DNA of 64,000 bases from Zasmidium citrigriseum. Its lineage: Eukaryota; Ascomycota; Dothideomycetes; Mycosphaerellales; Mycosphaerellaceae. This document shows positions 1 through 64,000 of the stretch, piece after piece. The stretch is taken from contig NHNW01000051.1 in NCBI GenBank assembly GCA_002786025.1, positions 1 to 64,000 on the forward strand, written 5' to 3'. The number at the start of each line of letters is the position of its first letter. Position 1 is the first letter of the stretch. The notes beneath the pieces were generated by a model that worked only from the letters and a program-made list of their open reading frames with translations, did no database searches and had not been told where the DNA came from. A program made the position numbers and the translations under genes.

Positions 1-10
1 CTTAGGTATA

Positions 11-41
11 TACTAGTTAGCGTACTAGTTAGCGTACTAGT
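11..41. repeat. 12-bp direct repeat, about 2.6 copies
   Basis: The unit TACTAGTTAGCG occurs twice in full and once in part, head to tail. No function is suggested. Confidence 0.8.
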
Positions 42-863
42 CTATCTTTACTAATATCGATTATAGATTAAAAGCACCTTATCTAAACGTATAGTAGCGA
101 TCCGATTAAATAATAGAAGGCTATTAAACCTAAGTTTCCTCGGGTAGCTTAATTGGCCCGAGATATCCTCGTAGTACCTAGAGCTAGAGTAGCCGTCGAG
201 CGCCTTTTTAGCGTAGCTAGATATTAATACCGTTATAACCGTAACTATACTAGTACCTTACTGTCCGCGTTAATAATAGCCCGTACTACTCTTAATAACG
301 ATTAGCGAGAGCTCGAGGCTAAGTCTATAAGCCTCCTTAGTAACGATCTACTCTTTAATAACGATAAAGAGAAGGCTTAGGAGGAGTTCGAAAGCCGGTT
401 ATACGAAGCGTAGCGAATCCCCTAGGTATAGTCCAATCTACCGCCGAATAGACTATTATTAAGGACTCTTAAAAAGCGACTCGTTAGACGGCCTATTAGA
501 CGTAGGTTAGGCGGATAGCCTAATCTATATATCCTTTAAAGTCCTCTTAATTAACCGCTAGATTAACCGCTAGATCTTTAGCGAGGCTATTACTATAATA
601 CGTCGATCCGACCTTTCTGTTACCTTTAAGTACGGTCTTCTTAACTAGAAGCTTACGGGCTATAAAAAAGCACTTTACGGTAGACTAGTACAACGACTAG
701 TATAGTAACTAGCACGAAAACTTGTCTAATTGCTAAACGATTATTACTTAACAAAACGTAAGTCTATTAACGTTACAAAAAGATATAGAGTATATCTAAC
801 TACTATATAAGGCTAAGAGTAGCAAAAAAAAAGGACACTATAGTATCTTTCTCTTAGCGACTC

Positions 864-1443
864 TTATTAGACGAAGGCGAGTAAATTAGGTTTAATAATA
901 AGTATTAGGTAGGTTAGGAGAATATTAAAACGATAGACAAGGCTAAGAATAGCAAAAAGAAGGTCGTCGTAAGCTAGAGTCTCGCCGTCTTCCTTATCGG
1001 GTTAGAACTCGTTAGGCTTTACGCTTACTTAGCCTAGAACTACTACCTATATAGCAATGCTAGTACTAGAGTAGCTATATCGCCCTTAGAGACTCCTTAC
1101 CGCTAGGTTAGGCTAGCTCTAATTAGTAGAAGGCGAGGTTATTAGGTTTAATAATAGATATTTAGCTTAGTTAGTATATTAAAAAGGATAGATAAGGCTA
1201 AAGAGAGCGTAAAAAGATAGTACTTATAGAGCTTCTTTTAGATACGACCCTTCTTTCCCTTCTTACCCTTATCTATAGTTAGGCGTAAAGCTTATAGGGG
1301 TTTACGCTTACTTAGCCTAGAACTACTACCTATATAGCGATACTAGTACTAGAGTAGCTACGCGCTCTTCTAAGACTCTACCCTCTACTATATTAGGCTA
1401 CTAGGTCCTTTTATTAGTAGAAGGCGAGGTTATTAGGTTTATA
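864..1443. repeat. Degenerate tandem repeat, unit about 285 bp
   Basis: Landmarks recur at a spacing of about 283-291 bases: ACGCTTACTTAGCCTAG at 1021 and 1304, and AAGGCGAGGT at 1130 and 1421. A further partial unit begins near 805-874 (GGCTAAGAGTAGC, then AAGGCGAGTAAATTAGG). Differences between units are largely C/T and G/A, as RIP would leave. There are about two and a half units, and none has a recognisable reading frame. Confidence 0.7.
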
Positions 1444-1466
1444 TATATAGTAAATAGTAGTACTTA

Positions 1467-1509
1467 AATCGTTTAAGATCGTTAATCGTTTAAGATCGTT
1501 AATCGTTTA
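1467..1509. repeat. 17-bp direct repeat, 2.5 copies
   Basis: AATCGTTTAAGATCGTT is repeated exactly twice and then in part. It lies just right of the 285-bp tandem units. Confidence 0.85.
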
Positions 1510-1589
1510 ATTTACGTCGTTTCTATAGCCTTTAACTAGTACGGCGACTAGTATAGCTTCTAGCCTTTCTAGCCTTTCTATACTTCTAG

Positions 1590-1710
1590 CCTTTCCTATA
1601 GGAAGGGAAGGGATAGAAGGGATTTCCGTTACTTCCTACCTTCCTACCCTTCCTATAGGATACTATATTACTTCCCTTCCCTATAGGGAAGGAAACCTTC
1701 CCTTCCCTTA
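1590..1710. repeat. Cluster of short palindromes, CCCTTCC/GGAAGGG type
   Basis: Several short inverted repeats sit side by side, for example CTTTCCTATAGGAAGG near 1591 and CCTTCCCTATAGGGAAGG near 1675. The same pyrimidine/purine palindrome style recurs at both ends of the hAT element (10284-10335 and 63220-63360). These may be remains of small foldback elements. I see no open frame in them. Confidence 0.55.
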
Positions 1711-1839
1711 GTAAGGTCTATAAATACCTACTTGTTTTTTTATATAAATATTGTCGTTTAGGTCTTAATAAGGGCCTCGACGTATTATTTTATCGAGAAA
1801 CGTAGGTATTAGGAAATAGGTCCTCTAGTAACGCTAAAG

Positions 1840-2027
1840 TATTATAGGTAAGTAGCGTATATACTAAAGCTTAATATAGTATATAATAGGTTCGATAAAG
1901 AAGGAAAGAGGAATCTATCTATTAGAGACTAAGGAGAAAAGCGCGGTACGCTAAGCCTCCTTATAGCTAAGAGTATAGGCTTAATACCTTAGGCTAGTAC
2001 TAAGCTTATAGAGTATCGCCCTTTATA
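1840..2027 (-). repeat. Element A 3' LTR (left), with TSD TAAAG at 1835-1839
   Basis: 188 bp, matching 8809-8996, 11145-11332 and 53730-53917 with mostly transition differences. In sense orientation it begins TATAAAGGGCGATAC (from TGTAAAGG) and ends CCGTAATA-like (from CGTAACA). Confidence 0.93.
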
Positions 2028-2052
2028 CTACCCTCTCTCTCTTCTCCCTCTA
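2028..2052 (-). other. Element A polypurine tract
   Basis: On the minus strand a purine run (GAGGGAGAAGAGAGAGAGGG) abuts the 3' LTR, the expected primer site for plus-strand DNA synthesis. Element B has the same feature at 53705-53729. Confidence 0.8.
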
Positions 2053-3698
2053 TAGGGGAAACCCCGTCCTCTAAGTAAATTAGGTCGCGCTCTAATAGAG
2101 GTAAAGTTTATTAACCTTACTATCTACTTATTTAATACTAGCCTCTATTATCTAGCGAACCGCTTTACTATTTTAGGCTTCCGTCCTTTTCTATCTAGTC
2201 TATTAAATACTTTCTATTATCGCCCTTATTATCGAGAGTAAAGAGAGGCGTCGAATTAGTCTTATAATCGTCTAAATAGTCTCGTAATCTATCTCTTATT
2301 ATCTAGTTACTACCTAGCTATTATTCGTTACTATTATCCTTTACTAATAATAGCCTATTTCCTTTACTTAATAGGTAGCTAGCGCTCCTTTACTTAAACG
2401 TCGCCTTTACTCGTTTTTTCTATAGAAGGATAAATATCTAGCTAGTCTCTTATACCTTAATCTTCTTCTTTCCTTAGTAGCCCCTAAAAGTAAAGTAAGT
2501 TTAATAACCTCTAATACCTAGTAACCCTTTAGTAATAGTCGTATTCTACTCGAAAAGCGTTAGTAAGTATCTAGTATTAATATAAGTAGTAGTAGTATCT
2601 ACTAACTATAATATCTACTACTATCTATTATAACGTACGTACTTCTCTAGTAAGAATCTAGCGATTTCTAACTAAAGACTAATAGAGGCCTTAGACTTAA
2701 TATATCTCCGCCCCTCTACTAGCTCTATTATATATATCTCGTCGAGAAATCGTTAGAAAGTAGTATAAGCTAATTAGAGATAGATACCTTACCTATACTA
2801 CTATAGTTACGCTACTCTTAGCGTCGACTATATTAACTAGGTCGTAAGTATTAATTTCTACCGTCCTCTTATTAGATCTAGCTTATACGTCTTAGAGTAC
2901 TAATAGTACTACTACTACCTATACCGCCTACGCTACTAGCTATAAGTCCTACTACCTACTATAAGTTCTTTACTCTCTATAGAAATAGTATTACTAACTA
3001 CTCCTAGCCTTTAAATTATTTACGTTATTTACGTAGTGTAGACTTAGTCTATAGCTACGACTATATAAGTCTTAGATTCTAGGTAGATTATGTTAGATAC
3101 TACTAATTTAGTAATAGCGCCGCTAACTATAGTTAGCTTAAGAAGGGCCTTTAGGCCTATAAAGCTCTATATAGCCTTAGTACCTCTAGTATCTCTTCGT
3201 AAGTATATTCTAGCTTCTATACTAGAAACGTCGCTAACTATAAATTTTATAGTACTATCTATAATAAGGTAACTACTACTATTAAGGATATCGTCGCCTA
3301 CTAGGGCTAAATATAAGTACTTCTAAAACTCTAAAGGAAAAATATTACTAACTATACTTTCTAGCTTAGGCTCTATTTCTACTACTCTACGCCTAGGCTA
3401 TTATTATACTAGTACTACGCTCCGCTACGCCTACGCTCTAGCCTCTAGTAGTAATACCCTAGCTACTAGTAGCTCTAGTAGTAATAGTAGTAGTACTAGT
3501 AAGAAGGAGGTTAGGGATAAGAGTATAAGCGTTTAAGCTTACCCTCTAGAGTTTTCTATATAACCTATAGGCCTTTTACTAGGATAGTTTAGGCAGTAGC
3601 CCTTAAACGCTAAATAGAAACCCGTCCCCTCTCTATTAATTTTCCTCTTCTAAAACGTCTAAACTCTATACTAATTTCTTTACCTTCCGCCTCTTTAC
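2053..3698 (-). other. Element A 3' region after pol, no recognised gene
   Basis: About 1.65 kb between the end of pol and the polypurine tract. The counterpart in B is 52046-53704. It contains a serine-rich, low-complexity stretch if read on the plus strand (about 3400-3540) and a 60-codon plus-strand run at 3090-3272. Neither has support beyond being uninterrupted, so I treat it as non-coding 3' sequence. Confidence 0.5.
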
Positions 3699-6600
3699 TA
3701 GGCGTCTAAAGGACTATTATTTTCTATTATATTTCTAAATTTCCTCTTAAATTCGTCTAGAGTAATAGTATCTACTAAATTTTCTATAGGTTCCTAGGTT
3801 AGTTTATAGTATCTATTCTATTTTATAAGGACTTCTCTCCCTCGTCCTCTTCTCTTATTTCTCGCGTAGAGTACTTCTTCTACGCTCTATTCTTTATATA
3901 TCTCGAATAGTACTAGGTCTAGCTAATTATCGTTAGTTTCCTATCTAGGTAAGGGGTCTTAGCTCGCTAGCCTTAGTAGATCTATATAGAATACTAGGTA
4001 AATATTACTAGGGATCCTAGAGAGCTATATAGAGACTAGTAATAAAATCTTAGAGATAGTATACTTAGCGTAGCGTATATCTAGGCTCTTCTTTAGGCGA
4101 TTAGTATAGTAGTTCCTTAGATCTAACTATACTTTATCGCTAACCTAGTATTTTAGTACTAGAGTCCTATTTCTATTAGCACTCTCCTTTTATAACTAGG
4201 CGGCCTCTACTATACTAGCTTAGTAGAGATCTAAGATCTATTTTAATTTATTAACGAATATTTCCGCCCTTTTTACGGCTAAGAGCCTACTATCTACTAT
4301 AGGATCCGGTTCTAATACGACTAGGGAGGTCGTCTCGTACCTATAAGTTATAAAGAAGGGGCTTATATCTAATCCCGCGTAATACCTACCGTTTAGCGCT
4401 ATTTACGCCCTAGAGAGCTACTTGCTCTAGTCGGATTACTCTTAGTTAATATAGTTCTAGAGGTATACCTATATATCTTAATTAATCTATTCTAGGCCCC
4501 TATCCGTTTAAGGGTAGTAAGTAGAGCTTAAACGCTACTTTACGCCTAATAGTTAATAGAGTACTCGCTAAAAAGTACTTATCTAGTTAGTACCCCTATT
4601 ACTAGTAATAGCGTAAGGAAGCCTATAGTACTTAACCTAGGCTTCTATAAAAATTACTATATAATCCTCTACTTTTATATTAGGTGTTACTACTAGAGTT
4701 ACCTACTTACTTAGCTAGTCCTTAATTACCTAAAGGTATTTATTCCCTTAGGAGTTAGGGAGTTTAGTAATAAAGTCTATAGCGATTTCCTAGAAGAAAT
4801 AGTTAGAGACTAGTAGAGGTTTTAGAAGGCCGTACTTATATTCTCGCTAAACCTTATTTCTCCTATATAGGTTATAATTCTAAAGGAACTATCGAACGTA
4901 CTTCGCCTAAAGGGGCTAATAGAAGTCGCGTCGCGCAATCGCTACTATAGAATCCCGCCCTAGGTATCTATATACTAGTAAATTATATATAGACTAGATT
5001 AACTTAGTTCTTAAAGTATCCTAGGTTTTCTTATTAGCCTCTAACGCTTAATACTTAGCTTCCGTAGTTATAGTAGTACCTAGTACCTATAGTTTTTCTT
5101 AGTATTATAGATATCTCCTTTAGTTAAAGCTATAGTCTCCTAGCTAGATCTTTACCTTAATCTACTCTAGTAAAGTATAGGCTCTATCGTTTAAAGCCTA
5201 GAGAACCGCTTAGTATACTTTATCCTTTCTAACGGCTTTAGCCTAGAGGTTATTAAGCTTAGTTTCCTAGAAAGGGCTATTACTTTCTACGTTATTTACC
5301 TTAGGCTTAGCGTCTACTTCTATAGGTACTATTATAGTAGTTTCCGTTTAATAGGGGGTTAATATATAGCCAATCGTAGTAGTACCTAGGTTTAGAGGTT
5401 TAGAGACTAGGATAACTCGAGTAACGTTAAACTACGCGTTATCTAGCTAATTTAGTATATAGTCTAGGTCTAAAAAGTAGTAAAACTATAAGAGCTTATT
5501 ATTAGCTCCTAATATGTCTTGTTCCCTCCTTAATAGGGTATTAGGAATAACTACTTTAGTACCTAGCCTATAAACTAAGAAGAACTAGAACTTAGATAGA
5601 GTCTCCTACTAACGTATCTATCGTTCTAATAGCTACCTCTTTACTATAAAGTATTCTAAGTTCTTATAGTCCGTCTAAATTATAAAGGGACTATACGCTT
5701 TTAGCTCGAGTTCCTAGAACTTAATACTAGATACTACTACGAGTATTTCCTTATTATAGATATTATAGTTAATTTCTAACTTATTTAGTTTCTACGAGAA
5801 GAAGCTAACTAGCCTTTAGACTCCGCTCTTTTCTTATAGGAGGGCGCTACCTATCGTAAAGCTACTATAGTCTATCTCTAGGAACGTTAGAAGTATTAGG
5901 TTCTACTAAGTAAGTACTAGAGCCTAATAAAACTTATCCTTTAATAATTCGAACGTACGCTCCTAATCCTCTCCCTAGGAGAATAGTATATCTTTACTAG
6001 TAAGCGCCGTTAAAGGTATAGTAATCTTTAAGTAGTTAGAGATAAATATATAGTAATAGTTAGTAAACCCTAGGAACCTTTGTACTTCCTTCTAAGTCTT
6101 AAGTACTACCTATTTCTTTATAGCCTCTACCTTTTTAGGGTTAGTAGACACCCCTTTTCTATTAGCGTAGATAATAAACCTAAGGTACTTAATCTACTTT
6201 TAGGCGAACTCGCTCTTATCTAGATTAATATATAGGCCTTCTTTCTAAAGTTTATAGAGAATAGTACGAACTTTATAGAAATAGTCTTCTTTCGTACTAT
6301 TAGAGTAGATAATTATATTATCGATATAGGCTAAGGCGAAATCGTCTAAGTATTCCTATAATAAAGTATTAATATACTACTAAAATATTACTAGAGCCCC
6401 TAATAACCTAAACGGATATATAAGCTATTCGAAGGAGCTAAATCTAGTACGGAAAGTAGTCTTATACTTATAGCCTTCTACTATTCTAATCTAATAGAAC
6501 GCTAAAACGACGTCGACCTTCGTTAACTACTTAGCTTCTATAAGATTTCGTAAGATCTCTAGTATTAAGGGAAGCGGGTACCTATCCTACTTCGTAAGAG

Positions 6601-7470
6601 CGTTTAGTCCTCTATAATTATAATAGAAACGTAAACCTCTATCTAGTTTCTAAACAAAAAGTATAGGAGCCGTAGCTTCTAAGTTAGAAGGCTAGATATA
6701 GCCTTTTTAAAGGAGCTCGTCTAGCGTCTTCCGTAGTACGAGTAGCTCCTACTTTAATATACTATATAGAGGGCCCTAGAGGAGTATAGGCTAGGATCTA
6801 TTAGGTTTCTTATAGAGCTTAATATAATAGTTAATACCTAGCCTATAGGGGGCTAACTTCTTAGCCTCCTAACGATAAAATAGTAGAGCTAGGTCTTAGA
6901 CCTTAGGAGGTAGTTATTTTTATAGGGCCTCTATAGTTAGGTATTCCTTAAGCTTAAGTACCTTCTTAATATCCTCTACTATAGCTATAGCGAGCGTAGT
7001 AAAACTAGTAGAGAGCGTAGCTATACTCCTACTATCCTCGAACTTATAATAGTTACGCCTCTCCTATATCTATCGTTTCGCTCGTTTATAGTAGAACTAC
7101 TACTTTTTAGGCGTAGTCCTAACTTTATTATATACCTTCTAGGGATTTCCTAGGATTAGTAGGAATACTAGGCTTAGTACTATATATATATATACTATCT
7201 ATAGGTATCCGTCGATTTCTATATAGAAAGCGACTATACTAACAATATTCGCGCCCTTTATCGCTAAGGACGCTTCTTTTACTTTACGGACTTCGCGGCT
7301 TATATAGCTTAGTCTAAGGCCTTTTATAAGGCTAGTATTAATTATAGCGTAATATTAATAACCTTTATTAATAAGAGTAGAGGTTCTAACGTTATTTTAT
7401 AGGACTACGTTAGTATATATAAGGTTTCTATTTATATCCTTCTTAACTCTATCCTATTTTTCTACTAATA
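3699..7470 (-). pseudogene. Element A pol (protease-RT-RNase H-integrase-chromodomain), RIP-killed
   Basis: Read right to left. The end of the protease domain lies near 7150-7350. The reverse transcriptase palm reads A-Y-I-D-N-I-I-I-Y-S at about 6300-6335, where the family has Y-x-D-D; the second Asp became Asn (codon at 6317-6319), as RIP of a TG would cause. RNase H and integrase follow, and a chromodomain-like end lies near 3750-3885. Dozens of TAA/TAG interrupt the frame. The order RT-RNase H-integrase is that of Ty3/gypsy, not copia. The frame appears continuous with gag. Boundaries are approximate and taken by alignment by eye to B. Confidence 0.85.
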
Positions 7471-8790
7471 TTTAGGTAACTCCTAGCTCCTAACTCTAAG
7501 CGGAAGCTACTCTTTTCCCTAATCTTCGTTGTTATTCTCTATAGGTTCTTCGTTAGCCTCTAGTAAAGGCTACGTAAGGGTAGCGTTAATTGTAGTAGGC
7601 TATACTATAGGTATATAGAGGTAGTTACGAATACGGTGTTCGCCTACTCTATAGTAGAAATAGAGCTTCTTCTTATAGTATCTCTCTCTTTCTATATTAT
7701 TAACCTACTTAGCCCTCTATTTCCTACTAAAGGAAGGTCGTCCTCCTCTCGAGCCTCCTTAGCGCTCTTCGCGTCCTTTACTATAGTTACTACTAGTTCG
7801 CGCGTTATTTATAATAACGTCCCTATTAGAGTTAGTTTAGGGTACTACTATAGAGGTTAGGTATAGTAGCGCGCTACCTAAGGTAGAACTTATAGAGTCC
7901 TTACCCTTCTTTTCTAACTAATATCTATTAGCTACCTTAAACTAATTAGTATTCTTATAGTTAGTTATAATCCTTTCTACCTTTTTAGTAAAGTAGTAGT
8001 AGTCTATATACTTAGCTATAGTTACTATATAGAAGGTAGCAGAGTTTAAGAACGAGTTCTTAAAGTATCTAATCTTAGATATATCTATCTAATAGCTTCT
8101 ACTAGCTAATAGTAGGAGTCCGTTAAAATCTAGCTAGTATTTATACTATAGCTACCTATTAGTATACTTAAGTACTATTAGCTTCTCTAGTACCTTCGTA
8201 GACTTATTACTATCCGCGAAAATATCTTCGAGTTACGTAAAGAAAGTAACGGAATCCTTACTACTAGTTAGGTAGCCGTACTCCTAGAAATATCTTATCT
8301 AGGCTTACTTATTAGTAGGGAGGGTATTGTAGATAACGTTCTAGTAATATTCTATAGGGAGCGAGAGTCTTAGCGCGGAACGTATATAGTAAGAGCTCTA
8401 AATTTAACTAAAGTAGTTATAGAACGTACTAGCCTATCTATCCTAGGTAGGTAGCCTCTACTCCCTAGGTCCTATAGTTTCTTATATAGGGATAGTAGGT
8501 ATAGTAGTAGGTATCGCGGTAGAAGGTCGAAAGGCCTCTACTAAACGCTATAGGAGCTCGTTTATAGTAGCTCTCTAGTACTAGCTTAGACTAGCCGCCG
8601 TAGTTTATTAAGTAGCCTCCGACTATTAGAGCGCGGCTCTCGTCGACTATAACTTAGTCTCTATCGTCTACTAGCGATTATATATCTCTTTAAGGATATA
8701 CTATATAGTAGCTAGCGTTAGCTCCTACCTAAGGGAGTTATTCCCTAGGGTATTTACGTTAGCTTCTATAAAGAAGCTCGAGGCGTCTAT
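7471..8790 (-). pseudogene. Element A gag, RIP-killed
   Basis: The start codon is now ATA (8790-8788, from ATG), followed by D-A-S-S-F-F, the same N-terminus as in B. About 440 codons. A CCHC zinc knuckle lies near 7630-7690, and its Cys codons have become Tyr (TGT/TGC to TAT/TAC). Just upstream on the minus strand, TTAGATTCGATTAA (8795-8808) abuts the 5' LTR and fits a primer-binding site (TTGG.TTCGATT before RIP). Multiple stops make it non-functional. Confidence 0.8.
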
Positions 8791-8808
8791 AATATTAATC
8801 GAATCTAA

Positions 8809-8996
8809 TATTATAGGTAAGTAGCGTATATACTAAAGCTCGATATAGTATATAATAGATTCGATAAAGAAGGAAAGAGGAATCTATCTATTAGGGACTA
8901 AGGAGAAAAGCGTAGTACGCTAAGCCTCCTTATAGCTAAGAGTATAGGCTTAATACCTTAGGCTAGTACTAAGCTTATAGGGTATCGTCCTTTATA
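8809..8996 (-). repeat. Element A 5' LTR (right), with TSD TAAAG at 8997-9001
   Basis: 188 bp. Differences from the left LTR are transitions (for example CGCGGTACG versus CGTAGTACG). The flanking TAAAG duplicates the sequence before the left LTR exactly. Confidence 0.93.
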
Positions 8997-9023
8997 TAAA
9001 GTAACTAATTAAAGCGTTTTAGC

Positions 9024-9175
9024 TTTAGACCCTTTAGTAGTAAATTAAGTTACTACTATATAATCCTTAGTACTAGCTTAAATCTACGCTAACGAATCTA
9101 GCTAGCTAATCCCTATAGACGCTAGTAGTAGTAGTAGTAACGTATAGACGTAGATTTACTATTAAAGGGTCTAAA
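9024..9175. repeat. Small inverted-repeat element (possible MITE), about 150 bp
   Basis: TTTAGACCCTTTAGTAGTAAAT at the left end is matched, inverted, by ATTTACTATTAAAGGGTCTAAA at the right, with a single mismatch. The interior has no open frame and contains GTAGTAGTAGTAGTAA. I could not define a target duplication. It may instead be the end of a copia LTR, since copia gag begins about 550 bp further right. Confidence 0.55.
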
Positions 9176-9730
9176 AGGAGATAGTCTAATATCTATACTA
9201 AGTAGCGCTATTAGGTTCTTCTTAAAGCTCTTAGTAGCCTAAGTATTTATATAGATAAAGATCCTAGTCTTAGGATCTTAGAGCCTAGCTAGGATACGAG
9301 ATTAATACTAGGTTTTAAAGATCTAGTCTTAGACGTAGCCCTTCTCCTATAGAGACGATAAGTTAGATAATTCTAGTACTTTAGGTACTCTTTAGGCTTA
9401 CCTACCTTCCTTAGTATATACCCCTATTAGATAGATTTAAATCCTTCCTAGTAGATAGTCTTCCTTCTATATAGAACTATCTACCTACTTATCTAAGTAG
9501 TTATAAGCCTAGGTTTATATACTCTCTACGCTCGGATAGTCTATTACCTTTATTACTATTAATTTAGGTATTTCGCTAGTTATATAGCGAGCCCCTAAAT
9601 CTTAGGTTTATATAGCTACTATAGTAGTAGGAAGCTTATTTATTCCGTCCTATTTCTTTAACCCTCTTATCTTTCCTATACCCTCGAGGTTACTATTATT
9701 AATATAGTAGACGAGAGTAGTAATAAGATA
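9176..9730. other. Leader/LTR region of the copia element, no gene seen
   Basis: This lies between the inverted-repeat element and the first recognisable copia gag codons. The 5' LTR of the copia element should be here or left of element A. Its partner LTR is beyond the right edge of the window, so I cannot delimit it. No reading frame is recognised. Confidence 0.4.
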
Positions 9731-10267
9731 CCTAAGCTCTAAGGTAAGGAGAACTATAAGCTATAGAGCGCTATTATACTTCGCTCTTTAAAGGGTTAAG
9801 GCGAATAGGTATATATTAACCTATCTTCCTTCTTATTAGATAGACTAGTACTACTAACGAAGGCTCCTAGTAAGGACGATACTATATACGACGCTCGCCT
9901 ATAGTAGTTTAATATAGGTATACTAGGCCTATAGGAAATCGCTAACGTAAAGGCTAGTACCTTTATTATAGTTAACTATATAGTATCTATTTAAGAAGCT
10001 ATATTAGGTTTCGAGTTAGCTAAGAAGATATAGTAGTATCTAGAGTACTAATACTAGCTCTTAAGTACTATATACTAGATATCGACCTTCGAGAAGTAGG
10101 ACTTATTATACTTTAAGAGAAAAGATCTTAAGGGATACTATAATAAATATTAAGTAGTTCTTCGAGAGTTTAATATCCTAGGTATTAAGTTTAATAAGAA
10201 GCTTCGAGTCTACGCCTTTATCGCTCGAGTATTAAAGTACTACGATACCTAGGTAAAGATTAAGCGC
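9731..10267 (+). pseudogene. Ty1/copia gag, first part, split by the hAT element
   Basis: The forward frame begins P-K-L-stop-G-K-E-N-Y-K-L-stop-S (stops from Gln and Trp), the typical copia gag opening 'PKL.G.ENY..W'. Further on, D-L-L-Y-F-K-R-K-D-L-K-G-Y-Y and E-F-N-I-L-G-I lead to Y-Y-D-T-stop-V-K-I-K-R. The frame stops making sense at 10268, where the hAT end begins. The last eight bases, TTAAGCGC (10260-10267), recur at 63386-63393, and the same frame continues there (I-K-R-Q-S-I-Y in effect). The start of gag is a little upstream, but I could not fix it. Confidence 0.8.
10260..10267. repeat. hAT 8-bp target duplication, left copy (TTAAGCGC)
   Basis: Identical to 63386-63393. Eight bases is the duplication length expected of hAT elements. 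Taking one copy out with the element restores the copia gag frame. Confidence 0.9.
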
Positions 10268-10283
10268 TAGGTATTACTATAGG
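10268..10283. repeat. hAT left terminal inverted repeat
   Basis: TAGGTATTACTATAGG, a perfect inverse of 63370-63385. Subterminally both ends share GGGAAGGG and TTATATATATCC blocks and short palindromes (CTTATCCCTTCC... against GGAAAGGGATAA at 10300-10335), which could be transposase-binding subterminal repeats. Confidence 0.85.
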
Positions 10284-11139
10284 ACGGGAAGGGTTATATA
10301 TATCCTTATCCCTTCCTATAAGATTAGGGAAAGGGATAAAGATTAAGGTAATAGGACTCTTAGGATATTAGGATAAAGAAGGGATAACTAGGAATAATCT
10401 AGAAATAAAGTACTACTACGCTACTACTATAGAGGCTTAGAATATAAGGCTTAGAGAGAGTAGATATAAAGTTTTCGTATATTAGAAGACGCTACTCGCG
10501 TCCTTTTTATTATAAAGAAGCTATCTATATATTAGTAAGTACTAGGTATCTTAATCGAAGAGAAAGCTTAAAGAAAGAGCTACTATCTAGTTACTCGTTA
10601 ACTACGAGTTTAGATCTAGGCCCTAATTGCTCTAAGTACGCTAGTTATTAAAGTAGTCGACGTATAAGGCCTAGAAAGCCCGCTAGTCTAGCGTAGTAGT
10701 ATTCGTCTATATAGCTTACTTTACTAGCTTCTTAAACGCCCTTATCTATCTCTACTCTCTAGTCGTTCTAGTATAGCCTAAGATTAGAGCCTCCTCTAAA
10801 TTGCGACTAGGCTTAGCGTAGGTAAGCGACTTCTTAGCGAACTAAGTAGGAATAGTAATACGTAGGCTAACGAGCTACTTTAAGTTACTTATACGCTTAA
10901 AGAAATTAAAGTTATTAACTATTATAGTACGAGTACTCTTCGCTACCTACTTCTTCTCGCTAACGTAGTAACGAATAGCCTCTATTACTACTATTCGTAA
11001 ATTAGTATAGCCTAAACTAAAAGCTAGATAGGAAAAGTATACTATAGAAGCGCTTAACGAGAGTACCCTTAGCGACTAACTATAGTAAAATAGTAGTACC
11101 CTTAGTAATACGGAAGAAGGTAGTATCTTTTCTAACTCT
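10284..11139. other. Left arm of the hAT element, no recognised gene
   Basis: The first 100 bases are palindrome-rich. The rest is RIP-mutated. A minus-strand frame that runs through 11139-10750 continues in phase into 53923-54070 on the other side of element B, so a gene of the hAT element may have been cut by B, but I recognise no family in it. Confidence in that frame is low, because RIP makes stop-poor stretches hard to judge. Confidence 0.4.
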
Positions 11140-11144
11140 AAGCG

Positions 11145-11332
11145 TATAAAGGGCGATACCCTATAAGCTTAGTACTAGCCTAAGGTATTAAGCTCGTACT
11201 CTTAGCTATAAGGAGGCTTAGTATACTACGCTTTTCTCCTTAGTCCCTAATAGATAGATTCCTCTTTTCTTCTTTATCGAACCTATTATATACTATATCG
11301 AGCTTTAGTATATACGCTACTTACCCGTAATA
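11145..11332 (+). repeat. Element B 5' LTR, with TSD AAGCG at 11140-11144
   Basis: 188 bp from TATAAAGGGCG to CCCGTAATA. A primer-binding-site-like TTAGGTTCGATTAA follows directly (11333-11346; TTGGGTTCGATT before RIP). Confidence 0.93.
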
Positions 11333-11350
11333 TTAGGTTCGATTAATATT

Positions 11351-12678
11351 ATAGACGCCTCGAGCTTCTTCGTAGAAGCTAATATAAATACTCTAGGGAA
11401 CGACTCCCCTAGGTAGGAGCTAACGCTAGCTACTATATAGCGTATCCTTAAAGAGATATATAATCGCTAGTAGACAATAGAGACTAAGTTATAGTCGACG
11501 AGAGCCGCGCTCTAATAGTTAGAGGCCGCTTAATAAACCGCGGCGGCTAGTCTAAGCTAGTACTAGGGAGCTACTACGAACGAGCTCCTATAGCGTTTAG
11601 TAGAAGCCCTTTAACCTTCTACCGCGATACCCGCCGCTATACCTACTATCCCTATATAAGAAACTATAGGGCCTAGGGAGTAGAGACTACCTACCTAGGA
11701 TAGATAGGCTAGTACGTTCTATAACTACTTTAGTCGGATCTAGAGCTCTTACTACGTATATTCCGCGCTAAGACCCTCGCTCCCTATGGAATATTACTAG
11801 AACGTTATCTACGATACCCTCTCTACTAATAAGCGAGCCTAGATAAGACATTTCTAGGAGTATAGCTACCTAACTAGTAGTAAGGATCCTATTACTTTCT
11901 TTACGTAACTCGAAGATATTTTCGCGGATAGTAATAAGTCTACGAAGGTACTAGAGAAGCTAATAGTACTTAAGTATACTAATAGGTAGCTATAGTATAA
12001 ATACTAGCTAGATTTCGATAGACTCCTACTATTAGCTAGTAGAAGCTATTAGATAGATATATCTAAGATTAGATACTTTAAGAACTCGTTCTCGAACTTC
12101 GCTACTTCCTATATAGTAACTATAGCTAAGTATATAGACTACTACCGCTTTACTAAAGAGGTAGAAAGGATTATAACTAACTATAAGAATACTAATTAGT
12201 TTAAGGCGGCTAATAGACGTTAGTTAGAAAAGAAGGGTAAGGACTCTATAAGTTCTACCCTAGGTAGCGCGCTACTATACCTAACCTCTATAGTAGTACC
12301 CTAAACCGACTCTAATAGAGACGTTATTATAAATAACGCGCGAACTAGTAGTAACTATAGTAAAGGATATAGAGAGCGCTAAGGAGGCTTAGGAGGAGGA
12401 CGACCTTCCTCTAGTAGGAAATAGAGAGCTAAGTAGGTTAATAATACGGAAAGAGAGAGACGCCGTAAGAAGAAGCTCTACTTCTACTATAGAGTAGGTA
12501 GATACTATATTCGCGACTACTTCTATATACCTATAGTATAGCCTACTATAATTAACGCTACTCTCGCGTAGCCTTTACTAGAGGCTAACGAAGAACCCGC
12601 GGAGAACGACGATAAAGATTAGGGAAAAGAGTAGCTCCCGCTTAGAGTTAGGAGCTAGGAGTTACCTAAATACTAGTA
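11351..12678 (+). pseudogene. Element B gag, RIP-killed
   Basis: Starts at ATA (from ATG) with D-A-S-S-F-F-V-E-A-N. About 443 codons lead to a CCHC zinc knuckle at about 12478-12520, reading L-Y-F-Y-Y-R-V-G-R-Y-Y-I-R-D-Y-F. Each Tyr at a metal-ligand position is explained by RIP of a Cys or His codon (C-x2-C-x4-H-x4-C spacing is kept). An R/G/S-rich stretch precedes the knuckle. TAA/TAG occur throughout. Gag would form the virus-like particle and bind element RNA. Confidence 0.85.
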
Positions 12679-12806
12679 GAAAAATAGAATAGAGTTAAGA
12701 AGGATATAAATAGAAACCTTATATATACTAATATAGTCCTATAAAATAACGTTAGAACCTCTACTCTTATCGATAAAGATTATTAATATTACGCTATAAT
12801 TAATAC

Positions 12807-13092
12807 TATAGCGGGGCCTAGGCTCGGCTCTAGGAGGTAATACCTATAGTAGTAGTAGCTAAACTAGCTAGCAGCTCGAAGAATCGCTCTAAATTAGAGC
12901 CTTTAGTAAAGGGTACTGCCTTTAGTTTGTCTTAAAACGCTATAGAAGGCTAGAAGTAGTATATATAACCTATAGGCCGTATAGCTATAAATATCTAGCT
13001 ATCTACGAAGAAGAAAGCTTAGAAAAGCTAAGCTTAAAGAAGGTTAGGTAACCCGTTATAGCCTAAGGTAGGCTAATAGGATCTCCTACTAT
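12807..13092 (-). repeat. Element C 3' LTR (left)
   Basis: 286 bp, nearly identical to 48118-48403. The differences seen are transitions, such as GCGGGG/GTAGGG, CAGCTCG/CGGCTCG and ACTGCC/ACCGCC. AATAC precedes it. Confidence 0.92.
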
Positions 13093-13108
13093 ATACCTCC
13101 CCTACTTA
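13093..13108 (-). other. Element C polypurine tract
   Basis: On the minus strand CTAAGTAGGGGAGGTA abuts the 3' LTR. A close copy of this sequence lies inside the element at about 36146-36160. Confidence 0.75.
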
Positions 13109-13345
13109 GAGAAGTTATACCCTTACGATAGCAAAGGAGTATTAAATCGCTCGTAAATTATCGCAAAAACTATTAAAACGCCTAAATTTTAAAACCTAAA
13201 GTCTAACTAACCTTCGCGTAGCGCGCGAAGAAACGCTAGTAACTATATAATCTATTAAACCTATATACGCCTTAATCTAGCGCCCTTATCTATTAAACTA
13301 TGCTTAAAAACGCTTAAATTAACTATCTATTAAACCCTAAGGTCC
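13109..13345 (-). other. Element C 3' untranslated stretch
   Basis: AT-rich sequence between the stop of the large 3' frame (13346-13348) and the polypurine tract, containing one copy of the C palindrome. No frame of note. Confidence 0.6.
13212..13230. repeat. C palindrome, copy 1 (3' end)
   Basis: CTTCGCGTAGCGCGCGAAG, near-perfect dyad. It lies between the last frame and the polypurine tract. See 33173, 36924, 38190, 42353 and 47612 for the other copies. Confidence 0.85.
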
Positions 13346-15151
13346 TTAAAAACCTAAATCTCTAGCGTCCTTCTTACCCTTACTCCGTAGAGTTCTCCTT
13401 AGCTTAGCTAGCTCTTCGATAGGCTCTCTATCTACTCTAAATAACTATATATCCTTAGTAGTAGGCTTGCTAGTCTCCTTCTTACTACGCGGCTTCTTCG
13501 TAGGCGCCTTCTTTAGCGTCTTTCCCTTCTTCTAAGACGAAGGCTAGCTCTAGCTAGTACTAGCTAAAGTACTAGATCGAGTAGCTCTACTAGTCGAAAC
13601 GGGCTATAAGTTAGTCTCCTCGTTACCGAGATTATTATTATCCTTAGAGCTAGCTCTAGCTACTTAGGTAGAGGTAGCTAAGACGTTCTAAGCCTACTAC
13701 GAAGGTCTAGGCTTCTTAGGGTCTAGCTATAGCTCGAGTCCTTAGTAGTAACGCTAAACTCTATACTTAAAGAAGGGTAAGTCGGCCGTATTATTTAAGT
13801 ATAAGTTAGACTAGTCCCTTACCTACTAATTTCCCCTCGGCTCTTTAGCCTTACGTATCTCCTATAATATACTAGTATTAGATAAGAAGCTCTAGTATAG
13901 TAGTAACTCCTTAGCGGCGTACTCCTTAGCGGCGTAGAAATCGCCTATACCTACTATCTCCTCTTAGATTCGCTCTCTAGGAAGTACTTAGAAGCTCTTT
14001 TCTTCGATCTTAAAGCTATTATAGGCGTTAAGACGAGCGGTATCTCTACGAACAAGGCTAGTAAGTTCCTCGAAGAGTTCTCTAAAGACTAGTAAGTTTT
14101 CCTAGCGAATCTTAATAATTAGAGCGCGGCGAGCTTCGTCGTCTTTACTAAATAGCACTACTATATCCTTTATAGTTGTCTAATAGTCCTAGCTAGCTCT
14201 ATTAAGTAGAGCTCTCGTAATAGGTAGAAGCTTATAGTATAGGAACGACATAGGGTAGGCTAGTAGAGCGGTAGGCGAAGGAGAGTACTTAAGGTTATCT
14301 CTAGTAGGTAGGAAAGGCGGCGGAGATAGCGTAATATTAGCTTCTCGAACGTCTCTAACGTACTTTAGGCCTCTAAGTATATAGCTATTATTAATAGGTA
14401 GGAAGCGAGTAGTATACTAAACCTAAGAGGTATTCGGCGAGAAGTAGATATTAACGCGTAGCGTACGTGCTTTAAAGATACTAACGTTACTAAAGAGATC
14501 CCTAGTAAGCTTCTATAGAGGTACTCTATTTATAGTAGCCTATAGGTACGGCCTACTAAAGGGTATTTCCTTATAACGAGAGACTATTAGCTTTATAGTT
14601 ATAGCTAGATTCGCTCTTATTATGTTAGTTACGACTAGCTTATAAGTATCCTTAGACTAGCTATTTATAAATCTATTAACGACTATTAAAGGCTTATTAT
14701 CGAAGCTAGCTAGAGGTTTCGGAGTAGTCTTTCTAGCGCTAGTCTTCTAAGGCTTAACCGCTTCTACGCCCTAATTATTATAGCCTATGTAGATAACGAA
14801 ATCGCGAAGGGTATCCTCGCCCGTAGCCTTAATATCTACCTTAGTATACTAGAAGGTAATATCTATACGATAAGACGTATTATTCTTATATAGCTCGAAA
14901 GGTTATAGGTAGGCGATAACTCGGTAATTCTTACTCTTACTAAGGCAAACAGAAAGAATATAAAGCGCTAGATCCGCGGAGATAATCTAGCTAATTAGAC
15001 TATAATAGGAGTTTAAAATTACTAGCTCTAAGAAGAATCTAGGTACGTAAGACTATATCCGAGAAAGAAGAAGAGTATAAGACGAGATCTTAGCGCGTAT
15101 AAGTTCTAGCTAGTTTATAGTATTAATAACCGTAGTACTAGACTCGCCTAG
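13346..15151 (-). pseudogene. Element C large 3' accessory frame, C-terminal part (602 codons)
   Basis: I do not recognise the family. Minus-strand frame from 15151 to a stop at 13346-13348, exactly 602 codons. It joins in phase to 34971-32374 once element D and one CTAG duplication are removed. Readable segments include A-D-L-A-L-Y-I-L-S-V-C-L-S-K-S-K-N-Y and L-V-V-T-N-I-I-R-A-N-L-A-I-T. The C-terminus is very Lys-rich (K-K-G-K-T-L-K-K-A-P-T-K-K-P-R-S-K-K), suggesting nucleic-acid binding or nuclear targeting; that is inference. Stops are TAA/TAG at plausible Gln/Trp sites. Not RT, integrase or gag by any motif I can see. Confidence 0.7.
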
Positions 15152-15509
15152 TATAACCCGGCGCCTATAGACCAACCCACCTATAGTCGCTAAGTAGGTA
15201 ATAGAGCTAAAGAGGGGTTATAGGCGATAGATCTTAATAGAGGATGTAACATAGCTCTATTAGTAGGTTCGGATATATAGAGGTATTCGTATATATAGAG
15301 GTGCTTCCGAAGGAAGCTATAAAAGAAGAGAAGAAGTTTAGTGTATAGGATTTTACTATATCTATCTGTGTCGCATAATGTATAAGAAGCTAGTCGTATG
15401 TATATAAAGTAGGTGTCGTAATAATAATAAAGGTACTCGTAGCTCGGAGGTTAAAGGTAGGCGCTAGCAGCCTTAGTATTTGCTATAGAAGCTAGCTAGC
15501 TAGCCTATA
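15152..15509 (-). repeat. Element D 3' LTR (left)
   Basis: 358 bp. Compared base by base with 32012-32369 I count 22 differences, all C/T or G/A transitions and no gaps, so the two LTRs were probably identical before RIP. Internal landmarks: AGACCAACCCACCTATAG and TCGCATAATGTA. Confidence 0.95.
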
Positions 15510-15523
15510 TTCCCTCCCTTGCT
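15510..15523 (-). other. Element D polypurine tract
   Basis: On the minus strand AAGGGAGGGAA abuts the TATAGGC start of the 3' LTR. Confidence 0.75.
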
Positions 15524-15633
15524 ATAAGTCTAACCCGTAGACTCACACCTTTATGCCTAGAAATCAAACGCAATCTATTATAGAACAAAGGAAAACATTA
15601 GTTAGAAGCCTTAACCTATAGTACTATCTATAG

Positions 15634-15660
15634 CGTTTATACCCTAGCGGGGTACGAACG
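15634..15660. repeat. D palindrome, copy 1 (after ORF4)
   Basis: CGTTTATACCCT, a short centre, then GGGGTACGAACG; the left arm carries two RIP changes. It lies ten bases beyond the ORF4 stop on the sense strand. Confidence 0.88.
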
Positions 15661-15669
15661 ATAAAGAGC

Positions 15670-18600
15670 TTACTCTAGTACATTCCCGTCCTTATCTATA
15701 GCTACACCGTCGTCGTTAATAAAATTACCTTCTAAGATAGATAACTCCTCGCCTTCTAGGAGTTTAGGAATAGGTACCTCGAAAGTAGACGGCAACCTAC
15801 TAAAGTCCCTATTATTATTAAAGTAGGAGTTATTGCCGAAGGCCTTCTTCTCTATTCCCTAAACGACCGCCCACTTCTTATGGAATTCGTTCGCAGCCGT
15901 AGTACAATACTTACGGAGCTAGATTAACTACCTAGAGTTAGCGTTGTTCGGTCTAGCGTTATAGTACTCCTACAACATGCGGCATATCTTATACTAGTTA
16001 TTAATAACTATCGGATCGGACTACCGACGCTAAGTAATTAACGTATCCCTAATAGGCTAAGTTGAATCTATCTTAATCGTAGCCGGAAAGTAGAAGGGGA
16101 TCTTGCCGAAGATGTTAGCGAATCTAGAAGGTATTGCCTTTAGAGCTACGAGATCGCGGTAAGACGCATTTAGATTAGTCTAGCTACTACTACTAGGAAT
16201 CTTAAGTGCTTCTCCCTAGGGGTCTACCTTAACGAGCTAGGGGAATAAGTTGATTCGCTCCTTAGTTTGCTTTTAGGCACCGTATAGTAAAGAAGGCATA
16301 GAAATTCGAACATCGAGCTTGCCGTATAGAATAGGCTTCTAGTTAGTGTCGTACTTCTTAGCGTCTTTAGGTGTCTACATCTTCTTGTCGATAGTTTCGA
16401 TCTTAGCTTTAGATTGTAGTCCTCGGCGGTCCTTAAGTAACTTTACTTAAGGATCCTACTTCTTACGCTTATGTATACCAGGAATAATAATAGTGTAGTT
16501 ACTAGCATCTTCGGCTAGAAGAGTAAGCGAGCCCTATATTATATTCTACCTACCCTTAGGCGTGTATATACACTCGATGTTAAAGTCTAAGTAGCGGAAG
16601 GCTTAAGCTCCTATATTACTCTCCTTAGCACTACTAGCCCTATGTTAATCCTTAATGTAGTAGGAGTATAATATAAGGGTAGGGCAAGAGTCCGGGCGTA
16701 GTAGTATATAGAGGAGGTAGTAGATAGGGTTAGTCCTTATTAACTACTAAATTAATCCGTAAACTATAGTACGTCCCTATCCTAGGTTGTGCTTCTCTCG
16801 AATTAAGCGCTAGTACTATCGATATATCCGTACCTTATCTATAGTAACGTTATAGATTATATTCCTAGCTAAGGCTAGATTGTTTCTAGGGTTCTTAGCG
16901 TAGAAGGGACTCTCCTACTAGTTAAAGAGGCCTTTTAAGGTAAGGTTACCGTTCTTCTCCTAGTTGTCCTTGCTTAGTTCGCCTACTACATACGATATAG
17001 CTAGGGCTAAGTTTAGAAAAGGAATCTTCTAGCTCGTAGGTATGTTGTGTGTTTAGGCTGTAAAGCGATAGGGACCGAGGGTATTAGAAGGGACGTTAGG
17101 GCGGTAAAGTATATTAAACTAGTTAGGGTTCTAGCGGCGGAACCTATTAAGATTGTCTTTAGTAGTAACTATAGCTCTAACCTTACTTGTTAAAGTAGCG
17201 TAGTTACCTTATCGGTTTAGTATTCCTAGGATTCTACTTATAAATAGCCGCAAGTAATCGTAGTAGAGCGGGCTCGCGTATTAGCGCTTGCCGTTCTCGT
17301 TATAATCCTTAAGATACTACCGGACTTAATTATTAGTAAACTTCGGCTTATTCTTATTAGTATAATCAATCTAAGCGATTAGGGTAGTATCTACGAATCC
17401 TAGGCACTTGTTATAGATCTAAGACTTCTTATTATTAGGTAGTAATATACCGCTATAATTGGATGCTATAGGGGAGTTACCGAAGGTGCTAGAGGCAGGA
17501 CGAGAGAAGTTACTAGAGCTAGATCGGGGAAGGTTTCCTAATCTAATATAAGGAAGACCGGAGTTAGTTCGGCTATAGCTACTAGAGCGAGGAGGAGTAG
17601 GTAATTATTACGTAGGCGTAACTTAGCTAGAAGTAGGGTTACTCTTCGGACGGTTAGGCAAGGTATTAGATACAGAGCGCTAGTAACTAGGCCGAGGAGG
17701 ATTCTAACCCTATCCTAAGTTCAAAGGCGGTAGCTTCGTATAAAGGCGTAGGTTTCTAGTAGGACCTTATTAAGGTAGAGCGGCTTTCTCCTAGATCGAA
17801 GGAGGAGTAGGGTTAGTATTAGTTCGAGGACGGCCGCTAGTAGGAGGAGGTCCTCGCTACTTACTCTAATTTAAGGAGCTAGCATTAGGTGCGGGTGTCT
17901 ATAACTCTTCCTAGATACGAGGATCGACTAGGTAAAGGAACTAATCTTCTAAGTATAGTCCGAGGTTGTTCTTCGTTAGCTAGTCTTACACTTCCGCTAA
18001 GTTGAGATCGATAGCATTAATAAGATGCTTCTTCTTACTATCGTCGATAGTATCTAGATTAGTCTACTCGACCCGATAGTTATTACTTAGGCTACCCTTA
18101 CCTTTACGATCTATAAGTCTCTAAATAAAGGCCTTACTAATGCGAGAAGCGACTACCTTCCAATCCTTATAACTAAGGATAAAGGTAGTAAATTCCTTCT
18201 ATCGTTAAGGTAGTACGCTAATGTCGAGGAAGAACTATATAAAGTAACGCTTAAGGGGCAAAGATAGCTAGGAAGCTATAGCCTTTCTTAATACTATATA
18301 CCGATTACGAGCCTTTTCTCCCTATGTTAATGCTTTGTCTAGCGCCTTATATTTGCGACGATTAGGCGCTATATTAGTAGCTTTCTTAACACGGTCTACT
18401 ATTTCTAGTATACTAATAGACCGCCCCTCGATAAAGTAGTTAGTACATACGTAGATAAAGTTAGTAAAGTTGGTCTTGTTCTCGTCGCTTAGAGTCTTAA
18501 GGAAGTCGCTAAGCTAATCCAAGTTCTTGTTAAGCACGCTTAGGGAGTCGTTAGTAACTAAGGGGAATTAGCGGTCGCGGAAGTCTCTAATATAGTCTAT

Positions 18601-20214
18601 AGACCTAAGGAGTTACGATACCTTAAGCTCTCCTAGCTTTACGAGACTGTTAGCTAGATTAGAGCTAGTTAGTGCGGCGGGCATTAGCGCTCTGCCTCTA
18701 GAGCGCGCTATAGTATCGGAGTAGGTAGAAAGTAATAGGGTTGTCGGTAGGTATTCGGTAAAGTCGGTAAGGGTAGAACTATTAATAGAGGAAAAGCTCG
18801 AAGAAGTCGGAAGGTTCGAGGTACTAAAGGCGGTAGTATTGTCGGTGTTATTAAAGTTAAGAGGTTGGCGGAACAGAAGGGGGCTTAAGTACCTATAGCG
18901 GTAGCTAGCTTTGCGGGCTAAGCCGCTATAGTTATACGCGGCATCTTTAGCAAACTATAAATATTTGCGCTTCTAAATTACTCGTGCAGGTTCTACGTGT
19001 TCTAATACCTCGTAACTAGCTAGCTATACTATAATACGTACTATATATAGTAGTTGATCGGATAGCGGTATATCGAGAGCTAGTATCGTAAATCCGGAAG
19101 CGAAGGGGTCTAGTTCGGTTTTTAAGAGAGATAGGCGATAGTAGCATCGTCCTCGTATATATACGTAGCTTATAGAGTCGCATAGGTAGCCGGGTGGGGC
19201 GGTTAGGCGTTCGTACCCTAGCGGGGTACGATCGTGAAAGTAACATCTATAGGCTAATTAGTTAACTACGGGCGTTCTAATTTAGCCCGAAATAGGTACC
19301 CTATTAAGCTCCTTCCCTACAATCCTCTAAACACTCCTAGTATATACCTATTTATAGCGGGAGTACCTATAGGGTTAAGTAGGGACAAGAACTTAGATCT
19401 AATTATCTAGAATAGCGCTAAACTCTAGGCGTTATTATCGGAGAGGAGGATCTAAGCTAGCTACTATTCGGAACGTAGCCCTCTATCGGTAGTCTAGTAC
19501 CTAAAATAGCACTAATTATAGGTCGGGTAAATTAATAAAGAGTATCCTACGCCTATCGATTTGTCGAATACGCGAGCTAGTTCGGATAATAAAGGGTAGG
19601 CTAGTAGCGGTTCTAGGAGTTCGTCTAGTATAGTCGTTAGTATGTCCGAGCCGATAGATTAAGCGGCGAGAATCTCGAGATCTAGGGGTAGAGTATCTTC
19701 GCCGATCCTCCGGCTCCTATTATAGATCTACTATCTAACGCCTCTATATATTACCTATAGTAGTATACTTAGTAAGTATCGTCTCCTATAGCTCGATCTC
19801 TTCTTATAGTAGCTATAGTTCGGCGTCGATCTTATCGGTATTAAAGTATAAGTGTCTATTATTATCGCGCTAATCCCTAGCGCCTCTCTATATAAGCCGG
19901 ATAATAGGCGTTCGAGGGCGACGCCGGGCGAGGCGTAGTTCGACTACATCGATTCGGTATCGTTCTCTAAAGTCCGTAGGAATCGGTTAAGCTAACTACT
20001 AGGTAGCTTCTTCTTCCTAAGCTTGAATATAGCGTAGCTAAGTCCGGTTACGTTCCAAGCATTCAATTAGATCCTTAATTTCGCGTACTCGCTGCCGGCG
20101 AGTTTCCTATACTAAAAGAGAGGTAGACGGCAACCGGAGGATATAGTTTCGTTCTATCTAGAGCTCTAGAGATTTAGTCTCGATAACTAATATTAATTTC
20201 CCGAATGCGGCTAT
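15670..20214 (-). pseudogene. Element D ORF4: about 1515-codon accessory protein, function unknown
   Basis: Frame from ATA (20214, from ATG; M-A-A-F-G-K-L-I-L) to TAA at 15670-15672. Residues about 1-310 form a charged coiled-coil domain homologous to the start of ORF3 (E-T-K-S-L-E-L-stop-I-E-R-N-Y-I-L-R-L-P; later G-A-R-D-stop-R-D-N-N-R and E-L-stop-L-L-stop-E-E-I-E-L). The frame then reads through a D palindrome at 19208-19234. The rest (about 1180 residues) has a helical first half, a Pro/Ser/Thr-rich linker near 17.5-17.9 kb and a C-terminal domain with few interruptions (for example E-F-H-K-K-W-A-V-V) ending G-V-A-I-D-K-D-G-N-V-L-E. Surviving TGG and CAA codons support the frame. I recognise no family. 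Confidence 0.72.
19208..19234. repeat. D palindrome, copy 2 (inside ORF4, domain boundary)
   Basis: CGTTCGTACCCTAGCGGGGTACGATCG, followed by TGAAAGTAAC as at other copies. It separates the ORF3-like N-terminal domain from the long second domain and is read in the ORF4 frame as D-R-T-P-L-G-Y-E-R-L. Confidence 0.88.
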
Positions 20215-20322
20215 AGCGAAAGGTATAGTCTACATCGTTTAGATATAAGTAGCGCGTATATAGAAAGAACACGCCTTCTAGCCGAGCGGGGTTATTATAG
20301 ATCGTCTAGGGATTCGTTAATT

Positions 20323-20350
20323 ACGTTCGCACCCCGGTAGGGTATAAATT
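20323..20350. repeat. D palindrome, copy 3 (between ORF3 and ORF4)
   Basis: ACGTTCGCACCCC, centre GGT, AGGGTATAAATT (right arm RIP-altered). It lies about 110 bases upstream of the ORF4 start in the sense direction. Confidence 0.8.
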
Positions 20351-23153
20351 ATAGAAGGTACTAAGCTACCCTAGCGACATAGCGCTATTACGGAAGTTGC
20401 ATTTAGGAATCGATAGTACACTTCGGAGGATCCCCGACAAAGGTAGGGAACTTATCTCGTCTAGGTAGGGAACCGATAAAGCTAGACTAGAGTAGAAAGG
20501 GGGAGGATATAATATAATCTACCCGTATTACATAGATAACGGGAATACAAATAGATATAACAAAGGAAAGGAGGAGAAGGTAGAAGTAAACTATATTACT
20601 AGTAGACTCGAAGTTAGAGGCTCGATACGAGTAGCAAACAGCTACTACTATATGTCCCGTCTATACTCCTATCCTTAATTCCTAGGCCTAAAGTTACCTA
20701 TGCCTCCCTAAGCTCTAAGCGTTAGAGTGCCTATCCCGGGCTAGGCGGATAACCTTATAGTAGCAACTTAGCGTTACTTTATTATATTAGTAGATGTAAA
20801 CATACTAGACTAGCTATAGGCCTATTATACGATCAACTTCCTTACGACGACGCTATAGATTAGTATAGCGACGAGAGAGATTAGCTTTATACTCCGTCTA
20901 GTTTATAACTATACTACGGCGGACCCTCTAGCGAACATCCGTCTACAGCTAGCTAGGGAACGAGTAGGTACTAGGCGCTAGTATTGCTAAAGGTAGGGTA
21001 CCGAGATAGAAGATAGACCGACGACTATCGAAAGCGCGAGGATTAGGCTAGGTGCGGCGGCGTTCTAGATCTTACTACATACTAAGAGTCTAGCGTCCTT
21101 AGAAGTCGCTATTCGCGCGATACTTATTAATAATACAGGCTTGTAGATAAGCATTAGAATAACCCGCTTAAAGGGACAGGTAGATCTCGTTAAGGTTAAA
21201 GGCGGGGTTAGGTTCTCTATTTCTCTAGTTCTATACGCCTATACGTAGTAGGCGGACAACGGAGATATTTAGCCGAGTAGTAAGGATGTAGGGCTCGACT
21301 ATATCGGCGTAATACTACTATCTCTCGGTAGTAGAGGGTAGGCGATACTAGCGACTAAGAAAGGTCTACTACTACTCGTTTATTATCCGATTGCTATCTT
21401 AAGTCTTATCGTATAGTAGATCGTCTAGCTTCTTATCTATATCTATTAGTAGGCGGCAGGTACGAGAAATGTCGCCGATATAGCGTAAGGTAGCTTCTAT
21501 ATAGGTAAGATTTCCGCGGCTAGTATAAGCGTTCGAGTATAGATACTCTATCTCTTAACGGAGCTTAGTATACTCGAGGCGGACGACTTCTTTTAGAGCG
21601 CGGATGTCGCTTATGTTAGCGGTGTCGGCGTAGGCGTTCCTCGTGCGATAGGCGTTTAGCTTTTAATAAAGCTCTCGCGGCTTTAGAGGAAGAAGGCTTA
21701 GATCCGTCGCAAAAGGTGCGAGTCGTAGTACGACGCAGAGAAGGTTAATATTCGAGTAGCGGCGGGAAGTTATGCTAGCGACAGCCGCTAGGCCCAATTA
21801 GGAAATTACTACATATAATCTATTAGAAGCCTTTAGTTCCGGACCTAGTTACTCTAGTAACGACTTTAGATGTACCGACAATCTACGAGTATTACCTAAT
21901 AGCGTAGAGGCGGCGTAGGTACCGAGTAGCGGCGGTTCTAACCTTTTATACTCCAGCGGGGTGCGATCGTAAAAGTAACTAGCTATTCTTAATATTACTT
22001 CTCTTATAGGTGCGAGACGTAGGCAATAGATATAGGAGTAGCGATTAAGAGGAGGGATAAAGGTTTTTATACTAAAGAGCTCTAAACTAGAAGGTTCGTA
22101 GAGAAGAAGTAGCTACTACTACAAGCTAACTCCTAATCCTTCCGTCTAATTCTCTCTAGCTAAACCCCTTTTCTATTCCTAACATACTCCTTTTAATGCC
22201 ACTTACTTAAGACGTAATCTTATCGTACAATACTATTCTTATAGGCGCTTAAGGCGGCGGCGATTAGCCTATACGGCACGACTCTAATCCTTAGCAACCC
22301 GATTGTTCTCGGGCCTCTCTTATCGAAGTAGGCTATCTAGACTAGTACGGCTACGGCGAGTATTCCTTCCTTACATATTAAGCCGACGAACTTAGGCATT
22401 AATCTAAGTAGCTTACTAGTTCGGAGGGTTTAGGAATAGTCTATTAACGCTATCGATGTTAATAGTAATAAAGTTAGTATTAATAGGAAGCTATAGACTA
22501 TAAGTAGTACCGTTAGTACGGCTAGCGGTGTCGTTGCGATAGCCGAAACGATAGATGGAGTAGCGAGAGTCGTAGTAGCTGGGAGGGCGATAGGTATAGC
22601 GGTTCTCGAGTTCTCGCTATAGATTAACATCCTAGCGAAGGCGGGTATTTCCTATAATAGTATACTCGTTAAGGATGCGCTCCTATAGAGTAACATCTCG
22701 TTGAAGTAAATCTAGATTAGTATAGATCTCGGCGATATTAAAGCGAGAACCTCGATCGTTATCGCGCTATCCTCTAGCGCCTACGTCTAGAAGGCGGAAG
22801 ATCTAAATCTATAAACGGGCGGCTCGTAGTCTCGGCTCTGCCACCCGGATTATATAATCGTTAGTAATAGCGGTTGGGACTACTATCCTTCCTAGGTAAG
22901 CGGCGAGGTAGCTATAGACAAAGGCGTCTATAATGTCCGACATTCTGTTCTCTTCGCCGACTAGCGTAGAGCGTATCTAATCCCGGTCCGACTCTAGATG
23001 TTTAATAAGGTTCTCGATATTACGGACTCGCTATCGGCGAGCTTCTTACTCTTAACCGCTATTTATAGGTAGGCTAAGGATATAGTTACGCTCTAGTTAG
23101 AGCTCTTTAGACTTAGTTTCCAAAACTAACTCGATAGCCTCGAGATCCGACAT
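20351..23153 (-). pseudogene. Element D ORF3: accessory protein, up to about 930 codons, function unknown
   Basis: Starts at an intact ATG (23153-23151): M-S-D-L-E-A-I-E-L-V-L-E-T-K-S-K-E-L. The first about 345 codons are homologous to the start of ORF4 (both have E-R-N-Y-I-L-x-L-P, then R-R-x-R-V-R, G-A-R-x-stop-R-D-N-x-R and L-L-x-R/E, E-I/R-I-L). The frame runs through the palindrome at 21944-21969 into a second domain with strong coiled-coil character (A-L-K-E-V-V-R-L-E-Y-T-K-L-R-stop-E-I-E-Y-L-Y; R-L-L-I-D-I-D-K-K-L-D-D-L-L). Towards the end there is one hydrophobic stretch near 20.55 kb that could span a membrane. The exact stop is uncertain. No family recognised. Confidence 0.68.
21944..21969. 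repeat. D palindrome, copy 4 (inside ORF3, domain boundary)
   Basis: TTTTATACTCCAGCGGGGTGCGATCG followed by TAAAAGTAAC. Read in the ORF3 frame as D-R-T-P-L-E-Y-K-R-L, the same reading as copy 2 in ORF4. Confidence 0.8.
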
Positions 23154-23497
23154 CTTAGCGGGTGTATAGAATAGCTTAATAGCGTAGAGTTCGGAAGTAG
23201 TAGCTAGTATAACGATATTCTTTACCGACAGGCGGAGGCGCAGATTAAGTTGTCGCTTGAAAGTATCGGTTGTCGCGCGTAGTAGAAGGTAGGCTAAGTT
23301 TGCAAGGAATATAGGGAGTTATATATAGTTGGCGCTATTCCTAATACGGAAGTTACGGCTTATAACTACCTTAGAGGACCGCTTTATATTCCTTACTCCT
23401 TCCCTTTACTTATTGCTATAGTCGCAATTCTAGGAGTACTCGCGGACGGCTAGTATCTATCTATTGCCGGGATTATAGCCGGTTCTCGGCCGTTAGG

Positions 23498-23524
23498 CAT
23501 TCGTACCCCGCTAGGGTATAAACG
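23498..23524. repeat. D palindrome, copy 5 (between pol and ORF3)
   Basis: CATTCGTACCCCGCTAGGGTATAAACG, followed by TAAAAGTAC. About 345 bases upstream of the ORF3 ATG in the sense direction and 460 bases beyond the pol stop. Confidence 0.85.
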
Positions 23525-23986
23525 TAAAAGTACGGGAATTGTTAGTATTAGGATTAACTAGGGGCATGTAGAGGTCTAGCATATAATAAAGATGTCGTAG
23601 ATAGCGATAAAAGGCGTATACGTATAGCCTATCGTCTATCTATAAGGAGTATATCGAGGAAGATAAAGATAGCGACTAGGACTACGAGCTAGCGCGGACG
23701 CGAAAGCCTATATCGTATAAGAGCACCCCGTCCAAGACAGCCGCTCTATCTACCCTAAAGACTCTACATTTCTCGAAGACGAAGTATCCGTAGTGCTCTA
23801 CTTGGAGGCAACTACTTCAAATCTAGCAACTTCGGCTTATACGCGATCTAGGGAGTAGTAGGTTTCTAAAAGCATATAGGCCTTAGTTATAAGGCCGATA
23901 TAACAAATAGAGTGAACAAGTAAGAGTTTTCGAAGAAAATCCAGCTAGTCGTACCTCTAGTACCCTTCCCTTTCTTTAGAGCTTAG

Positions 23987-26900
23987 CTACGGGAGGCTTA
24001 ACCGTAGATAAGCGATACCTAGCTTAGCAAATTGTAGGTCTTCTTCCTTAAGATTATTATTATCTTCCGGTTTATCTTTATCTTCGGCCTTAAATAGTCG
24101 CGGCTAATTAGCTTTAGCGACATTAGGGGTAGGATCGTTAACATCCTCTTCTATCGTACGGAATAGGTAGATAACCTTCTTAAGAAGATAGTACGCGAAG
24201 GTCCTATCTATTTTAGTACTATCTAGTTCCTCTAGTAGATAGGAGTATAGCCGTTCTAGTTTCGAGAAGCTAGTTATGTCTCTTTCTCTAATACGGAAGG
24301 GTCCTTTCTATCGGAAGGATAACTTGTCGGATTTGTTGTACTTATCTTCGGCACGATATATAAGAACTATATCGCTAGGCTAAAATTCCTCGAAGCTAAC
24401 GTTATTGCGACTATCGTAGTACTACTTTGTAGTAGCCTTTATCCGCTTCTAGCGAGCCTAGAGTTCCTTAAGTAATCCTTCTATTCGCTAAAGTTGTTTA
24501 GCGCGATACTATAGAAGTGTTCCGTAGTTACGAACTACACCCTAATCTCAGATAGTAGTAGTAGGGTACTCGACTTCGATAGGCAGTACCGCTTTATACC
24601 CGAATATAATAGTATAGGGAGATTAGCTAGTTCGACTATTAGTTGTCGTTCGATCCGCCTAGGTAATAGTAGGAACCTATTTCCTCCATCTAGTTAGGGT
24701 ACTATTTATAAGTTTAGTAAGGGCATCTAGCAATAGGCGATGTCTAACTTCAACTTAGGCATTCGAATACGGATTGTATAGGGAAATACGAACTCTCTTA
24801 ATACCTAGGCTAGTAAGTAGACGAGCTACTTTACTAGCGTGCTACTTCGCATTATTAAGAATAATCTCTAGAGAGGTTCCATATCGATAGAAGACATCGG
24901 CATATAGCTAGTCGGCGATAATCCGGGCTATTACTTTCTTAGAAGAGTAGTTAATATACTTAACTTCGATCCACCTACTAAGTACCTCCCTTACTACGAG
25001 TAGACACCTATAGGTATTAATATAGACAGGATCTATAGCCTACCTTTCGCTAACGAAATTCTACATAGTTGGGCGGAGTTTAGCTAGCCGAGGGTGTCTA
25101 TTCCGGTAGTTATATAGACTATATAATTTAAAATACTTAGAGTAAGATAGATATAGTCCTTCCTACTAGTACCTCCGCTAGATTATATTAAACATAATGT
25201 TAGTACTACGGTAGCTATTCTTCTCGTAGAAGGTATGTAAGATCTAGTCCTATATATAGGGTTAGTCTATAATACGCTATAATAGAGTATACTTATAGGG
25301 TTGCTAGAACAAGATACCGCCTTAGACTACGAACTTCCTTAACTATAATACTAGTATACGGTATCGCTAGCGTATTATTCCTCGCGGGCGGCGACGTTTA
25401 GCTGTAATTTAGGCTAGCTGTTAGGAAGTCTTATTATAATACTCTAGGTAATTAAGAATACTAGTATCCTCCTACGGAGGATTAGTTCGCTATACTAGGT
25501 ACGTAAGGTAGAAGTCGTCGTCGATTATAGCCTTAACATCCTCTTCCTCTACTAGCTCCTCGTAATCTTATTCCGTAGCTAGCTTACGAGACAGGCTATT
25601 AGGAGCAGAATGTTTAGTCCTAGGTACATGTCGAACTTCGAAGGTAAACAGTCGAATCTAAGCAATCTATCTAGTAATAGCTACATTCGGTAGATCCGAT
25701 AAAGCCTTATTAAGCTAATATATTAGCGTATTAGCATCTACTTCTAAGATAAAGTAGACACTAAACAACTATAGCTTTAGTTTCCGTAATGCTTTTAGTA
25801 CTCTAAGGCATTCGCGTTTTCTAGTATTATACTTCTACTTAGGAGGACTAAAAAGGCTAGATTCGAACTAGACTAGATGTCGAACTTTAGAGTTCTTCGG
25901 GTCGCATTGTATAAGGACTACTCTAAAACCTTCGCTAGAAGCATTAACTATAAGCACGATACCTCCTCCTTCCTTAGAGTAGTCGATTAACTTTAAAGCT
26001 AGAGCTTCGACGAGGAGACGGGCAATAGTATCCTTAGTATCCTAATGCTTCTATTCCTAGACAAACTCCGTATCCTTCTATAGGAGTTAGAAGAGCGGCT
26101 TTCCTCGAATAGCTAGTTTAGGTACCTAGATCCGGAAGTATATAACTAGTCCTATCTAGATCCTAACATCCTTCTAGTAGGTAGGGGTAGGCTATTCTAA
26201 TATCTTTCGTACTCGTACTACATTAGGGTAGCGACTAAACTTATTAGTTACATAGCCTATAATCTTAACCTTCTTATAAAGAAGTTAGAGCTTCTTCCTA
26301 GCTATAGTATAACCGGCACGTTCTAGATCCGCAAGGACTTTATCGATTACTATAATGTATTTAACTACAAATCTCCGTAGGCTAGGCTCAATATATTCCC
26401 TATTATAATTAGTCTTCGGGCCCTTAACGCTAATGTCGTCTAGAAAAGGCCGAGCTCGATAGGAGATATAGGCTATTAGTACTTAAGTAATAGCTCTTAC
26501 GAACTAAGTAACTAAGTTTGTAGCTCCTTACGGGAGAGTAGTCTATCGGAACAATCCAAGTAGTATGTCGAAAGCCGTAATGTCTCTATAGGATTTATAT
26601 AGAGTAACCTAATTATATTTAGAGAAGATGTCGATTAAGCTCGCTATCTTGTACCTAGTAAAGTCTTCCGAGAAGCTATTAGTGTTAGGGGGCAAGTTAG
26701 CATCCCGAATAATAACCTTATTAATCTTAATAGTAGTATTAATAAGCCGATAGGTCCTCTCCGGACTAGTGGACTTCTTCCTAACTAGGAAGTAGGGGTT
26801 CCGATAGCTCGAGTAGCTAGACTCGATCGTTTGCGCTTTAAGCCTCTCGCGAATTATGCCTTTAACTACAGACCGAAGTAATAGATTTAAACGGAAGGGC

Positions 26901-27611
26901 GGGTGTTACTATAGCGTGTATAGTATCGTCCGGATATATTATAGCCTAATTACCTCTTCTCGAATTCGTCCCAAATACTCGAAGCTATAGGCAATAGCTA
27001 CCTCTCTATTATAGAGCATCTCGTAGATTATTTCTAGTTCTAGAGGGAGTAAGTCTATACCGATCTCGATAGCATCTAGACGTTCCTAGGTTAGCTAGCT
27101 TCCTTTAGGAATATTAGAAAACTTCTTAATTAGATATTTCCTATTAAACTTGCTAGTTCCTAGGGGAAGTGTCGCTTTATACGCTAGACAATCGTTACGC
27201 TAGGTAAGGGATCCACCGGGTTTCGAGCCGTTAGTTCTCGAACTATCTTCCTTAATAGGGCGAACTTTCTTAGCTTTCCGTTTATATATAGTATACACAT
27301 CGGCGGTTATACTAACGGGCGGGCGTATATAGGCTTGTCTCCTTAACCTTCGAGCCGCTTTGTTAATAGTTGTAGTAAGGAGAATGCCCTTAACATTATT
27401 ATTATCCTAATCCTCGATATAGAGAAATCTAGCTTTAGCGATGTTAGGTAGTAATTCGGCGGCGGTAGTAACGTTAGGGTAAGAATTTTCAACTCCCCTC
27501 CCTTTTTTAAATACCGCGAACGTGGATGCTAAGGATCTAGAAGGTAGAGAGTCTAACCTAGGAGCGTAGTAGTTAATTCCTACGTTCGTACCCTAGTAGG
27601 GTACGAACGTT
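23987..27611 (-). pseudogene. Element D pol: reverse transcriptase-RNase H-integrase, lightly RIP-damaged
   Basis: One minus-strand frame to TAG at 23987-23989. RT is unusually readable: V-R-K-K-S-T-S-P-E-R-T-Y-R-L-I-N near 26.75 kb, S-Y-R-D-I-T-A-F-D near 26.58 kb, and the catalytic box P-F-L-D-D-I-S-V-K-G-P-K-T at about 26412-26450, with both Asp intact. The sequence after it (L-R-R-F-V-V-K-Y, D-K-V-L-A-D-L-E-R-A-G-Y) is typical of fungal Ty3/gypsy elements. RNase H follows (about 26.0-25.6 kb), then integrase, with R-I-I-A-D near 24.9 kb and a GPY/F end K-L-S-F-R-stop-K-G-P-F-R-I-R-E at 24290-24330. Scattered TAG/TAA inactivate it. The frame differs from gag-protease and opens near the palindrome at 27582. 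Confidence 0.9.
27582..27610. repeat. D palindrome, copy 6 (between gag-PR and pol), perfect
   Basis: A 13-base arm ACGTTCGTACCCT, centre AGT, and a perfect inverse arm: a stem of 13 pairs with a 3-base loop if transcribed. It lies where the gag-protease frame ends and the pol frame begins. Confidence 0.92.
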
Positions 27612-30453
27612 AAGAACCTAAGTTCTTCGCTAATCTTAGGGCGCGAGCCCTTTAGAGGATCCTAAGATCCTTAGGAATCCGAAGATTTATTACAAATACT
27701 ATCCTAATAGATAGTATATGTTCCTACTAAGATAGGGGAGACTAGCGTAGGTATCGATTCCCCTATAATTTTAGGGTTAGCCTAGGACTACGAAGGATAT
27801 CGTCTGTCCGCTTACATCTAGTTATAGTAGCTTAGATTCCCGTAAAGTAAACGGAGTTCCCTCGCCTATCGGTAATAGTCCCCTCCCATATACTATTATT
27901 ATAGTTAACGCTAGTTAGCTAGACCTTCCGGCACTAGGGGCGTCCTAGGATAAATAGTATCGATAGGGAAACCGAGACCAAGAAATCCTAGAAGAAGGTA
28001 ATACTATGTACTATAATCTTTAGGGCGCGAGTAACTCTACTAAACTAGTAAGGTCCGCTAGCGCCGCTTATGTTAATGTTTACATTACCTATAATAGGGA
28101 GTCCGAGCTAGGAAGCTAGTTTATAGCTTATAATGCAACCCTTAGATCCTTCGTCAATTAAAGCGCGAACTATATGCTCGATATAGCTAACGGTAGCTAT
28201 TACCTAGGGGCTGGGAGCTAAAACTAAATCCGTAGTAACACTAGAGAGATTAATTTTCGCGCTATCTTTATATAGCTTACTAGCCTCGGGCGGTCTGGAG
28301 AATCTTATATCTTCTTACGGAAGTTGAACGGCTATAGACACACGCTAGTTAGGTAAATTAACTTGCACTATAGCGCTAGTCTACGGTGTCTCCCTATACT
28401 TCTTAAGCTCGTCTATAAATTCGGAGTTATTAAGGATTCTCTACGACTAGTACTTCGCGAAGGTAGCGTTGTAAGTTATTATATTACTAATGGTGACATT
28501 AAGCGGGGCATTTATTACCTGTTTGCTCTAGAACAACTTGTCGTTTCCCCCGCTATAGGCGCGGACGTAATATAGAAATGCCTTACTCTTAGGCTTACCT
28601 CGGCGAGCCGCAACTAGTACGTTAAGAGGTACGGTATCCTTAAACTTATTACCCCTATCTATTATGGATTCCTTACGCTAGGAATGGTTCTAGTCCATAG
28701 TCTAAGTTTGTGTCTAAGAATCCTTAGTTATATTCTTAACCCTAGGCTAAAGATCCGAGCGGCGAAGTTAGTTATAGGATTCCGGAAGGTTAGCGATAGG
28801 GGTGTTATTAGCACGAAGTTGCCGAGTTTTAGCTACTAAGGACTATTTACGTTCCTTGTTCTTAAGAATTCTAGTAGGTGCAAATCGTGTCTTCGAAGTT
28901 ATGCTTACCTTCTCCTACGAGCGGGTAGTAGCATTAGAGTAATAGTCTCTATCTAGTAAGTACTTAGGAGTAATATAGAAGGATCCATGTTTATACTAAT
29001 CGAAGGCGTCCGTAGCTTCTTCGATAATCTTAGAGCGTTGTACGTACTAGAAGGCAGGATTATATAGTTCCTTAGATTCGCTAACCCCAGCGAAGTAGAC
29101 CTTAGCCGACAATAACGTAGGTAGCGCTATAGGAGTTAAAGTGGAGTTTCTAGTAATAGAGCTATTATTACTTCTCCATTTAGCTAGAAACTTATTAGCA
29201 TTAGTTCCCGTAAAGGCAATCTTCTCGGTAGGCTATTCTATTCGAATAGCTAGTAGTATACTATACAACTTTAGCTTAGTTCTATCCTATCGCCATGTTA
29301 TAGACTTCGGGTTGTAGCTACCCTTAGGTCCTAAGTACTACTTGTTGTCTAGTAGATAGTAGTAACTGGCATTAAGGAACATCTTAAACATCTTATAGGT
29401 AGCTCTAGTATAACTAGGCTTACTGTAGTTCTAGTACTTGTCGGCTATAGTAGGACCTATTAGAGGAGCTTTCCTCTACTATATAGTAAAGACTCTAGTA
29501 TTATACCTACTGGAGATATTTCTTATCTAATCCGTAGCTTAAGGGTTAAGTAGTATTACTCTACTTAGGTATTAGCGTTGCATTATAGCGATTTCTATAC
29601 GATAAAGTCGATCGGTAAGTAAGCTAATCTTAGCATTATAAGAAGCCGGAGTAACATTCGAAATATAAGACAAGCTAATATCTAACACAGGTTGTCTATC
29701 TTCGACAGACTTCTACAAAGTCCTTATTTATATAGTCGTCTCCTTCTAGGCAAGGTTGTACCCTTCATTCCCTTTAATCAGGCGTATAGCTTCGTCGAAG
29801 ATCTTGCCGAACTCCCGGAAGCTATATTCGCGCAAGGGGTATAGGTTGAACTTCTAATATAGCTTTCGCTACAACTAATTAGGAAGTCCTTAGAGGAACA
29901 GTCGGGTACGAGAGTTGTCTTCCATGTCTACCTTCTTAATTTTCTTACTCGTAGTAATAAACTAGCGGCAGTAGCTAGACAAGTTATCTCCTATAGAACG
30001 ATTAGTACCGGCAAGTTGTTCTAGATACTAGCGGGTTCTAAGGAGCATAAAGGCATCGGTCTAGGCAAATTCGTAAGCAACCTCAATACGGAACTTTTTA
30101 TAATCCCCATCTTCGTACCCTAGAACTCGAGTAACACGCGGGCGAGTTAGTAGATTGGTGTTTAGTCGGAAGCGAGACAACTTCTTAACATTAGTTAAGT
30201 TAGGGTTGTACTCGGCAATTAAATTGTCGAAACGATCGATAAAGGTAGAGACGTTCTTCCCATCGAAGAGAGGATTCTTACTCGAGCCTAGTATAGGCAT
30301 TTTAGGCCGCAAGTTAGGGAGAACTAAAGCTAGTTGCTAGATAATAGCCTAAGGATCGGCCTACTAAGTAGCGCTAGTAGAAGACCTAGCAGCCTAGCTA
30401 CTTCCTCCGCTATTACTATTACTAGCGTTGGCGTTAGTAACAGGAGTAGCCAT
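27611..30453 (-). pseudogene. Element D gag-protease, lightly RIP-damaged
   Basis: Starts at an intact ATG (30453-30451), M-A-T-P-V-T-N-A-N-A-S. The stretch 30312-30061 is still open for 83 codons and contains N-P-L-F-D-G-K-N-V-S-T-F-I-D-R-F, a gag core signature of fungal Ty3/gypsy elements (F.GKNV..F...F). The same frame runs on to a retroviral-type aspartic protease near 28.0-28.2 kb with A-L-I-D-E-G-S-K-G-C-I-I-S, the I-D-E-G-S form also found in element C, and I-L-G-R-P further on. No typical zinc knuckle was identified. The frame runs up to the palindrome at 27582 and stops just after it. Gag would form the particle; the protease would cleave the polyprotein. Confidence 0.87.
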
Positions 30454-30837
30454 CTAAGAACGATAAGATCTTCCTCGGGTAAGAAGTAGGGGACGCGGGC
30501 CGGGAACTTTAGAAGTAGTACTTATACTCGCTCGAGTTAGTAACTATTCTAAGCTAGGAGTCTTAACTTCTTCAGAGCTAGAGGACCTATCGGCAGTAGA
30601 TACCTTTAGCTTGGAAGGACTAAGATCTACTAGCAAGTTACGAAACTTAGGGTTAGCGTTAGGATCTTCCTATCTTAAAGGTTAATTAATAGGAGACTCT
30701 TCTCCCGACCTAGACTCTTGTAGCGGCGAGCTGCTTATAAGAGGTGACTTGGATCTACTTAAACTACACCCTCTAGTAAAGTATGTAGTAGAAGGCAGTT
30801 AGTCCTAGGGGCTAGTAGTTAGAATCCTAGTAGTAGA

Positions 30838-30865
30838 TTGTTCGTACCCCGGCGGGGTATAAAAG
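30838..30865. repeat. D palindrome, copy 7 (leader, upstream of gag)
   Basis: TTGTTCGTACCCCGGCGGGGTATAAAAG. About 385 bases upstream of the gag ATG in the sense direction. Confidence 0.88.
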
Positions 30866-31989
30866 TAAGATATAAGGATTTGTTACTTGTTTAGTAACAC
30901 GAGGGGTACAAATTGGACACGAAAGCGTCCTTATCAATTAAAACAGACAGAAACAATGTTTTTGTAAGGGTTTTACAACTTGGGTAATAATAAGACATAG
31001 CCTTAAGCCGAGTATAGCAATAGGGTGTAGATATAGATAGGTAGATATAAATTAAACAGTTTAAACAGCAAGTGTGTAATAGAAAGCAAGGATACAGATA
31101 TGTGTAGTACAAAGTAATGTGTAAGGGCAGTACTAGTTATAGTACGGGTGTAGTGCTAGTAACGAGTTCGCTATTACTAGAAGTAAGAGGTACTAATTAA
31201 TAGTAATTCTTCTTAGCGAGGTCCGGAGGTAAGGCTACATATTAATGCTTCCTCGCCCAAGTGCATAGGCCTAATAGCCGTTGCCATGTTAGGTAGCTGC
31301 GATTCAGTTAGCGGCTTCGATCTAGACTAACAAACCTTATTCTAGGGATCGTAGCCTTACGAGTAGTTACCCCTTTCTAAGCTCCTGCCTAGAACGACTC
31401 TTCTAAATGCCTTATCCTATAGCGGTTTCGAATCTTAATAGTCCGAAGGTAGTTAAGTCGGGGCGTAATCTCGGCTATCTATAGATAGCATCTAATTTTA
31501 ATAAAGGAGAGCGTATTGCTAAGGGCAGTTGTCGTGTTCGCGAGAAGCGGTTGTTAGGGTTTCCGCTATGCCTACTTCCGCCGAGTAGTAAAGCATAGCG
31601 CTACCCGTCCGATTTCTAGAGGTTCCGAGTGTTCGTATAGTATATGTTCGAGCTTCGCCTATTAGATACGTCCACCTAATAATATAATCTCTAGTTTTCC
31701 GTGTGTGCCTATTTCGTTTAACTAACTACAGACTCGAGCCTATTTCTGTAGCCGAACTGTTGTATCTGTTGTTCTATAGTGCTAGGTTGTTCGTACCGAA
31801 GCTCCTATATGCCGAATGTCGTATGTATCGTGTTTCTTATATTCTTATATCTTTCCTTAATATAGCCACGCTAGCGTTGCTCTTGTAAATGCTCTTGCTT
31901 ATATCGAATCTGTCGGAGTGCGGTTTCGCGAGGGCGCATTATCGAATGCTCGAAGGTTAGAAGTCGGAAGAAGACGGGTATGTCTTCTA
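30866..31989 (-). other. Element D 5' leader
   Basis: About 1.1 kb between the primer site and the first palindrome. It keeps many CA and TG dinucleotides, especially at 30890-31130 (for example TACAAATTGGACACG), so RIP has been weak here. On the sense strand it is rich in ACAA/CAAG/ACAG repeats near 31700-31850, common in retrotransposon leaders. No gene seen; the plus-strand run at 31703-31888 has no support. Confidence 0.6.
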
Positions 31990-32001
31990 CCCTCGTACTA
32001 A
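31990..32001 (-). other. Element D primer-binding site
   Basis: Sense TTAGTACGAGGG (TTGGTACGAGGG before RIP), ten bases inside the 5' LTR. The TGG start pairs with a tRNA 3' CCA end. The same sequence, with the preceding TAGTAG, is present next to the 5' LTR of element C. The tRNA cannot be named from here. Confidence 0.7.
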
Positions 32002-32011
32002 CTACTAAAAA

Positions 32012-32369
32012 TATAACCTAGCGCCTATAGACCAACCCACCTATAGTCGCTAAGTAGGTAATAGAGCTAAAGAGGGGTTACAGGCGATAGATCTTAATAG
32101 AGGATGTAACATAGCTCTATTAGTAGGTTCGGATGTGCGGAGGTATTCGTATATATAGAGGTACTTCCGAAGGAAGCTATAAAAGAAGAGAAGAAGTTTA
32201 GTGTATAGGATTTTACTATATCTATCTATGTCGCATAATGTACAAGAAGCTAGTCGTATGTATGTAAAGTAGGTATCGTAATAATAATAAAGGTACTCGT
32301 AGCTTAGAGGTTAAAGGTAGGCGCTAGCAGCCTCGGCATTTGCCGCAGAAGCCAGCTAGCTAGCCCATA
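32012..32369 (-). repeat. Element D 5' LTR (right), with duplication CTAG at 32370-32373
   Basis: 358 bp. It retains more TG/CA than the left copy (for example GGATGTGCGG against GGATATATAG; CATTTGCCGCAGAAGCC against TATTTGCTATAGAAGCT), so it is the less mutated of the pair. Confidence 0.95.
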
Positions 32370-32373
32370 CTAG

Positions 32374-34971
32374 CTAGTTCTAGAGCTAAGGGTAGAAGCT
32401 CTTAAGAACGTAATTAATATCGGTCGTCGTAGGCTAGAACGTTAGATCTATATCCGAAGGTATAAAGCTATTATATAGCGTATAACGACGCCGAGTAGGA
32501 GCTACCTCGATCGTAGAATAGGTAAGAAGTAGCTTATTCTTATCTAGATCCTTAAGGAAGTCGAGGAAGTAGGTACTAGACTCTATACTCTTAAGCTAGT
32601 TCGTTAGAAAGCCTCGAATCTAGTTGCTATCTACTCTAGTTAAAGAGTCCTTTAGATATCTAAAGGGCTATAACGCTTTCTTAAGATACTACTAGTAGGG
32701 ATAAAGAAGGCGCTTCGAAATAGCCTAGAAGAACTCTCGTAGACAGTACTAAGCTCTATCGTAATCTAGGGGAGGTAGATTAACCGCCTAAGTTACTACC
32801 TATTAAAACTTCTAAGTATTAATAACCTTATACTTAGGGCTCCTTATAGGTAAGTATCTATACGGCTCTAACTCGTAGAAGGCCTACTTATAGTTCGTTA
32901 GAACGCTAACGGGTATAGAGTTACTATCGCTAGTATTAGGAAGCTAATCGAGGTCGATAAGCGCTACTATTAGCGCCCTAGAGTCTAGTTCTTACTAAGA
33001 CGGGTCTTCTTCTATATCTTTATCCTTAGGGTTAGGGGTAGAAAGGTTATCTCGGCTAGTACTATTAAGCTTACGAAGGGACTCGTTAAGATCTTCTTCG
33101 CTATCGTCGTTATTCTTAGTCGATAGGAGCGCCTAAGATTCGGGTTCTAGGGCGGGCTTAAAGCGAGTACTTCTTCGCGTACCGCGCGAAGAATTATTAA
33201 GTAAGGGGCCTATACTATCGAAGAGGTTATTAAGGTCGATAATAGCCTTCTTCTTACCCTTTAGGCGTAGCGCCGTAATGTTAAACTCCTCCTAAGTATC
33301 GACTATCTCTTCGTCCTTATCCTCGTTATTATCGTTACCGTTTAGGGTAGGTAGAGACTTCTAACGCTAAGGTAACTACTAAGTCTACGTCTTAGGCTCT
33401 AGCTAAGAATCCTCGATAGAGGGCTAGATATCTTAAGGCTCGTCCTCGCTATTAGCACTAGGCGGGGCTACTAATAGCGTCTTCGAGCTACGGATCTATA
33501 AGTTTATAGTCCTCGACTTCTTATCTAGGCTCCGATAATATAGTAGCTTAATACGAGTAAAGGACTCCTTTAACTTCTTAGGACTCTCTTCGCTCTAGGC
33601 AATAGTCTTAGCTATATTAAGGACTAGCGTCGTATCTCGGTAAGGGCTTATAGAACGACCGCGCTTCTAACTAACCTAACTTAGCTCCTTAGATACTACT
33701 TCGATATAAAGGCGAGTAGGACGAATAACGAACTAAGAGGGGTAGACTTACTAAGAAGTACTACTTTAATCCGCTTTAAACTCGGCCTAAGTCTAGCTAT
33801 AAAGGGCTCTAGTCTTATAGTCTATAGTAATATAATAGTAGTTTTTATTATACTTATACCTATCGTAGGTACTCTAGGCGGCGCTAAGCTTATTCTAGCT
33901 CTTACGGTATAGTCTATCGTTAATCTCCTATAGATACTCGTCGTCGATCTAAAGAAGACCTATCTAAGCGTTCTTGCCTTCTATATACTTCTTCTTAGTA
34001 GTACGGTAGTCTAGATAGATAGGCTTACGCGAGAAAGTCGTTAAATTCTTTAAGTTCTTATCGACTAGCTCTGTCTTTACGCGGGCTAAGTAGTACTTAT
34101 TAATAGCTACTACAACCTATCGCTAGTTCTAGCCTTCCTTATAGGTATACTTAATTATAGGAGCTAGATTAATCGTCTCGTTCGAGGAAAGAAGGAGGCT
34201 AGGATCGCGCTTACTATTATCTATAGCTTCCTAACGCCTATCGTTAATAAGGTACGGATAATAGTAGAGGGGAGTAAGCGACTCGTTATTATTAATAATC
34301 TCCTAGATCTTAAGTATAGCCTCGCCTCGGCGGAGAACGTTCTTCTTAGATTCCTTTACTAAAGGTAGCCTCTTAGCGTTCGTATTAATTAGTCCCTCTA
34401 CTTTTAGGCGGTACTACTTAAGGTAGATAATTACGCTAGTAAGGACTAAGTCGAGGTACTCCTTAGTCTAGGCGGCCTTATTATTAATATAGCTAAAGAG
34501 ATCTATCGCCGTAGTATTAAGATCGCTATTATACTCTTAAGATAGCTTATTAAGAGTATTAGAGATACCTTAAATAAGGCCTAAGTCGTAGTTATAGAAG
34601 TAGAGGCTCGTAAAGTCGCTACGGTTCTTAACCGTATAGCTCTAAAGACTTAAAGCGAGGTTACTAAGGACCTAATTATTCTACTAGGAAGCGGTATAGC
34701 TACTAATAACTTAAGCGCCTATAGTTAGAATAACCGTAGTAGAGGAAGACTAAGCGGCCTTAGCGGTAGCTCGAGCTACTTTAACTTCGGCCTAGTTCGT
34801 AGGCGTAAATAAAGCAGTAGATAAAGAAGTAGTAGGCCGAGAATCCTCGGTAGGTATATCTTACTACTTAGCTAGCTACTTCTTAGCTACTAGCTTAGTA
34901 ACGGTCTCGGCGCCTAGCTTAATAACGGGAGTTTTAGTAGGCGGGACGTTAGGATTCTCGATATTAGCTAT
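32374..34971 (-). pseudogene. Element C large 3' accessory frame, N-terminal part (866 codons)
   Basis: Starts ATA (34971, from ATG): M-A-N-I-E-N-P-N-V-P-P-T-K-T-P. Exactly 866 codons to the D insertion, then 602 more in phase beyond it (15151-13346), about 1468 in all. Readable parts: E-I-I-N-N-N-E-S-L-T-P-L-Y-Y-Y-P-Y-L and V-V-V-A-I-N-K-Y-Y-L-A-R-V-K-T, with an acidic, Ser-rich stretch near 33.0-33.4 kb. A C palindrome lies in frame at 33173-33191. No family recognised; it is not homologous to D ORF3 or ORF4 by eye. Many TAA/TAG. Confidence 0.7.
33173..33191. repeat. C palindrome, copy 2 (inside the large 3' frame)
   Basis: CTTCGCGTACCGCGCGAAG, read in frame as S-R-G-T-R-R on the sense strand. 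Confidence 0.85.
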
Positions 34972-36200
34972 CTTAAAGTAGTACTTGTAAAGAGGCGTAT
35001 AGAAAGTAAGGAATCGAGCGAGAAGTAGTAGTCGTAAAGTACTAACGGTAGGCGTATTAGAGAGCGTATAGTAAAGCTTATAAATAAAGAGCGATTAGAT
35101 AGGAGTCTCGAGAAGCGTATACGAATATACGCGGGCGCGAGCGAGAATTGTAATATAGATAAAGGTAAGTCGCTATAGAGGTAGGCGGCGAAGCTAGAAG
35201 TATTATAGTAGTAAATTTTCTAAACCTTATTGCCCTAGGCGACGGCTATATATAGTAACGAGCTTAGGGAAGGAAGGCACGTTAGTTTAGGTTAGAAGAA
35301 GTCTAGATAGCGTCGATAAGCGGTATAGACGGCTAGAAGTACTTCTAGTATAGTATAGAGAGCGTATTATTCGAGGAAGAAGGTAGGAGAGCTTAGAGAG
35401 GCCTAATATAGGCGTTTATATATACTAGTAGCCTATACGCGCGGTTTCCTCGAGTAACTAGTAAATTAGAGCTAAAATTAGTATTCTTAGCTTATAATCG
35501 ACTACCGTACTTTACTCGAGTAAGCTTAGAAACTAGTAAGCCGTTAGTTAATATTATTAGCTTAGAGATAGGTCCTTCCGGATTAGGTAGGAGGTACTAG
35601 TATATACTTAGGAATTTAGGGTCTAGCTATTACTTAAAACCTCGAATCCCCGATAGTTATCTCCTTCTTCCTTACTTTAAGGAGTCGATCTATAATAAGC
35701 CTTTCTATAACTAGCCCTACTATAAGGGACTATCGTTTCTAGTTATACGTACCTAGGCGGAGGTTCTCTAATTCGTAACTACGAATCTAGTTAAAATAGC
35801 GAATCCCTAAGATTCTAGTACTAGTAGCTTTTCTCGTTAAATTTACGACTTATAGATAGGACCTATGTCTCCTACTATCTATCTCGTTAGTACCTATAGC
35901 TAAATTTAGCTATATAGAGCGATTTTTAATCCTCTTTCACGTATCTTCTATATAGTAAGGATACAAAAGTTATAATAAAACATTAAATTAACGCCTATGT
36001 CCTTATATATTAATTAAATAGAGTTTATTATTAAAATTTCGAAAAATTAAGTAGTCTCGTACATATTATGTAATAAAACAACTAATTTAATACGTTAAAG
36101 GACAAATGAAATTTAAAAATTATACTAAAACCTTTCTTAACCTAGGTATACTCCTCCCCTACTTAGAAGAGTCTAACCTTAGACGTTCTCCAAAGAAGTA
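34972..36200. other. Element C intergenic spacer
   Basis: About 1.2 kb with no frame I can support. 35940-36130 is markedly AT-rich (AAATTTAAAAATTATACT) and keeps a few CA/TG. At about 36146-36160 it holds CCTCCCCTACTTAGA, a copy of the sequence at the element's own polypurine tract. Confidence 0.5.
36146..36160 (-). other. Internal polypurine-like motif of element C
   Basis: Sense TCTAAGTAGGGGAGG, repeating the 15 bases at the true polypurine tract (13097-13111). It is not followed by LTR sequence. Confidence 0.5.
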
Positions 36201-36923
36201 TCTTTTCTAGTAGTAGGAAGGAGCTATACTATTACTATAGATATAAGCTTATTATACGGGGAAAGTTAAGTTTCTTAACTAAAAGCGGCGGATCTAGAAT
36301 ACCCTTATCAAAGCGCGTTTAGGAGTAAGTATTTTATCTACTAGGGATATTAGGTAAGGCTCCTAGGTAGAGTAAGTCGGTAAGTAGAGTAGTAGTAGTA
36401 GTATTACGATTACGGTAGTAGCGCCGTTACCTATTTCTATCCCTTATAGCCGTACGCTAGGGAAAGAAAGTAAGGAAAGCTAGTAGGTAAAGGTCTTTTA
36501 TACTCTAGGAAATAGGGGCTAGCTAATTAGTGTCTATCGCTTTCGAGTTACGTAGCGTTATCGTCCTTAGTTCCTAGGTATATATATATAGGGGAATCCT
36601 AAGCTTATTTCCTTTCCTTAAACTAGACACTCTACTACTAAAAATCTATAGCCTAGTAGAGTATTCTACTAAGAGAGCCGCGACTATAGCGCTTTTACGA
36701 GCGTAAGTATTACGTAGAGTATTTAGATTATCGAAGCGTTAATACGAGTAGTAGGCGTATAAATTATATAGTACTAGGGGTTTTAGTAGAGGTAGCTTAC
36801 CTACTTAGGTATATTAAAGTTAGCCTTTAGAGTAACAAGGCTACGTAGTTAGTATTAGAGTATTAGATTACTACTAGCGTTAGTAGTAAAGCGTAGAAAG
36901 ATATACTAGTAGTAGGTATAAAT

Positions 36924-36942
36924 CTTCGCGTAGCGCGTAAAG
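36924..36942. repeat. C palindrome, copy 3
   Basis: CTTCGCGTAGCGCGTAAAG; the right arm has one RIP change. Confidence 0.75.
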
Positions 36943-38189
36943 CTTAGTTTAGGCTTAGCGTAGTCCGTATAGGAGCTCCCGGACTAATTAGAGCTTAGCT
37001 TAGCGGCTAGTAGGTAAATAAAATAGGTTCTAAAGGAGTTTCTAGCGTCCTTTATCGATAGCTTTAGGAGCTTTAAGAAGGGCGGCGGCCTATAAGAGGT
37101 AGTAGAAGATAATAGTACCTACCGCGCTAGTTTTATACGTAAGATAAGAGCTTCGAGAGCCTTAAAAGCGGTAGTATACTATTAAAAGGATTACCCTCGT
37201 ATTAAGGATAGCCGTACGAGTTAAATAGTAGTAATACCTTACGCGTATTACTACTCTCGAGGCGGAGGTAGTTATAGAGCCTAGCGTACGCTAGTATCGA
37301 GGTACTCCTTCTTAATCTTCTACTTCTTATAACGAAGAAGAAGCTAGCGAAGAAGGCTACTACTAAGGAGGGTAAGCGCTAGCTAGCTAGAGGTCCGTAC
37401 TTTTAGTGCCTTTTATACTCGCGGTAAAGCCTTCGAGTTTATTAAGTATACTAATATATATACCGAATTCGTCTACGAGACCGTATCGTATAGTATATCG
37501 CAAAGCTTCTATATTAAAGCGTATACTATCTCGTACGAGCCTATTACGCGTAGGTACGTTATTAAAAAGGATACCTTTAAGTTCGTAGAATAATTCCGCG
37601 TTTAATAGTAGTAAAACTAAGCGCTTATACTTCTATCTAGGGCTAAGGCTAGCGTAGATTAAGCGTACGCGCCTAGACGCGGTAGCGTCGGCTACTTTAA
37701 GGTAATACCGTAGTATTAGCGGATAGAGTTAGACTATTAATACTATAGATATAGTCTATAGGAAGCTTAGACTACGTATAGGTTATTCCGTAGCTACGAC
37801 GGTATATAAGAAGGTTCTTCTTACTTCCTTCTATAGTTAGAGCTAGCGATACTAGAGACGAAGGAGGTAGAGGTAGAGGGCCTAGCTAGGAGGTAGAGCG
37901 CCTAGCTAGGTTAAGAATACCGCTAGGCGGAGCTATTACGTATAGAGCCCTATACGGCTACCGTTACCGTTAAAAACGCTACTATTTAACTCCTAGTAGC
38001 TACGCGAGTTAAGCGGTATATACTTTAGCTATAGTAGTTATTATCGAGAGCGATACTTATACTAGTAGATAAGGTGTTAGATAGTAGCCTCGTCCGAGTT
38101 TCGTCTTACGCTTCTTACCGCCGTTAAAGAAAAGAAAAAGCTTAGAAAGCGTTAAGGTATCGAAGATATAGTAGCTTAGGTATAAAAGT

Positions 38190-38206
38190 CTACGTAGTAC
38201 GCGAAG
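38190..38206. repeat. C palindrome, copy 4 (pol/ORF2 boundary)
   Basis: CTACGTAGTACGCGAAG. Its complement matches copy 5 (CTTCGCGTACTACGTA), so it is the same RIP-altered palindrome. It lies about 200 bases beyond the end of pol. Confidence 0.65.
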
Positions 38207-38399
38207 CCTAGTAGTTACGTAATCGTAACGTTATTAGGGGATATCTAGTCGAGTGTACTATTAGAGGTGCTTATTAACGTTATTAACGACGTGGAGGCTA
38301 GTCTATACGTTAATACTTATCGAAATCGATATAAGTAAAGTCCCTAATAACTTATAGCGACCTACGATTATCGTATAAATCGTACTAGAGTACTAACTC

Positions 38400-41300
38400 T
38401 TACCTACGGTATTCGCGTTAACGATTGCGATTCCTAGTATTCTAAGATAGTCTAGTAAAGTTACTACCTTCGTCGTTATCGGATTTAATAGGTTAGCTAT
38501 CTTCGTCGATCTAGCTAGGCTAGATATCTTCGTCTTCTTCCTCTAGTTCTAGTTCTAGTTCTTAATTATTATTAGGTACTAGTTCTTACTCCTTATTATT
38601 AGGCTCTAAGTTCCGTAGGTATTCTAGAGTAAATTAATCTAGTAGAGCTAGAGGTACCTACTAAAGTTTAGACCTATAGAAGTATCTAGTTTTGCCTTAG
38701 CGATCCTTAAGAATAGCTCTATCGAGCTCTTTAATAGAGAATGTTTAAGATCTATATCTAGTAGAAGCGATTCGATATAGTCCTCTCTAGTAGAAAGCGA
38801 GCTTAAGGTTATACCTCTTATTAAGATCCGACCTTCGTAAGAGTATATAGTTACTAACTTTCTAGTTAACGTCCTTTGCTCGCTTAGCGGCGTTCTAGTA
38901 AGTAACATAGACTAGACGAAGACGATTAACGCGGTCTTTAACTTCTTCTATAGTCTAGTTATATTATTGAAGCTATATAGCTCGTAGCCGTAAAAGCTCT
39001 ATAGTTCCTTTATTCTTAATTTTATAGAAAGCTTAAAGAAGAATCGTTAGATATACTAGTTCTATAGGCAAGATTATATCTCGTCCGTATATAACTTCGG
39101 TAGGGGTATAGCTAGTAGAATACTTAATAGTAGTCTAGTCTACCTAAAGGTAGGCGTCGACCTATTTCTTCTAGCTAGTTCGGTTTTCTTCCCCTAAGTT
39201 ACGGTAGATCTTAGAAATAGCTTTAATTAATAGCCTATAATATCGTTCGACGATTCTATTAGCCTAGGGATAATAGGGCGTAATCTTAACAGCTTTAACG
39301 CCTATTCTCCTAAGTAATCGTTCTACTTCTTTAGTATTCTTAGTTCTACTATTAAAGAAGATATAGTATATATAGCCGTACCTATAGAAGACGTCCTTAT
39401 AGAGAAAATTAGCAACTATTAGAGCTGTAACCTAGTTACTAGCGTAATAGACGACCTTAGCCTTAGCCTAGCTACTAAGATACTTAACTACGACTATAAG
39501 GCTTCCTTTATCGTCTACTTATATAATATCGACGCCCTATCTAGTACTGACGGAGGCTTACTACAAGTATCGAGCTAGCGAGAACTATTAATCCTTATAG
39601 TCCTTCTTATAGACTTTATATACTCGAACTTAGTTCTTAATGTCTCTTGTTATACTAGCCTAGTAATACTAAGCTCTAATCGCCGTAAGAGTAGCTTCCC
39701 GTCCCTTATAGCCTCGTTAATTATAAAGAGACTCGAAGATTCTCTTCTAAGTAGCTAGGTTATCGATTACTACCTATAGCGGGGCGTTATATATAGCCTA
39801 GAAAAAGAGCTTCTAGTTCCTAACTAAATATCTTATAGTACGGATCTTCTAGCGATAGAAGTCTAAGGACTTAACTCGTACTAGGCGCTAACTAGTTGCT
39901 TTAAAGAAAGCAATATTATAAGAGTTATCGCTATAGTCTCCGTTAAGGAATCGCCTAACTAGAAGATCGCCTAGTCCTAGGTATTAAGTTTCTTAATAGT
40001 TCGAAGGACTAGCTTTAGGAGTCTCTCGGCGATTCTCGGTAACTATAATAGGTATAGATATAACTGTATTAGGTATATTAACATTAGAGAGGTTAATATA
40101 GTCTTTAAAGTTTACGTCTATATCCTCTAAAAGTATTAAGTTAGGGTACTAGATTACCGTAGAGTTAATATCTAGGAAAGAAGCGTTATAGACTAAGACA
40201 TTAAAGAAAGCTAAGTCGATTATTTCCTTAACGTTATTATCTTAGATAATCTCGTTAAGATCCTAAGGCGTCGCTAGCCTATAAGAGAGTCTATCTATAG
40301 CCGTATACTTCTTACTAGGAACGTAAACGATCTTAAAGTCGAAGAGCCTAATCTAGGCGATCTAGCGAGTAAGAGCTACGTTTAGTAAATTAGAATGTGC
40401 TATATTAAGCTAATGAATTAGAGTCTAGGCGTCTAGTTCTAGTAGAAAGTAGACTCCCTAGAGGTATAGCTTAAGCTTCTTAAGAACGTTAAGGACAGCT
40501 CTATATTCTTTACGTCTAGCGTCGAGCTTTAGTTATCCTTTACTCTAGACTCTGCTCTCGTACCTAACTAGGTACCTCTTACTATTCTTATCTATTTGCT
40601 ATAGGACGGCTCCCTAGCTAGCTCTACTTACGTTAATAGAAAGAATAATTAGGCCGCTATATAGGCTATAGTCGAGAGATACTAGAACTAGCGCTGTAGT
40701 AAGAAGATACTTTAAGGATTTAAAGGCGTAATTACTAAGAATACTCTAGACAAAAGTAGTCTTTCCTTCCTCCGTTTTCTTAACTTTAACGAGATCGTAG
40801 AAAGGCGAGGAGATAATTATATATCGAGGAATCTAGATCCGGTAGAATATACAAACTCTAAGGAAAGAGCGAACTTCGGTAGTATTTAAAGGAATAGGCT
40901 AATTAATAATCTTATTAATACGAGATAGATTAGGATACCTCCCCTTGCTACTATAGACGTACCTAACGACCTTAGTAGATTCGTAAAGGAAGTAAGACTT
41001 CGCTAGAGTAATAGTTAAGCTAGCTCGTTCAAGATTAGTAAGAACGTTATCTAAAGTTTAAATAGCTATAACTACCTAGTTACGAAGTCTAGGAGTAATA
41101 AACTCTTCTTTAATATAATAGGAAGGTCTCTTAACGCTAACGTTATTAACGAAAACTCTTATAGTATATACAATATAATCTAAAATAATATAGTAAAGAG
41201 CCTGCTAAAACTAGGTAACTAAATTCGTACTACCTTAGAGTAGGGTTATTATCCGAAGAAGTCTAAAAAGAGTCTAGAAAGCTATAAGGTCTCGAGATTC

Positions 41301-42352
41301 TTTAGCGAGTAGAAGTTAGTTATAGCTACTATAAAGATTAACGAGACTAAAGTATCTAAGGTAGGTAAAGTCTTCTAAGAAGGTATCCGTTTCTAGAGGG
41401 ATATATACGTCCCTAATAGTAATACGATTAATTTGCTAAGTATTATTAATAAGCTAGTATTTCCTAGGGACGCTCTTAGAAACAATAAACTAGTTATTAG
41501 AGTAAGAGCTTTTACTATACTCTAGGATACTATTCTTAATCCTCTCGCGAAGTATATTATTAATAATAGGCTCTAGAGACTTTAGAATCTTATACCCGTA
41601 TTTAGGTACCTAGGCTTAATAAGGAACGGTCCTAATTACCTAAGGAGGAATAACGTCTAGACGTATTTACCTAATCTCGCTAAAGGTCTAAGATAGAGCG
41701 TTCTTACGGTTAAAGAGTATCTCTCTAAATAGGTCTATTTCCTCGTTAGTAAGGTTAATCCTAGGCTTAATACTACTAAGTCTTTCTTAGGTAAGTCTCT
41801 CCCTACGAGGGATATTAGAGAACTTCTTAATAAGGAAGATATCGTTATAGGGGCTAGTCCCTAGTAGTATAGTAGCTTCTTTTACTAAGCAATCCTTCTT
41901 CTAGTTAATATTGCCGTATACTAGTATAGTTTCTAAGTTAGATATAGGAGCGGGTATAGGCCTAACCTTCTTGTCTTTTCTTTTATATATAGTAAAGGTA
42001 TTAAGTTATATAGGGACTATAATTAGTCCTCGAGGAAGAGGCTTCCTTATAATAGCTAGGTTACGAGATATCTTTATAGTATACCCGAAGTAAGATATAT
42101 ATAATATCCTACTTTAGATTCTAGTCTATATAAATCGTCCGGTAGTAGGCTAAGATCTTAGCGCGAAAGGAATATAGATTAATCTATTAGTAGGTCCCTC
42201 TAGGTAGTTAGGATTAGGAAGGATATAGCTAGTAGTATTAGCGTCTAGCGACGATAGTCTATTCTAGCTAATAGGTAAGACGTCGGGGTATCGAGTTAAC
42301 CTAGGTAAGTATAAGGTATATAGGGTTAAGCCTAGTACGTAATCGAACTATT
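38400..42352 (-). pseudogene. Element C pol: RT-RNase H-integrase, RIP-killed
   Basis: RT: P-L-E-T-D-T-F-L-E-D-F-T-Y-L-R-Y and S-S-Y-N-stop-L-L-L-A-K-E-S-R-D-L-I-A-F at about 41270-41395, then F-V-N-N-V-S-V-K-R-P at 41125-41154, where V-D-D became V-N-N because both GAT/GAC codons follow a T. After it L-T-N-L-E-R-A-S matches D (L-A-D-L-E-R-A-G). RNase H lies near 40.4-40.7 kb, integrase at about 40.0-38.65 kb, and a GPY/F-like end R-G-L-Y-R-I-A-S at 38762-38800 is preceded by L-L-R-R-S-D-L-N-K-R-Y. An acidic tail (E-L-E-L-E-L-E-E-E-D-E-D) closes the frame near 38.4 kb. Ty3/gypsy order. Confidence 0.87.
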
Positions 42353-42371
42353 CTTCGCGTACTACGTAAAG
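42353..42371. repeat. C palindrome, copy 5 (between protease and RT)
   Basis: CTTCGCGTACTACGTAAAG, RIP-altered right arm. Its position between gag-PR and pol parallels copy 6 of the D palindrome at 27582. Confidence 0.75.
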
Positions 42372-45300
42372 TAAGGAAAATAACGTTATAGTACCTATCT
42401 TTCTAGCTTTACTTTTAGGACGTATTAGGTCTTTATCTACCTAGGGAAGTACGAGAATCTCCTCCTCGATATAGTCCTCTATCTCCTTAAGGCGCTACTT
42501 TAAGTAAGGCTTCTTTACCTTATCGTCTTCGTCTAAGAAGGATTCTAGGTTAGCTAGATCTATACTCGGCTTATAAATATACTCCTACGACTAGAAGGGT
42601 TTAGGTAAGCCTATTCTTACCGTACCTATATAAATAACTTTATCCTTACTAGTATCGCGCTCGCGCTAAAAGCGGTTCTCGCGCTCTTTATATACTTACG
42701 TAAGGTTTATATTAGCGATAGCTACTTAAGATTCCGGTTCCTCTTTATAGGGGAAAAACTCCTCCTCTTCTTCCTCTTCTACCTCGCGCTCCTTAAGGTA
42801 GACTAGAAAGTAGTCTCTATAGGAAACTCCGCTATTACTATCTTCGATAAATTCGGCGTCGTCGTTAGAGGGAGACTAGTTAGTATTATAGGATTCTTAG
42901 ATTAAATCCTTAATATCGGATCCTATAAGAGAATAGGCGTATACTAGTACTTACTATAGGATATCGTTAAATAGCTACGCTAAATTCTCTCCTAGGGATA
43001 CTAGAAAGAGTTTACCTAACGTTATTAGTAGGTAATATTCTTCTCCTAAGTCTAGACGAATCTCGGGAATCTATTCGAAAGCGTTAATTAAGTCTATTGG
43101 CTTAATAGTACTAGATATAGGCTACGGCCGGGAATCTTCGTCCGTAGACTTAAAATTATAATAGGGAAAAGATAAAAAGAGAGAAGAGCTAGGCTAGGAC
43201 TAAAATTTGAGATCTAATAGAATACGAGGATAGTTCTCCGCTAGATTAAGCGCTTCTAGAGCTCGTAGGTAATAGTAGGTATCGTAGCGGGTATAATCCC
43301 TAGGAACAAGGCGGGATTTTACGTTAAGTCGAGTAAGATACTTAGAAAGAGTCTAGGAAGGCTAAGGATCTATACTAGGGACGGCGTAGGAAGCTAAGGA
43401 TCGTAAAAGGATCTAAGTAGGGAGCTATTTAGGAGCGTTAAGATCTAGAGAAGACGAGGACTTAGGCGAATTAGGGAGCTTAGCTAGTACTAAGGTAGAG
43501 GTAGACTACGCGAGTTCGCTACTAGTAGCGGACTCGCTTAGGCTTTTCCTAACGGGTTACTCTAGTATTTAATAGTATAGTAAGTTAGTCTACTTAGTAG
43601 AATAGCGCGGAACTTAACGGTAGAACTACCTATCTTAAGGCTAGAGATCTTACCTTCCTAGGATCTATTATCGTAGTTAGTGCTTACTAGGCGAACTTTG
43701 CGCGCCTAAGGGCGTCTAAGTAAGGTTAGGGTGTTCTTATTATTCTAGATTATAAAGGGAACGGTAACGGTAACTCTATATACGGTAACCGGCGCTTCTT
43801 AGTAGATATATACGTACGTAGTATCCCTAGTAGCGCTAGATATCCTTACGCGAATACCCTTTATAATAGCTATACCCGCCTTAAGGGCGTGCTCGAAGCT
43901 AATAATATTCGCCTCGGATCCTTCGTCGATAATAGCTAGAAGCGCTTAGCGTATAGTACCGATAAGAGCCTCTACCTTAGGACTCGGAATACTAAGATAG
44001 TTCTTTAGAAGACTCTCTCTAGTAACAACGTTATCTATAGCCTATATCCTAGAAGCATTAGCTTGTCTTATTTCCTTAGTAGAGGTAGAGAAGTTAAGTA
44101 CGTCGATAGTAAGCCCGTCTCCCCTATTAAACTAATAGACTACGCTAGTAAGAGAGTAAGTAGTATCTCTAGTATAGATAAGGATCTCCTCTTCTTTACC
44201 TATAGAGGAATCCGAATTATTATTAAAGCTAAGCTCTCGTATTAACTTATTAACCTCGTAGTTATCCTAGGAATTATCGCTATCTTCTCTAGCGTTACTA
44301 TTAATACTATAGAAGTAACTAGTAATAACTAGAACGGTAGGGAACCTAATAGCCTTCTTGTCTATCTTCTTAACTTCCTTAGCGTTAGTAATATACTCCC
44401 TAGTAGTATATACCTCGCTAGTAACGTCGGTAATATCCTTTCTAACTAGCTTAGCTAGCTCTCGATATATATCTTCTCGATCGGTTAGTACCCTCTTAGT
44501 AAAGAACTCCCTAAGCGATAGTATTAGGATTAGGGCCTAATATAGAGAAAGTTAGATTCCTAGGGTATATATAAACCCCCTAATAGCCTTCTCCGGATTA
44601 GCGATCTTCTAGATAGCGATACCTTATTATATAGTAGTAGGCTTTCCTTTACTAGTAATAGGTAGGTTACGAGCTAGTATCTTCCTTAGAGGGTTACGAG
44701 GAATCTCTTCGGCTTTATCGTTATCGTTATTAGAGTTATCTTAGGCCTAAGAGCGGCTAGTAGTATTCTAGCTCTCTATAGTAGTATTATTAGAGCGTCC
44801 TTACGTAGTAGTAGAGGTACTAGTAGTAACTAGAAGTCTTAGAGCGGCGGCGGCCTCTCTCTATAAGGTAGCTTGCCTCTCGTTAGTAAGGTTACTAATA
44901 GTAGGTAGCTTATTCTCCTTATTAGTAGCGGTAGTCTTTTTAATACTAACTAGAGCTTTACTAGGCGTCTTAACTCCTTAAAGAACACGTAGAGGTTTCT
45001 TAATAGCTTCTATATTACTAGTATAGACGCGTACGGCTATATTATTATATACTCCGTACTAGCTATCTACTTTATTACCCTTAGTCTCTTCGAAACTATA
45101 CTCTTGCCTATAGCTAAGCTCGAAAGAGTAAGTAGCGACTACTAGAAGGTTAGACGCGAGCGTAACTTCTCCGATAACTCGGTTTTATGTCTCTAGAGAG
45201 TCTTAGTAAGACAAAACCTAAGTAGCGCGAGCGTTAACGGCGCTATTAGTACCTACGGCCTAGTTCTAGGTAGTAAAGTTAGCTACGGCTTCCTTATTAG

Positions 45301-46900
45301 CTAGCTAGCGCGGAGTCTTCTTAGGAATAGTCGTAACGGAAGGTAGCTTATAGTCTAAGTTAGCCCGGTTACTATTATTATTTAGCTTATATAGAACTAA
45401 GGCGACATTAGATATATCTCTACTAGAGTAGAGTTATAGTAATAGCACCTACTTAAACTAAGAGTTCCTATTAGGGGTATATTCTAAGTTAGGCTTATTA
45501 AGTTCGATACGGAGCTTCTTCTATAGAATAAAAGCCTATAGAAGCTAAGGGTTAGTACCGAAAGGTGGATTTATAGGCTTCTTATTAATATCGTTCTAGT
45601 AGCCGAAGTACTACTTATAGTCGTTATTGTTATTATTAAGGTAGCTAGAACGAATCTAGTAATTCTAAACGATATAGTTAGCTTTAAGATAGGAAGGATT
45701 ATAGTAGAAGTAATAGTGTCGTCCTCTAGTACTAGTAGAAGCTTATCCGCGGTTCTAGGTACCGTTATTATTGTTCCCTCCGTTCTAAGGGAAGTTACTA
45801 GTATAGGCGTAGATAATAGGAGGCTTAGCTTAATACCTTCTAGACTAGTATTCTACTAAGTCTATTACGGCTAAGGCTATCTTGTATATTTACTTAGTTA
45901 GCTCGCCGTTAATGTACTTACTAATTATCTTAGCCTTAGAATCCTTAGACCGTTAGCCCTTAGATCTAGCTTTAGCGTCTATAAAGAGCTTGTCTTAAAT
46001 AATAGATATACTCGGAAGAGGTTCCTTACTAGTAAACTAGTCGGTACTTTAGATAAGCCTAACCTTCTTAACGGCTATCTAGTATACCCTATCGAAGTAC
46101 GAGAAGGAGCTAGACTCGTTCGGGTTAATCTCGTATTTCTCTATAATATATTCTTAAACAATAGGATAAGACTAGATTATCTTAAGAAGGTAGTAGGTCT
46201 TAGTATAGCTATTATAGTCGGTAACCTACTACTCGTATATCTTATAGTAGCTTAGGCTAAGTTCGAGGCTCTTAAGATTAGAGTACTTCCTCTCGCTAAG
46301 GGTATATAGGAAGTCTCGAGTCTTTATCTAAGCGTTAACGTCTTTGTCCGCGTAAAAGCGCTTAATAAACTTCTTAAAGATAGAAAGGTCGATAGGGTTA
46401 TACTCGTTAAGTAACTTAAAGACTTGTTACTATTCTTAGATAGTATATTTAACGAATAAGGATACTTTCTTCTTATCCGTAGCGTTAGAGTAGTATATAG
46501 GGAAGACTTCTTCTTCTATACGTTCGATAAAGCGGGTAGTATTATTACCCTTAAACTAAGGGATATCCTTTTCGCTAGGTAGAGGATATATCTTAGAAGA
46601 GCTACGAGTAGAAGCCTAACCCGTAGTAGCTTTACGGAAGAAACGTAGTAGATCCGCGGCTAAGGCTTAAAAGATAATACCTTAAGTAGGAACCTACGAA
46701 TTCGTACTATTAGGTATAGTTCTTCGATAATTAGCTATTAGGGAGGGAGCTTAATCTTTAGAATCTATCGCTAAGGATATATACTCGCTAGAGCTAGCTT
46801 CTTTATCGTCGAGGTTTATACCTAGTTTAGTAGTAGGCTCGTAAGGCTAAAAATTAAGAGGGTTAGCGTTAATGCCTATAGTAATAGTAGCGTTCCTTTA
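42372..46900 (-). pseudogene. Element C gag-protease, RIP-killed
   Basis: Gag core around 46.5 kb: D-I-P-stop-F-K-G-N-N-T-T-R-F-I-E-R-I, the gypsy-type 'F.G.N...F' signature. The zinc knuckle at about 45.67-45.72 kb reads Y-Y-F-Y-Y-N-P-S-Y-L-K-A-N-Y, with Cys/His ligands turned to Tyr. The protease at about 43.88-43.96 kb reads A-I-I-D-E-G-S-E-A-N-I-I-S-F-E-H-A, the same I-D-E-G-S box as element D. About 1.5 kb lies between protease and RT and is charged and repetitive (Glu/Asp-rich near 42.4-42.8 kb). Ends approximate. Confidence 0.8.
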
Positions 46901-48094
46901 CTAATATTAGATCTATAAGAGCTCTTAATCCCTAGTAGTAGGGTCTTAGTTTATGTCTTAGCTAGACAGTAAGCTGTCTAGAAAGCTTAATTCCTACTCT
47001 ACTAGTAGGAAGTAGGAAGGGTAGAGGGTTAAGAGAACGTAGCGGAGAGGTATATAGGTAAAATCTAGTATAGAAAGGGGTAGTAGAAGGTAGGTAGTAG
47101 GTAGTAGAGAGTAGAGGAAAAGGAAAAGGTTCGAGTAGGCTCTAAAGGTAGGCGATAGCTAGTATATCGAAGATTCGCTTATAGTCTCCTTTAGAATCGC
47201 TAGTAAAGGGGTAGTAGAGTAGTAAGGACGGTATAGGCCCTATCGAAGAGAATTAGAAGCCTTAAACCTCCGAAAAGCCCTATTACTCCTTCTAAATCGG
47301 GAAAGGTATAGGTTTCGTTATACTAAATCGGTAGGCCTTAAGAGGTAAAGTTTATTACTATACCTACCTAATAGCTCCGGTTCTAGTTAATAGCCTCGCT
47401 AGTAAGGAGTAAGTTAGCTAGGCTCTATAGGCGAGTATAGGGCTTTAATAAATACCCTCTAATCTCGTAGTTCTTAGTATTTTCGGGGTTAGAGCTATAC
47501 CCCCTTCGAAAAGAGAGGATATAGGGGTCCGTAAAACCTTAGGTTTTAATACCTAAGGCTAAGTACTTTATAGCGGTATATACGTAGCGGCGGTACTACT
47601 TTTACGTAGTCCTTCGCGTAGCGCGCGAAGAAGCGTTAAAATTCCGGGGTTTAGCTAGAAATAATAGAGCAGCTTTAGAGAGCCTAACTTATAGTATACG
47701 GCGGCTATAAAATAGCTTCTTCCCGAGATTCTTATTCTTAACGTCGTTAACGGTAGACAGTAGGGTCGTAGTCGTTACGAGGAGTTCTTAGATACTAAGG
47801 AATTAGTAGTAGGCGTCCCTACTATCGAATACTAATCTATAGGGGTTATAACTATAGTTAGGCGCGTAAACTTAGATTCTTTAACTTTAAACTTAGCTTT
47901 ACGGTAACTTAATAGGCCCGTTTCGTAGATCCTTAATTATATAATTACTACGTAGCTATCTAGGCCTATCTTAGTAGTTTAGTAGGCCTTCCTAAGGCCT
48001 ACTTAGTATATTTAACCGTATAGTTTAATAGATCTATCGCTAGCGCCTAGCCGGACGGTTCTATCGCCTTTCTACTATATAGTTAGCTTAAACG
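46901..48094 (-). other. Element C 5' leader
   Basis: About 1.2 kb between the primer site and gag, with one C palindrome (47612). No frame supported. D has a leader of similar length with its own palindrome. Confidence 0.6.
47612..47630. repeat. C palindrome, copy 6 (leader, upstream of gag)
   Basis: CTTCGCGTAGCGCGCGAAG, identical to copy 1 at 13212. Confidence 0.88.
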
Positions 48095-48107
48095 CCCCTC
48101 GTACTAA
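48095..48107 (-). other. Element C primer-binding site
   Basis: Sense TTAGTACGAGGGG (TTGGTACGAGGGG before RIP), ten bases from the 5' LTR, matching the site in element D, including the TAGTAG before it. Confidence 0.7.
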
Positions 48108-48117
48108 CTACTATAAA

Positions 48118-48403
48118 TATAGTAGGGCCTAGGCTCGGCTCTAGGAGGTAATACCTATAGTAGTAGTAGCTAAACTAGCTAGCGGCTCGAAGAATCGCTC
48201 TAAATTAGAGCCTTTAGTAAAGGGTACCGCCTTTAGTTTGTCTTAAAACGCTATAGAAGGCTAGAAGTAGTATATGTAACCTATAGGCCGTATAGCTATA
48301 AATATCTAGCTATCTACGAAGAAGAAAGCTTAGAAAAGCTAAGCTTAAAGAAGGTTAGGTAACCCGTTATAGCCTAAGGTAGGCTAATAGGATCTCCTAC
48401 TAT
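48118..48403 (-). repeat. Element C 5' LTR (right), with AATAC at 48404-48408
   Basis: 286 bp, partner of 12807-13092. Directly after AATAC the element B protease sequence resumes (TAGCCTTATAAAAGG). Confidence 0.92.
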
Positions 48404-48408
48404 AATAC

Positions 48409-51400
48409 TAGCCTTATAAAAGGCCTTAGACTAAGCTATATAAGCCGCGAAGTCCGTAAAGTAAAAGGAGCGTCCTTAGCGATAAAGGGCGCGAATATCG
48501 TTAGTATAGTCGCTTTCTATATAGAAATCGACGGATACCTATAGATAGTATATATATACGTAGTACTAAGCCTAGTATTCCTACTAATCCTAGGAAATCC
48601 CTAGAAGGTATATAATAAAGTTAGGACTACGCCTAAAAAATAGCGGTTCTACTATAGATAAGTAAAACAATAGATATAGGAGAGGCGTAACTATTACGAG
48701 TTCGAGGATAGCGGGAGCGTAGCTATACTCTCTACTAGTTTTACTACGCTCGCTACGGCTATAGTAGAGGATATTAAGAAAGTACTTAAGCTTAAGGAAT
48801 ACTCGACTATAGAGGCTCTATAAAAACGACTACCTTCTAAGGTCTAAGACCTAGCTCTACTATTTTATCGTTAGGAGGCTAAGAAGTTAGCCCTCTATAG
48901 GCTAGGTATCGACTATCGTATCGAGCTCTATAAGAAACCTAATAGATCCTAGCCTATACTCCCCTAGGGCCCTCTCTATAGTATATCGAAGTAGGAGCTA
49001 CTCGTATTACGGAAGACGCTAGACGAGCTCCTTTAAAAGGGCTATATCTAGCCTTCTAACTTAGAAGTAGTAGCTCTCGTACTTTTTATTTAGAAGCTAG
49101 GTAGAGGTTTACATTTCTATTATAATTATAGAGGACTAAACGCTCTTATAAAGTAGGATAGGTACCTACTTCCCTTAATACTAGAGACCTTACGAAATCT
49201 TACGGAAGCTAAGTAGTTAATAAAGGTTAACGTCGTTTTAGCGTTCTACTAGATTAGAATAGTAGAAGGCTACGAGTATAACACCGCTTTCTATACTAGA
49301 TTTAGCTCCTTCGAATAGCTTATATATCCGTTTAGGTTATTAGAGGCTCTAGTAACATTTTAGTAGTATATTAACACTTTATTACGGGAACACTTAGACG
49401 ATTTCGCCTTAGCCTATATTAATAATATAATTATCTACTCTAATAGTACGAAAGAAGATTATTTCCATAAAGTTCGTACTATTCTCTATAAACTTTAGAA
49501 AGGAGGCCTATATATTAACCTAGATAAGAGCGAGTTCGTATAGAAGTAGATTAAGTACCTTAGGTTTATTATCTACGCTAATAGTAAAGAGGTGTCTACT
49601 AACTCTAAGAAGGTAGAAGCTATAAGGAAATAGGCGGTACCTAGGACGTAGAAGAAGGTATAGAGATTCCTAAGGTTTACTAACTACTACTATATATTTA
49701 TACCTAACTATTCGAAGATTACTATACCTTTAACGGCGCTTACTAGTAAAGGTACGATATTCTCCTAGGGAGAGGACTAGGAACGTACCTTCGAATTACT
49801 AAAAGATAAGTTCTATTAGGCTCTAGTACTTACTTAGTAGGACTCGACGCTTCTAACCTTCCTCGAGATAGATTATAGTAGTTTTATAATAGGTAGCGCT
49901 CTTATACAAGAAAAGAATAGAGTCTATAGACTAGTAGGCTTCTTCTCGTAGAAGCTTAATAAGTCTAAGATTAACTACGATATCTACGATAAAGAAATAC
50001 TTATAGTAGTATCTAGTATTAAGTTCTAGGAACCTAAGCTAAAAGCCTATAGTCCCTTTATAATTTAGACGGACTATAAGAACCTAGAGTACTTTATAGT
50101 AAAGAGATAGCTATTAGAACGATAGATTCGTTAGTAGGAAACCCTTACTAAGTTCTAGTTCTCCTTAATTTATAGGCTAGGTACTAAAGCGGTAATCCTA
50201 GACGCCCTTTCGAGAAGAGAGTAGGATACGTTAGGAGCTAATAATAAACTCTCGCGGTTTCGCTACTTCTTAGACCTAGATCGCGTACTAAACTAGGCGA
50301 GTAGTAGCTACTTAACTATTACTTAAGTTATACTAGCCCCTAAGTCTTTAAGCTTAGAACCTACTACAATTAGCTATATACTTACCCCCTACTAGGTAGA
50401 ACTAACTATAATACTATCTACTAAAGCGAGTATAGACCCTAAGGTAAATAACCTAGAGCCTAGCGGCCCTTTCTAGGAAGCTAAGCTTAACGACCTATAG
50501 GTAGAAGCTATCGAGAAGGATAAGGTATACTAGGCTATTCTCTATACTATTTACGATAGAGCCTATACCCTACCTAGCTAGATTAAGGTAAAGATCTAGC
50601 TAGAGGACTATAGCCTCGACTAAAGGGGATATCTACAATACTAAGAGAAACTATAGGTACTAGGCGCTACTATAACTATAGAAGCCGAGTATTAAGCGTT
50701 AGAGGCTAATAAGAAAACCTAGGACACTTTAAGGACTAAGTTAATCTAGTCCGTATATAATTTACTAGTATACGGATATCTAGGGCGGGATTCTATAGTA
50801 GCGATCGCGCGACGCGACTTCTATTAGCCCCTTTAGGCGAAGTATATTCGATAGTTCCTTCGGAATTATAACCCGTATAGGAGAAATAAGGTTTAGCGAG
50901 AATATAAGTATAGTCTCCTAAAACCTTTACTAGTCTCTAACTATTTCTTCTAGGAGATTACTATAGACTTTATTACTAAACTCCCTAACTCCTAAGGGAA
51001 TAAATACCTTTAGGTAATTAAGGACTAGCTAAGTAAGTAGGTAACTCTAGTAGCGATATCTAATATAAAAGTAGAGAATTATATAGTAATTTTTATAGAA
51101 GCCTAGGTTAAGTACTATAGACTTCCCTACGCTATTACTAGCGATAGGGGTACTAACTAGATAAGTACTTTCTAGTAAGTACTCTATTAACTATTAGGCG
51201 TAAAGTAGCGTTTAAGCTCCGCTTACTACCCTTAAATAGACGAAGGCCTAGAACGGATTAATTAAGATATATAGGCGTACCTCTAGAACTATATTAACTA
51301 AGAGTAATCCGACTAGAGTAGGTAGCTCTCTAGGGCGTAAATAGCGCTAAACGGTAGGTATTACGCGGGATTAGATATAAGCCTCTTTTTTATAACTTAT

Positions 51401-52045
51401 AGGTACGAGACGACCTCCCTAGTTATATTAGAACTAGATCCTACGGTAGATAGTAGGCTCTTAGCTATAAAAAGGGCGGAGGTATTCGTTAATAAATTAA
51501 AACAGATCTTAGATCTCTATTAAGCTAGTATAGTAGAGGCCGCCTAGTTATAGGAGGAGAGCGCTAATAGGAATAGGACTCTAGCGCTAAAATACTAGGT
51601 TAGTAATAAGGTATAGCTAGATCTAAGGAGCTACTATACCAATCGCCTAAAGAAGAGCCTAGATATACGCTACGCTAAGTATACTATCTCTAAGGTTTTA
51701 TCGCTAGTATCTATACGACTTTTAGGGATCCCTAGTAATATTTACCTAGTATTCTATATAGATCTACTAAGGCTAGCGAGCTAAGACCCCTTACCTAGAT
51801 AGGAAACTAACGATAACTAACTAGATCTAGTTCTATTCGAGACGTATAAAGAATAGGCTATAGAGGAGGTACTCTATATAAGGAAGAAAAGAAGAGGAAG
51901 AGAGAGAGAAGTCCTTATAAAATAGAGTAGATATTACGAACCGACCTAGGAACCTATAGAAAGTTTAGCGGATACTATAGCTCTAGACGAATTTAAGAGG
52001 AAATTTAGAAATATAATAGAAAATAATAGTCTTTTAGACGCCTAA
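48409..52045 (+). pseudogene. Element B pol (protease end-RT-RNase H-integrase-chromodomain), RIP-killed
   Basis: Resumes after element C. Protease end near 48.5-48.6 kb. The RT catalytic box reads A-Y-I-N-N-I-I-I-Y-S at about 49412-49440 (codons AAT AAT at 49421-49426 where the family has D-D). RNase H near 49.86 kb: E-I-D-Y-S-S-F-I-I-G-S-A-L-I. Integrase: I-T-I-D-F-I-T-K-L-P-N-S near 50.97 kb. The C-terminus at about 51860-51995 reads E-V-L-Y-I-R-K-K-R-R-G-R-E-R-E-V-L-I-K, then Y-Y-E-P-T-stop-E-P-I-E-S-L, a chromodomain (V.W.GY.EPTWEP type). That places A and B among chromoviruses, whose chromodomain targets integration to heterochromatin marks. Full of TAA/TAG. Confidence 0.9.
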
Positions 52046-53704
52046 TAGAGAGGCGGAAGGCGAAGAAATTAGTATAGAGTTTAGGCGTTTTTAGAAGGAA
52101 AAAAGGAATAGTAGAGCGAACTAATAGAGAGGGGACGAGTCTCTATTTAGCGTTTAAGGGCCGCCGCCTAAGCTATCCTAGTAAAAGGCCTATAGGCTAT
52201 ATAGAAAACCCTAGAGAGTAAGCTTAAATATCTACTCCCTTATCCTTAACCTCCTCCTTACTAGTACTACTACTAGTACTACTAGAGCTACTAGTAGCTA
52301 GGGTATTACTACTAGAGGCTAGGGCGCGAGCGCGGCGGGGCGCGGTACTAGCGCGACGATAGCCTAGGTATAGGGTAGTAGGGACGAAGCCTAAGCTAGG
52401 AAGTATAGTTAGCGATATTTTTCCTTTAGAGTTTTAGGAGTACTTATATTTAGCCCTAGTAGGCGACGATATCCTCGATAGTAGTAGTTACCTTATCGCG
52501 GACAGTACTATAAATTTATAGTTAGCAATATTTCTAGTACGGAAGCTAGAATATACTTACGAGGAGATACTAGAGGTACTAAGGCTATATAGAGCTTTAT
52601 AGGCCTAAAGGCCTTTCTTAAGCTAGCTATAGTTAGTAGCGCTATTACTAAATTAGTAGTACCTAATATAATCTACCTAGAATCTAAGACTTATATAGTC
52701 GTAGCTATAGACTAAGTCTATACTACGTAAATAACGTAAACGATTTAAGGGCTAGGAGTAGTTAGTAATACTATTTCTATAGAGAGTAGAGAACTTATAG
52801 TAGGTAGTAGGACTTACGGCTAGTAGCGTAGGTAGTATAGGTAGTAGTAGTACTATTAGTACCCTAAGACGTATAAGCTAGATCCGATAAGAGAATAGCA
52901 GAAATCGATACTTATAGCCTAGTCGATATAGTCGACGCTAAGGGTAGCGTAACTATAGTAGTATAGGTAAGGTATCTATCTCTAATTAGCTTATACTACT
53001 TTCTAGCGATTTCTCGACAGAATATATATAATAGAGCTAGTAGAGGGGTAGAGATATATTAAGTCTAAGGCCTCTATTAGTCTTTAGTCGGAAATCGCTA
53101 GATTCTTACTAGAGAAGTACGTACGTTATAATAGATAGTAGTAGATATTATAGTTAGTAGATACTACTACTACTTATATTAATACTAGATACTTACTAAC
53201 GCTTTTCGAGCGGAATACAACTATTACTAAAGGGTTACTAGGTGTTAGATACTATTAAACTTACTTTACTTTTAGGGGCCGCTAAGGAAAGAAGAAGATT
53301 AAGGTATAAGAGACTAGCTAGATATTTATCCTTCTATAGGAAAAACGAGTAAAGGTAACGTTTAAGTAAAGGAGCGCTAGCTACCTATTAAGTAAAGGAA
53401 ATAGGCTATTATTAGTAAAGGATAATAGTAACGAATAATAGCTAGGCGGTAACTAGATAATAAAAGACGGATTACGAGACTATTTAGACAATTACGAGAC
53501 CGATTTAACGCCTCTCTTTACCTTAACAATATAAACGATAATAGGAAGTATTAATAACCCGGATAGAAAAGGACGGAAGCCTAAAATAGTAAAGCGGTTC
53601 GCTAGATAATAAAGACTAGTATTAAATAAGTAGGTAGTAAGGTTAATAAACTTTACCTTCTTTAGACTACGACCTAATTTACTTAGAGGACGGGGTTTCC
53701 CCTA
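52046..53704 (+). other. Element B 3' region after pol, no recognised gene
   Basis: The counterpart of 2053-3698 in A. It contains Tyr/Gln-type triplet runs (TACTACTACTAGTACTAC near 52262) and GC-rich GCGCGAGCGCGGCGGGGCG near 52322. I see no convincing frame on either strand. Confidence 0.5.
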
Positions 53705-53729
53705 CGGAGAGAGGGGAGAGAGAGGGTAA
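53705..53729 (+). other. Element B polypurine tract
   Basis: GAGAGAGGGGAGAGAGAGGG directly before the 3' LTR. Confidence 0.85.
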
Positions 53730-53917
53730 TATAAAGAGCGATACCCTATAAGCTTAGTACTAGCCTAAGGTATTAAGCTCGTACTCTTAGCTACGAGGAG
53801 GCTTAGCGTACTACGCTTTTCTCCTTAGTCCCTAATAGATAGATTCCTCTTTCCTTCTTTATCGAACCTATTATATACTATATTAAGCTTTAGTATATAC
53901 GCTACTTACCCGTAATA
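53730..53917 (+). repeat. Element B 3' LTR, with TSD AAGCG at 53918-53922
   Basis: 188 bp, partner of 11145-11332. The flanking AAGCG repeats the sequence before the 5' LTR exactly. Confidence 0.93.
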
Positions 53918-53922
53918 AAGCG

Positions 53923-56900
53923 CCTCCTCCTAAATAAACTTCTTTACGTATAAGAGGAACTTCTACTAAGGAATTATAAATATCTTCTCTATCGTCTTAT
54001 TAAACTTCTTAACTCCTCTATTTAACTAGTACTACTTAATCTTACGGTCTATCTTACCTATCTAAATATTAGTAAAAAGTTAGACTACTACGGTACTACT
54101 ATAGTTAAAATATACTTATCGTCTAATACTTTAAAACTCGTAGCGCCTAGGTTATTATACGCTCTCTAAATCTATTCGTCTTATACTTATATTTGCCCTC
54201 TAGTAGGGCCTTCTAAGTAGCCTTTCTCTTCTTAACTTATATTAGTCTAGGCGTCTTACGTAGTCGCTTCGCTCTAGCGCCTAGTCTACTACTAGTAATA
54301 GCGCTACTTATAGTCTATTTAGTTTTCGCTATTATATTCGTATAATTCGTATATAGGTAATAGCGAAGATATAGGTATAGTAGGTAGAGTATAGTTCGAA
54401 GAGGAAGGATTTTAAGCTCGTCGCTAAAGTTATTAATAGTAATACTAGCGTTACTATAGTAACGACTCGCTAGCGTCGCTATAGAGCTACTAGTAGTAAG
54501 GTTCTACTATTAGTTAGTATAGCGACGATATTAGTAGCGAGGTTAGTTATACCTATTAAGTATCCTCTACTATAGCCCTTACTACTAGCGACGATATTAA
54601 GGGGGGGTTATTAATATCGAGGAGAAAGGTAGTAAGTAGTAATTAAGACTATATATAGGCGAGATAGGTAAGTCGTAACTACCTCTATAGTAAACTCTAG
54701 TATATATAGTATATAATATACTATTTAGTAAAGTAAGGCTTCGAGTAGCTTAAAGCTATCGATAATATCTAAGGTAGTAGCGAGATAATAGTCGAGATAT
54801 AAGATAGGCTAGTATAGAGTCGCTAACGAAGAGAAGCTAATAGAGATTCGAAGCAATAAGTAGTAGTATTCTAGCGCCTAGCTTAAGTATCGAGATATCT
54901 ATCTATCCTAATTAAGAAGTACGACTATATTCTAGTAATATACTATTAATAAACGAAGGTCTAGAGTAGCGGAAGTACTAGAGGCTAGATCCTTAGGCTT
55001 TAAAAGCCTATAGTCTCGACGATAGTCTAATCTTTAATATATTCGAGACTATAGTAGTACTATAGTAGTCGAGCTAGATACTCGCTATATATATAGTACT
55101 TCGCTAGATAAAATTCTCTAGCTTAGGTATTTAGATTAAGAGATTCGTAATATCTAAGGTAGTTAAGCTCGATACTCTAGCTAGTCTTTACTATAGTAGT
55201 CGTCCCGAATAAAGATATAGCGTAAGGATAGAAGTATTTAAGTATAGCCGCGAAGTCGTAGCGATAGTAAGGTCTCTAGCTTCTAGTATAGAAGATTCGT
55301 ATAGCCTATTAAAGAGTTAATATATACGCGAGATATCTTTAAAGATTAGCGCTATATAGTTCGAGAAAGCCTAATAGTAATATTAGTAGTAGGTTTAGGA
55401 CTAGAGGTAGTTAAGGTACCTAAAGGCGCCTCTTAGATATTAAAAATATTAAAGACAGCTATAGCGTTTCTAACGTTTAGAGCTTCCTTTTTAGAGGTCC
55501 TTAAGAGCGCGGCTATCTTAATACGATTTAGCTATAGCTTTACTAGTAACTTCGTAGTAGAGGTATACGAACTTTAGGTTCTAGATAGACTATAGTAGTC
55601 TATAGTAGTAGTCTATTATCTTATTAGTATAATCTTGTAACGAAGCTATCTAACTAGCCGTATATTAGTATCCTTTATAGTAACTCGTTTTATATAGTAC
55701 GCGAGAAGTTATATATATTCGAACTTACTAATAAGGAAGGTCTTAGCTACTTCTTAAAGCGCGAAGAGGGCGTTTAATTAGAAGCGTATATTAGCTCGGA
55801 AAGTAGCTATAACTTTACGAACTAGTCTTACGAAAGGTAGTCGAGGAATAAGTAGCTCCTAATATTTTTAAGTATTTCGTATCTTACGGAGAGCGACTAT
55901 ACCTAGCTTAAAACGATATCTTCGTCTTAGCTAATACTATTTAGTATACTTTAATCTAAAGGCTCGCCTTAGTGTCTAATACTAGTTTAGTTCGCGGTTC
56001 CGATTCTTTAATAGGCTTTTTAGAGTCTTTAATAGTAGTAGTAGTCGTTTACTACCTTAGTACTAAGGATTCTTTAACTTTAATAATAGACGAGTTAGAT
56101 CGATCGTAGCGTTACTAGAGGCTCTAGGTCGATTTTTATACGTATATATAGGTAGTAGAACTATCTTAAGATCTAGTAGGTAGATTCTATCTTAGCTTAC
56201 TACTATATTAATTTTCTATAATACTCTCTCGATCTCTAAGTAATAGTTAGGGAGTAGACGTCGAGGATCTTAAAGATCTTAATAGCGCTAAAGGCTTTAG
56301 CTTTAATAGACTATTAGCTATTAATTTTTTTAGGACGAGAAATACGTAGGCCTATAGAGCGAAGAAATAAGATTATACTATACCCTAGTCGTTAATCCCT
56401 CTATATTATAATTCCTCTTAAACTTTCCTCCTCTTTCGTCTCGAAAGTACGGCTAGCGCTAGTACTAAGCTCTAAACGCTATAAGTCTATTCGACTATTA
56501 GTAGAATTTCCTTTAGGCTTAAGTACTATACTTCCGCTTTTAGATAATAGTTCGTTCGATCGATTAGAGTAAGGCTAGAGCTAGTAAGTAACGTAAAATT
56601 AATACTACGATATTATTAGTATTTAATAAAACGGTTTATAGATTAAATCCTTACGACTCTTTAGATAGTCTCGTATACCCTCTTAAAATCTCTAAGGTAG
56701 AAAGGAGTATAGTACTAGAAGTCCGCTACCCCTATCTAGGCTAGCCGAAAAAGTTTTACTACTATAGTACTACTATAGTTAGTTTGTACTCTAGATTCGA
56801 ACTAGCTAGCCCTTATAGCGTAGTATTTATTGCTAGATCTCTCGCTCTATTCTCTTCGTACTTACTATACCTAATCTCGAGGGCTTGTCTTATATATTAA

Positions 56901-57400
56901 GCTATTACTAAAGTCTTAGTTATCGCTTTACTCGCTAGCGCTTTATATATAACTAGTAATTACTATAGTAGGTACTATATTAACTCCTCGCCTCTACCTC
57001 GCTCTTCTATTCTAAATAATACTATCTTAGTAACCTATCTAGTAGTTTAGTAGTAGTATTATAGTAGATAGAGGAGAGTAAGTTTCTATAGTAACGCTAA
57101 CTTTATTAATATTTTACTAATTGTTTTAATAGCGATATCGTCCTTCGCTACGCTTTCTATATCCTTAACTCGTATCTTTATACTCGTAACGTCGTATTCG
57201 AAGTCCTTCGTATATCGTAAGTATCGCTAACCGTAGTCTCGTCTACTAAAATAGATACTAGTACGCCGCGTAGATCGTTAAAGCGAAAGGCCTCCCTAGA
57301 GCTAGTAATACTATAATCGCGTAAGAGAACTAAGGCTAAGGCGACGCTATAGAAGCGTCTTTAGCTATATTAGTATTCGAAGAATAATAATAGTATAAAG
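53923..57400. other. hAT element, right arm before the forward ORF: no recognised gene
   Basis: 3.5 kb of RIP-mutated sequence without an assignable product. The first 150 bases continue, in phase on the minus strand, the frame left of element B. The motif ACTATAGTAGTACTATAGTAGT occurs at 55045 (forward), 56757 (inverted) and, in a variant, at 54091 (inverted). The sequence around 55036-55100 recurs at 57735-57806 in the same orientation. Confidence 0.4.
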
Positions 57401-58750
57401 GAAAATAAGCGTTGTAATAACCTAAGTAAAGCGGCTAGAAAGGTTAAGAATCTAAAGAAGGCTAGAGATTTAGCAATCTAGTAGTTAAAGAATAAGAATA
57501 AGAAGTATAAGTAGGCTACGCTAGAGACGTAGTAGGCGATAGAGGACGTAATTTGTTAGTAGCGAGAGAAGTTAATCTAGTATATTAATATCTAGCCGTC
57601 CTAGCGGTCTAGTACTACTATATTCGAGATATATACTAATAGTAAATATAGAGCTACTATTAAGGAGAGGGATAAGGAGGTCTCTAAGGATAAGTAAGCT
57701 AAGGAGCCTAAGCTAGCGTTACCTAAGCCGTAAGTTTAGATATATTAGAGACTATAGTAGTACTATAGTAGTTAAGGTAGATACTAACTATATATATAGT
57801 AACGAGTCTAATAAAGAGGATAAGCTTTAGGATTTTATCGCTAAAGACGAAGATAATAGCGAGCTCTATAGTCTAGTAGAGGTAGATAATAGTCTCGGTC
57901 CTATTTATACTATAGATCCTAGCTAGGCCTACTTAAAGATAATAAAGAAGTTCGCTATAGACTTCGATACCCGTTACTATCGCGGCCCTACTAAAGCCTA
58001 GATAGAAGTTTATAGTAGCTTAATAAAGAAGTAGTATATATACGATATACTATACGTCGATAGCCGCTATATTAAAGTAGAAAGGAGGATAGCTTTTAGT
58101 AGTAAGCGTTAGGATTTCGAGTAGGTAGATAAGGCGGATAAGCCTATTAGCGCCTCTAGTATAATTAAGTTAGCTAAAGCTTAGTATAGAGTTAATAATA
58201 TTCGTACTCTCTATATTCGAGAGCCTAAGGAGCTAGTATATCTACTACTCGTTTTACTAGAGCTTTACTAACGAATTCGTAGAACGAGTATAATAATTTT
58301 ATAGCCTAGATAAATAGCAGTACTCGCCTACTAATACTATATAAGTTTTTTACGAGAGCTAAGATATCGCTATAGAGTAATCTCGTATCTTAGAGTCTAG
58401 AGGCTCGTTATCCTTAGTAGCTTAGCTACTATAAGTACTTAGTAGAACTATAGTTTAAGGATACGGTCTTTAAGGATATAGTCGAAAAGATAGATAATAA
58501 AGAGATAGATAATAAAGAGGTATATACGTTACTAGGCCTAGCGATAGTATAGCTAGATAATCCTAGCTATTACGATAGATATAGCTAGGTCGCTATAGAG
58601 GATCTAGAGTCTACGAAGGAGTTATAGGAGTTCGTAGAGAAGCTAGCTAATAATAGTATTAATATTAATAGTATTAGCGAGACGCGTCTTTTAGCGGAGG
58701 ATCCTAAGGATCCTAATATTTTAAGCTAGGTATAGGCCGCTAGTACTTTT
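57401..58750 (+). pseudogene. Unidentified coding remnant inside the hAT element
   Basis: The forward frame is Lys/Glu-rich and coiled-coil-like at the start (A-A-R-K-V-K-N-L-K-K-A-R-D-L-A-I, then L-K-N-K-N-K-K-Y-K), then more globular (F-A-I-D-F-D-T-R-Y-Y-R-G-P-T-K-A). Stops are TAG/TAA at plausible Gln codons. The complementary frames are hydrophobic and look like shadows. I do not recognise the family. It is upstream of the hAT transposase in the same direction; it could be a second gene of that element, cargo, or a further old insertion. Ends uncertain. Confidence 0.4.
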
Positions 58751-59433
58751 AAAAGTAGATAGTCGCGTAAATTCTAAATAGATATATCTCTATTATTAAT
58801 ATCGATTCTATTTATTAGTACCTAAGAAGAGTCTTAAGGGCGAAGATAGGGTAGTACTTATACAATATTTATTTATTAACAATTTTAGGCCTAATTTTTA
58901 GTAGGTTAATAAATCTAGAGAATTAATTAACTCCTCGTAGCTTACCTCTACGTTTATTAGATAATCTAAAATTTTACTAGTATTTTATACTACTACTACG
59001 TACTACTATAGTCTAATTTTTTTCTTTATCCTCGTAATTCTAACCTCGTCGTCGCCGCCTTTCCTCTAACCCTAAGTAACTCTTCGTCTATAACTCTAAC
59101 GCTAGTCCTCGATATAGAAAGAATTAATATTATTTCTAAGCTTACTACTAAGGGCCTATATATATAGAGAGATACGAGGAATATCTTAGATATAAGATAG
59201 TCTATACCTAAGATAGTTAGCTAAGCGAGAACGAGCTATACTACCGACTCTAAGGCGCTTTTAGCGCTACTCTATCTTAGAAGTAATAACGCTAAAGTAT
59301 AATCTATAAGAACGAGCTATACGACTAACTCTTTCTAGCCCTATCTTCCGTAGATCGCTATATTATACGACTTAGGCCTCTCTACTAAGCTATAAGAGTA
59401 TACTACTACTAGCCTATCGATTAAGCTAAGAGT

Positions 59434-59503
59434 AGTAAGAAGGGATCCCTTTTATCCTAAGGGATAGCTACGTCCCTTAGGATATACGGGATCTCTTCTT
59501 ACT
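59434..59503. repeat. 70-bp foldback (inverted repeat), GGGATCCCTT type
   Basis: The arm AGTAAGAAGGGATCCC... (59434-59464) is matched inverted by 59473-59503, with four mismatches over 31 bases and an 8-base centre. A related palindrome lies at 63222-63293. These may be tiny non-autonomous elements or hairpins belonging to the hAT element. Confidence 0.75.
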
Positions 59504-59639
59504 AGTACCTCTTTATTTATATCGCGCTACGCGTTCTCTTATAATATTATCCTTTATAAGTAGCTCTTAGCCTCGCCTACTCGTAATACCTCTACGCTAA
59601 CGTACTATTAATCTAGATATTCTAAATAGATAAGTTTAA

Positions 59640-62630
59640 TAGTCTCTACGCCTATCTACCTTACGTCTATTAGCCTTATAGTAGACCTCCTCGTAAGAAC
59701 CTTCGTTATAGGAAACCGTAAACTTAGAGAGTCTATCTACTAATACTCGATTAAAAACTACTACCGCTAGTTCCTCCTTAATCTCTTCGCTACGTTTAGA
59801 TAACTAGAATACGCGAGAGGCTATCGATTTCGTAAATATAACGTTTATTAAGAAGGCTAACTACTATATACACGATCGATTATATTACGAATAGTTTAAT
59901 AAGTTCTAGTCTTAAATACTATAGGGGATCTCGCTTTAGGCTACTACTAAGGACTATTATAGTTAACGAGGCGTTAGGGGAGTTAAGTTTAGATCTAAGA
60001 AGATAGCTAGAGAGTAGGAATACTATAACGAAGGAATTCTTATTACTACTAGCGAGCTAAAGATTATCTATAAGGTTTATAACTAAGTCCTTAAATACCT
60101 AGCTACTAAGAATAATAGAAATTCTAGTATAACTCGATACCTCGATACTTTAGACTATCGACTTACTAGAATTAGAACTAGTAAAAAGCGTTAAGGAACT
60201 ATTCTCGAGGGCTTTCGAGTATAGGTATATTAATATTAACTACTACTATAGTACTACTATAGCTAAGATATTAATAGAGTAAGCGATAGAAAGAAGAAGC
60301 TATCTTNATAATAGAAATTCTAGTATAACTCGATACCTCGATACTTTAGACTATCGACTTACTAGAATTAGAACTAGTAAAAAGCGTTAAGGAACTATTC
60401 TCGAGGGCTTTCGAGTATAGGTATATTAATATTAACTACTACTATAGTACTACTATAGCTAAGATATTAATAGAGTAAGCGATAGAAAGAAGAAGCTATC
60501 TTCGCTAGCGGCTTCGATTACGGCCCTAAAGACTTTAAAGACCTTTAGGTAAACGTATATATTAGTATAGGCGTCCCTATAATATTCTTCGAAAACCTTT
60601 ATATAAAGCAGAGCTATAAGTATTTAGATAGGAAGGCTAAATTCCTCTCGCCTACTATAATTCGGCGCTATGTAACTTCTACGGCTAAGAACTTAGTAAA
60701 AGAAATCGTTAATAAGCTATAGTCGCTAAAGAGTATTAACTTAAAGGTTACTATCGTCCTCGATACCTAGAGTACTTTAAATCGTCGTTACGCCTATCTT
60801 AGAATAAAGGGCTTCTAGATTAATTAAGATTAGACTTATTACGAAGAGCTCCTCGCTTTCGACAAGATCTAGGGTCGCTATACTAGTATAAACCTCTCTA
60901 AGTACGTTAATACTATAATTAAATAGTATAAGCTTAAGAAGCGTATCTCTACGTTTACTATAGATAACGCCTTAAATAATAAGACTCTATATAATTCGAT
61001 ATAAGTGTTATACTACCTACTCCGCGCTTTAGTAGCTAATAGTAAATAGTCTTAAATATATAGCTACCTATACTAATAAAACCTATCTTACTACTAAAGA
61101 TACTAAGCCTCTCCCTATTCTAAGCTTAATAGTAACTAACCCGGAGGGCTAGCTAGCGTAGATAGGCGACAACGAATATAATACGAAGATATTAAAGGAA
61201 AGACTATAGCTAGTCCCGTATCTCGCTTATATTATATAACTTACTATTAGCGACTTCTACGATTTACTTAAGATTTAACCAAAGAACGAGGTATTTAAGC
61301 ATAACTAGAATAAGAAGGACTAACGCGAGGCGCTAGAGAATAAGAAGGAAAAGCGTAATATTAATTACGGATATCTATATATCCTAGCTAAGGTTCGGAA
61401 TATTAACCGTAGTAGTAGCGTAGTAGTACTAATTTTTTTACTAGCTCCGCGCTTCTATCCTTTAGATTTTAGTAAGTATATAGCGGCTAGAAGCCTTTCT
61501 TAATCTCTAGAAGAAGTACTTAGAGAAAGAAAATACTCTCTATATAAAGTCGATTAGCGGAGAGGCCTTTAATAAGAAGTAATAGCAGACCCGTCTATTA
61601 ATACCTATATAGGATATAACGACGCGCTAGGACTTAATAACGTATATACTAATACGTTACGTTAAAATCTATCGATTTATCGACGAGTTCCTCTAAGAAT
61701 AAGACCTAGATTATCTTCGACTAGACGAATTAGAGCTTTAGTAGGTCGAGGAGATTATTAAAATTACTTAGCTATTTATAGCGGTAACGTCGAAGATTAG
61801 CCGCTCTTTAGGCCCTACGCTTTACCTTATCTACGCTTATTATACGCGCCTCTTCGTCTAAATTAAGGAGGCTAAGGACGAGCTTAATTAGCGTACTAAT
61901 TACTAGCGTAAAGCGCTCCTCTTAGTAGTATCGCTCGCTAGAGCTAAGCTATCTAAGTACTACTCTATAACCTAGTTATCCCTTAGCTATATATACGGAT
62001 ATATAGTTTTACTAGTACCTATATAGAAGAACGTATTCTTTAGACGGAAAGAGTAGGATAACGAATAATAGGAAGGATAGTACTAGGAATTATTAAAGAA
62101 GCTCTTCCTTAAGAAGTACCGAGATTTTATACTAGCTAAGGACTTTACTACGGTAATAGATAACTCTTAGTAGGATAGTAACTTTTCGTTTAGTAACGAG
62201 CCCGATACTATAGTAGCGATAATAATAGAAGAGGAGTTTAAGAACTATAAAACTACTAGTAAGTATTATATCGTAGTAGTACCGTAGTAGTACCGTAGTA
62301 GTAGTTACTAACTATTTATAGTATATCTTAACCTTAAAGTTAGCGACGACCCTTTAAAGCTATAGAAGCTAATCGAGTATCTATATCTACGGCTAGCTTA
62401 AGTCGCCTATAATATTCTTACTATACCTAGTACTAGCGTTACTATTAAGCGCCTATTTAGTATTACGTAGTATTAGAATCGCTTTAATCGCCTATACAAC
62501 GGAACTAACTTCTCGGACTAGATAATAGCTCGTATAGCCCTTAATAATAGTTAGCGTAAGATCGTTACTAAGATTAGGGACGATCTCTACTATAATCCTT
62601 TATTTAAAGGGGAAGAAGATACTATTTAAG
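59640..62630 (+). pseudogene. hAT transposase, RIP-killed
   Basis: Central region: V-P-I-I-F-F-E-N-L-Y near 60.58 kb, S-P-T-I-I-R-R-Y near 60.65 kb, then I-V-L-D-T-stop-S-T-L-N-R-R-Y-A-Y-L at 60753-60800, which is the hAT 'LDTWTS..N..Y' block, and T-I-D-N-A-L-N-N-K-T at about 60960-60990, the 'TDNASNN' block. C-terminal dimerisation region: Y-N-I-L-T-I-P-S-T-S-V-T-I-K-R-L-F-S at 62408-62462. The centre and the C-terminus lie in different forward frames, so there is an indel or intron between about 61.0 and 62.4 kb. The N-terminal BED-type zinc finger was not identified, and the start is a guess. Stops throughout. A duplication around the N at 60307 lies in it. Confidence 0.82.
60112..60502. 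repeat. Perfect 195-bp direct duplication around a single N
   Basis: 60112-60306 and 60308-60502 are identical over 195 bases, with N at 60307. RIP-mutated true duplications usually differ. The pattern fits two contig ends that overlap but were not merged. Confidence 0.9.
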
Positions 62631-62639
62631 AATATACCT

Positions 62640-63369
62640 CGCGGCTATAGGAAGTTAAGATATTTCGAAGGCTAGTAATAAAGGCGATATTATCCTTAAT
62701 ATCGTTATCGCCTCTAACGTCGACGTTAAACTTATTATATCTACGAAGAAGTATAGGTAAGAGGCCTATTCGAGATCTATATTAAATCGGTTAATAGAAC
62801 GATTCGGCTTGAAATTAGGCTATATAGCCTATTATAACTAGGCTATATTAGGCTATTTATATATATTAGAATTATCGTCGTCTAATTAGATATAGTAGTA
62901 GATATACTCGTATAAGTATTTAGGCGGGTTAGCTAAGTAGTTCCCGCTACTCCTCTTCTATAGAAGGTTAATCTATTTAAAGACGCGCTATAGATACGCC
63001 TCTAAAAGGACGTTTAGGTCTATTAAGCGTATATAAGTAGCTTGTCTTTAAGTAGATCCACCTTCTATAGGAGACGAACTCGAGTACTAGAGGTATCCGT
63101 TTAGATATTTAAGTACTTCTACTACTATATCTAATTAAGACTTTCTTTTTAAACTACTACTATACTACTACTACGGATCTCTTTTTAGCCTCCTAGTATC
63201 CTATATAGTAAAGAAATCCCTACGGGAAAAGGGATCCCTTTTTATATAAGGGAGCCCTTTAAACCTAAGGGATCCCTTTTCCTATAGGGATTAGGAAATT
63301 CTAAATCCTACCTTATCCTAGGGGATAGATATCTATATCCCTTCCCTACTAGGATAGGATATATATAAA
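62640..63369. other. hAT element 3' end, no gene
   Basis: Downstream of the transposase. TAGGCTAT recurs in both orientations at 62816-62860. An inverted repeat with arms AATCCCTA..GGGATCCCTT lies at 63222-63293, and CCC/GGG palindromes continue to the terminal repeat, resembling the left end. Confidence 0.5.
63222..63293. repeat. Inverted repeat near the right hAT end
   Basis: The left arm AATCCCTACGGGAAAAGGG is matched inverted by CCCTTTTCCTATAGGGATT-like sequence at the right. It shares AAGGGATCCCTT with the foldback at 59434. Confidence 0.7.
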
Positions 63370-63385
63370 CCTATAGTAATACCTA
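63370..63385. repeat. hAT right terminal inverted repeat
   Basis: CCTATAGTAATACCTA, exact inverse of 10268-10283, followed by the target duplication TTAAGCGC (63386-63393). Confidence 0.85.
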
Positions 63386-64000
63386 TTAAGCGCTAGTCTA
63401 TCTATATATTAAAGAGTAAGGAAGATATACTATCTCTTAAGGATATTATTAAGAGCCTACTATAAGAAGATAGCGCTTAGACTTAAGAAACCGCTAAGTT
63501 TACTTACTAAGATAGTAATAAAGGTAGAAGCCGCTAGTAGTAGTAAGGTAGTAATAACGGTAGTAGCTAGTAGTAGTAGAAGCTACGTCCTTATTATAAT
63601 TACTATAACCGAGATAGTTACGATAAGAGTAAGTATTAGAAACTTTATCTAGAGTTAAAGCTAAAGAAGGGTAGTAATAAGAAGGATACTAAGAAGGTAG
63701 GCGATAACGATAAGAAGTCTAAGATTAAGTACTATACTAGCTTCCTTACTACCTCTAAGTCTATTACTCTAATAGTCTATTAAGCTAGTTACTCTACTCG
63801 CGATAAGTAGGTATTCGATACTAGCGCCTTAGCCTACTATATTAATAATATTAAGTACTTTATAGATAGTAGAGCCTATAATTAATATATTAAGGTTAGT
63901 AATAATATAATATTAAGAGTAACTTACGTTAGTAAGATTCGACGTACTTTAGTAGCTCTAAATAGATTACTATACTTAGTCGAAATTAACGACTATCTAC
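63386..64000 (+). pseudogene. Ty1/copia gag (second part) and start of protease, runs off the window
   Basis: Continues the copia frame interrupted at 10267, in the same phase. A Gln-rich stretch (now TAG repeats, 63535-63580) leads to a zinc knuckle with C-x2-C-x4-H-x4-C spacing, its ligands turned to Tyr (Y-N-Y-Y-N-R-D-S-Y-D-K-S-K-Y-stop-K-L-Y). The copia protease start follows: K-stop-V-F-D-T-S-A-L-A-Y-Y-I-N-N at about 63805-63850, the family's 'W..DSGAS.H' box with Gly not kept. The rest of pol would be beyond the right edge. Confidence 0.85.

Follow-up and report, generated by a model that had tools for sequence, protein, structure and literature searches.

Sireviruses, plant retrotransposons of the Ty1/copia group, carry repeated motifs (RMs), 12 of 13 with a CGG-CCG core, which occur in 8–32 copies in the LTRs and before ENV (PMC2829016). 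As described in the available part of that source, the RMs resemble the palindromes reported here in being element-specific, present in many near-identical copies per element and variable at the centre; they likewise lie next to an extra gene in non-coding DNA and stay conserved where the rest of the element diverges. The statement of the first-pass annotation that the palindromes have no described equivalent is therefore too strong. They nevertheless differ from the RMs in that the arms in the present element (element D) are of the CACCCC/GGGGTG type instead of having a CGG-CCG core, and in that each spacer of D holds a single copy, every gene (gag and pol among them) having one alongside, with none found in the LTRs of D in the stretch analysed. 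Among fungal LTR elements, GalEa (Ty1/copia) also contains a conserved, hairpin-forming palindrome, but as a single site immediately following the 5' LTR, at the primer position, whereas those of D are repeated at gene boundaries (PMC5445492, in the part available). The stop/restart systems of victoriviruses and influenza B segment 7, as outlined in partial accounts, likewise have, close to a stop codon, a signal that allows a downstream gene to be expressed; there, however, stop and start codons or genes overlap, whereas the gaps in D are ~200–300 nt, and D has a palindrome also after the last gene. In the open-licence PMC literature, represented mostly by its listings, we found no palindrome at the gene boundaries of a fungal LTR element; a further paper considered, PMC10309623, has no bearing on the motif.

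The stretch of DNA analysed, hereafter the window, comprises the first 64 kb of contig C96 and contains element D, an LTR retrotransposon of 17.2 kb (15152–32369) with a 4-bp target duplication. D reads on the minus strand, because RT and RNase H lie on this strand between two of the palindromes and a purine tract lies inside the left LTR. Like the fungal Ty3/gypsy elements (Metaviridae), D has LTRs, a PPT, a putative gag-PR, and a pol with RT followed by RNase H; unlike them, it is 17.2 kb long, has a separate pol that follows a spacer of ~300 nt, and holds four extra genes, three of them paralogous, with a palindrome in each spacer. The order in the sense direction is LTR, P7, gag-PR, P6, pol, P5, X1, P4, Y, P3, X2, P2, Z, P1, LTR, and the features are as follows, in window coordinates.

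15152..15509, minus strand: 3' LTR (left), with the target-site duplication CTAG at 15148–15151 and a purine tract (PPT in the minus-strand reading) just inside
15636..15658, no strand: palindrome P1, between gene Z and the 3' LTR
15670..19033, minus strand: gene Z, ~1,120 aa, called from its codon-position pattern, start not fixed
19210..19232, no strand: palindrome P2, between X2 and Z
19420..20320 (approximate), minus strand: gene X2, a paralog of X1 with a codon pattern
20326..20348, no strand: palindrome P3, between Y and X2
20600..21820 (approximate), minus strand: gene Y, a distant paralog of X1 and X2
21945..21967, no strand: palindrome P4, between X1 and Y, absent in the subfamily fam2
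22241..23372 (approximate), minus strand: gene X1, called from codon pattern and paralogy
23500..23522, no strand: palindrome P5, between pol and X1
23900..27450, minus strand: pol, with RT at 26252–26725 and RNase H at 25703–26050, codon pattern
27585..27607, no strand: palindrome P6, between gag-PR and pol, with a hairpin of variable sequence a few nt upstream in the sense direction
27760..30453, minus strand: gag-PR, codon pattern, 5' end may extend towards P7
30841..30863, no strand: palindrome P7, in the leader before gag
30903..30912, minus strand: extra half-site TTTGTACCCC with neighbouring hairpins, in the leader
32012..32369, minus strand: 5' LTR (right), with the target-site duplication CTAG at 32370–32373

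The LTRs are 358 bp long, 300 nt of the left one being 95% identical to the right, and a second copy, on contig C73, has ATAG flanks at both ends (a target-site duplication). Element D is heavily RIPped, the mark of RIP being a TA/AT ratio of ~2 in the window together with a near-absence of open frames (only one of at least 100 aa between 12000 and 34000); on this basis, a filamentous ascomycete is very probably the host. Because RIP converts CpA into TpA in either strand, both arms of a palindrome change alike and covariation is imitated; only transversions are thus informative on arm pairing. Since RIP also creates false stops and destroys start codons, the gene limits are approximate, and the gene calls rest on codon-position substitutions between copies and on protein comparison. 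In gag, pol, X1, X2, and Z, the transversions between copies are concentrated at a single codon position, a pattern that is weaker in Y, whereas around the palindromes they spread over all codon positions. From this codon pattern and the paralogy of X1, Y, and X2, ORF3 and ORF4 of the first-pass annotation resolve into four genes, and D is predicted to carry six genes (gag-PR, pol, X1, Y, X2, and Z), not four. Its proposal that the palindromes mark gene boundaries stands, whereas the internal domain boundaries that it placed within ORF3 and ORF4 become ordinary boundaries between genes.

The search for relatives of pol found 65 sequences, 35 of which span 83% or more of the query, with 32–36% identity. 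Integrase was not detected in the mutated pol copy of the window; PF00665 (integrase) is found in all of the nine best pol relatives, which cover 87–91% of the query. The protease-like stretch of gag-PR (28030–28170) matches Pfam Asp_protease_2 with an E value of 0.0011, below the cut-off of that family, and no Pfam match to a Gag domain was obtained in the long frame upstream of pol. Three neighbouring paralogs lie in this single retrotransposon (19420–23372, minus strand): X1 shares 40% protein identity with X2 over 293 aa and 24% with Y over 265 aa (E 4e-14), Y is 65% identical to the gene after pol on contig C43, and the Pfam comparison of X1, Y, and X2 gave no match. For Z no family was found, the best Pfam hit being DUF3659 (E 0.2, below the cut-off); its in-frame stop (15670–15672, reading ...NVLE and then the stop) lies 11 nt before P1 in the sense direction, and 12 nt before it in the fam2 copy on contig C6. 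Near the start of pol (~27408–27530, minus strand), a purine tract with a CCGCGTTCGCGG hairpin is conserved, possibly as a central PPT or as part of the pol start. CpA/TpG is less depleted in the region comprising the 5' end of gag and the leader (30500–32000) than elsewhere in the RIPped D, and the leader contains, besides the extra palindrome half-site, a conserved hairpin GGACGC-TTTC-GTGTCC.

The palindrome is a GC-rich dyad with arms TTCGTACCCC/GGGGTACGAA and a 3-base centre, present in seven copies in the window, whose 23-bp cores start at the first coordinates given for P1–P7 above; all seven places named by the first-pass annotation were confirmed in the sequence. Its description of one copy as a perfect 13-bp stem is true of that at 27585, with a 3-base loop, whereas the TAAAAGTA-like tail that it attached to the motif is clear at 19210, 21945, and 23500 but not at the other four copies, and does not persist in the subfamily alignments made. 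The sequence TTCGTACCCCNNNGGGGTACGAA is matched with at most three mismatches by five of the seven copies and by nothing in 100 dinucleotide shuffles. A RIP-tolerant scan of the 64 kb (at most seven mismatches, at most two of these other than C>T or G>A) returns exactly the seven palindromes, bearing out the remark that none occurs elsewhere in the window, and none in the LTRs of the window element. The less mutated genomic copies approximate TTC(G/A)CACCCC...GGGGTG(C/T)GAA.

Searches of the whole genome (148 contigs, 44.4 Mb) found at least 126 sites by pattern and four more by place, the 126 distinct sites coming from three pattern searches (98 and 9 sites listed in two of them, and 19 new ones among the 50 listed of 73 in the third), in each of which the reversed control patterns gave no match. 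An element anchor or an inter-palindrome distance is matched by 116 of the 126, some distances of the subfamily fam3 being derived from the same sites, with sequence support on contigs C43, C20, C120, C130, and C131. A further six fit the sum of two inter-palindrome distances, two lie within ~100 bp of the expected place, and the last two match fam3 flanks. Palindromes are common in general (75 in the window with 10-nt arms and at most one mismatch), which speaks for a separate dispersed repeat or a chance structure, the former being the finding that the first-pass annotation had set against its own reading. However, all 126 pattern-found sites are attributed to the superfamily at the thresholds used, with none outside it, shuffled sequence yields no match, and an exact match to the degenerate pattern occurs in three prokaryote-contig stretches and in no viral contig; at these thresholds the dispersed-repeat or chance reading is effectively refuted and has only the slightest probability. 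Another palindrome of the window, the AT-rich ATATACTAAAGCTYRATATAGTATAT at 1859, 8828, 11288, and 53873, has near-identical near flanks at the four places and thus belongs to another repeated element.

The relatives of D in the same genome keep nearly all palindromes at the same boundaries, contrary to the refuting condition set by the first-pass annotation (relatives that lack them or have them at random positions). Over three subfamilies, D, fam2, and fam3, with six, five, and five genes, respectively, a palindrome is present at 18 of 19 boundaries: 7/7 in D, 5/6 in fam2 (contigs C64, C6, and others; LTR and pol ~88% identical to D), and 6/6 in fam3 (C94, C131, C73, C19, C43, C120, and others). 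Of the other D copies, that on C90 has all seven, that on C75 has six before the contig ends, and that on C73 has six by the RIP-tolerant scan and P2 by pattern search. Genomic matches to the P7 region number 29 including the window, all with the palindrome (L053 included), and those to the P1 region number 15, the window copy counted. The one vacant boundary is in fam2, where no palindrome was seen between X1 and the next paralog. In fam3, C131 and C94 have a degenerate Y/X site; on C73, C120, and C43 this site falls below the search threshold, as does the X/Z site on C94; all four fam3 places predicted from spacing hold a mutated palindrome with 4–6 changes, at most two of them not of RIP type. 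The fam3 gene after pol is Y-type by its sequence on C43, and the identities of the other two accessory genes are inferred from spacing. Between D and fam2 (C64, L030–L033, against window 15149–28757), LTR and pol are ~88% identical and the accessory genes ~60–75%, a mosaic that suggests recombination between subfamilies. Beside the C64 element, two superfamily LTR copies lie head to head (L030, 2879–3574).

The palindromes sit in fast-evolving spacers, each with a conserved core. When the window was compared with up to four other copies, transversions were found in 3 of 481 columns of the 23-bp cores and in 108 of 3692 columns at 13–100 nt away (one-sided Fisher p = 7e-4, the copies not being independent), so that the dyad is conserved against its flanking sequence; the transversion rate drops again beyond ~100–130 nt, where the genes begin. 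At the P5 and X/Z spacers, alignment between the subfamilies barely extends past the palindrome; at P1, D and fam2 have a stretch beside the PPT in common as well (the fam3 rows being misaligned there), and the P6 spacer contains further conserved blocks. The palindrome is thus a conserved, element-specific candidate cis-acting signal, one in nearly every non-coding spacer of a putatively polycistronic Ty3/gypsy-type superfamily, the gag leader and the region following the last gene being among them. It is probably under selection and, given that same-genome relatives keep nearly all copies, probably has a job.

Our leading reading, held tentatively, is that the palindrome would act at the RNA level, folding into a hairpin of 10–14 bp at every gene boundary. 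A host or element factor would recognise the fixed arm sequence of the hairpin, and the downstream genes of one long LTR-driven transcript would thereby be expressed or released, by RNA processing or by termination and re-entry of ribosomes; we infer both the RNA step and its purpose. The conservation of the core within fast-evolving spacers, the retention of the palindromes at the boundaries in subfamilies differing in gene content, and the mutated palindromes at all four places predicted from spacing favour this reading, as do the transcribed position of the spacers and the finding of no copy in the LTRs of the window. The hairpin of the palindrome itself is formed in 10 of 14 single-sequence folds; it is missing from the lowest-energy structure in the other four (D P7, P4, and P3, and fam2 P7, all RIPped sequences), the 3' arm of P7 pairing instead with the upstream half-site, which counts against the hairpin. 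The hairpin just upstream of P6 stays paired although its bases differ among D, fam2, and fam3, including three double-transversion pairs (by eye), whereas the RNAalifold covariation term at P6 is only -0.53, both partners having changed in 7 of 33 pairs, in an automatic alignment that breaks this upstream hairpin in fam2 and fam3. Against the reading are also the lack of an Rfam match at E up to 1, the absence of a gene after P1, the position of P7 before the first gene, where simple re-initiation would not need it, and the absence of a fam2 copy between two genes.

The RNA hairpin is only slightly ahead of a DNA dyad, in which a dimeric host or element-encoded protein would bind the integrated palindromes and either drive internal promoters or mark a chromatin boundary between one gene and the next, and which we consider nearly as plausible. 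In the arms, the letters themselves are conserved and not just the ability to pair; the arms are also nearly symmetric, and both features favour protein binding over a hairpin. The same holds for the arm variants, which lack strand bias: at arm position 4, sites with an A.C mismatch in the sense RNA (P7, P5, and P3) are as common as those with G.U (P4, P1, and fam2 P2'). Clear RIP-proof symmetric differences, sought as compensatory changes, are found only at the pairs just outside the arms, other symmetric changes being confounded by RIP. The first such pair is T-A at all five site classes of fam2 (the next being A-T at four of five), G-C at all six classes of fam3 (one of two P5 copies, that of C94, having A/C), and G-C at four of seven classes of D (P1, P2, P5, and P6), as if a single recognition specificity had shifted between subfamilies. 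The palindromes of Sireviruses offer a precedent: in the part of the source available, binding factors and an internal promoter are put forward for them without being demonstrated (PMC2829016). In contrast, no copy was found in the LTRs of the window, where promoter sites would be expected, and RNA-like hairpins adjoin P6 and P7. The centre, 3 nt in D and fam3, is 2 nt at P6 and P7 of fam2, a variation inside one subfamily that is easier to accommodate in a loop than in a rigid dimer site on DNA.

We regard it as rather improbable that the palindromes are repeated packaging or dimerisation signals along the genomic RNA, confined to spacers because coding sequence cannot hold them. One near-identical dyad in each spacer, as well as ahead of the first gene and behind the last, would suit such signals, and dispersed packaging signals are known in RNA viruses (from partial accounts), but the strict regularity of one per spacer exceeds what packaging needs. 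Still less probable are recombination joints or duplication scars, that is, seams of gene-module swap or duplication with no present function. X1, Y, and X2 are paralogous, and the sequence upstream of P2, P4, and P5 is, by eye, common to the three; some copies may thus have spread by gene duplication; one end of the D/fam2 similarity lies 93 nt from P1. The other two alignment ends (near 23943 and 28757) are, however, away from the palindromes, and the core is conserved while the spacers decay.

Taken as a whole, the comparison of copies points to a real, conserved, element-specific signal, for whose mechanism several readings compete. To our knowledge, the expression of genes downstream of pol in LTR elements with extra genes is poorly understood. 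The same question has been raised for the ENV gene of Sireviruses in the part of the source available (PMC2829016). In the present superfamily, nearly all genes of a six-gene element are accompanied by one signal, which follows the number of genes in the three subfamilies; the question of downstream-gene expression thereby becomes directly testable. Selection is moreover readable through RIP damage when transversions only are counted, RIP preserving and even imitating dyad symmetry. An extension of the RNA hairpin reading, which we consider unlikely, is that the superfamily behaves as an operon, in which one LTR transcript would carry five or six genes with a copy of one recognition hairpin on either side of each, read by a factor of co-evolving specificity; if true, this would be a case of eukaryotic polycistronic expression by RNA punctuation.
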